Shown in pieces: positions 1 to 41,216 of a DNA stretch of 41,216 bases. The position numbers were made by a program, and so were the translations under genes. Source of the DNA: Flavobacteriaceae bacterium (GTDB lineage: Bacteria; Bacteroidota; Bacteroidia; Flavobacteriales; Flavobacteriaceae). The stretch lies in assembly GCA_030835845.1 (NCBI GenBank), contig JAUROD010000054.1, forward strand, positions 1 to 41,216, written 5' to 3'. How positions within the stretch are numbered: the first letter of the stretch is position 1; the number at the start of each line of letters is the position of its first letter. The notes under the pieces are model-generated. The model ran no database searches and had not been told where the DNA came from. It saw only the letters and a list, made by a program, of their open reading frames with translations.

Positions 1-394
1 CATATTCCTTACGCTCCTCCTCTAGAATTTCTATTCCAGCAGACTGAAGTGCTTTTACAAAGTGTATCGATGACCCATCCATTATAGGTGGTTCAGGTGC
101 GTCTAAGTGAATATAGCAATTGTCTATTTGTAAACCAACAAGAGCTGAAAGTACGTGCTCTGAAGTGTGTATACGAACACCATTTTTATCAAGGTTAGTT
201 CCTCGCTTTGTATCAGATGCCCATTGTACATCGGCTTCAACTTCAGGGCTTCCATCCAAGTCATAACGGACAAAGACATATCCTGTATCAGCGGGAGCAG
301 GCTTGAATATTAAATTTACATTTTTGCCAGTATGTAAACCTACACCTGTCAAACTAACATCATTTTGAATTGTAGTCTGCAAATTATTTTTCAT
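1..394 (-). CDS. lpxC: UDP-3-O-acyl-N-acetylglucosamine deacetylase, N-terminal part (window edge)
   Basis: This enzyme removes the acetyl group from UDP-3-O-acyl-GlcNAc, the committed step of lipid A synthesis in the cytoplasm. Only the first 131 codons are present; the gene runs off the left edge. Visible features are the N-terminal block with [11 protein letters not shown] (residues 14-24), the zinc-binding block [10 protein letters not shown] (76-85, with E79 and H80 at the usual Glu-His positions) and the substrate-pocket block PIMDGSS (103-109). The ATG overlaps the end of lpxD by 11 bases, so the two are surely co-transcribed and probably translationally coupled. In Bacteroidota this gene is commonly fused to fabZ, with lpxA downstream; whether that holds here cannot be seen. 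Confidence 0.95.
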
Positions 395-1409
395 TTTTAG
401 CTTTTTCAAGTTCTTCAAGTCGTTTCACAATAGCTGGAAAACGTTTAAAATATATGTATGATTTGTTGTAATTTCTATATTCAAATGCTGGGGTTCCTTG
501 TATTGAAATATTATCTGAAATATTACTAGTAACTCCTGTCTGTCCCTGAATACTAACATTATTTCCAATAGTTAAGTGTCCAACGATACCAACTTGTCCA
601 CCAATAATGCAATTCATTCCTATTTTTGACGAGCCCGCTATACCAGATTGAGCAGCAATAACAGTATTTTCTCCAATTTCTACATTATGTGCAACTTGAA
701 TTTGATTATCCAATTTGACACCTTTTCTAATTTTAGTTGAGCCAAGCGTTGCACGGTCAATAGTTGAATTTGCTCCAATTTCGACATAATCCTCAATTAT
801 TACATTTCCTGTTTGAGGAATTTTGCGATAGCTACCGTCATCGGTTGGAGCATAACCAAATCCATCGGACCCAATAACACAACCACTGAAAATTTCACAA
901 TTATGACCAATATGAGTATCATAATGAATTACAGTATTTGGTTGAATTGTGGTATTATCACCAATTATAACATTATCTTCAATAATAACATGCGAATGAA
1001 TACTTACATTGCTACCAATAACTACATTTTTACCAACTATGCTGAAATGACCTAAATAAGTGTTTTTACCAAATTTAACAGAAGGGTCATAAATAGCAGT
1101 TTCTTCAATTCCTGAGCGAACCTCTTTTTGCTTATTGTAAAATTCTAATAATGTTGTAAATGCTTGGTAAGCATCTTCTACCCGTATTAGGGTTAAATTT
1201 ATTTCTTGATCTGGTCTAAATGATTTATTTACTACTACTATAGAAGCGTTTGTAGTATATATGAAAGGGGTGTATTTAAGATTAGCCAAAAAAGTAAGTG
1301 AACCTATAACTCCCTCCTCAATTTTAGACAATTGTGAAACCTCAACAGTTGGATCTCCATCCACACTTCCACTTAATAATTCCGCGATTTGCGCAGCCGT
1401 AAATTTCAT
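384..1409 (-). CDS. lpxD: UDP-3-O-acylglucosamine N-acyltransferase
   Basis: LpxD adds the second, N-linked acyl chain to UDP-3-O-acylglucosamine in lipid A synthesis. The 341-residue product has the normal family length. An N-terminal uridine-binding domain (about 1-100) is followed by a left-handed beta-helix of hexapeptide repeats (about 105-320; for example IGSNVS, IIEDNV, IGDNTT). His241 in the block [10 protein letters not shown] lies where the catalytic His of E. coli LpxD (His239) sits. A short charged C-terminal tail ends the protein. The ATG is preceded by a good Bacteroidota -7 element two bases away, and the 3' end overlaps lpxC, as expected for a lipid A operon. Confidence 0.96.
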
Positions 1410-1410
1410 T

Positions 1411-1422
1411 AGTGCAAAAATA
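1411..1422 (-). promoter_or_regulatory. Candidate -7 promoter element of lpxD with TTTGCACT block
   Basis: On the minus strand TATTTTTG (1422-1415) matches the Bacteroidota -7 consensus TAnnTTTG. It runs directly into CACTA and then the lpxD ATG at 1409. A transcript starting the usual few bases downstream would have almost no leader. I see no convincing -33 TTTG at the right distance, so the promoter call rests on the -7 element and on the same TTTGCACT block recurring before three other minus-strand genes. Confidence 0.45.
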
Positions 1423-1436
1423 TAAAAATTAAAGCA

Positions 1437-2654
1437 TTATTTAAGCTTCGGGTAGCATAGATAATACTTTGTTTCCTTTCCCTGTAAACTATCGCCAACA
1501 AATAAATTAGAGACATTTTCGAAAGACTTAACTTGATTTTTTTTATTCATAATTCGAATTGCGTTCTTCTTTGGGGCATAAATTTGGTTTGATATTGCTC
1601 CTTTGAAAACAAACGGATCAATTAAGTCTTTAGACCAACCCATCTTTCTAAGTTTTTCTTTTTTTCGTTCAATATGCTTATCTTCAAATGGTTTATCCGC
1701 AATTTTAATTTTTAACAAATCTCTGTTTAAAATACGTCGCGAAAAATGTACCAAAACTTCATCTTCACAAAATTGCCATTGTTTAAGTGTAGCCAAAATA
1801 TCAATATCATCAAGTAAAGTAAATTTATCTAAGAGTAAAGGGTTTTTTATATCTATATTAGAACGTTTTAAAAAATACCCTAAAATAGGAGTAGTTGGCA
1901 AACTAATCTTATTTTGAATAAGCAATCGAGCTCTAGAAAGTGTTTTCTCCAAGAGAAGTTCTGCATTTAAACTCGTTTTATGTAAATAAACCTGCCAATA
2001 CATCATGCGTCTGGCTAGGACAAATTTTTCTACTGAAAATAGTCCATTCTCTTCAACTACTAGTTCATCATCAATTACATTAATCATTGATAATATTCGT
2101 TCAGAATTGATATTTCCCTCAAGTGCTCCAGTATAAAAACTATCTCTTTTTAGGTAATCTAAGCGATCTACGTCAAGCTGGCTAGAAACCAATTGATACA
2201 TGAATTTTCTACTGTAACTATTCGAGTAAATTTCAATTGCTAAGCTTAATTTATTACTAAATTTATTATTCAAAATCCGCATAAGTCCAATTGAAAGAGT
2301 TTCATGATGAACACCTAAAATAATTGATTCCTCCATCGCATGAGAAAATGGACCATGTCCAATATCGTGAAGAAGTATCGCGATTTTTAAAGCTTCAGCC
2401 TCATCTTCTGAAATTTGAATCCCCTTTTGCTTTAAAACACCTATCGCCTTGGTCATCAAATGCATCGCTCCAAGTGCATGTTCAAATCTCGAGTGTCGAG
2501 CGCCAGGAAATACAAGTGAAGAAAGACCCATTTGGGAAATTCTTCTTAGTCGCTGAAAATAGGGATGAGCAATTAAATCAAAAATTAATACCGAGTCGAT
2601 GCTAATAAATCCGTAAATTGGATCATTGAGAATTGGTAGCTTATGGGCTTTCAA
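1437..2654 (-). CDS. HD-domain phosphohydrolase (SAMHD1/dGTPase-like)
   Basis: This is a cytoplasmic metal-dependent phosphohydrolase of the HD superfamily, in the branch that includes dNTP triphosphohydrolases. Numbered from the start, the metal ligands appear as H59 in RFEHALG, H96-D97 in LLHDIGHGPFSH, and D163 in LDVDRLDYLKRD. That last block also matches the nucleotide-contact block of SAMHD1 (R164, Y167, D171). The 405-residue length is normal for the flavobacterial family. No ATG lies near the N terminus: an in-frame stop sits just upstream and the first plausible start is TTG at 2654, which puts the domain start (LPILNDPIYGF) in the usual place. The gene diverges from porX with only 29 bases between starts. 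The exact substrate is not known from sequence. Confidence 0.88.
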   Translation of the reverse strand: MKAHKLPILNDPIYGFISIDSVLIFDLIAHPYFQRLRRISQMGLSSLVFPGARHSRFEHALGAMHLMTKAIGVLKQKGIQISEDEAEALKIAILLHDIGHGPFSHAMEESIILGVHHETLSIGLMRILNNKFSNKLSLAIEIYSNSYSRKFMYQLVSSQLDVDRLDYLKRDSFYTGALEGNINSERILSMINVIDDELVVEENGLFSVEKFVLARRMMYWQVYLHKTSLNAELLLEKTLSRARLLIQNKISLPTTPILGYFLKRSNIDIKNPLLLDKFTLLDDIDILATLKQWQFCEDEVLVHFSRRILNRDLLKIKIADKPFEDKHIERKKEKLRKMGWSKDLIDPFVFKGAISNQIYAPKKNAIRIMNKKNQVKSFENVSNLFVGDSLQGKETKYYLCYPKLK

Positions 2655-2669
2655 GGATGTTTATTTTTA

Positions 2670-2699
2670 CAAATATAACGAATATGCAATCAATCCAAA
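2670..2699 (-). promoter_or_regulatory. Candidate promoter of the HD phosphohydrolase gene
   Basis: Reading the minus strand, TTTG (2699-2696) is followed after 18 bases by TATATTTG (2677-2670). This matches the flavobacterial pattern of a -33 TTG/TTTG and a -7 TAnnTTTG. The predicted start of transcription lies about 10 bases before the TTG start codon. The element overlaps the first codons of the divergent porX gene, so the two genes share a very compact regulatory space. Confidence 0.55.
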
Positions 2700-4234
2700 T
2701 TTTATGGGTGGACGATGAGATAGAGCTTCTTAAATCTCATATCCTCTTTTTGGCTTCAAGAGGATACGAAACAAAAGCTTGTAATAATGGTCAAGAAGCA
2801 CTCGAATTGATTAATTTAAATAGCTTCGATGTTATTTTACTCGACGAAAACATGCCTGGTTTGAATGGACTGGAGACCCTTTCATTGATTAAAGAGACAC
2901 AGCCTGGACTTCCCGTTATAATGGTTACAAAAAATGAGGAGGAGCGTATTATGGAGAAAGCAATTGGTTCTAAAATTTCTGACTATTTAATTAAGCCTGT
3001 CAATCCACATCAAATTCTATCATCTTTGAAAAAGATTCTAAATCATCAAGATTTAATTTCTGAAAGGACATCATTAAAATACCAAAAGGAATTTCAAAAA
3101 ATTGCTCTAGAATTACATGATTTATCCTCTGCCAAACAGTGGAGTAAATTTTTTCAAAAAATGACCTTTTGGGAGTTAGAACTTGAACAGCTCGAAGATA
3201 AAGAAATGTTAGAAATTTTTATATCTCAATACAGAGAAGCTAATATCCTTTTTGCCAAGTTTGTGGAAAATAATTACAGAGATTGGATAAATAATTCAAC
3301 AGAAGATGTCCTTTTATCTCACCAATTATTTAAAGAAAGGGTAATTCCTGTGCTCAGTGACAATTGCCCTACTTTACTACTTGTAATTGACAACTTAAGG
3401 TATGATCAATGGAAAACAATCGAGCCTTATCTATTGAAGTATTACAATAAAAAGAATGAGGAGGTTTATTTCAGTATTCTTCCTACCTGTACACAATATG
3501 CACGAAACTCTATCTTTGCTGGCTTAACTCCGTTAGAAATAAAGACACATTTACCGCACTATTGGAGAGATGATCATGAAGAAGGTGGGAAAAATTTATT
3601 TGAGGCAGAATTGTTAGAGTCTCTTTGGAAAAGACTATTAATTAATGGGAATCAAGAGTATACCAAAATAACTGATCTCAATGCAGCTAAAAAAGTGTCT
3701 CGAGAACTTTCAAAAAATAGGAAAAACAAGTTAACAACAGTAGTTTATAATTTTGTCGATATGATTTCTCATGCTAAATCTGAAATGGAAATAATTAAAG
3801 AATTAGCATCGGACAACAAAGCTTATAGGTCACTAACTGAAAGTTGGTTCAAAAACTCTCCCTTAATTGAGTTAATTCAAACAGCACAAAAAGAAGGATT
3901 TAATCTGATTATTACTACAGATCACGGTACAATTAATGTTGATACAGCAGTTGAAGTTATTGGAGATAGAGAGACTTCATCCAATTTGCGTTATAAAACT
4001 GGAAAAAATTTAAAATATCCCAATAAAAAAGCAATGGAGGTTTTTTCTCCAGAAGAAATTAAGCTTCCAAAAAACGGGATTAATAGCAGCTATATATTTG
4101 CAAAAGAGAGTAACTATTTTGTCTATCCAAAGAATTTTAAGCATTACGCAAATATTTTTCTTAATAGTTACCAACATGGAGGTATTTCAATGGAAGAAAT
4201 GATGATTCCTTTTGTATTTTTAACCCCAAAATAA
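2684..4234 (+). CDS. porX: PorX, response regulator with PglZ domain (type IX secretion control)
   Basis: PorX is the response regulator paired with the kinase PorY; it controls and physically supports the type IX secretion system. Residues 1-115 form a CheY-like receiver with acidic pair D10/D11, phospho-acceptor D54 (ILLDENMPG), T82 and K104. A helical linker follows (about 120-215). The C-terminal PglZ domain of the alkaline phosphatase superfamily shows D236 (VIDNLRYDQ), the nucleophile-loop Thr in LPTCTQYARNS (268/270), D359 and H363, D413-H414 (TTDHG) and H498. PorX has no DNA-binding output domain, consistent with this layout. The ATG at 2684 gives 516 residues, the usual family length; an upstream start at 2633 would add 17 residues inside the divergent gene and is unlikely. 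tsaE follows after 5 bases. Confidence 0.95.
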   Translation: MQSIQILWVDDEIELLKSHILFLASRGYETKACNNGQEALELINLNSFDVILLDENMPGLNGLETLSLIKETQPGLPVIMVTKNEEERIMEKAIGSKISDYLIKPVNPHQILSSLKKILNHQDLISERTSLKYQKEFQKIALELHDLSSAKQWSKFFQKMTFWELELEQLEDKEMLEIFISQYREANILFAKFVENNYRDWINNSTEDVLLSHQLFKERVIPVLSDNCPTLLLVIDNLRYDQWKTIEPYLLKYYNKKNEEVYFSILPTCTQYARNSIFAGLTPLEIKTHLPHYWRDDHEEGGKNLFEAELLESLWKRLLINGNQEYTKITDLNAAKKVSRELSKNRKNKLTTVVYNFVDMISHAKSEMEIIKELASDNKAYRSLTESWFKNSPLIELIQTAQKEGFNLIITTDHGTINVDTAVEVIGDRETSSNLRYKTGKNLKYPNKKAMEVFSPEEIKLPKNGINSSYIFAKESNYFVYPKNFKHYANIFLNSYQHGGISMEEMMIPFVFLTPK

Positions 4235-4239
4235 AAAAT

Positions 4240-4653
4240 TTGACAGAACAATACATTTTAAGTGAAATCGTTGATTTGGCAAAAAGGATCAAAGGTCTTT
4301 TGCATCACAAAATAGTTCTTATTGATGGACCAATGGGTGCTGGAAAAACCACTTTTATAAAAGCTTTATGCAATGAATTAGAAGTTAAAGACACGGTTAG
4401 TAGTCCGACTTTTTCTTTAATCAATGAATATATAACATCAAGTGGTAAGTTAATTTATCATTTTGATTGTTATCGTATTGAAAACAGCCAAGAAGCTCTT
4501 GATTTTGGAGTAGAGGAATACTTAGATTCTGGGAATTTATGTTTAATTGAATGGTCTGATAAGATAAGTGATCTAATACCAAAAGAGATTCATCAAATAA
4601 AAATAAACCCCCTGTCCAATGGAAAACGTCAATTAACATTTAATACATTATGA
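4240..4653 (+). CDS. tsaE: tRNA threonylcarbamoyladenosine biosynthesis ATPase TsaE
   Basis: TsaE is the small ATPase that supports the TsaB-TsaD complex in making the t6A modification at position 37 of ANN-decoding tRNAs. The 137-residue product has a P-loop (GPMGAGKTT, 30-38), the family block SSPTFSLINEY and the late block LIEWSDK. The start is TTG at 4240, five bases after the porX stop; no ATG is available upstream in this frame and the position matches the normal N terminus. The 3' end overlaps the next gene by four bases (ATGA type). A porX-tsaE neighbourhood is, to my knowledge, common in Flavobacteriia. Confidence 0.93.
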   Translation: MTEQYILSEIVDLAKRIKGLLHHKIVLIDGPMGAGKTTFIKALCNELEVKDTVSSPTFSLINEYITSSGKLIYHFDCYRIENSQEALDFGVEEYLDSGNLCLIEWSDKISDLIPKEIHQIKINPLSNGKRQLTFNTL

Positions 4654-5006
4654 ATATCTTAAACCGTATCGGATATTACTTAGGTGGATTTGCAATTGGA
4701 TTGATTATCGTTTTTTTTGTTTTCAACGGAAAAAGAACACAATGTCATTATGGACCTCAAGCAAGGGTAATTGATAATATAAGTCAAAAAGAATGGGTAA
4801 TCATTGATTCAACCTCTGTTCTTTTTCCTATAGATAGTCTTAAAAAAAGGCAATTGCTAAAAGGAGCTAAAATTGATTTTAGTGCGAGTGACACTTCATT
4901 GGATAGCTGTAAGATTTACAGTATAAAAACGAGTTTCAATAATTCGAAACAATCCATTCTTGTCAAAAATTGTAAAAATCAAGTTATAGTGATTGAGACA
5001 AAATAG
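4650..5006 (+). CDS. Small single-pass membrane protein of unknown function
   Basis: The 118-residue product has one N-terminal hydrophobic segment (about residues 8-26, GYYLGGFAIGLIIVFFVF) followed by NGKRTQC and a soluble domain of about 85 residues with three more cysteines (two in DSCKIY and VKNCK contexts). It may be inserted as a signal anchor with the domain outside the cytoplasm. The start overlaps the tsaE stop (ATGA), so it is translated with tsaE. It resembles small flavobacterial proteins that I recall as carrying a DUF4258 label, but I cannot confirm the family. No function is proposed. Confidence 0.8.
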   Translation: MNILNRIGYYLGGFAIGLIIVFFVFNGKRTQCHYGPQARVIDNISQKEWVIIDSTSVLFPIDSLKKRQLLKGAKIDFSASDTSLDSCKIYSIKTSFNNSKQSILVKNCKNQVIVIETK

Positions 5007-5007
5007 A

Positions 5008-6174
5008 TTAATTCACTTTTCTTCGTTTTCTTTCTTTTAGAAGTAATTCCAATTCACGAACTGTCTGTCCAGCAACTGATGTATTTTCCTCGGCACGTCT
5101 TATGAGGTAGGGAAGTACGTCTTTGACAGGACCAAAAGGGAGATATTTTGATACTTGAAACCCACTATTTGCTAAATTAAAAGTGATATGATCACTCATC
5201 CCATAAAGTTGTCCAAACCAAATATGTGGATGGTTATATTTGATTTTTCGCTTTTTCATTTCATCTATTAGTAGGTATGTACTGTCCTCATTGTGACTTC
5301 CCATATATAGTGCAAGATGAATAAGGTTATTTAATATAAACTGTAATGCTTCGTTAAAATTATTGTCAGTTGCTGCTTTTGATGAACATATTGGATTTCC
5401 GTAACCTAATGATTTTGCACGATCAGCTTCTTTTTCCATGTACGCACCTCGTACAAGTTTTATTCCAGCTACAAAGCCTTTTGATTTGGCTTTTACTAAA
5501 AGTTCTTCCAAATAATCCATTTTTTTACTTAGATACATTTGAGCAGTGGTGTATACTATAGCTTTTTCTGTATTAAACATAGACATCATCTCCTCTACTA
5601 GTTCGTTAACAGCAGGTTGAATCCATGTTTCTTCAGCATCAATTAAGATACATATATCAAGATCTTTTGCCTTTTGACAGCAACGGATATATCGTTGCCT
5701 AATTCTTTCCCATGCAGCATTTTCATCATCGCTTAAAACTTGTCCTGAGCTCTTTTTTTCATAAAGCGAAAAGGAACCAAACCCTGATGGTTTAAATACT
5801 GAAAAAGGCAAAGCGACAGATTGAGTTGAAAGAGTTAATGTGTCTAATGTATTTGAAAGGCATTCGTCCAAACTAACTTCAGATTTTGCACCTTCAACAG
5901 AATAATCCAGTACAGAGTAAACCTTTTTTTGGAACAGCTTGTTTACAATTTTAAGAGATTCTTTTGCTGTTGTTCCTGCACAAAAATGATCAAAAACTGA
6001 GGCACGAATAAGCCCCTCAACAGGTAAATGTGATTTTAAAGCAAATTGTGCAACTTGAGTTCCTATTCGAACGAATGGTTGGTTCGCTATTAACTTAAAC
6101 AGAAAATAGGCTCTTTCCAGTTCAGCATCACTTTTTGAGGCAAAAGCAATTTGAGTATCATCAAATAACTTCAT
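5008..6174 (-). CDS. Proline dehydrogenase (FAD-dependent)
   Basis: This enzyme oxidises proline to delta-1-pyrroline-5-carboxylate with FAD, passing electrons to the respiratory chain. The 388-residue product is a stand-alone PRODH barrel, without the P5C dehydrogenase half of PutA. Diagnostic blocks are CILIDAEETW, GIKLVRGAYMEKE, MGSHNED, and the C-terminal substrate- and FAD-site block QLYGMSDHITF followed by KYLPFGPVKDVLPYLIRRAEEN, including the conserved RRAEEN. It converges with the plus-strand small membrane gene, one base between stops, and diverges from aroB. A terminator-like hairpin lies in its own upstream leader (see 6211-6242). Confidence 0.94.
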   Translation of the reverse strand: MKLFDDTQIAFASKSDAELERAYFLFKLIANQPFVRIGTQVAQFALKSHLPVEGLIRASVFDHFCAGTTAKESLKIVNKLFQKKVYSVLDYSVEGAKSEVSLDECLSNTLDTLTLSTQSVALPFSVFKPSGFGSFSLYEKKSSGQVLSDDENAAWERIRQRYIRCCQKAKDLDICILIDAEETWIQPAVNELVEEMMSMFNTEKAIVYTTAQMYLSKKMDYLEELLVKAKSKGFVAGIKLVRGAYMEKEADRAKSLGYGNPICSSKAATDNNFNEALQFILNNLIHLALYMGSHNEDSTYLLIDEMKKRKIKYNHPHIWFGQLYGMSDHITFNLANSGFQVSKYLPFGPVKDVLPYLIRRAEENTSVAGQTVRELELLLKERKRRKVN

Positions 6175-6210
6175 GTCAATTTTTATTGTAAAAGTGCGGA
6201 AATAAAGATT

Positions 6211-6242
6211 AAAAAAAAAGCAGTTCTTAAAAAAAGAACTGC
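6211..6242 (-). terminator. Intrinsic-terminator-like hairpin upstream of proline dehydrogenase
   Basis: A perfect 9-bp stem GCAGTTCTT / AAGAACTGC (6220-6228 with 6234-6242) encloses a 5-base loop. Read on the minus strand it is followed at once by nine T residues (6219-6211), the form of a Rho-independent terminator. It lies between two divergent genes and points toward proline dehydrogenase, 37 bases before its ATG. So it must end either a short RNA or an attenuated leader rather than a neighbouring gene. On the plus strand there is no T tract, so it would not serve an aroB-direction transcript. Confidence 0.6.
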
Positions 6243-6286
6243 CTCTTCATAAATAAAAATAGTTATATTATCTATCTGAGGTGATA

Positions 6287-6294
6287 CAAATATA
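6287..6294 (-). promoter_or_regulatory. Candidate -7 element for the proline dehydrogenase leader RNA
   Basis: TATATTTG on the minus strand matches TAnnTTTG. A transcript starting a few bases downstream would be about 70 bases long if it stopped at the hairpin at 6242-6211, and would enter proline dehydrogenase if it read through. No clear -33 TTG is seen at the usual distance, so this is tentative. Confidence 0.35.
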
Positions 6295-6320
6295 TACATG
6301 CTTTCTAAAAAATAAAAATG

Positions 6321-6328
6321 TATTTTTG
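6321..6328 (+). promoter_or_regulatory. Candidate -7 element of aroB
   Basis: TATTTTTG matches the Bacteroidota TAnnTTTG element and ends eight bases before the aroB ATG, predicting a very short leader. A good -33 element is not obvious. Confidence 0.35.
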
Positions 6329-6336
6329 TTAAAATT

Positions 6337-7407
6337 ATGAGAGCACCGATTAAAGCCCAAGACCACTTAATATATTTTATTGATAATCAGGTAGATGTCA
6401 TTCAAGATATATTAACAGAAAAAGACTATTCAAGCGTTTTTATTTTGGTAGATTCAAATACTGAAATTCATTGCCTTCCATATTTTATGGCAAATTATAA
6501 TTTACCAGAAACTTACGAAGTAATTTCTGTAGAAGCTGGTGAAGGAAATAAGCATCTCGAAACCTGTTTGGGAGTTTGGGAGGCATTATCAGAGTTGGGA
6601 GCAGATAGAAAAAGTATTTTGATTAATCTTGGTGGTGGAGTAATAACAGACCTAGGTGGATTCGTTGCGTCAACATTTAAAAGAGGTATTGACTTCATCA
6701 ATATTCCCACTTCACTCCTATCAATGGTTGATGCATCAGTAGGTGGTAAAACAGGTGTCGATCTTGGTCCACTTAAAAATCAAATAGGAGTAATTAAAAA
6801 CCCTAAAGGAGTTTTGATTGACAAACGTTTTTTAAATACGTTGCCCTCAAACGAATATCGATCAGGTTATGCTGAAATGTTAAAGCACGGACTTATACAC
6901 GACAAGAGTTATTGGAAGTTATTGAGCGACTTTAAAGCAATACAAGCAGACGACATTGATACTCACATTGCACATTCTGTTACAATAAAACAAACTGTTG
7001 TAAGCCAAGATCCCTTTGAATCTGGTATTCGCAAAATTTTGAATTTTGGTCATACATTAGGTCATGCAATCGAGTCTTATTTTTTAGTTCAAGAAAATAA
7101 GACTACCCTTTTACATGGAGAAGCAATTGCAATTGGAATGATTTTAGAAGCATTTATTTCCACTAAACTTTGTAATCTTTCATCAGAGCAATGCGACGAA
7201 ATTAAAGTAGTTTTTGATTCTATTTATCCGAAAATAAAATTTAAAAGAGAAGATTTTGAGCAGATAATTGATTTGCTTCAATTTGACAAGAAAAATAGTC
7301 ATGGTAAAATAAAGTTCGTATTGCTAGAAAAAATTGGCACAGCTGTTGTTGACATTGAGGTAAGCAATCAACTAATTCTTGATGCTTTTGACTATTACAT
7401 GCCTTAA
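6337..7407 (+). CDS. aroB: 3-Dehydroquinate synthase
   Basis: AroB converts DAHP to 3-dehydroquinate, the second step of the shikimate pathway, using NAD and a divalent metal. The 356-residue protein shows the NAD-binding glycine block NLGGGVITDLGGF (97-109), the PTSLLSMVDASVGGKTG block (124-140), and likely metal ligands E180 (YAEMLKHG), H243 (FGHTLGHAIE) and H260 (LLHGEAIAIGM). Length and start are standard. The stop TAA (7405-7407) is directly followed by the stop of the convergent PEP carboxylase gene, with no spacer and no hairpin. It is an isolated shikimate gene, with no other aro gene in view. Confidence 0.96.
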   Translation: MRAPIKAQDHLIYFIDNQVDVIQDILTEKDYSSVFILVDSNTEIHCLPYFMANYNLPETYEVISVEAGEGNKHLETCLGVWEALSELGADRKSILINLGGGVITDLGGFVASTFKRGIDFINIPTSLLSMVDASVGGKTGVDLGPLKNQIGVIKNPKGVLIDKRFLNTLPSNEYRSGYAEMLKHGLIHDKSYWKLLSDFKAIQADDIDTHIAHSVTIKQTVVSQDPFESGIRKILNFGHTLGHAIESYFLVQENKTTLLHGEAIAIGMILEAFISTKLCNLSSEQCDEIKVVFDSIYPKIKFKREDFEQIIDLLQFDKKNSHGKIKFVLLEKIGTAVVDIEVSNQLILDAFDYYMP

Positions 7408-9993
7408 CTAAGCAGAATTTCTACTCGCATTGATATTACCAAAAAGTGATCTCGTTACTAGTTTTTCATAAACTTTTTTGGTTGTTGAATTTTCTTCACC
7501 ATCCTTTTTTAACTCCTGAAGTTTACTTAAAGCATACTGTTGGATTGTAAGCAGTGGCATTACAATCTGCTCACGTAAATCAATCGATTTTTTTCCTGCA
7601 GGTTGATCTTCCATTAATTCTTTAAAACCTGTTAGCTTCAACAACAAACGTTCTGATAGTTTATATTCATCGTGAATGATATTCCAAAATGCACCATATT
7701 CTGGATCATTTGCTATGTGCGCTGTAAGGCCAAAGAATGATTTGGATAAACTCATCATACTATTGTCCACTAAAGTCTTAAAAAATGGTGAGTTACAATA
7801 CAACTGATGAACTTTATCAAACATGCCTTTGTCCTCGAATTCTTTGATAGCTGATCCAACTCCAAAAAATCCAGGTACATTTTGTTTTGATTGACTCCAA
7901 GAACCTACAAAGGGAATTGCACGAAGGTCAGAGAAATTTAACCCTTTTGAATTTCCACGTTTGGAAGGACGACTTCCAATATTGGTTTTCGCGTAAAAAT
8001 TAAGTGTACTCATATGTTCTAAATAGGGAACAAATTTAGGGTGAGATTTAAAGTCTTGATATTTCTGATAGCTAATATCAGCTAGTGATTGAAGTGTTTG
8101 TCTATCATCGTCACTTAGTACTGTTCTACTTCCATTTAAAACTTGATTTTGAACTCCTGAACTCAAAAGTTGTTCAAGATTAAATTGACTTGAATCAATT
8201 GTACCAAAATTTGAGCTAATTGTTTGTCCTTGAATGGTGATTTGAATATCGTTTGAACTAATTTTTTCTCCAAGTGACGCGTAAAATTTATGTGTATTTC
8301 CCCCTCCTCTTGCCGGAGGACCACCACGACCATCAAAAAAGGCAACTTCAATACCAAAATCTTGAGATACTTCTGTTAAAGTTTCTTTAGCTTTATAAAT
8401 ACTCCAATTGGCCATTATATAACCTCCGTCTTTTGTTCCGTCCGAAAAGCCAAGCATTATTGTTTGTTTTTTGTTGCGGCTTTTTAAATGTTTGCTGTAG
8501 TCTTCATTACTATATAGATTACGCATGATTTCTTTTGCAGAATCAAGATCAGAGATAGTTTCGAATAATGGAATCATATCTACAGTTGGCTCATCCCATC
8601 CACATAATCGATGTAAAGCAAAAAGTTGAAGGATTTGCTCCAAGCTTCCGCAATTGCTGATTATATATCGATGACACCCACGCTCACCATTTTGTTCTTG
8701 AATCGTTTTCATTGCATAGATTGAACCCAATGTGTGGATGGTCATTTCATCCTCAAAAATATCTACAGGCACTTTACCTTTCATTTTTGTCAATGATCCA
8801 ATACGTTCCTCTAAGGCTTGGTCATTATAATTTGACGGTAATGATGAGGTGTATTTTTGTATTTCAGGATGCGACACAATTTTTTCAAAAACAGAAGCAT
8901 GTATCCTTGAATCTTGACGGATGTCGAGTGATGCAAAATGATATCCAAAAAGTCTTACTTTATGACGTAAATCATCAATCTCACTAGAATAGATACCCTG
9001 ATGTTTAGTTTTTAAAATTTGAGCAATTTCATCTAATTCAGTTTGTAAATCAGAAATTGTAATTTCACCTTCATCTGGATAAAGGAGTGTTTTATACATA
9101 CCATCTTCAAGACGACTAATTTTATCATCTACCTGATCAAATGTAATTTTTCGTTTCAATCTCCGCAAATCACGATAATAGTTTCTTTGAATTGAATACT
9201 TTAGACTTTTAGCAGTTTTTATAGAAATTTCAGGTGTTACAAAAGGATTGCCATCTCTGTCTCCTCCTGGCCAAAAACCAAAATTAAATAACGTATTTTC
9301 AAAATCTTCTCCATTGAAAATGTGCTGTTTTAAATAGCCATAAATCCTGCTTGATGAATGATAAAATACATTTTCTAAGAACCATAAAAGACTTACTGCC
9401 TCGTCATAAGGAGTTGGTTTTGTTTTATTAAAAAACCGTGTTTTACCCAACTGAGTTAACAGCTGTTTAATTTGATCAAGATTATCATGCTTAATGGCAT
9501 TAGACAAGTCTGTTATAATTCCTAGGACAGAACCTGGATAAAATTGGGTTGGATGTGCAGTCAACACCAACCTTACGTTAAAACGCTTTAAATAAGCCTT
9601 TAAGTCATCCACTTTACCTCTCCCAACACTCTCTTCCTTAATGTAGCGGACAGTTCCACGACCATGCATATTGTTGACTTCTGCAAAAGCAGCATCTTCA
9701 ATTGCATCAAACAATACAACTTGACGTTCTATATATTGAATAAAATTAAAGAACAAGTGATGTAACTTGTCGGTATCTATATCTCTACCGTACGCATCTA
9801 AAAAATCATCTACAATTTGCTGAGGTGATTTATTTGCTTTAAATCCCTGTCTACAAGAGTGTGTAAATAAAGGTAATAATAGAGATGTTTGTTGTATCCC
9901 ATCAAAGGGAAGCGTTAAAAAAAGACTGTTATAAATTTCAAATTTTGAAAGTACGTGATCATTAAATCGCTCAAGTTTCGTTTTTCGGGCCAT
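7408..9993 (-). CDS. ppc: Phosphoenolpyruvate carboxylase
   Basis: PEP carboxylase fixes bicarbonate onto PEP to give oxaloacetate, replenishing the TCA cycle. The 861-residue protein carries LTAHPTQ (144-150, catalytic H147), GGDRDGNPFVT (243-253), MLGFSDGTKDGGY (513-525), the glycine-rich loop GRGGPPARGGG (555-565) and QSKQNVPGF. It ends in RNSA where the E. coli enzyme ends RNTG. In the loop the residue before GRGG is Asp (FFDGRGG) where E. coli has His (FHGRGG); I believe this is usual for Bacteroidota. It abuts aroB end to end. Lrp/AsnC lies 13 bases upstream on the same strand, so co-transcription is possible. Marine flavobacteria are known to rely on anaplerotic CO2 fixation. Confidence 0.95.
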   Translation of the reverse strand: MARKTKLERFNDHVLSKFEIYNSLFLTLPFDGIQQTSLLLPLFTHSCRQGFKANKSPQQIVDDFLDAYGRDIDTDKLHHLFFNFIQYIERQVVLFDAIEDAAFAEVNNMHGRGTVRYIKEESVGRGKVDDLKAYLKRFNVRLVLTAHPTQFYPGSVLGIITDLSNAIKHDNLDQIKQLLTQLGKTRFFNKTKPTPYDEAVSLLWFLENVFYHSSSRIYGYLKQHIFNGEDFENTLFNFGFWPGGDRDGNPFVTPEISIKTAKSLKYSIQRNYYRDLRRLKRKITFDQVDDKISRLEDGMYKTLLYPDEGEITISDLQTELDEIAQILKTKHQGIYSSEIDDLRHKVRLFGYHFASLDIRQDSRIHASVFEKIVSHPEIQKYTSSLPSNYNDQALEERIGSLTKMKGKVPVDIFEDEMTIHTLGSIYAMKTIQEQNGERGCHRYIISNCGSLEQILQLFALHRLCGWDEPTVDMIPLFETISDLDSAKEIMRNLYSNEDYSKHLKSRNKKQTIMLGFSDGTKDGGYIMANWSIYKAKETLTEVSQDFGIEVAFFDGRGGPPARGGGNTHKFYASLGEKISSNDIQITIQGQTISSNFGTIDSSQFNLEQLLSSGVQNQVLNGSRTVLSDDDRQTLQSLADISYQKYQDFKSHPKFVPYLEHMSTLNFYAKTNIGSRPSKRGNSKGLNFSDLRAIPFVGSWSQSKQNVPGFFGVGSAIKEFEDKGMFDKVHQLYCNSPFFKTLVDNSMMSLSKSFFGLTAHIANDPEYGAFWNIIHDEYKLSERLLLKLTGFKELMEDQPAGKKSIDLREQIVMPLLTIQQYALSKLQELKKDGEENSTTKKVYEKLVTRSLFGNINASRNSA

Positions 9994-10006
9994 TAAAAGG
10001 GGTAAA

Positions 10007-10486
10007 TTATAGTTCGTTAAAAATATCGTGCATTAATCGTTTTTTGTCGTTGATGCTTTCTTCCAAGGAGATCATTGTTTCTGTGCGTGAAATACCTTCA
10101 ATTTCGTCAATCATGAAAATCAAATCCTTTGCATGTTTTGTGTCCTTTGCTCTTAACTTACAGAAAATATTAAATTTTCCAGTGGTTATGTGCGCCACGG
10201 TCACAAAAGGAATGTTCTCTAAATCATTTAATACTTGTTGTGTAGCTTTGTTTTTTTCTAGAAAAATACCGATGTAAGCAATGAATGTATAGCCTAATTT
10301 TTCATAATCTAGATTGAGAGATGATCCCTTTATAATCCCTGCCTCTTCCATTTTTTTTACACGAACATGAACTGTTCCTGCTGATATTAAAAGGCGCTTT
10401 GAAATGTCGGTAAAAGGAACTCTTGTGTTATCAATTAAAATATCTAGTATTTGATGATCGATTTCATCTAGCTTGAATTGTGACAT
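10007..10486 (-). CDS. Lrp/AsnC family transcriptional regulator
   Basis: The 159-residue protein has an N-terminal winged helix-turn-helix (LDEIDHQILDILIDNTRVPFTDI onward, with recognition helix near SAGTVHVRVKKMEEAGII) and a C-terminal RAM ligand-binding domain (about 65-150; VAHITTGKFNIFCKLRAKD). Members sense amino acids and usually autoregulate. I chose the ATG at 10486, giving MSQFKLDEID, the typical start; an extended frame to 10519 has no family similarity. The ATG is one base from a TTTGCACT block. Neighbours are PEP carboxylase downstream and a carboxypeptidase upstream, 44 bases away. Its regulon is not evident, though proline dehydrogenase and peptidase genes nearby are plausible amino-acid-linked targets. 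Confidence 0.93.
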   Translation of the reverse strand: MSQFKLDEIDHQILDILIDNTRVPFTDISKRLLISAGTVHVRVKKMEEAGIIKGSSLNLDYEKLGYTFIAYIGIFLEKNKATQQVLNDLENIPFVTVAHITTGKFNIFCKLRAKDTKHAKDLIFMIDEIEGISRTETMISLEESINDKKRLMHDIFNEL

Positions 10487-10498
10487 AGTGCAAATTTT
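10487..10498 (-). promoter_or_regulatory. TTTGCACT block at the Lrp/AsnC start
   Basis: On the minus strand AAAATTTGCACT (10498-10487) ends one base from the ATG of the Lrp/AsnC gene. The TTTGCACT core equals that before lpxD, the capA-like gene and the 40217-40396 gene. The -7 here is a variant (AAAATTTG rather than TAnnTTTG); a perfect TATTTTTG also lies slightly further upstream. Confidence 0.35.
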
Positions 10499-10530
10499 TT
10501 TTTTGCAAAAATAAGGCACATTTGTTGAAT

Positions 10531-11613
10531 TTATAGCAACGAAAACAGAGTTTTTGCTATTTCTTTTGGAGAAAATTCAAGATTTATTGGATTTTCTCTA
10601 TTTATTCCATGTAAGTCATAAGTTTTGTGGGCTACTTTAATATTCTCATTTTCAATATGTTTTGCTCTAAAAATAATTTTTTCACCTTCCAATTCTTCTT
10701 CAAATTGAACAAAAAGAGTTGAATTTGTTATTTGATCATTTTTTATCACAAATACATTCGTAAAAGCTACATCACACAAATGAGAGAAGTTATTAGGAAT
10801 CGCCATGTATGCGTCAACTTCTTCCTCTGTGAAGTTTTCTTCATGGATTGAAAGTATAAAATGTTCCAAAGCAGACAAAACTAGTTTACGCGTCATTAGG
10901 CGGTCATAATCATTTGGGAAATGTCCTGCTTCTACCAATATAGTTGGAACACCTTTGGCAGTGAAATAATCTCCAGTACAATTTATATTAAATGTATCAT
11001 CGTATTTGCCAATACCCCACTGATTATCAGATTGAATAGCAACTGAAGCTCGTGCAATAATTGCCATCGCTTTTTTGCGAGCGGGAGTATGGCTCCGCTC
11101 AAAATCAGCAGCAGGGGCTAAAAAAGATAAAGAAGCTGATTTTTCTGTATCTCCAGCAGCAAATACAGTACGCTGACCGTGAAGATTTAAACAATAATCG
11201 GGTTTAAAGGATTCAAATAAGTCTATTAGAGTTTGCGTTTCTGGTTGACTTTGCTCACTTGCATCACGGTTTAAATCAACATGAACAGCGTTTAAACGCG
11301 TATATCTTACTGCACCATCAGGATTGAGTTGAAAGATAAAAGCAAATTGTATGTCGTCCAAAAGATAACTGGAGGATGGTGTTAACAACTTACTTACCAA
11401 GTCTAATAAAGCATAGGTCGTGGTAGTTTCATTACCATGCATTTGAGACCATCCTAATACTTTTTTCATTCCTTTACCGAACACCAAAACTTGAATAGGT
11501 CGATTTTCGACCGAGTAACCAATTGTTTTTAATTTAAAGGGAAGTCCAAGTGAATTAAATAGCGTCAACCATTTAGCAGGAGGTAAGTAACGATGTGAAC
11601 TTGACTTTGTCAT
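10531..11613 (-). CDS. M14 family zinc carboxypeptidase
   Basis: This is a zinc carboxypeptidase of family M14. The zinc ligands are H59 and E62 (WSQMHGNETT) and H145 (CLNLHGQR). The substrate-carboxylate Arg is R116 in HVDLNRD and the catalytic Glu is E228 in ILVEAGHFPND. No signal peptide is visible, so it is probably cytoplasmic and may act on imported or murein-derived peptides. About 250 residues of catalytic domain are followed by about 100 residues of unassigned C-terminal domain. The ATG lies four bases after a TACCTTTG -7 element. The XRE regulator gene diverges from it across 226 bases. Confidence 0.9.
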   Translation of the reverse strand: MTKSSSHRYLPPAKWLTLFNSLGLPFKLKTIGYSVENRPIQVLVFGKGMKKVLGWSQMHGNETTTTYALLDLVSKLLTPSSSYLLDDIQFAFIFQLNPDGAVRYTRLNAVHVDLNRDASEQSQPETQTLIDLFESFKPDYCLNLHGQRTVFAAGDTEKSASLSFLAPAADFERSHTPARKKAMAIIARASVAIQSDNQWGIGKYDDTFNINCTGDYFTAKGVPTILVEAGHFPNDYDRLMTRKLVLSALEHFILSIHEENFTEEEVDAYMAIPNNFSHLCDVAFTNVFVIKNDQITNSTLFVQFEEELEGEKIIFRAKHIENENIKVAHKTYDLHGINRENPINLEFSPKEIAKTLFSLL

Positions 11614-11617
11614 AACG

Positions 11618-11625
11618 CAAAGGTA
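11618..11625 (-). promoter_or_regulatory. Candidate -7 element of the M14 carboxypeptidase gene
   Basis: TACCTTTG on the minus strand fits TAnnTTTG and ends four bases before the ATG at 11613, again predicting a nearly leaderless transcript. Confidence 0.4.
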
Positions 11626-11694
11626 ATTGCATATTGCTTATTTGGAATACAATTTCACTATTAAATATCTCAAATTCAATTTCAGATTTTATAC

Positions 11695-11744
11695 TTGTAT
11701 ACAATTGTAAACAATTAAATTATATAATATTGTAATTCAATATT
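11695..11744. promoter_or_regulatory. Cluster of palindromes, candidate operators of the XRE regulator
   Basis: Two decamers abut: TTGTATACAA (11695-11704), a perfect palindrome, and TTGTAAACAA (11705-11714), a near palindrome. Eleven bases on is a perfect 7-bp inverted repeat, AATATTG-TAATT-CAATATT (11726-11744). They sit mid-way in the 226-base space between the divergent carboxypeptidase and XRE genes. A dimeric helix-turn-helix protein encoded next door is the obvious candidate ligand. The high AT content makes chance palindromes more likely, so the call is moderate. Confidence 0.45.
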
Positions 11745-11839
11745 TTATGTTTATTTATTAAAGTGAAATATTAAAATTAATTCGTTTTTTAATTTCAAAT
11801 ATCTATTGTATATTGGCATATTAATATTCATTTTTTACA

Positions 11840-12187
11840 ATGTTAAACACTGCATCTATTGTTTCTCGCATTCAATCTATAATGGATGAAAAAGGATTAA
11901 GTGCATCAAGTTTTGCTTCTAAAATTGGTGTACAACGATCAAGTGTGTCGCACATTCTATCTGAAAGAAATAAACCGAGTCTAGAGTTTTTAATTAAAAT
12001 CGAACAGGAATTTGATGATATAAGCCTAGAATGGTTAGTGAAAGGAAGTCACCTCCCCTCACCTACTCCAAATTTATCCTCTGAAGAAACAACTAGTCCA
12101 GGTAGTGATCATCAAAAAAAAGATGATATCACGAAAATCATTCACTATTTTAAGGATGGTAGCTTTGAGGTCTATCACAAAAGGTAG
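11840..12187 (+). CDS. XRE-family helix-turn-helix regulator
   Basis: The 115-residue protein has a Cro/C1-type helix-turn-helix at about residues 7-60 (SIMDEKGLSASSFASKIGV, then QRSSVSHILSERNKPSLEFL). A Ser/Pro-rich linker follows, and a short conserved-looking C-terminal tail (IIHYFKDGSFEVYHKR). It lacks a ligand domain, so it probably acts as a simple dimeric repressor. The lipoprotein gene starts 17 bases downstream, and the palindromes at 11695-11744 are candidate operators. It is not linked to a recognisable toxin or prophage. Confidence 0.9.
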   Translation: MLNTASIVSRIQSIMDEKGLSASSFASKIGVQRSSVSHILSERNKPSLEFLIKIEQEFDDISLEWLVKGSHLPSPTPNLSSEETTSPGSDHQKKDDITKIIHYFKDGSFEVYHKR

Positions 12188-12204
12188 TATTTTAGCAAAT
12201 AAAA

Positions 12205-12600
12205 ATGCAAAAGAATTCCTTACTTCTTATCCTTTTCTTATCACTAAGTGGTTGTTACCAAGTAGAACGAAATTGTACTGATTTTCATACTGGCACATAT
12301 GAATTCGAACAAATTGTTGGAGACAAACTGTTAAGGTCAACGTTTATTAGAACGGATAGCCTAGAAGTTGAATTTTTTGAAGATAAAATTGACAGTGCAT
12401 CTATTCGTTGGGTTAATGATTGTGAATGTATTTTAACAAAACTAAACCCTGAGACGAACCAAGATAAACGACCTATTTCGATACGAATAGTCTCAACTTC
12501 CAAAAAAGATTATGTATTTGAATACGCATTGGTTGGGAATTCCAAAAACAAACAAAGAGGAACAATCACTAAGATAAGTGATTCAATTGTTCGCCCTTAA
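12205..12600 (+). CDS. Small lipoprotein of unknown function next to parC
   Basis: The 131-residue product begins with a lipoprotein signal (hydrophobic LLLILFLSL, lipobox LSGC with Cys17). The mature part has CTDFHTGTYEF and a Cys-x-Cys pair (VNDCECIL), and reads as a small beta-rich domain. It is not a topoisomerase, although I recall similar flavobacterial proteins labelled 'DNA topoisomerase IV', apparently because of this neighbourhood. Its stop shares the bases TTAA with the stop of the convergent parC gene. Function unknown. Confidence 0.82.
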   Translation: MQKNSLLLILFLSLSGCYQVERNCTDFHTGTYEFEQIVGDKLLRSTFIRTDSLEVEFFEDKIDSASIRWVNDCECILTKLNPETNQDKRPISIRIVSTSKKDYVFEYALVGNSKNKQRGTITKISDSIVRP

Positions 12601-15191
12601 AAGTCTAGTTTTGTTTGAGGGGTGTCATCTTTCACGTCTTCAGCATCCTCCACTTCAATTTCTTCAATTGGAGGTTCAACATCATCATACGGTAGACTAT
12701 CCTTTAACTCAATATTCTTTATTCGAACTGAAGAAAGTTGATTTCCAAGTGCATTAAAACCTTTCACTGAAATAAAATCATCTACATCTATTTCTTTCAA
12801 AGGAATTGCATTTCCGCCTCTAGGTTTTACAAAATCTATTTTAATTAAAGGTCTCCATTCCGTGGAAACAAAAATAAGAGTCCCATCTTCTTTAATAAAC
12901 TGATCTTCTTTATTTTCATTCTCAATTAAGAAACGTTTAATAAATGTACGATCTTTTTCAGGGTCATAATAAACTGCTGATATTGGTTTATTTGGCACCC
13001 ACCGTTCAATGATCAAAGGGACTTCCTCAAAATGAAGTGACATCTCTGGGGCGACTGTCTTAGAAAAACCCTTTTCATTGATGATTAATAATTTATCTTC
13101 ACCTCTAAAAGCTCCCAATAATCTACCCCGACCATCCAAATTCAGTTTCATGACGGTGTCGTCAAACCATATTTTACGTGGTTTTAGAGTAGACACACCT
13201 TTCTCTTTAAGTTCTACTCGTAATACATTGTGTTTAGAAACTATATTCCCTTTTACACCCCTGCCTTTTACTTGAAGATCAGCAAAGTCAAGATCCCACT
13301 TAAGTTTTTTAAGTTGGCTTGAATTACGCAATAAAATGGTCACGGTTTCTGCCTCACCATTTGGATTTGCACTTAAATATAATATGTGAGAGCCTGCCTT
13401 AGCTTGCGTTATATCATAAAACTTATCACGTGTTATTCCAGTGACTGCAAAGCGTTTTATGTAGGAAGTTCCTATTTTTCCATCTTTATAAATAACGTTG
13501 TAAACAGTTCGCGTATCTTTCTTTTTGAAGACAGCAACATGAATAATGTCTTTCTCCACAAATACCTTACTGTCCACTTTAACAACTTGCATTTTCCCTG
13601 ATCGAGTGAATACAATAATATCATCAATGTCTGCACAGTCACAGACGTATTCCTCTTTTCGCAAAGAAGTACCAACAAAGCCTTCTTCTTTGTTTACATA
13701 TAGCTTAAGATTACGAACAACTACTTTTTTGGCATCAACATCATCAAATATTCTGATTTCTGATTTACGATCCTTATCCTTTCCATATTGTTTTTTTAGC
13801 TTATTGAAGTATTCAATAGCATAGTCAATCAAGTTTTCAAGATTATTTTTCACCACCGCTATATCTCCTTCCAATGCATCAATTCTTTGTTGAGCTTTAT
13901 CAATATCAAATTTGGAAATACGTTTAATTTTTATTTCTGTCAACCGAACCAGGTCATCTTCAATAACTGGTCGTTTTAGGTGAGTGATATGAGGTTTAAT
14001 TCCTTCACCAATTGATTTAATAACACCTTCCCAAGTTTCCTCATCTTCAATCAGTCGATATATTTTATTTTCGATGAAAATACGTTCTAAAGAAGCATAA
14101 TGCCATTGGTTTTCAAGCTCTTGTAACTTGAACTCCAATTCATTTTTTAAGGTATTTACAGTTGTGTCTGTTGAAATTTTCAACATCTCAGACACTCCAA
14201 TAAACTTTGGTTTATTATCAATAATTACACATCCCAATGGTGATATCGATGTTTCACAGCTCGTAAAAGCATACAATGCATCGATTGTCTTGTCTGGTGA
14301 AATACCATTGGGAAGGTGGACTAAAATTTCAACTTCTGCAGCTGTATTGTCTTCAATTTTTTTAATCTTGATTTTCCCTTTATCATTAGCTTTTAACACA
14401 GAGTCAATGAGAGATGAAGTTGTTGTGCTAAAGGGGATTTCACTAATCACAAGAGTGTTTTTGTCTTGAACACTAATTTTTGCTCGTACACGTATTTTAC
14501 CACCTCTCAGTCCATCATTATAATTTTGTACGTCAATTATCCCGCCCGTTTGAAAATCTGGATATAATGTAAATTTTTTACCTTTTAAATAAGCTATACT
14601 AGCTTGTAATAATTCATTAAAGTTATGAGGTAATATTTTGGTTGACAATCCAACTGCAATACCTTCTGCTCCTTGAGCTAATAATAGTGGAAATTTAACA
14701 GGTAATTGAACGGGTTCATTTTTTCGTCCATCGTATGACAATTGCCATTCTGTAACCTTTGGACTATAAACAACTTCAAGGGCAAATTTAGATAGTCTAG
14801 CTTCTATGTATCGCGAAGCAGCAGCTCGATCACCTGTAAGTATATTACCCCAGTTACCCTGCATGTCAATAAGTAAATCTTTTTGACCAATTTGAACCAT
14901 TGCGTCGGCAATACTCGCATCTCCGTGTGGATGATACTGCATGGTGTGACCGACAATATTAGCAACTTTGTTATAACGACCATCATCTAAATCCTTCATT
15001 GAATGAAGAATTCTTCTTTGTACAGGCTTTAAACCATCGGCAATTGCAGGAACTGCTCGTTCAAGAATAACATAAGAAGCATAGTCTAAAAACCAATCCT
15101 TATACATTCCAGTAACCTTGACAAGAGAATCACTTTCGTTTACATCTGCTGTATTTTCCTCGTAGAATTCCTTTTCTTCCATATTATGCAT
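12597..15191 (-). CDS. parC: DNA topoisomerase IV subunit A
   Basis: ParC is the DNA breakage-reunion subunit of topoisomerase IV, which separates linked daughter chromosomes. The 864-residue protein has the winged-helix/tower region beginning [22 protein letters not shown], the QRDR block [13 protein letters not shown] (86-98) and catalytic Tyr128 in [13 protein letters not shown] coiled coil lies near residues 430-475, and a C-terminal beta-pinwheel is followed by an acidic tail (about 835-864). Either ATG, 15191 or 15182, could be used; the first overlaps parE by 8 bases. The Ser83-equivalent (E. coli GyrA numbering) is Ala92 here. parE immediately upstream supports topo IV rather than gyrase. 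Confidence 0.95.
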
Positions 15192-17043
15192 CCAATTCGG
15201 CTAGATCCAATTCTACTTTTAAGTTATCGATAATAAACTCCTGACGATCAGGAGTATTTTTACCCATATAAAATTCGAGAAGTTGTTCTATTGTTGTCCC
15301 TTTGTCCAGCATCACAGGATCAATTCGGATATCATCGCCAATAAAATGCTTGAATTCATCTGGAGATATTTCACCTAACCCCTTAAATCGTGTTATTTCT
15401 GGCTTCCCTTTTAATTTATCTAAGGCCTCAATTCGTTCCGCTTCCGAATAACAATAAAACGTCTGGCTTTTATCCCTCACTCGAAATAATGGGGTTTGAA
15501 GAATATACAAATGTCCTTCCTTAATTAATTCAGGAAAAAATTGCAGAAAGAAAGTGATCAACAAAAGACGAATATGCATTCCATCCACATCGGCATCCGT
15601 AGCAATTACAATATTATTATAGCGTAAGTCTTCCATGCTGTCTTCAATATTTAAAGCAGCTTGTAAGAGGTTAAACTCTTCATTTTCGTAGACAATTTTT
15701 TTTGTCATACCGTATGTATTGAGGGGCTTACCTCTCAAACTGAAAACAGCTTGTGTATTTACATCTCTTGATTTGGTAATTGATCCACTCGCAGAATCTC
15801 CCTCTGTGATAAACAGTGTGGAATCTAAACGTCGGTCTTTCTTTAAATCACCAAAATGCACTCTACAGTCGCGTAGCTTTTTGTTATGAAGACTGGCTTT
15901 TTTCGCACGCTCTCTAGCCAGCTTACGGATACCAGACAATTCCTTTCGTTCCTTTTCTGCCTGCATTATCTTACGCTGAATAGCCTCCGCCTGAACTGGG
16001 TTTTTATGTAAAAAATTATCGAGTTGAGTACCCAAAAAGTCATGGATATACGCTCGAACTGAAGGTAACCCATCGCCCATTTCAGTGGAACCAAGCTTTG
16101 TTTTGGTCTGTGATTCAAACACGGGTTCCATCACTTTAATACTTATTGCTGCTATAATAGATTTTCGTATGTCAGAAGCATCGTATGTTTTACCGAAAAA
16201 TTCACGTATGGTTTTTACATATGCTTCTCTAAAAGCTGCCTGATGAGTCCCTCCTTGCGTGGTGTTTTGACCATTTACAAAAGAATGATATTCCTCACTA
16301 TACTGAGATTTACTATGCGTAAGAGCCACCTCAATATCATTTCCTTTTAAATGTATAATCGGATAAAGCACATCATTTTCATTGATACGATCCTCCAATA
16401 AATCTTTTAATCCATTTTCTGAAACATATCGTTCACCGTTAAAATCAATGGTTAAACCTGGATTAAGATAAACATAGTTCTTTATCATCTTTACTACATA
16501 TTCATTTCTGAATTTGTAGTTTTTAAAAATACTTACATCAGGAATAAAAGAAACTTTAGTTCCTCTTCTTGCTTTAGAGCTTTCTTCTGGAGTATCTTCT
16601 ATTAGGGATCCCAATTCAAAACTAGCTCGTTTAATTTTATCTTCCCGTACAGATTCTACTACAAAAGAAGAGGACAGCGCATTTACCGCTTTTGTACCTA
16701 CCCCATTAAGTCCAACTGATTTTTTAAATGCACGAGAGTCATATTTACCCCCTGTATTCATTTTTGAAACTACGTCTACTACTTTTCCTAGTGGAATCCC
16801 ACGTCCATAGTCTCGAACAATAACTTTATTTTCTTGAATCTTTAGCTCAATTGTCTTACCAGCGCCCATTACAAACTCATCGATACAATTATCAAGAACT
16901 TCCTTGATTAGGATATAAATACCATCATCTGGCGAAGAACCGTCACCCAGTTTACCAATATACATTCCTGGTCGCATACGGATATGCTCCTTCCAGTCAA
17001 GTGAGCGGATGTTGTCTTCGGTATATTGTGTGTTTTGGGTCAT
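15184..17043 (-). CDS. parE: DNA topoisomerase IV subunit B
   Basis: ParE is the ATPase subunit of topoisomerase IV. In the GHKL domain, E48 and N52 lie in [12 protein letters not shown], with DYGRGIP (78-84) and [12 protein letters not shown] (111-122). The TOPRIM domain shows TEGDSASG (413-420, E414) and DADVDGMH (483-490), the metal-binding acids. The C-terminal block is [13 protein letters not shown]. The 619-residue length is typical of ParE and shorter than many GyrB. parC overlaps its 3' end, so the subunits are made from one mRNA. Confidence 0.96.
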
Positions 17044-17126
17044 AATCTAAATCCTAGCTAATATAAGGGTTACAAACTGCTAAGAAATCAGCTTTTAAAT
17101 AAAAAAATTAACAAATTGCGTTGAAA

Positions 17127-17153
17127 ACTATTAAGGCACTGAACCTGAGTAGT
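17127..17153 (-). terminator. Imperfect hairpin downstream of purC
   Basis: ACTATTAAGG (17127-17136) pairs with CCTGAGTAGT (17144-17153), with one G-T pair and one mismatch, around a 7-base loop. The hairpin is flanked by A and T tracts. It lies just after the purC stop on the minus strand and before parE, so it probably terminates the phoH-purC transcript. The T tract is only four bases on that strand, so efficiency may be modest. Confidence 0.45.
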
Positions 17154-17157
17154 TTTT

Positions 17158-18108
17158 TTATTTATATTGAGCTAGATAACTTAATATATTTTGCTCAATT
17201 CGGGTACTTATATCACTCAAATCTGCCCGTTGAAAAGGAGTTCCTGTGATATGTTCATACAGTTCAATATACCGATCTGAAACTTCACTGATGTAGGTGT
17301 CACTCATTTCTGGAACAACTTGTCCCTCCAAGCCTTGAAAACCATTAGATATCAGCCACTGACGTACAAATTCTTTTGACAATTGTTTTTGAGGTTCTTT
17401 GTTTGCTTGACGCTCTTTGTAACCCTCTGCATAAAAATAACGTGAAGAGTCGGGTGTATGAATTTCATCAATCAATACGATTGTACCGTCAGGAAGTTTA
17501 CCAAATTCATATTTAGTATCAACTAAAATTAAGCCCTTTTCATTTGCTAATTCTGAACCTCGTTCAAATAAAAGACGTGTATATTTTTCAAGTTGTATGT
17601 AATCAGATTCATTGATAATCCCTTGTCGAATAATTTCTTCTCTGGAGATATCTTCATCATGTCCTTCTTCTGCTTTAGTAGCTGGCGTTATAATTGGCTC
17701 TGGGAAAGGATCATTTTCAATCATACCCTCAGGCATCTCCACACCACACAAAATACGCTTACCTAGCTTATATTCTCGAGCAGCGTGACCTGACATATAG
17801 CCCCGTATAACCATTTCGACCTTAAAAGGCGTACAACGCTTTCCTATTGAAACAGAAGGGTCTGGACTAGCAATAAGCCAATTGGGCACAATATCGCTTG
17901 TTGCTTCTAGCATTTGCGTTGCTATTTGGTTCAAAATCTGACCCTTGTAGGGAATTCCCTTAGGCATAACTACATCAAAGGCTGATAAGCGATCAGTTGC
18001 TATCATTACCAATAGATCATTTTCTAAAGTAAAAACCTCTCTGACTTTACCAGTGTATTTATTAGTTTGTCCCGGGAGCGTGAAATTTGTTGCTAATAAA
18101 GTATTCAT
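17158..18108 (-). CDS. purC: Phosphoribosylaminoimidazole-succinocarboxamide synthase
   Basis: PurC (SAICAR synthetase) condenses CAIR with aspartate using ATP in purine synthesis. The 316-residue product shows [10 protein letters not shown] (ATP-site start), [35 protein letters not shown], and DTKYEFG followed by [13 protein letters not shown]. At about 316 residues it belongs to the longer class, as usual in Bacteroidota. I start it at the ATG at 18108; a TTG one codon upstream is less likely. The ATG and the phoH stop share one base (TGATG), implying coupled translation. Confidence 0.96.
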
Positions 18109-19061
18109 CAATTATGGTGTTCTATTTTTTTGTACGCATCAATTACTTTTTTGACCAAATAGTGACGTATTACATCACGATCATCAAGGTAAATCATTCC
18201 AATACCTTTAGTTTCTTTTAAAATTAACAATGCCTCTTTGAGTCCGGAAATCGTTCTACGTGGAAGGTCAATTTGACCCGGATCACCTGTAATAATAAAT
18301 TTTGCATTTGGTCCCATACGAGTTAAAAACATTTTCATCTGAGCATGAGTTGTATTTTGTGCTTCATCTAAAATCACAAAAGCATTGTCTAAAGTTCGTC
18401 CACGCATAAAAGCCAGTGGAGCTATTTGAATCGTTCCCTTTTCTAAATGTGAAGCTAAACGTTCAGCAGGTATCATATCTCTTAATGCATCATATAATGG
18501 TTGCATGTATGGATCTAGTTTTTCTTTCATGTCGCCAGGAAGGAAACCTAGGTTTTCTCCTGCCTCAACTGCTGGACGTGTTAAAATTATTCGCTTAACT
18601 TGCTTTTCTTTTAGTGCTTTTACGGCTAAAGCAACACTCGTATATGTTTTTCCAGTTCCAGCAGGACCAATTGCAAAAAGCATATCATTGGTTTTGCTTA
18701 ACTGCACAAGGCGTTGTTGATTAAGTGTTTTTGCTTTAATCACCTTCCCCCCTATACCATGAAGAATGAAAGAGTCTTTTTCATTTGCAGTCTCATAGTC
18801 TGTATTACCATCTGAAGAAAGAATTAATTCAATGGTAGCGCTTTCAAGGGAATTGAATTTTCCAAAATGAGCTACAAGCATGTCAAATCGCTTTTCAAAT
18901 TCTTCTAAGATCTCCTCCTCACCAAAGGCTTTAATCTTATTTCCCCTAACAATAATCTTTAATTTCGGGAAGTATCTACGCAAATGTTCAATGGTAATAT
19001 CCTTATCCCCATAAAAATCTTGAGGACTTACTTCATTGAGTTCAATTTCTATTTCGTTCAA
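18108..19061 (-). CDS. PhoH-family ATPase (PhoH/YbeZ type)
   Basis: PhoH-like proteins are RNA-associated P-loop ATPases; the YbeZ branch works with the rRNA-processing endonuclease YbeY. The 317-residue protein has an N-terminal KH-like region (about 10-90), a P-loop GPAGTGKT (132-139), Walker [13 protein letters not shown] (231-242) and [11 protein letters not shown]. The start is TTG at 19061; an in-frame stop lies just upstream and no ATG is near, while the N terminus ([17 protein letters not shown]) matches the family. purC is coupled downstream. The plus-strand SAM-hydrolase-family gene diverges across 95 bases, which contain TAAATTTG (minus) and TAAGTTTG (plus) -7 candidates. Confidence 0.92.
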
Positions 19062-19156
19062 ACAGGCAATATTTTAAAATTATTCTTTGAGTATTTGTAA
19101 GTTTGTAGTCAAATTTACATTTTACTTTCAATATAAATCTAAATAAAAATAACTTT

Positions 19157-19987
19157 ATGTCTATAATTACACTGACAACCGATTTCGGATATAAAGATTA
19201 TTTTGTTTCAGTAATTAAAGCTGCACTTCTTCACGAAATACCTTCAACGACTATCATTGATATTTCTCATGAAATTAGCCCTTTCAATCACACAGAAGCT
19301 TCTTACATTCTTAAAAACGCATACAGTAGTTTCCCTAAGGGAACTGTTCATATTGTGGGTGTAGAATCTGAATTCACACCTGAAAACAAACACCTTGTTA
19401 TGCGCTATGATGGGCATTATTTCATTGGTGCTGATAATGGTATTTTTTCTCTTCTACGTGAGGGGATCCCTTATGAAAAACTTGTTGAAATCAACATACA
19501 TAATGCTATTTTAACTTCTTTCCCTGTTTTAGATGTGTTCGTCAAAGTTGCAGGACACTTATCACGAAACGGAAGTATGGATGTCATTGGGAAACCGATC
19601 CATCACATGAAGGAACTTAGGGGTGTACAACCTGTTCTGAATGAATCTGGAAACCAACTTATCGGAAGTGTCATTTACATTGACAATTTTGGAAATGTAG
19701 TTACTAACATTAAAAAAAATAGTTTTCAAGAAATTCAAAAGACAAGAACATTTACAATTTTTACCAAAAATGTGAAGTTTGATGCCATATATACCTCCTA
19801 TGCCTCAGCGATTAATTTTAATATACCAAAAGAAAATCGAGAAGAGGAAGGTAAGAAAATTGCGCTGTGGAATGCTGCTGGTCATCTTGAGTTATCAATT
19901 TACAAGAGTAATCCTCAGAAGGTAGGAAGTGCAAAGAGTCTTTTTGGAATTGATTTTAGAGATACCGTTACGGTAGTTTTTGACTAA
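19157..19987 (+). CDS. SAM hydroxide adenosyltransferase (DUF62) family protein
   Basis: Family members hydrolyse S-adenosylmethionine to adenosine and methionine; related enzymes are the SAM chlorinase and fluorinase. Visible blocks are LTTDFGYKDYF (6-16), IIDISHEI (33-40), GADNGIFSLL (91-100), a His in KVAGHLSRNG and IYIDNFGNVVTNI in the C-terminal domain. The 276-residue length fits the hydrolase group and lacks the extra loop of fluorinases. At the Asp and Arg positions of the archaeal Asp-Arg-His triad the sequence reads VESEFTPENK, with Glu and Asn, so activity should not be assumed. dnaN follows after 109 bases, with its own candidate promoter. Confidence 0.87.
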   Translation: MSIITLTTDFGYKDYFVSVIKAALLHEIPSTTIIDISHEISPFNHTEASYILKNAYSSFPKGTVHIVGVESEFTPENKHLVMRYDGHYFIGADNGIFSLLREGIPYEKLVEINIHNAILTSFPVLDVFVKVAGHLSRNGSMDVIGKPIHHMKELRGVQPVLNESGNQLIGSVIYIDNFGNVVTNIKKNSFQEIQKTRTFTIFTKNVKFDAIYTSYASAINFNIPKENREEEGKKIALWNAAGHLELSIYKSNPQKVGSAKSLFGIDFRDTVTVVFD

Positions 19988-20068
19988 GTTGTTACTCATA
20001 TTGTTTTAAATTCTCATATTAGTCAATAACTGTTAATAAGTTTCTTTCGTGTTTCAAGTGTTTTCAGA

Positions 20069-20076
20069 TATATTTG
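20069..20076 (+). promoter_or_regulatory. Candidate -7 element of dnaN
   Basis: TATATTTG matches TAnnTTTG and ends 20 bases before the dnaN ATG, leaving a leader of about 14 bases. A convincing -33 TTTG was not found. Confidence 0.4.
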
Positions 20077-20096
20077 AGTGTTATAAAATCTAGCCC

Positions 20097-21215
20097 ATGA
20101 AGTTTATTGTATCAAGCAATCAATTATTAAAACAGTTACAAGTATTAGGCGGTGTAATTAATACGTCAAACACATTACCAATCCTTGATAATTTTCTATT
20201 TGAGTTGAATCAAGATAGGCTTACAATTACTGCATCTGACTTAGAAACTAGCATGTCTGCCAGTCTTACAGTTGAGTCAGATAGTTCAGGAAATATTGCA
20301 TTGCCTGCACGCTTACTTTTAGATACGTTAAAAACGTTTCCAGAACAGCCCTTGACTTTCTCAGCAATGGAAGCTAACACAATTGAAATAAGTGCTAATA
20401 ATGGAAAATATAGCATAGCTTATGTGCCTGGTGATGAATTTCCTAAAGCGGTACATATCAAAGACCCCAGTAAAACAGTCATTATGGGTGATACTCTTGC
20501 CACTGCTATTAATGCTACACTATTTGCTTCCGGTAATGATGATTTACGACCGGTTATGAGTGGTGTTTTTTTCCAATTTTCTTCAGAAGGATTAACTTTC
20601 GTTGCTACCGATGCTCATAAATTAGTAAAATATACCAGAACAGATTTAAGCACTGAAAGTGCTGCTGAATTTATAATGCCCAAGAAAGCATTGCAAATCC
20701 TAAAAGGAATTCTTCAAGGAAGCGAAGAAGATATTAGTATTGAATACAATGAAACAAATGCTCAATTTACATTTGATTCTACTACACTTAGTTGTCGTCT
20801 AATTGATGGAAAATATCCAAATTACGAAGCGGTTATACCAAAAGAAAATCCAAATGTAATGACCATAAGTCGTGAGCCATTTTTAAACTCACTTCGTCGT
20901 GTAAGTATTTTCTCAAACAAGACAACACACCAAATTCGTTTAAAAATTGCAGGTGCTGAACTCAATATTTCAGCTGAAGATTATGACTTTAGTAACAAAG
21001 CTGAAGAACGCTTAACATGTCAATATTCTGGTGATGATATCCAAATTGGTTTCAATTCTAGGTTCATTGTAGAAATGTTGTCCAATCTAGCTGCAGAGGA
21101 TGTATCTCTCGCTATGTCATTGCCAAATCGCGCAGGGATAATTACACCGCTAGACAATGTAGAAGATGGCGAGCATATCACAATGTTAGTAATGCCTGTA
21201 ATGTTGAACGATTAG
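20097..21215 (+). CDS. dnaN: DNA polymerase III beta subunit (sliding clamp)
   Basis: DnaN forms the dimeric ring that tethers the replicative polymerase to DNA. The 372-residue product has the three clamp domains (about 1-120, 125-245 and 250-372), the opening block MKFIVSSNQLLKQLQVLGG, and SGVFFQFSSEGLTFVATDAHKLV at the second-domain core. The C terminus MLVMPVML is the usual clamp ending. It is a single gene away from dnaA or recF, as is normal in Flavobacteriia, so there is no sign of an origin here. The stop is four bases from the stop of the convergent acyltransferase gene, with no terminator hairpin. Confidence 0.97.
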   Translation: MKFIVSSNQLLKQLQVLGGVINTSNTLPILDNFLFELNQDRLTITASDLETSMSASLTVESDSSGNIALPARLLLDTLKTFPEQPLTFSAMEANTIEISANNGKYSIAYVPGDEFPKAVHIKDPSKTVIMGDTLATAINATLFASGNDDLRPVMSGVFFQFSSEGLTFVATDAHKLVKYTRTDLSTESAAEFIMPKKALQILKGILQGSEEDISIEYNETNAQFTFDSTTLSCRLIDGKYPNYEAVIPKENPNVMTISREPFLNSLRRVSIFSNKTTHQIRLKIAGAELNISAEDYDFSNKAEERLTCQYSGDDIQIGFNSRFIVEMLSNLAAEDVSLAMSLPNRAGIITPLDNVEDGEHITMLVMPVMLND

Positions 21216-21219
21216 TTTC

Positions 21220-22476
21220 CTAGCTGATTGGTATTGAAGCGGATAAACGCTTGTATATACCATCTTCTAATTTAGTTCGTATCGCTGAAAAAGCATCTAA
21301 TGTAATTGATACATCTTCCATATTATGTGATGCAGTTGGAATCAAACGCAACAAAATTAATCCCTTGGGAATTACAGGATATACTACAATAGAACAGAAT
21401 ATACCATAATTTTCTCTGAGGTCTTTAACCAATACCATCGCTTCAGGTATACTTCCCTTTAGGTATACAGGAGTTACACAGCTTTGTGTCGTCCCAATAT
21501 CAAATCCACGTTCTTTTAGACCGTTTTGTAATGCATTCACATTCTCCCATAATTTTGTTTTAAATTCGGGACGTGTACGAAGCATGTCTAAACGTTTTAA
21601 AGCACCCTCAACAAGAACCATCTGAAGTGATTTTGCGAACATTTGAGAACGCATATTGTATTTTAAGAAATCAATTATTTCTTTATCCGCTGCAATAAAA
21701 GCTCCCGTTGAAGCCATTGATTTAGCGAATGTAGCAAAATACACATCAATATCATCTTGTATACCCTGCTCCTCACCTGCTCCAGCACCGCGTTTACCTA
21801 GAGTTCCAAATCCATGTGCATCATCAACGAGTAAACGGAATTGAAATTTATCTTTTAAAGCAACAATTTCCTTTAGTCTACCTTGCTCTCCACGCATACC
21901 AAAAACACCTTCTGAAATAACTAAAATTCCACCACCGGTTTGTTCAGCCATTTTTGTAGCTCGCTCGAGGTTCTTTTCTAGACTTTCAATATCATTGTGC
22001 TTATATGTAAAACGTTTCCCATGATGAAGTCTTACCCCATCAATGATACAAGCATGAGCGTCAACATCATATACGATGATATCATTTTTTGAAACAAGTG
22101 TATCAATTGTAGAAAGTATCCCCTGATAGCCAAAGTTAAGTACATAAGCAGCTTCTTTATTGACAAATTCAGCTAACTCAACCTCTAATTGTTCATGAAG
22201 GTCAGTATGTCCTGACATCATACGTGCTCCCATTGGATAAGCAGAACCGTATTTGGCTGCTGCATCAGCATCTGCTTTGCGTACTTCAGGTTGATTTGCT
22301 AATCCCAGATAGTCATTGACACTCCAGGTAATTACCTCTTTACCGTTGAATTTCATACGGTTTGAGATAGGTCCTTCAAGTTTTGGAAAGACAAAATAAC
22401 CTTCAGCAACAGATGCCCATTTCCCTAATGGACCTTTATTTTCAATAATTCTGTCAAATAAATCTTTCATCGGCAT
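21220..22476 (-). CDS. Alpha-oxoamine synthase, candidate cysteate-C-fatty acyltransferase
   Basis: This is a fold-type I PLP enzyme of the family that joins an amino acid to an acyl thioester (serine palmitoyltransferase, KBL, BioF). The 418-residue protein shows ITWSVNDYLGLANQPEV, SAYPMGARMMSGHTDLHEQLE, cofactor-site DDAHGFGTLG (218-227) and the Schiff-base lysine K252 in TFAKSMASTG. Directly upstream, 26 bases away, is a cysteine-synthase-like gene. Such a pair fits the capnine pathway of gliding Bacteroidota, where cysteate synthase (CapA) feeds cysteate-C-fatty acyltransferase (CapB) to give 3-ketocapnine. Serine palmitoyltransferase or 2-amino-3-ketobutyrate CoA ligase remain alternatives. 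The ATG at 22470 is a possible start. High confidence in family, moderate in substrate. Confidence 0.85.
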   Translation of the reverse strand: MPMKDLFDRIIENKGPLGKWASVAEGYFVFPKLEGPISNRMKFNGKEVITWSVNDYLGLANQPEVRKADADAAAKYGSAYPMGARMMSGHTDLHEQLEVELAEFVNKEAAYVLNFGYQGILSTIDTLVSKNDIIVYDVDAHACIIDGVRLHHGKRFTYKHNDIESLEKNLERATKMAEQTGGGILVISEGVFGMRGEQGRLKEIVALKDKFQFRLLVDDAHGFGTLGKRGAGAGEEQGIQDDIDVYFATFAKSMASTGAFIAADKEIIDFLKYNMRSQMFAKSLQMVLVEGALKRLDMLRTRPEFKTKLWENVNALQNGLKERGFDIGTTQSCVTPVYLKGSIPEAMVLVKDLRENYGIFCSIVVYPVIPKGLILLRLIPTASHNMEDVSITLDAFSAIRTKLEDGIYKRLSASIPIS

Positions 22477-22502
22477 AACTCATTCTTGTATTTAAATGAT
22501 TC

Positions 22503-23540
22503 TTATATATACTCCACTTTATTAGGTTGTTGTGCATTGTCTGTATCGAAAAACCCTTGGTCTTTCATCCATTGATCATTATATATTTTACTCATATAGC
22601 GTGACCCATGATCAGGGAAAATTGCTACAACATTACTGTCTTTTGTAAATTCACCTACTTCGTTGAGTTGCTTAATGGCTTGCACAGCAGCTCCAGATGT
22701 ATAGCCTACAAAAATACCTTCCTTTCGGGTTGTTTCACGGGCAGTATGTGCACTTTCTTCATCCGTAACTTTGATAAATTCATCAATTACATCAAAATCA
22801 GTAGCTGTTGGAATTAAGTTTTTACCTAATCCTTCTATTCGATACGGATAAATTTCTTTGGTATCTAGCTCGTGTGTCTCATGGTATTTTTTTAACACAG
22901 ACCCATAAGCATCCACACCAATTATTCGAATATTTGGGTTTTGTTCCTTTAAATATCTAGCACAGCCAGAAATTGTACCACCAGTCCCACTACAAGCCAC
23001 CAAATGAGTAATTTCCCCATTTGTTTGTTCCCATATCTCAGGTCCAGTTGAATTGTAATGTGCTTCCGTATTTAATTCATTAAAATATTGATTGATATAA
23101 ATCGAATCTTTTGTTTCATTGTGGATACGTTTAGCAACTTGATAATACGATCTTGGGTCATCAGCTTTTACATTTGCTGGACAAACATAGACTGTCGCAC
23201 CCATCGAGCGCAACATATTTATTTTGTCTTCAGATGACTTTGAGGAAACCGCAAGAATACAGTTATATCCTTTTATCATTGAGACCATAGCAAGACTAAA
23301 TCCTGTATTACCAGAGGTGGTTTCTATTATGGTCGTATTTTCTTTTAATAAACCTTTGTGTTCTGCTTCTTCAATTATATGCAATGCAATTCGGTCTTTA
23401 TTGGAATGCCCAGGATTGTATGCCTCCCATTTTGCAAAAAAATTGCCGGGAAATCCTTCAACAATCCGATTGAGTTTTATCAGCGGAGTATCTCCAACAA
23501 GCGTAAGAAGATTGGGGTGTGCCTTTATCCCTGGTTTCAT
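22503..23540 (-). CDS. Cysteine-synthase-like PLP enzyme, candidate cysteate synthase
   Basis: This is a fold-type II PLP enzyme of the cysteine synthase / cystathionine beta-synthase group. Numbered from the ATG, the Schiff-base lysine is K48 in NPGHSNKDR, the PLP-ring loop is TSGNTG (75-80) and the phosphate loop is GTGGT (185-189); [11 protein letters not shown] is near the C terminus. It lacks the CBS regulatory domains. Being next to an alpha-oxoamine synthase suggests cysteate synthase (sulfite plus O-phosphoserine to cysteate), first step of capnine formation; ordinary cysteine synthase is the main alternative. I chose the ATG at 23540 (345 residues) over an in-frame TTG at 23558, which would lie at the predicted transcription start. 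Confidence 0.82.
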
Positions 23541-23561
23541 ATTTGGCTTATTTTTCAAACC

Positions 23562-23573
23562 AGTGCAAATTTA
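23562..23573 (-). promoter_or_regulatory. Candidate promoter of the cysteate synthase-like gene, TTTGCACT block
   Basis: TAAATTTG (23573-23566, minus strand) is a perfect TAnnTTTG and continues as CACTGG. It lies in the 44 bases between the S9 peptidase stop and the ATG at 23540, so the two PLP genes may have their own promoter although they follow a co-directional run. It predicts a leader of roughly 20 bases to the ATG. Confidence 0.45.
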
Positions 23574-23584
23574 ATTAAAAATTA

Positions 23585-25741
23585 TTAGTTTACCGTTGTA
23601 TTTTCTAACGCGATTAAGAAGCTAAAGTTTTTAGCAGTTTCTTTTAACGCATCAAAACGTCCTGAAGCCCCTCCGTGACCAGCGCTCATATTTGTGTCTA
23701 GAAACAAAACAGTGTCGTCAGACTTGTTTAAACGAAGTCGCGCGACCCATTTTGCAGGTTCAAAATATTGAACTTGTGAATCATGAAAACCTGCAGTAAC
23801 AAGCATATTTGGATAAGCCTGAGGTTTTACTTGATCATAGGGTGAATATGACTTCATATAATCATAATACGCTTTCTCTTTTGGATTTCCCCATTCATCA
23901 AACTCAAATGTTGTCAAAGGGATTGTTTCATCTAACATGGTGGTAACCACATCAACAAAGGGAACAGCTGCAATTACTCCTTTGTATAATTCAGGAGCAT
24001 CGTTCACAATAACACCCATTAAAAGTCCTCCAGCTGAACCTCCATATGCATAAAGATGCTGTGGTGAAGTCATTCCCTCAGCAATTAAATGTTTCGAAGA
24101 GGCAATAAAGTCTGAAAAAGTATTTTTTTTCTTTAACATTTTACCATCTTCATACCACTGTCGACCCATGTATTCACCACCACGGATATGAGCAATCACA
24201 TAGGCAAAACCACGATCAAGTAAACTCAACCTCGTTGTTGAAAAACTTGGGTCTATTGTTGATCCATAAGAACCATAGGCATATTGTAAGATCGGAGTTG
24301 TTGGGCTTAGAACAGTATTCTTGTGGTGTACAATTGACATTGGAATTTTAGTTCCGTCCGTTGCATTTGCCCAGATACGACGTGAAACATAATTTGTTTT
24401 ATCAAATGTGCCGCCTAATACTTCTTGTTCTTTTAAAATCGTTTTTTCTTGAGTTTCCATATTAAATTCAAAAACAGTTGTTGGACTTGTCATTGAATTA
24501 TATACATATCTAAGCTGAGTGGTTTCAAAGTCAATATTTGTAGAAGTATATACGGTATAGGTTTCACCCTCTAGAGGTAAATAATAATCTTCACTATTAT
24601 CCCATTTTTGAATACGAATTTTGGATAATCCACGTTCACGTTCTGTTACCACCCAATAATCTTGAAATAAATCAAAATCTTCAAGAAGAACATCAGGGCG
24701 ATGAGCCAAAACTTCTTCCCAATGTTTTTTATTTGGTGTATCTACCTTAGTTTTTACTAGCTTGTAGTTTGTAGCTCCATCAGCATTAGTTAGAATATAA
24801 AAATGCTCTCCATAATGAGACACTTGATATTCTAAATTTGGCATACGCTTTTGTACAAGCTTAAAGTCTTCAAGCGGTGTATTTGCATTGAGGTACTTAA
24901 ATTCAGTAGAGAGTGTGTTATATGATCCAATAAATATGTATTCTCTTGACTTTGATCCGCTAACATAGGTAGAAAACGTAGTGTCTTCTTCGGTAAAAAC
25001 CAAAGTACTTTTTGCGTCTGGCTGTGCGATTGAGAATCTAAATATTTTATCAGAGCGCAATGTTTGCGGGTCTTTTGCTGTGTAGAAAAAGTGAGTGTTG
25101 TCATTTGCCCACACACTTCCGCCTGTGGTGTTTTCAATTGAAATGGGAAGTTCTTCACCAGTGACAATATCTCGAACATAAAGTGTGTATTGACGTCTTG
25201 ATACAGTGTCGACTCCGTAAATTACTTTGGTATTATCTGGACTTACATTAATACCAACCAAATTAAAATAATCATGATCTTTTGCCATTTTGTTACAATC
25301 AAAAAGAATTTCTTCGTTTGCATTAAGGCTATCTTTTTTTCTTGTATAAATGGGATAATCTTCACCTTTTTCAAATCGTGTGATATACCAATATCCATTA
25401 TAAAAATAAGGAACAGAAGTGTCATCTTCTTTAATTCTAGCTTTCATTTCTGTAAACAAATCCTCTCTGAGATCAGCTAGGTGTGCAGTTGATTTTTGAT
25501 AGTAATCATTTTCACGCTCTAGATAATCAACAACTTCAGGATTTTCACGTTCATTTAGCCAATAAAATGGATCAAGTCTGATATCATCATGTAACTTATG
25601 CTGATATGCTTTTTGTTCAGCCATAGGTGGCTTAAGGGTATTGTCTGGTTTCATTTCAGGTGTGGATGTACAAGCATTTATTGACACAAAGCTTATCAAT
25701 AAGCCTATAGTCTTAAAGAATGAAAAGTTAGTTAAATTCAT
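23585..25741 (-). CDS. S9 family oligopeptidase B-like lipoprotein
   Basis: This is a prolyl-oligopeptidase-family serine peptidase, closest in motif to oligopeptidase B. It has an N-terminal lipoprotein signal (ISFVSINAC, Cys24), so it is membrane-anchored outside the cytoplasm, which suggests digestion of external peptides. A seven-bladed propeller (about 95-450) is followed by the alpha/beta hydrolase domain. The catalytic triad is S569 in YGGSAGGLLMG, D654 in AGFHDSQVQY and H689 in SAGHGGASGR. The 718-residue length is normal. It sits four bases after the threonine aldolase gene in a minus-strand run that also holds an exported zinc metalloprotease. Confidence 0.94.
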   Translation of the reverse strand: MNLTNFSFFKTIGLLISFVSINACTSTPEMKPDNTLKPPMAEQKAYQHKLHDDIRLDPFYWLNERENPEVVDYLERENDYYQKSTAHLADLREDLFTEMKARIKEDDTSVPYFYNGYWYITRFEKGEDYPIYTRKKDSLNANEEILFDCNKMAKDHDYFNLVGINVSPDNTKVIYGVDTVSRRQYTLYVRDIVTGEELPISIENTTGGSVWANDNTHFFYTAKDPQTLRSDKIFRFSIAQPDAKSTLVFTEEDTTFSTYVSGSKSREYIFIGSYNTLSTEFKYLNANTPLEDFKLVQKRMPNLEYQVSHYGEHFYILTNADGATNYKLVKTKVDTPNKKHWEEVLAHRPDVLLEDFDLFQDYWVVTERERGLSKIRIQKWDNSEDYYLPLEGETYTVYTSTNIDFETTQLRYVYNSMTSPTTVFEFNMETQEKTILKEQEVLGGTFDKTNYVSRRIWANATDGTKIPMSIVHHKNTVLSPTTPILQYAYGSYGSTIDPSFSTTRLSLLDRGFAYVIAHIRGGEYMGRQWYEDGKMLKKKNTFSDFIASSKHLIAEGMTSPQHLYAYGGSAGGLLMGVIVNDAPELYKGVIAAVPFVDVVTTMLDETIPLTTFEFDEWGNPKEKAYYDYMKSYSPYDQVKPQAYPNMLVTAGFHDSQVQYFEPAKWVARLRLNKSDDTVLFLDTNMSAGHGGASGRFDALKETAKNFSFLIALENTTVN

Positions 25742-25745
25742 AGAA

Positions 25746-26771
25746 TTAAAAGTTTAATTTCATAAGTTCGTTTATCACATATTTATGCTGAATATCAGTA
25801 TAATCAAGGTGGGTAACAAAGCGAAGTTTTCCTGACCCCATTCGGATAAATAAAATATTCAAGTCATGTAAGGTATCAAAAAAGTGATTTTCCTTCATTT
25901 GGTTTTCAATTTCAAAAATAACAATATTTGTATCAACTGGAGCAATATAATTGACAAAGGGAAGATTTGATAAGGTTTTTTCAAGTTCTTTGGCTTTGCG
26001 ATGATCATTTTCCATTGACTTCCAATGATTGTCAATTGCAAAGCTTGCAGCAGCAGCTAGGTATCCCGCTTGACGCATTCCACCACCGAGCATTTTGCGT
26101 ACTCGTAGTGCATCGTCCATGGCTTTTTTAGAACCCAACAAAGCAGACCCTATGGGTGCTCCCAAACCTTTGCTGAAGCAAATTGAAATAGTGTCAAATA
26201 AAGCTCCGTATTCGTCTGGTGAAGTATTAGTTGCTAGCATTGCATTCCATATTCCAGCTCCATCACGATGAAGTGGTAATTGGTGAATGTCACATAATTC
26301 CTTTATTTTTTTTATTTGCCCGATATCATAACAAGCTCCTCCCCCTTTATTGGTTGTGTTTTCTAGGGCCACTAAAGCTGTTTTGGGAGAATGATAAAAA
26401 TCTGATGGATTTATTCGTTTTTCAATTTGATCTGCTGTTATTCGACCACGTTCACCTTCAATCAGCGCACATGATACACCGCTATTAAAACTAACTCCAC
26501 CTCCCTCATAATTAAAAATATGAGCATAATGATCGCATATAAGTTGTTGTCCTGGTTGGGTATGTATTTTTATCGCGGTTTGGTTTGCCATTGTTCCAGA
26601 GGGAAAAAAAAGCGCCGCTTCCATTCCAAACAAATCTGCCACCTTAGATTCCAATGCATTTACACTTGGGTCTTCTTTAAACACATCATCACCAACATTT
26701 ACATGCATCATAAAATCAAGCATTTCTTGAGTTGGACGTGTTACTGTATCACTTATTAAATTTACTTCCAT
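25746..26771 (-). CDS. L-threonine aldolase family, altered cofactor motif
   Basis: Threonine aldolases split threonine or allo-threonine to glycine and acetaldehyde with PLP. The 341-residue protein has the family start NLISDTVTRPT, GDDVFKEDPSVNALE, FFPSGTMANQTA, and the Schiff-base lysine K201 in CFSKGLGAPIGS. The usual HLDGAR motif reads HRDGAG (168-173): Asp170, which contacts the PLP ring nitrogen, is kept, but Leu is replaced by Arg and the conserved Arg by Gly. The reading frame is intact. It lies in a tight run, 6 bases after the metalloprotease and 4 before the S9 peptidase, consistent with amino-acid breakdown after proteolysis. Confidence 0.9.
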   Translation of the reverse strand: MEVNLISDTVTRPTQEMLDFMMHVNVGDDVFKEDPSVNALESKVADLFGMEAALFFPSGTMANQTAIKIHTQPGQQLICDHYAHIFNYEGGGVSFNSGVSCALIEGERGRITADQIEKRINPSDFYHSPKTALVALENTTNKGGGACYDIGQIKKIKELCDIHQLPLHRDGAGIWNAMLATNTSPDEYGALFDTISICFSKGLGAPIGSALLGSKKAMDDALRVRKMLGGGMRQAGYLAAAASFAIDNHWKSMENDHRKAKELEKTLSNLPFVNYIAPVDTNIVIFEIENQMKENHFFDTLHDLNILFIRMGSGKLRFVTHLDYTDIQHKYVINELMKLNF

Positions 26772-26777
26772 AGATAA

Positions 26778-29222
26778 TTACATACAACTTAGTGAACTTC
26801 CGATAGGCGATCCATCAGGAATTTTTGGCGAATTTAAGGGTGTTATTTGAGATGGTTGCGTAAAAAATTGATCTATTTGATGAATATAATAATGTTTAAA
26901 TGACATTGTTTTATGCTGATTTAACCAACTTTTCAGTGAATACAATTGTTCATGGACTTCTGCCATCACAGCGGTGGGCACCTCTGATTGTCGTCCAAGT
27001 TGAAATAAGTGATTTAATAAATTTCCACGAACAATTTCTTGCAAAGCCTTATCCTCATTGGTTATCTTTTTGTTTTTAAAAACATTTGTAATCAAATGAC
27101 TTACAGTATCATCAAAACCTAATTGGTCGTTAGAAAAGGCTTTTTGTTGATGTAATCGAGCTGCACGTTGAGGATGTAAAACCATTGATATAAGTGCATC
27201 ACTTAATGTATGAGCAGCACCAAAAGCATCAAATGTTAATCCTGTTTGAGTAGCAAAACTTTCTCTCGAAGCTCGAAATCCAAATGCATGAGGGGGCATC
27301 ATTTGACGAATGTTTTCCGGTATTTTAAGTGCATTTGGTTCAAGCGAATTACTAAGGGTTTCAAGGGCTTTTCTTTGAATTGTAGCGTCCACAGTTGAAA
27401 CTCCAATTGAAGATCCTCCTTTAACCGCATAATCATATTCTTGACCACCTATTAACTTCACCACCGCTTCCAACTGATATCGATGTAAGAAATATAAGGG
27501 AACAAGGCGATCTCTAAGAACTGAAATAGGTTCACCTGTTTTGAGTTGATCAATAGAGAATTGATCCATTGCTGTTTTTCGAACTGTCATTAAATGATTG
27601 AATTCATTTATTGCCGAATCTCCGTTATCCCATAGATGTGCGTAGGGATGAGCTCCACCAATTGGTCTCGCATCTTGATCTGCAATAAAACGGAGTCCGG
27701 ACGCAAAACTATCTTCTAAAATATTATTCAAAGCATCAGTTTCATCAACACCATCAGGAAAATCAGTGTAGGAATATCGAACAGAAACTTTATCCCACTC
27801 TCCTATTCCTTCATCATATGCGTTTTGGTAGGATATTTTCCCATTTACCAAACTTAGTGTTGGGTGAGGATAGTCCATTACAGAAGCACGGTTATTGACA
27901 CTCGCCGCAAAGTTATGTGTAAAACCTAAAGTGTGTCCTATTTCGTGTGCTGATAGTTGTCGAATCCGTGCTAAAGCCATTTCAAGCATAGGATTGTCTG
28001 CTGTATCACTTTCAGAATATGGACTTTCTGTTAATGCTTGAGCAATCATAAAATCTTGTCTAATACGCAAACTACCTAGACTTACATGCCCTTTAAGTAT
28101 TTCACCTGAGCGAGGATCAACCACACTTGCACCATAACTCCAACCTCTTGTGGAGCGGTGTACCCATTGAATCACGTTAAATCGAACATCCATAGGATCG
28201 GCATCATCAGGTAATATTTTTATTTGAAAACCATTTTTATAGCCAGCAGCTTCAAAGGCTTGATTCCACCATACACCCCCCTCTAAAAGTGCCGAACGAA
28301 CAGGTTCTGGTGTTCCATTATCTAAGTAATAAACAATCGGCTCAACTGCCACACTTAGATCAGCTGAGGGGTCTTTTTTCTTTAACCGATGACGTAATGT
28401 GAATACTTTTCGTGTCGATGCATTTACCTCAGTTGAATAATCGTTGTAACTAAATGGTATAGCACCACTTCTGGGATCAAACTTTCTTGGTTCAAAGGCT
28501 ACTTCGGGTAACTTTACAAAAGAATGATGTTGATGAACAGTAACACTATTTGGGGAGGGTGTCACGGAGCGAATTAAACGACCTTGAGGGTTGCCTGAGA
28601 AGGTTAACAATACGTCAAACTCACTATTTTCAGGAAAGTTTTTAGTCCGTTCTAAAGATATAGCGGAGCGGCTTTTATCTACGCCGTAAGACCCTTGTTG
28701 ACTTTGACGAAGGCGTTGGGCAACACCGTGTGCATCTTGCATCAAAAAAGGAGTTAAATCAATTTCATAATGTGTGGATGATGTTGATTGAATTGGAAAA
28801 CCAAAAAGAACAGATTTTGCAAAAGCTTGCGCTATTGATTTTTGTTCCAATATATTCTCAGAAGAGCTTCGATAATCTAAATTGGGTTGAACCAGCATTA
28901 GCTTATCTCCCATTTTTTGAAATTCAACTACTCTTTCATTGCCTAATTGACCACGATCAAGTCCAATATCATTACTTCCAATTCCTGCACTGAGTCCATT
29001 GACATAAAGAAAACTTTGGTTTAATTGAGTTTGTCTGTTAACTGAAAGGGTTATTTTTCCAGTTGACTCATCATATTTGAAATCAAAAAAGCCATCGTAA
29101 AATGTTGTTTTTCTGTTGTTTAACAAACTTTGTTCCGTTTGTTTTTTTCGCTTATTCGATTGTGCCATTGAAAGATTTAAGCACAGTGATAAGCCAATGA
29201 GAAATAATATTCTAGTTTTCAT
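26778..29222 (-). CDS. Exported zinc-dependent metalloprotease (metzincin-type)
   Basis: The 814-residue protein has a cleavable signal peptide (ILFLIGLSLCLNLSMA, likely cut after residue 20). The zinc site is HEIGHTLGFTH (H426, E427, H430, H436), with a downstream Met-turn SVMDYPH (M449), the metzincin arrangement. N-terminal and C-terminal regions fit the large Bacteroidota proteases labelled DUF5117/DUF5118-type zinc-dependent metalloproteases. It is first in a five-gene minus-strand run. No type IX sorting domain is visible; the C terminus ends SSLSCM. It is probably periplasmic or outer-membrane associated. Confidence 0.92.
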   Translation of the reverse strand: MKTRILFLIGLSLCLNLSMAQSNKRKKQTEQSLLNNRKTTFYDGFFDFKYDESTGKITLSVNRQTQLNQSFLYVNGLSAGIGSNDIGLDRGQLGNERVVEFQKMGDKLMLVQPNLDYRSSSENILEQKSIAQAFAKSVLFGFPIQSTSSTHYEIDLTPFLMQDAHGVAQRLRQSQQGSYGVDKSRSAISLERTKNFPENSEFDVLLTFSGNPQGRLIRSVTPSPNSVTVHQHHSFVKLPEVAFEPRKFDPRSGAIPFSYNDYSTEVNASTRKVFTLRHRLKKKDPSADLSVAVEPIVYYLDNGTPEPVRSALLEGGVWWNQAFEAAGYKNGFQIKILPDDADPMDVRFNVIQWVHRSTRGWSYGASVVDPRSGEILKGHVSLGSLRIRQDFMIAQALTESPYSESDTADNPMLEMALARIRQLSAHEIGHTLGFTHNFAASVNNRASVMDYPHPTLSLVNGKISYQNAYDEGIGEWDKVSVRYSYTDFPDGVDETDALNNILEDSFASGLRFIADQDARPIGGAHPYAHLWDNGDSAINEFNHLMTVRKTAMDQFSIDQLKTGEPISVLRDRLVPLYFLHRYQLEAVVKLIGGQEYDYAVKGGSSIGVSTVDATIQRKALETLSNSLEPNALKIPENIRQMMPPHAFGFRASRESFATQTGLTFDAFGAAHTLSDALISMVLHPQRAARLHQQKAFSNDQLGFDDTVSHLITNVFKNKKITNEDKALQEIVRGNLLNHLFQLGRQSEVPTAVMAEVHEQLYSLKSWLNQHKTMSFKHYYIHQIDQFFTQPSQITPLNSPKIPDGSPIGSSLSCM

Positions 29223-29307
29223 ACTTAGTTATTTATAGGAAAGCTAAAAAATATTCTCTAGAAAAAGAAATAAGCCAAGTTTAATTCTATTTTTACAAAA
29301 AAAAACA

Positions 29308-30415
29308 ATGCTTACTACAGATCAACTAAAAGGTCTATTTGAACGCCTTGGCGCGTTGAGGAGGTATCTTTGACATAGATGTCAAAAAAATAGAAATTCG
29401 AAATCAAGAAGAATATACGCTTGATCCTAGCTTTTGGGATAATCCCCAAGAGGCTGAAGCGCATATGAAAACATTGCGTACTCTAAAAAAATGGGTAGAT
29501 GACTTTACCAAAGCAGAAGAACTCGGAAATGACTTAGATGTGCTGTTATCTTTTTACAAAGAGGGAGACGGTTCTGAAGAGGAGGTTAAATCAACCTTAA
29601 CTGCTCTTGAAGAATTACTTGAGGATATTGAATTTCGTAATATGCTTTCAGAAGAAGGAGATACTTTAAGTGCTGTCCTTCAAATTACTGCAGGTGCTGG
29701 AGGTACTGAAAGTTGTGATTGGGCAGAAATGTTGATGCGAATGTACCTAATGTGGTCGCAAAAGCAAGGGTTTAAAGTAAAAGAGCTCAATCATCAATCT
29801 GGAGACGTTGCTGGGATTAAGACTGTAACGCTTGAAATTGAAGGTGAATTTGCTTTTGGTTGGTTAAAGGGAGAAAACGGAGTCCATCGTTTGGTGCGTA
29901 TTTCTCCATTTGATTCTAATGCTAAACGACATACCTCTTTTGCTTCTGTATATGTGTATCCACTCGTTGACGACAGCATAGAGATTACAATCAATCCATC
30001 TGAAATTAGCTGGGAAACAATGCGATCAAGTGGTGCAGGTGGTCAGAATGTAAATAAAGTTGAGACCGCAGTCCGATTGAGACATCAACCCTCAGGTATA
30101 GTTATTGAAAACTCTGAAACACGTTCACAATTAGACAATAAAACCAAGGCTATGCAGTTGCTAAAATCTCAACTTTACGAAATCGAGCTACAGAAAAAAA
30201 TGGCTGCAAGGAGTGAAATTGAAGCTTCTAAAAAGAAAATTGAATGGGGATCTCAAATTCGAAATTATGTGATGCAACCCTATAAATTGGTCAAAGACGT
30301 TCGAACACAAGCCGAAACAAGTGACGTTGACGGTGTTATGAATGGAAATATCGATGCATTTCTTAAAGCATACTTAATGTATATGGGACAAAAAAATGAA
30401 ACCGACACCTTATGA
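29308..30415 (+). CDS. prfB: Peptide chain release factor 2 (programmed +1 frameshift)
   Basis: RF2 ends translation at UGA and UAA. The first 21 codons run from ATG at 29308 to CTT at 29368-29370, then an in-frame TGA. Skipping one base (T29371) enters the frame starting GAC at 29372, which continues to the stop at 30413-30415. The joined product is about 368 residues, the normal length. The tripeptide SPF (RISPFDSN) that reads the stop codon and the catalytic GGQ (GAGGQNVNKVETAV) are both present. A short frame starting with ATG at 29465 is only part of this gene. The ArsC-like gene overlaps the stop by four bases. Frameshifting lets RF2 control its own level. Confidence 0.97.
29359..29374 (+). 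promoter_or_regulatory. RF2 programmed frameshift site
   Basis: AGGAGG-TAT-CTT-TGA-C: a Shine-Dalgarno-like hexamer three bases before the slippery CTT codon and the in-frame TGA with a following C. The layout and spacing equal the E. coli prfB site. The hexamer pairs with the 16S rRNA tail and pushes the ribosome +1 when RF2 is scarce. Confidence 0.95.
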
Positions 30416-30759
30416 AATTAACAATTTATCACAATCCACGTTGTAGAAAATCTCGTGAAGCACTTCAATATCTTGAAGAGAATAAATTAGAATTTGAAAT
30501 TATCGATTATTTAAAAAATCCTATTTCTGAAAATCAAATCAGTCAAGTTTTAACCCAACTGAGTTATTCGCCTATTGAATTAGTTCGTAAAAATGAAGCT
30601 GTTTGGAAGGAACATTTTAAGGGGAAGAAAATGAGTGATAATGACGTGAAAGAAGCATTGTGTACCTACCCAAAACTAATTGAAAGACCAATCATTGTCA
30701 AGGGAGAAAATGCCATAATTGCTCGTCCGTTAGAAAAGTTAATTTCCTTTTTAAAATAA
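30412..30759 (+). CDS. ArsC-family reductase (arsenate reductase-like)
   Basis: The 115-residue thioredoxin-fold protein has active Cys11 in HNPRCRKSRE. Arg residues R59, R92 and R105 (LVRK, IERPII, IARPL) match the positions used by glutaredoxin-linked E. coli ArsC for arsenate. This makes reductase activity plausible, though many chromosomal ArsC/YffB/Spx-type proteins have other roles. There is no arsenite pump or ArsR nearby. It overlaps the prfB stop by four bases (ATGA), so it is co-expressed with RF2. Confidence 0.88.
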   Translation: MKLTIYHNPRCRKSREALQYLEENKLEFEIIDYLKNPISENQISQVLTQLSYSPIELVRKNEAVWKEHFKGKKMSDNDVKEALCTYPKLIERPIIVKGENAIIARPLEKLISFLK

Positions 30760-30817
30760 TTCATTTTTAGTGAAACTTTTTTGACTAAATAGAGTCTAAT
30801 AGGAGTTATATAACACT

Positions 30818-33265
30818 ATGAAAAAAACTATTGCACTGTGTCTTATTCTTCTATTAGGATTAGATGCTTACGCTCAAAGACCTCAGGGTTTTGAAAAAAT
30901 CACAGTAAGTGGAAAAGTCATTGACAAGGAAACTTCTCAACCACTTGAATATGCTACAATTACATTTAAAAACCAACGTCTACCTGATTTCCTTCAGGGA
31001 GGTATTACCGATGCAAATGGACAATTCTCTTTTGAAATTCTTCCTGGCAATTACACCATCGTAACCGAATTCATTTCTTTTGAACCAATTGTACAAGAAG
31101 GTGTCGCATTACGTCAAAGCTCAGATCTAGGTACTTTTGAACTGATGATTGCTGTTGATTCACTTAATGAAGTTGAATTGGTAGGTGAACGTACTGAAGT
31201 TGAAATTCGTTTGGATAAACGAGTGTATAATGTAGGTAAAGACATTACGGTTCGAGGAGGTAGTGTCTCTGATGTAATGGATAATATTCCTTCTGTATCA
31301 GTAGATGTTGAGGGTAATATTTCATTACGTGGAAATGATAACGTTCGGATTTTAATCAATGGAAAGCCCTCTGGATTAGTTGGTTTATCTGGACCAGAAG
31401 CACTTCGTCAACTTCCTGCTGAATCAATTGAAAAAGTTGAAGTAATCACCTCTCCCTCTGCACGATATGAAGCGTCAGGTACGGCTGGAATTTTAAATAT
31501 TATTTTAAAGAAGCAAGAATTGATTGGTTTTAACGGATCAATTGTTCTTAATGGGGGAGCTCCTACAACATATGGGGGATCAACTTCGCTCAATTGGCGA
31601 ACTGAAAAATTAAATGTTTTTGCTACGACTTCTTTCAATGATTCAAAATCATTGGGTGGTGGTCTGTTTAATAGTCAATACTTTAATGATGGTTCTATTC
31701 GTTCTTATACCAATGAGGAAAGAGATTATAACAGGAACAGAAACAACGTCTTTTTAAATCTTGGTGCAGAATACTTTTTTGATGAAAATACCTCTTTAAC
31801 AATTTCTGGATTTGTTCGTGAATCAAACAATACAAGTAATAATCAAACAATTATTGAAAATCGAAATAGTGAGAATGTCCTCATTAGTACGGTTGGACGA
31901 ATTCAAAGTGAAGAGGAGTTAGATAATTCTCGTCAGTTTACTGCAAATTATACCAAAAAATTTAACGACAAAGGACATCAACTTGTAATTGAGTTTCAAA
32001 AAGAAACAAGCGAAGAAGATCAAAGTGATCTAGCGGAAAATACGGCAATTGATAATCAGAGTTCCACAACAAATGAAATTCAAGACCGTATATTGATGCA
32101 ATTGGATTATGTACTTCCGATTGACGAAAATACTCAGTTTGAATTGGGATACAGAGGTAACTACTCTGAACAGGCTACTGATTATCGAGTTTTTGACATT
32201 ACTTCTGGAGGAACTATACCTAATACTAATTTGACAAATTATTTAAGATTTGTTCAAAATGTAGATGCTGCCTACACGCAGTTTGGAAAGAAAGTGGACA
32301 AGTTTTCTTATCTCGCTGGATTACGTATGGAGAGAACAAAAATCATCATTGACCAACAAACAAGTGATGACTACAAGGAAAAGAAGTATACCGATTGGTT
32401 CCCAACCTTAAATTTATCTTATGAATTTTCGGACTCTGAGAATATAACTTTAGGATATAGTCGAAGAATTCGTCGTCCTCGTTCTTGGTCATTAAACCCA
32501 TTCCAATCTTTAACAAGTTTAACTTTTTTCCGTCAAGGTAACCCTGACTTAGACCCTTCCTATTCGAATTCGTTTGACTTTGGATACCTTAAACGATGGG
32601 AGAAATTTACCTTTAACGGATCCGTTTACTATCAAAAGGCAACTCAAGAAATTACACGTATCACCGAAACTACTGGAACTATTGTGCGTGTCAGTGAAGA
32701 TCCAATCATTGATGTGCCTGCTTTGCGATCAACGTCAATCAACTTGGCTGAAAACAACAGAGCAGGAACTGAGTTTACCCTTACCTACTCTCCAAAAAGA
32801 GATATACGTTTAAGTGCAAATTTCAACGTATTTGATTCTGAAACTATTGGAACATACAACGACAATGTGTTGGATGCTAGAATTGTTAGTTGGTTTTCGA
32901 GAGTCAATGCAAGTTTCCCACTTCCATTTGGAATCAACACCCAGATTAGAGCCTTTTATCGTGGACCTCGTGCAACTGCGCAAACTAAATCACAAGGAGT
33001 ATTCACCTTGTCTGGTGCGGTAAATAAAAATCTATTCAATAAAAAAGCAACTTTATCGTTTAGAGCTTCTGATATATTAAACTCGAGTATTGGAAAAAGT
33101 ACAACCGAAACGGATACGTTTATCAATTACACTGAATTTCAGTGGAGACGACCAACATACGTATTTACTTTTACCTATCAAATCAATGAACGAAAGGCAG
33201 AACGTCAACGAAGAAGAAATAATGATTATTCTGAGGGTGGCGGTGATGCAGACTTTGATTTCTAA
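30818..33265 (+). CDS. TonB-dependent-receptor-like outer-membrane protein
   Basis: The 815-residue protein has a signal peptide (cut near YA-Q, residue 19/20). A carboxypeptidase-regulatory-like beta domain follows (about 28-110; VSGKVIDKETSQPLEYATI), then a plug-like domain (about 115-235; DVMDNIPSVSVDVEGNISL, with SARYEASGTAGILNIILKK) and a large beta-barrel. This is the OMP_b-brl_2 type common in Bacteroidota, and no SusD partner is next to it, so glycan uptake is not implied. An AGGAG stands 12 bases before the ATG, unusual in this window. A strong bidirectional terminator follows. The substrate is unknown. Confidence 0.92.
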   Translation: MKKTIALCLILLLGLDAYAQRPQGFEKITVSGKVIDKETSQPLEYATITFKNQRLPDFLQGGITDANGQFSFEILPGNYTIVTEFISFEPIVQEGVALRQSSDLGTFELMIAVDSLNEVELVGERTEVEIRLDKRVYNVGKDITVRGGSVSDVMDNIPSVSVDVEGNISLRGNDNVRILINGKPSGLVGLSGPEALRQLPAESIEKVEVITSPSARYEASGTAGILNIILKKQELIGFNGSIVLNGGAPTTYGGSTSLNWRTEKLNVFATTSFNDSKSLGGGLFNSQYFNDGSIRSYTNEERDYNRNRNNVFLNLGAEYFFDENTSLTISGFVRESNNTSNNQTIIENRNSENVLISTVGRIQSEEELDNSRQFTANYTKKFNDKGHQLVIEFQKETSEEDQSDLAENTAIDNQSSTTNEIQDRILMQLDYVLPIDENTQFELGYRGNYSEQATDYRVFDITSGGTIPNTNLTNYLRFVQNVDAAYTQFGKKVDKFSYLAGLRMERTKIIIDQQTSDDYKEKKYTDWFPTLNLSYEFSDSENITLGYSRRIRRPRSWSLNPFQSLTSLTFFRQGNPDLDPSYSNSFDFGYLKRWEKFTFNGSVYYQKATQEITRITETTGTIVRVSEDPIIDVPALRSTSINLAENNRAGTEFTLTYSPKRDIRLSANFNVFDSETIGTYNDNVLDARIVSWFSRVNASFPLPFGINTQIRAFYRGPRATAQTKSQGVFTLSGAVNKNLFNKKATLSFRASDILNSSIGKSTTETDTFINYTEFQWRRPTYVFTFTYQINERKAERQRRRNNDYSEGGGDADFDF

Positions 33266-33282
33266 AAGCGAAACATCCATTC

Positions 33283-33316
33283 AAAAAAAACTCCGCAATA
33301 TAGCGGAGTTTTTTTT
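33283..33316. terminator. Bidirectional intrinsic terminator after the TonB-receptor-like gene
   Basis: CTCCGC (33291-33296) pairs with GCGGAG (33303-33308) around AATATA; flanking A-T pairs extend the stem. Eight A residues precede it and eight T residues follow, so it can stop transcripts from both sides: the receptor gene (+) and the small membrane gene (-). It is the clearest terminator in the window. Confidence 0.88.
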
Positions 33317-33324
33317 GATTTAAT

Positions 33325-33495
33325 TTATTCTTTGGAAGCTTGTTTAGCTTGCTTACGTTCTTGAAACCATTCAATCAATGCACCTGTCAACCAATAAGGA
33401 ATAACAAAGGTGAGCAAAAAAATCATTAGCCAAAAACCGATTGTTAATATCGATAAAAAAGAAAGAAATCCTAAATATTGGTCAAATTCAAACAT
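33325..33495 (-). CDS. 56-residue membrane protein of unknown function
   Basis: ATG at 33495 to TAA at 33325 encodes MFEFDQYLGFLSFL onward, with a long hydrophobic stretch (about residues 8-42, enough for one long or two short membrane passes). A charged tail ends the protein (EWFQERKQAKQASKE). The composition, clear start and stop, and the dedicated terminator just beyond the stop support a real gene. It converges with the receptor gene and diverges from fumC. I do not recognise the family. Confidence 0.65.
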   Translation of the reverse strand: MFEFDQYLGFLSFLSILTIGFWLMIFLLTFVIPYWLTGALIEWFQERKQAKQASKE

Positions 33496-33602
33496 GTTTC
33501 TTGTATTTGTGACAAAATTAATTCATTTCTCTCTTTTACACAATTAGATTGCTTTTTTTATTCACAAAACTATCCACAGTAGGCAAACGCCAATTTTTGT
33601 AG

Positions 33603-33610
33603 TATTTTTG
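33603..33610 (+). promoter_or_regulatory. Candidate -7 element of fumC
   Basis: TATTTTTG matches TAnnTTTG and ends 13 bases before the fumC ATG, giving a short leader. No clear -33 element at the expected distance. Confidence 0.4.
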
Positions 33611-33623
33611 TAAAAACAACCCT

Positions 33624-35018
33624 ATGGAATATCGGATTGAAAAAGATACACTTGGCGAAGTAAAAGTCCCTAAAAACGTCTATTGGGGAGCACAAACAGA
33701 GCGTTCCAGAAGTAATTTTAAAATTGGTACGGCAGCATCTATGCCCATTGAAATCATTCACGGTTTTGCGTACTTAAAAAAAGCTGCTGCATACACCAAC
33801 TGTGAATTAGGAGTTTTGAGTGAAGAAAAACGGGATTTAATCGCGAAAGTTTGTGATGAAATAATCGCTGGAGAATTAGATCATCAATTTCCACTTGTAA
33901 TTTGGCAAACTGGTTCTGGTACACAAAGCAATATGAATGTGAATGAGGTGATTGCCAACAGAGCTCATGTAATTGCTGGTAAAATACTTGGTGAAGGAGA
34001 AAAAACACTTGCACCAAATGACGATGTAAATAAATCACAGTCTTCAAATGATACTTTTCCAACGGGAATGCATATTGCTGCTTATCAAAAAATTATTGCT
34101 GTTACAATTCCTGGAGTTCAGCAACTTCGTGATTCATTAGCTGCAAAAGCAGATCAATTTAAAGAGGTTGTGAAAATTGGACGTACCCATTTAATGGATG
34201 CTACTCCACTCACCCTTGGACAAGAGTTTTCTGGATATGTCTCTCAGCTTGATCATGGGTTAGCTTCGCTAAACTTTAGTTTAACACATCTTTCTGAACT
34301 TGCTCTAGGCGGCACAGCTGTTGGGACAGGAATAAATACACCCAAAGGGTATGCAGAACTTGTGGCTCATTATATCGCTGAATTTACGGGCTTGCCTTTT
34401 ATTTCAGCTCATAATAAATTTGAGGCTCTAGCTGCACATGATGCAATTGTAGAATCGCACGCTGCTCTCAAACAGCTCGCAGTTTCATTAAATAAAATTG
34501 CCAATGATATTCGAATGATGGCATCAGGTCCACGATCTGGAATTGGAGAAATTAATATTCCTGCAAATGAACCTGGAAGTTCAATTATGCCTGGAAAAGT
34601 TAACCCAACACAGTGTGAAGCACTTACAATGGTTTGCGCTCAAGTGATTGGAAACGATGTCGCGATTAGTGTTGGAGGTACACAAGGTCATTATGAACTC
34701 AATGTGTTTAAACCTATGTTGGCTGCAAATATTCTTCAATCTGCTCGTTTGTTGGGTGATGCATGTGTAAGTTTTGCAGAAAACTGTGTCAATGGAATTG
34801 AACCCAACCAAACACGTATTGATGAGTTACTCAACAATTCATTAATGTTGGTGACTGCTTTAAACACAAAAATCGGGTATTACAAAGCTGCAGAAATTGC
34901 AAACAAAGCACACCTAGACGGGACTACCCTAAAAGAAGCTGCTATTGGTTTGGGATATGTAACTGCTGAGGAATTTGATCAATGGGTACGCCCGGAAGAT
35001 ATGATTGGAAATGACTAA
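33624..35018 (+). CDS. fumC: Fumarate hydratase class II
   Basis: FumC interconverts fumarate and malate in the TCA cycle and is iron-independent. The 464-residue protein shows the start [22 protein letters not shown], the B-site/active block [20 protein letters not shown], and the signature loop [16 protein letters not shown] with its catalytic Ser. Length and motifs are standard. Its stop overlaps the start of the GNAT gene by 8 bases, so the two are likely co-translated, a pairing with no clear metabolic reason. Confidence 0.97.
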
Positions 35019-35475
35019 TGTTGTTTTTCGAAAATTTCAAAAAGAAGACGCTACTGTTTTTAAAGCACTCAATGTTGAATGGTTAGAAGCTTTTTTTGAA
35101 GTCGAACCTATTGACGAATTGGTGCTCAGTAATCCTCAAACAGAAATCATTGATAAAGGAGGACATATTTTTATGGCTGAAATCGAGGGAAAAGTCATTG
35201 GTACATTTGCATATATCAAAAAAGAGAAGGGAATTTATGAATTCAGCAAAATGGCTGTTACTCCTTCTGAGCGAAACAAGGGATATGGAAATCAAATGAT
35301 ACGATTTGCAATTCAATTTGCAGAACGACACCATTGGGAAAAAATCGTATTATATTCCAGCCGAAAACTTACCAATTCGATACATATCTACCGTAAACAT
35401 GGATTTGTAGAGGTGCCTATTGAAGCAGATGAACTCTACTCTAGGGGAAATATTAAAATGGAAATTTTACTTTAA
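35011..35475 (+). CDS. GNAT family N-acetyltransferase
   Basis: The 154-residue protein has the GNAT fold order: beta strands near [19 protein letters not shown], then the acetyl-CoA-binding block [18 protein letters not shown] and the C-terminal block [12 protein letters not shown]. Substrate unknown. I use the ATG at 35011; a TTG two codons upstream is less likely. The stop codon shares the bases TTAA (35472-35475) with the stop of the convergent hydrolase gene. Confidence 0.88.
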
Positions 35476-36377
35476 TTCTCCAAAAAATCCAGTGCAATTT
35501 TAACACTTTCCAATGGAAATTCTTCCATTGGAACATGCCCAGCATCAGGCAAAATGACGACAGTAGATTGAGAAATAGCTTGGTCAAATTTTAAAGCATT
35601 TTCTACAGGAATCCATGCATCTTTATCACCCCAGAGAATTAATGTTGGAGACTCAATATACTGAAGCCTTGGGGACGAATCCACAGTGGGTAGTTTAGCT
35701 CTATCGATAAAGGCTTGCCTATTTCCCGAATATCGCGTTAAATCCCAATATCTATTAATTAATTCGTCTGTTATAAGTCGGTCATCCTCATACACCTCTT
35801 TCAAATTCTTTTCAATGAAAAAACGAGGAGTCATATAGCGTACAAATTGGTTTAAAAGGGGTGTTTTTGCTAGTTGAATTACACCTGGTGTACTTCGGCC
35901 TGGAAAACCGCTTGGATCAATCAGAATAAGTTTATCTACTTTTTTGGGGTAATGGGAAGCGTATAACCAAGAAACTGCTCCACCTAGCGAATTCCCAGCC
36001 AAATGAAATTTCTCAACTCCCAAATGATTCAAAAAGGTATCTAAAAAAACACGGTAATCATCCAAACTATATCGCTTTTCACTATCCATACCAGTTAATC
36101 CATAGGCAGGCAAGTCAAATCGAATAACACGATGCGTTTCAGTGAGTTTTTTTGTCCATTCATCCCAAGTGTGCAAAGATGCACCAGTACCATGAATCAA
36201 GACAATTGGAAAGCCCTCTCCTTCATCTCTGTAGTGTACATTCTGTCCACTTACATCCATAAATTTCGAGGGAGACTGCGCATAAATTGGTGCCAGTTCA
36301 TCAAATGACTTATCAGGATTTATTCCAAACCAAATGAGACCAATCAACACAATTAAAAAAGCGATTATTTTTTTCAT
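35472..36377 (-). CDS. Alpha/beta hydrolase with N-terminal membrane anchor
   Basis: The 301-residue protein starts with a hydrophobic anchor (IIAFLIVLIGLIWFGI, 4-19). It then shows an alpha/beta hydrolase fold with oxyanion block IHGTGAS, nucleophile S130 in LAGNSLGGA, acid D253 in LWGDKDAWIP and H281 in DAGHVPME. It could be an esterase or related hydrolase. It is 12 bases downstream of the flavin monooxygenase gene on the same strand, an arrangement also seen for Baeyer-Villiger monooxygenase/esterase pairs. The substrate cannot be told from sequence. Confidence 0.88.
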   Translation of the reverse strand: MKKIIAFLIVLIGLIWFGINPDKSFDELAPIYAQSPSKFMDVSGQNVHYRDEGEGFPIVLIHGTGASLHTWDEWTKKLTETHRVIRFDLPAYGLTGMDSEKRYSLDDYRVFLDTFLNHLGVEKFHLAGNSLGGAVSWLYASHYPKKVDKLILIDPSGFPGRSTPGVIQLAKTPLLNQFVRYMTPRFFIEKNLKEVYEDDRLITDELINRYWDLTRYSGNRQAFIDRAKLPTVDSSPRLQYIESPTLILWGDKDAWIPVENALKFDQAISQSTVVILPDAGHVPMEEFPLESVKIALDFLEN

Positions 36378-36389
36378 AAAAGAGAGTAT

Positions 36390-37691
36390 TTAAGCTACTT
36401 TACGTCTTTTTGTTGCTCGTTTGATTTGAGTTTGAATATCCCGTATAAAGCGGTGAAAATCGACAGTAATCCGGTGTCTTGCGGTATTGATTTGTTTCAT
36501 GTGGGGATGAGACACTTCTCGCTCACATAAAACTTTTATGTGTTCGGGTCGTTTCCATTCCCCTGTTAGTGCAAGTGCTGCCAATTTACTTTGTTGTTCT
36601 GAACCTGGCCAAATGCATCCAAGAGGCTGAAACATACCAATGAAAAATAAGTTTGCATATTCGGGATGAAACATTTTAAGATATAAAGGGACTGGACCTT
36701 CAGAATAATTTAAGAAGGTTGAATCGAAGAAAGGGTGAGCCAAAACAAAACCAGTACAGGCAATAACAACATCAAAATCTTCTTTTGAACCATCTATAAA
36801 GCAGACTGTCTTTCCTTCAAAATGAGAAATATCCCCTTTAGGTTTGACTTTTCCATGTCTAATTTTATAAAGTAATTCGCTATTCACAGTAGGATGGGTA
36901 GCACCAAATTTATGTACAGGGTTAGGGAGTCCATAGATACTGTTTGGACCATTGGTAATCCGAACCAAAAGGCCTGCTAAAAAATTACGGATTCCAATCG
37001 GGAGAAACGTCATACGAGAAGCAAACACATCGGAAGGTTTACCCATCAAAAACTTTGGGAGAATTCGATAGCCACGACGCCAACTGATTGATGTTTGTTT
37101 GCTCACTCTACTCGTTTCAACGGCTACATCACAAGCAGAATTCCCACCACCTATTACCAATACTTTCTTGTCTTGGAAAGGTGCTGCCTTTTTATATTGA
37201 TGAGAATGTAAATATGTTCCTGAAAATTCCCCCTTATACGTTGGATGCTTAGGTTGCCAATGGTGTCCATTACACACGACCAAATCGGTAAACAAGGCTG
37301 TTTTTTCTTCTCCATTACAAGATGTAGTTACTTCCCACTCCCCACTTGATTGCCTTACACAAGACCTAACCAATGTGTTAAATTCAATCCAACGATATAG
37401 ATCAAAATGTCGTGCATAAGCTTGAAAATAAGTCCGCAATTCGTCGTGTGATGGGTAATCCGAAACCTCAGGTGAAAAGGGAAAGTCAGCGTATTGAGAA
37501 AGTGTTTTTGAGCTTATAATATGTGTCGTTTCAAATACAGAGGAATGTGTTTGATTTTCATTGAATATCCAATTTCCTCCTACCTCATGGTTGTACTCAT
37601 ATGCAACTACATCCAGTCCTTTTTCACTAATATTTTTGATGGCTGTGATTCCCGATGGACCAGCACCAATGATACAAACTCGCTTTTTCAT
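36390..37691 (-). CDS. Flavin-containing monooxygenase
   Basis: This is a class B flavoprotein monooxygenase (FAD and NADPH, soft-nucleophile or ketone oxidation). From the ATG at 37691 (433 residues) the FAD motif is GAGPSG (9-14), the FMO identifying motif is FSGTYLHSHQY (156-166) and the NADPH motif is VIGGGNSA (179-186). The FMO motif ends in Tyr rather than the Trp of typical Baeyer-Villiger enzymes. In marine bacteria relatives oxidise methylated amines, but the trimethylamine group cannot be assigned here. A TTG two codons upstream is a less likely start. A hydrolase follows after 12 bases. Confidence 0.9.
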   Translation of the reverse strand: MKKRVCIIGAGPSGITAIKNISEKGLDVVAYEYNHEVGGNWIFNENQTHSSVFETTHIISSKTLSQYADFPFSPEVSDYPSHDELRTYFQAYARHFDLYRWIEFNTLVRSCVRQSSGEWEVTTSCNGEEKTALFTDLVVCNGHHWQPKHPTYKGEFSGTYLHSHQYKKAAPFQDKKVLVIGGGNSACDVAVETSRVSKQTSISWRRGYRILPKFLMGKPSDVFASRMTFLPIGIRNFLAGLLVRITNGPNSIYGLPNPVHKFGATHPTVNSELLYKIRHGKVKPKGDISHFEGKTVCFIDGSKEDFDVVIACTGFVLAHPFFDSTFLNYSEGPVPLYLKMFHPEYANLFFIGMFQPLGCIWPGSEQQSKLAALALTGEWKRPEHIKVLCEREVSHPHMKQINTARHRITVDFHRFIRDIQTQIKRATKRRKVA

Positions 37692-37805
37692 TTTCAATTA
37701 ACAATGTAAGAAAAAATGATGATTCTTTAAGAACTGTTTCTCTTTCGTTTAATTTTAACAAACCTCTTTTGTAAGTTCGACACCCCTTAATTGATAATAA
37801 ACTAC

Positions 37806-37830
37806 ATTAAACAAAACAAATTAAACAAAA
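37806..37830. repeat. Short direct repeat upstream of the flavin monooxygenase gene
   Basis: ATTAAACAAAA occurs twice (37806-37816 and 37820-37830) with a 14-base period. The surrounding 37692-37894 stretch is AT-rich and shows no other gene or clear promoter. It may be a low-complexity chance repeat. Confidence 0.4.
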
Positions 37831-37894
37831 ATAAAGTTCAATTTATACCCTAAACTTGATTTCATTTTTTATATAACTTCCCTATTATCAATAG

Positions 37895-38461
37895 ACTACA
37901 TCTCACTTTTCTTCTTGGAACACTTCAACCATAACAAATATGGAGAATGTGTTTAATGGTGCTACAGCTTTTAATGGAAATATCTCTACTTGGAATGTCT
38001 CAGGTGTAACAAGTGGTTTTGGCGAGGTGTTTAGTGGAGCTGCTGCATTTAATCAAGATCTCTCTTTATGGAATGTTTAAAATGCAACAAATATGCCTTC
38101 TATGTTTCTTAATGCCACAGTTTTTAATAGAAATATCTCTACTTGGGATACCTCAAGTCTAAAGTTCCTGTTTGGTGCGTTTAATGGTGCTTTAGCTTTC
38201 AACCAAGACCTTTCTTCTTGGAATGTTTCAAGTGCAGCATCTCTCCCTGATATGTTTCTAGGTGCTACAAATTTTAGTGCGGCAAACTATGACAAGCTAT
38301 TAGCTGCCTGGTCACAACAAAACTTACAAAGTAATGTTTCTTTTGGAGCACCCCCTACCTACTATTGTAATGTAACTGCAAGAAATGTTTTTGTAAATAC
38401 TTTTGGTTGGACCATTTCAGGAGACACAGGAGAAGGAACTGCTGAACAATGTACTCCTTAA
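37895..38461 (+). pseudogene. Remnant of a BspA-type leucine-rich-repeat surface protein
   Basis: The translation is a run of BspA/DUF285-type repeats, unit about FNGNISTWNVSGVTSGFGEVF, with blocks SSWNTSTITNM, AFNQDLSLWNV, NRNISTWDTSS and AFNQDLSSWNVSS. It ends with the typical capping region NYDKLLAAWSQQN and a Cys-containing tail (stop at 38461). The frame is open from 37895 except for TAA at 38078-38080, where other repeats have TCA (Ser). No start codon or signal peptide is present upstream, an in-frame TAG lies at 37892-37894, and the C-terminal sorting domain expected of such proteins is missing. It is a truncated, stopped relic of a larger surface protein. Confidence 0.82.
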
Positions 38462-38519
38462 TCTTTATTATTTGAAGAATATAAAACCATATAATCTAAA
38501 TAAAAAAAAACTGTTATGT

Positions 38520-40214
38520 TTAGTCACGAGTAAGTTTTTTGTACTGGATGCGTTTAGGAATTAGGTCACCTCCTAAGCGCTTCTTTTTATTTTCTTCATA
38601 ATCAGAAAAAGAACCTTCAAAGAAATAAACTTGAGAATCACCCTCAAAGGCAAGTATATGTGTGCAGATACGGTCTAAAAACCAACGGTCGTGAGAAATG
38701 ACAACTGCACAACCAGCAAAATTCTCAAGACCTTCTTCTAAAGCACGTAACGTATTGACATCAAGGTCATTGGTTGGTTCATCTAAAAGTAGTACATTAC
38801 CCTCTTCTTTAAGAGTCATTGCTAAATGCAAACGGTTTCTTTGTCCGCCAGAAAGGGTATTTACACTTTTATTTTGTTCGCTTCCACTAAAGTTAAAACG
38901 ACTTAAAAAAGCTCTCGAATTCACCTGTTTTCCGCCAAGCATGATTAGCTCTTGTTCGTCTGAAAAGTTTTGCCAAATTGATTTAGTTGGGGCAATATTC
39001 GCATGCGATTGGTCAACATATGCAAGTTTTACAGTATCTCCAACAGAGAACGTACCTCCATCTGGAGTTTCTTGTCCCATAATCATTTTAAAAATGGTCG
39101 ATTTACCTGCTCCATTTGGACCAATAACTCCAACAATACCGGCTTGAGGAAGTACAAAGTTAAGATCATCATAGAGTAGTTTATCTCCAAAAGCCTTGGA
39201 TACATTTTTAGCTTCAATGACATTGGTCCCCAAACGTGGTCCATTTGGAATAAATATTTCAAGCTGTTCTTGTACTTTCTGTTGGTCTTGGCTCATCAAT
39301 TTATCGTAGTTAGACAAACGTGCTTTTTGCTTTGTTTGTCTTCCTTTGGGAGCCATACGTACCCATTCCAATTCACGTTCTAATGTTTTTTGACGTTTGG
39401 AGGCTTGTTTTTGTTCTTGTGCCAAACGCTTTGATTTTTGTTCTAACCATGAAGAATAATTCCCTTTCCATGGAATTCCCTCTCCTCTGTCTAACTCAAG
39501 AATCCAACCAGCTACATTATCAAGAAAATACCTATCGTGAGTTACTGCAATTACAGTTCCTTTGTATTGTGCAAGGTGATGCTCAAGCCAATGCACAGAT
39601 TCAGCATCAAGGTGGTTGGTTGGTTCATCGAGTAAAAGGACATCAGGTTGTTGTAAAAGCAATCTGCATAATGCCACACGACGACGCTCTCCACCAGATA
39701 AAACACCCACTTTTTGATCGCTAGGAGGAGTTCGAAGTGCGTCCATAGCTATTTCCAGTTGAGTGTCTAATTCCCAGGCATTAGATGCGTCAATTTCGTC
39801 TTGAAGTTGCGCTTGACGATCCATAAGTTGTTGCATTTTATCTGCATTCTCATATACCTCTGGTAAACCAAATTGATCGTTGATTGAATTGTATTCGTCA
39901 AGGATTGCCACCGTTTTGGCTACTCCTTCTTTGACTACTTCTAGGACTGTTTTATTTTCGTCCATTTGAGGCTCTTGTCTCAAATATCCAACAGAATAGT
40001 CTTGAGAAAAAACGACATCTCCTTGGAAATTTTTATCTACCCCAGCAATAATTTTTAATAGGCTTGATTTACCTGAACCATTAAGACCAAGTATACCAAT
40101 TTTAGCCCCGTAGAAAAAACTAAGGTAAATATTTTTAAGAACAGGAACTTGAGCAGCAGGGTATGTTTTGGTTACCCCTGCCATTGAAAAAATAACTTTT
40201 TTATCGTCAGCCAT
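38520..40214 (-). CDS. ettA: Energy-dependent translational throttle protein EttA (ABC-F)
   Basis: EttA is a soluble ABC-F ATPase that binds the ribosomal E site and gates the first steps of elongation according to ATP level. The 564-residue protein has two ATPase domains: Walker A GLNGSGKS (43-50) with signature LSGGERRR (172-179) and DEPTN (196-200), then Walker A GPNGAGKS (365-372) with signature LSGGQRNR. An arm insert (about 85-145) and a charged P-site-tRNA-interaction linker (about 245-320) are both typical. A 59-residue membrane protein gene lies two bases upstream, so they share a transcript. Confidence 0.95.
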   Translation of the reverse strand: MADDKKVIFSMAGVTKTYPAAQVPVLKNIYLSFFYGAKIGILGLNGSGKSSLLKIIAGVDKNFQGDVVFSQDYSVGYLRQEPQMDENKTVLEVVKEGVAKTVAILDEYNSINDQFGLPEVYENADKMQQLMDRQAQLQDEIDASNAWELDTQLEIAMDALRTPPSDQKVGVLSGGERRRVALCRLLLQQPDVLLLDEPTNHLDAESVHWLEHHLAQYKGTVIAVTHDRYFLDNVAGWILELDRGEGIPWKGNYSSWLEQKSKRLAQEQKQASKRQKTLERELEWVRMAPKGRQTKQKARLSNYDKLMSQDQQKVQEQLEIFIPNGPRLGTNVIEAKNVSKAFGDKLLYDDLNFVLPQAGIVGVIGPNGAGKSTIFKMIMGQETPDGGTFSVGDTVKLAYVDQSHANIAPTKSIWQNFSDEQELIMLGGKQVNSRAFLSRFNFSGSEQNKSVNTLSGGQRNRLHLAMTLKEEGNVLLLDEPTNDLDVNTLRALEEGLENFAGCAVVISHDRWFLDRICTHILAFEGDSQVYFFEGSFSDYEENKKKRLGGDLIPKRIQYKKLTRD

Positions 40215-40216
40215 TG

Positions 40217-40396
40217 TTATAATCTCCCTTTAAGTGCGTTAAATGCCCAAGCAATTGCATAAAATCCTGCACCAGCCACAGAAAAACCTATGGCATATTC
40301 TCTATACTTCATTAAACCTAAAAGAATCAAAGCCGTCCCTAAAAGAGTCATAATTAGCGCGGCAATTCTAAAGATTTTATTCTTATTCAAGCTCAT
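40217..40396 (-). CDS. 59-residue membrane protein upstream of ettA (CAL67264-like)
   Basis: ATG at 40396 to TAA at 40217 encodes a protein with two hydrophobic segments (about 9-28, RIAALIMTLLGTALILLG, and 35-52, AIGFSVAGAGFYAIAWAF) and the ending NALKGRL. The pattern matches small flavobacterial proteins I recall as the CAL67264 family membrane proteins. The stop is two bases before the ettA ATG, so it is co-transcribed and perhaps co-translated. Function unknown. Confidence 0.8.
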   Translation of the reverse strand: MSLNKNKIFRIAALIMTLLGTALILLGLMKYREYAIGFSVAGAGFYAIAWAFNALKGRL

Positions 40397-40410
40397 ACTT
40401 ACATTATTTC

Positions 40411-40420
40411 AGTGCAAATA
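40411..40420 (-). promoter_or_regulatory. TTTGCACT block before the small membrane protein / ettA transcript
   Basis: On the minus strand GATATTTGCACTGA (starting near 40422) contains the same TTTGCACT core seen before lpxD, Lrp/AsnC and the cysteate synthase-like gene. The -7 is a one-base variant of TAnnTTTG. The core ends 14 bases before the ATG at 40396. The acyl-CoA carboxylase gene diverges from it across 112 bases. Confidence 0.4.
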
Positions 40421-40508
40421 TCGGTTTTTATTTTTTAAAAATAGATGTGGAATCTTTATCAAAAAAAGAGTTTAGGTGGTTGAATCTTGTTAAATTTGAA
40501 AAAAAACA

Positions 40509-41216
40509 TTGGATTTGAGTTTTAATATTAATGAAGATCACAATAAGCTTTTATGGTCTTCTGTAAATCAACGCTTATCAGAAATAAAACTTGGAGGTGG
40601 TAAAGCACAACTTCAAAAGCTTCGCGATCAAGGAAAAATGAATGCTCGAGAGCGAATTGAAGCCCTAGTTGATCCAAAATCAGCTTGTATCGAAATTGGT
40701 GCATTTGCAGCCTATGAAATGTACGAAGACTATGGTGGTGCTCCGGCAGCAGGTGTGGTAGTTGTCTTAGGTTATGTAAAAAAACGCTTGTGTGTTATTG
40801 TTGCTAATGATGCTTCTGTAAAAGCAGGTGCTTGGTTTCCTATGGCAGGAAAGAAAAATTTACGTGCGCAAGAAATTGCCATGGAAAACAATATACCCAT
40901 CATTTATTTGGTCGATTCAGCAGGTGTATTTTTACCCATGCAAGAAGATATATTTCCAGACAAAGAACACTTTGGTCGAATTTTCAGAAACAATGCACGA
41001 ATGAGTAGCATGGGAATTGTCCAAATAGCAGCCATTATGGGAAGTTGTGTCGCTGGAGGGGCTTATTTACCAATCATGTCAGACGAATCACTTATTGTAG
41101 ATAAAACAGGAAGTATTTTCTTGGCAGGAAGTTATTTGGTAAAAGCAGCCATAGGAGAAGATATTGACAATGAATCCTTAGGAGGCGCTACAACCCAAAC
41201 TGAAATTAGTGGAGTA
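40509..41216 (+). CDS. Acyl-CoA carboxylase, beta (carboxyltransferase) subunit, partial
   Basis: This is the carboxyltransferase subunit of a biotin-dependent acyl-CoA carboxylase of the propionyl- or methylcrotonyl-CoA type. The 236 visible codons cover the N-terminal crotonase-like half: GKMNARERIEALVD, GGAPAAGVVVVLGYV, VANDASVKAGAWFPMAGKKN, IIYLVDSAGVFLP, and the oxyanion region GSCVAGGAYLPIMSDES. The pattern with DSAGVFLPMQ and GRIFRNNARMS points to the methylcrotonyl/propionyl group rather than acetyl-CoA carboxylase. The start appears to be TTG at 40509; an in-frame stop is just upstream and no in-frame ATG fits. The gene runs off the right edge. Confidence 0.9.
   Translation, partial: MDLSFNINEDHNKLLWSSVNQRLSEIKLGGGKAQLQKLRDQGKMNARERIEALVDPKSACIEIGAFAAYEMYEDYGGAPAAGVVVVLGYVKKRLCVIVANDASVKAGAWFPMAGKKNLRAQEIAMENNIPIIYLVDSAGVFLPMQEDIFPDKEHFGRIFRNNARMSSMGIVQIAAIMGSCVAGGAYLPIMSDESLIVDKTGSIFLAGSYLVKAAIGEDIDNESLGGATTQTEISGV

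Follow-up and report, generated by a model that had tools for sequence, protein, structure and literature searches.

A probable dead copy of a multi-copy DUF285 (PARCEL) surface lipoprotein family in a flavobacterial genome

Silent-cassette systems of antigenic variation contain many headless gene copies, and sequence blocks are exchanged between their loci. The repeats of BspA-family leucine-rich repeat surface proteins, a name that we use as NCBI does, are presumably those of LRR_5 (PF13306). A third group of repeat proteins is defined by the PARCEL motif, which generally corresponds to DUF285/TIGR02167 (Roske et al. 2010, PMC2996958). In that paper, untargeted PARCEL ORFs are described, their status as pseudogenes is left open by the authors, and an intragenomic mobilisation is proposed (PMC2996958). 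Among the matches listed in our literature searches, those for DUF285 and marine flavobacteria included PMC2996958 and a Vibrio phage paper, and none, judged by titles and the starts of abstracts, dealt with decayed DUF285 families in flavobacteria.

Here we analysed a repeat gene fragment in a DNA stretch of 41,216 nucleotides (the window), which corresponds to contig C44 in a fragmented MAG of the Flavobacteriaceae (1.56 Mb, 61 contigs, 83.8% complete). The original prediction had described it as a BspA-like surface gene inactivated by a probable TCA to TAA change and truncation. On the forward strand the frame at 37895-38461 encodes five 25-residue repeats and is open except for a single TAA at 38078-38080, so that the repeats are indeed conserved on both sides of one stop and the frame is clean elsewhere. 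When the stop codon was replaced by X, the frame scored 152.1 bits against PF03382 (DUF285; E 6.9e-45, cut-off 25) and 39.4 bits against the NCBIfam PARCEL repeat model TIGR02167 (cut-off 30), which places its DUF285/PARCEL identity far above chance. DUF285 was the sole domain reported by Pfam for the fragment. The term 'BspA-like' is therefore a loose one: LRR_5 was rejected as the repeat family, as PF13306 had no match in the genome while the same search was positive in 3 of 14 control genomes.

The codon that follows W-N/D-V/T is TCA in the four other repeats of the window, in contrast to the TAA at this place in the interrupted one. Across the window and its closest copies on contigs C11, C3 and C30, TCA was found in 12 of 16 repeats, the rest being TCT, TTT, GCA and TAA. 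Since TCA stands at the place of the stop in other repeats, one C-to-A change would explain it, as had been proposed; the codon after the TAA also deviates (AAT versus AGT in several repeats). A missing 5′ part was confirmed as well, with no signal peptide found ahead of the repeats and an in-frame TAG at 37892-37894, immediately 5′ of the repeat frame. Inactivation by a change of the TCA-to-TAA type together with loss of the 5′ part is thus supported. We rejected a functional short gene starting in the leader, as this TAG separates the leader from the repeats, and C11 has ATT in place of the ATG that comes first in the window and C3 copies. The predicted loss of a 3′ sorting domain was not borne out. 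Because the window frame terminates at a position matching the stop codons of C11, C3 and C30, we see no sign of a 3′ domain cut off; in relatives, the short DUF285 lipoproteins likewise stop a short way behind their repeats. Rfam (gathering scores) and tRNA scans of the window gave no matches. The features are collected in Table 1.

Table 1. Features of the DUF285 copy in the window and its neighbours.
Feature	Position	Strand	Remarks
Leader and start of first repeat, block common to C11	37801..37942	+	135/141 aligned bases; 69-base exact match over leader-repeat junction
Leader core CAATAGACTACATCTCACTTTTCTT, fused to repeat sequence	37889..37913	+	also in C11, C3 and C33 (up to junction); diverged in C55
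Headless DUF285/PARCEL repeat frame, five repeats, without signal peptide, one TAA	37895..38461	+	
In-frame TAA; TCA in the window's other four repeats	38078..38080	+	
C-terminal segment NYDKLL...QCTP and stop, common to C11, C3 and C30; the natural family end	38285..38461	+	
Remnant of family 3′ tail, without the hairpin and terminator part present in C3, C31, C12 and C55	38462..38488	+	
Left neighbour, flavin monooxygenase-like gene	36390..37697	-	no NCBIfam model above its cut-off
Right neighbour, ettA (ABC-F ATPase)	38520..40214	-	

In this genome, nine contigs carry 11 matches to PF03382; the open frames that hold them measure 80-212 aa, and stops lie inside three of the 11 (C44, C46 and C21); further in-frame stops were found in C51 and C33. 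Leader, head and tail pieces were located by DNA and protein searches. The N-terminal head, searched for in the translated flanks, is absent in all eight contigs with an assembled 5′ side; in C30, what appears to be the final part of a head remains, with neither start nor signal. This count leaves out C31, which a contig end cuts off on the 5′ side; C36 is incomplete on its 3′ side. Other pieces harbour other parts. In C33, a leader and a lipoprotein-like head (PF16403, PF18998), the latter interrupted by two in-frame stops, lead straight to the tail with no repeats between. C55 is a stub in which the leader is joined directly to the tail. C24 consists only of a C-terminal stub and tail behind the terminator of another gene. 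In C12, a C-terminal end with its tail abuts the end of the contig, so that any body would lie beyond the assembled sequence. At C51:10113-10286 (L011), a DUF285 piece is strongly decayed, is soon followed by a stop and ends near a terminator-like hairpin. A C-run/G-run palindrome stands behind the leader core in C55 (L142 2150-2330) and C33 (L141), and G-runs precede the repeats of C36 and C46. The outer contig ends of C12 (L094) and C3 (L004) beyond the tail are nearly alike (4 differences in 82 bases), and these two contigs may represent a single site as it occurs in two strains, with DUF285 ends that differ. Between the head of C33 (L141) and the contig-end pieces C34 (L110) and C42 (L107), stretches of 149 bases (98.7% identical) and 151 bases (94%) are common, which we take as a sign of recent exchange between heads.

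Taken together, the window fragment is probably a dead copy of a multi-copy DUF285 (PARCEL) surface lipoprotein family, internally deleted and reshuffled. A full gene of this family would comprise a leader, a lipoprotein head with Ig-like domains, the repeats, a short C-terminal segment and a tail with terminator; in this genome it is seen only as separate modules, in a fragmented MAG consensus with contig ends in the family. The proposed order is supported by the relative G012, where PF18998, PF16403 and DUF285 follow each other in one 650-aa frame with the same kinds of head domain as C33. The window copy would have lost its head and had its leader joined to a repeat at TTTCTT, perhaps by slipped-strand or other illegitimate recombination, and the stop codon would have arisen after the head loss or together with it; the copy is presumably no longer expressed. 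Other copies would have lost other modules. As leader, head, repeats and tail are each recognisable, the copies reveal which module was lost. For C11, C3 and C30, the frames of which are still open over about 160 codons, the word 'dead' refers to the missing head alone. About a dozen decayed and partly shuffled pieces in one genome make a vivid but fairly ordinary case of surface gene family decay.

The truncation originally proposed stands in that the head is absent, but it is not a simple one. The leader core runs directly into a repeat, and the identical fusion recurs at C11 and C3. Window and C11 agree in 96% of the columns over the fusion (Table 1) and in 69% (307/444) behind it, a contrast for which the block limits were chosen post hoc, so that the Fisher p of 1.4e-12 is descriptive only. 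For window and C3, 111 of 120 columns agree over the fusion and 316 of 398 behind it, with an exact match of 33 bases. Another headless junction is common to C36 and C46 (57 exact bases). From the high identity over the fusions and the lower identity behind them we infer that headless 5′ ends were copied between chromosomal sites. Such copying is needed as an extra step in the decay reading, because the same leader-repeat junction at three loci is unlike independent deletions; the 5′ ends would have been exchanged by ectopic recombination. C11 and C3 also have 48 exact bases in common at the start of the C-terminal segment, which indicates that exchange is not confined to the 5′ ends. The leader and the leader-tail unit had no match beyond the own genome in BLAST searches of 19 genomes, apart from 33 bases in G009. 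A leader common to the whole genus was thus rejected, the matches in G014 and G012 being repeats.

Candidate join sequences were sought at the fusion points. At the window junction, TTTCTT is a short stretch common to leader and repeat; elsewhere the candidates are ACCATAAATCA against ACCATAAACCA at C55 and AGATGGAACGAGT at C33, where the head side is a reconstruction. Heads would thus have been lost via short junction sequences of 6 to 13 bases, part of which may be chance, and the six bases common to both sides of the window junction could be a chance match. A more active process is conceivable, though we hold it to be doubtful: headless 5′ modules might spread alone, a promoter-side block ending in the first repeat being copied from site to site as a minute cassette that is not autonomous, or through gene conversion begun at the repeat, replacing heads and killing surface genes serially. 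The two types of leader-repeat fusion, one at three sites (C44, C11 and C3) and one at two (C36 and C46), with long exact matches within each group and largely old bodies behind, bear on this reading.

It is very unlikely that a chimeric consensus from assembly or strain mixture produced both the stop and the missing head. The MAG is split into 61 contigs with family members at the breaks, and a single site in two variants may underlie C3 and C12, as would fit such an artefact. However, the three sites that have this leader-repeat junction differ in their flanks (those of C11 being ftsK- and katG-like genes, as identified by eye), and stops were found in several copies (C44, C46, C21, C51 and C33).

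We then considered the age of the copies. Over the whole frame, the six pairs formed by the window, C11, C3 and C30 have pS values of 0.28 to 0.47 and Ka/Ks values of 0.45 to 0.65; over the C-terminal segment, pS is 0.24-0.35 and Ka/Ks 0.21-0.59. These values suggest that the repeat bodies are old and diverged under constraint as coding sequence, decay having probably come later. A recent loss, as first proposed, would accordingly apply to the 5′ block common to C11, which looks young, but not to the repeat bodies (pS about 0.3 to 0.5) in a family that is widely decayed.

The coding constraint kept in the bodies would also suit a recombination reserve, in which gene conversion carries variants of the repeats from silent headless copies into an intact, expressed gene outside the assembly. 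The many headless copies at scattered sites and the 48-base exact tract of C11 and C3, which shows that bodies exchange too, point the same way. Contigs end in or near the family members C3, C12, C24, C31 and C36 and at the head pieces C34 and C42, so that an intact copy may be missing from the assembly, and in the PARCEL paper such ORFs are suggested to be possible variant reservoirs (PMC2996958). However, the check for an intact paralogue that accompanied the reserve idea had a negative outcome, as no copy uniting leader, head, repeats and tail turned up in the 84%-complete assembly, the contigs of which break inside the family. In addition, the window, C11 and C3 have the leader and not the end of a head in common at their 5′ sides, so exchange through the leader would delete the head of the recipient. 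Away from the 48-base tract and the 5′ blocks, most body segments, compared over windows of 50 bases, gave 50-90% identity. The reserve thus found little positive support, and we regard it as improbable.

We also compared the site in related genomes: none of 15 relatives with an ettA match harbours DUF285 in the ettA stretches compared, in a search that recovered 9/9 control loci (two own copies and seven from relatives). In eight of the 15, mscS adjoins ettA, in seven of these between the monooxygenase and ettA; the monooxygenase directly adjoins ettA in two and is absent from the stretch examined in five. In G018, the 4.2 kb beyond ettA carry other genes. This is the outcome of the comparison of the locus in relatives that had been called for originally. 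The DUF285 site in the window is thus lineage-specific in this comparison. At the C30 site, between lepA and rmuC, DUF285 was likewise found in none of 14 relatives with rmuC, in the stretches examined. Here lepA is within reach in nine of the 14; the gap to rmuC is about 600 bases in eight of these nine, with a full frame of 183-188 aa in six and broken frames in two, and 80 bases in one. The G005 protein between lepA and rmuC scored just above the GNAT cut-off (21.4 versus 20.7 bits). The copies in the window and in C30 therefore sit where relatives have another gene or nothing. At window positions 37698-38519 and L001 1292-2227, the place of the DUF285 copy is taken in most linked relatives by an unrelated gene (mscS and a GNAT-like gene, respectively), as if the copy had replaced it. 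The loci closest to the left-neighbour monooxygenase (best 80 of 502) come from Flavobacteriaceae MAGs and single-cell genomes, apparently marine, including Candidatus Arcticimaribacter sp. PL36330bin_9. When contigs were scanned for the fragment family itself, 35 pattern matches resulted, of which none was confirmed.

A site without DUF285 in 15 relatives is also what an insertion would leave, and leader, repeats and tail could move as one mobile cassette. One 5′ junction at three sites and a second at two, the leader-tail unit without cargo in C55, and the link of PARCEL ORFs to mobile elements in some taxa (PMC2996958) fit this idea. Against it, reading the ORF lists by eye revealed no transposase or integrase near the window copy or near four further copies of the genome (L001, L002, L006 and L009). 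The ends are not constant, with leaders of at least three kinds and tails cut at differing places, and another gene occupies the site in most relatives, which leaves no clean empty site for comparison. We therefore consider such a cassette unlikely. A phage or plasmid origin was rejected: with 37790-38500 as the blastn query, plasmids gave no match and phages a single weak one, to a record that carries no annotation (67% over 30% of the query).

The distribution of DUF285 between relatives is patchy and dispersed, as in PARCEL: it was found in 17 of the 19 genus genomes, the own one included, with 1 to 40 matches each, and relatives lack it at both sites compared. In five relatives with long contigs, 132 DUF285 matches were counted; 16 of them fall in frames of ≤212 aa and three contain stops, matches within one gene not being independent of each other. 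Among 15 DUF285 stretches from relatives, picked mostly for short frames, seven hold eight unbroken genes with an apparent signal (by eye), one of these genes (L135) running off its contig end. L126 is a headed DUF285 gene broken into pieces, the longest frame of L137 starts inside the repeats, and the remaining six of the 15 have no frame with three evenly spaced repeats. This suggests that DUF285 genes decay in relatives too, alongside intact ones.

When compared to the systems named at the outset, the family in this genome has a loose annotation name and the character of surface repeat proteins in common with the BspA family, from which it differs by its DUF285 repeats in a genome without a PF13306 match. 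Many headless copies and blocks exchanged between loci recall silent-cassette systems. In contrast to these, no expression site was found in the 84%-complete assembly, which breaks at the family; most body segments are not near-identical, and several copies are broken by stops or deletions. The likeness to PARCEL goes further: 25-residue repeats that score for both PF03382 and TIGR02167 are dispersed in one genome, copies lack membrane-targeting signals, and there are signs of intragenomic shuffling. The family may differ from PARCEL in that no mobile gene was noticed by eye beside the own-genome copies read. A simple test, in which 16 repeat stretches were folded against mononucleotide shuffles, gave no general dyad symmetry (z between -1.1 and +1.1 for 14 and near -2 for two); it is a different test from the MEME palindromes of the PARCEL paper. 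If headless junctions were indeed copied between sites, this would be a hint of conversion as a way in which loss of function spreads within a gene family. Unlike the PARCEL ORFs described, the untargeted copies of this genome look like decayed genes, which bears on the question raised in the PARCEL paper, and leader and tail identify the modules that were lost, making this a readable example of the death of a PARCEL surface gene family in a flavobacterium.
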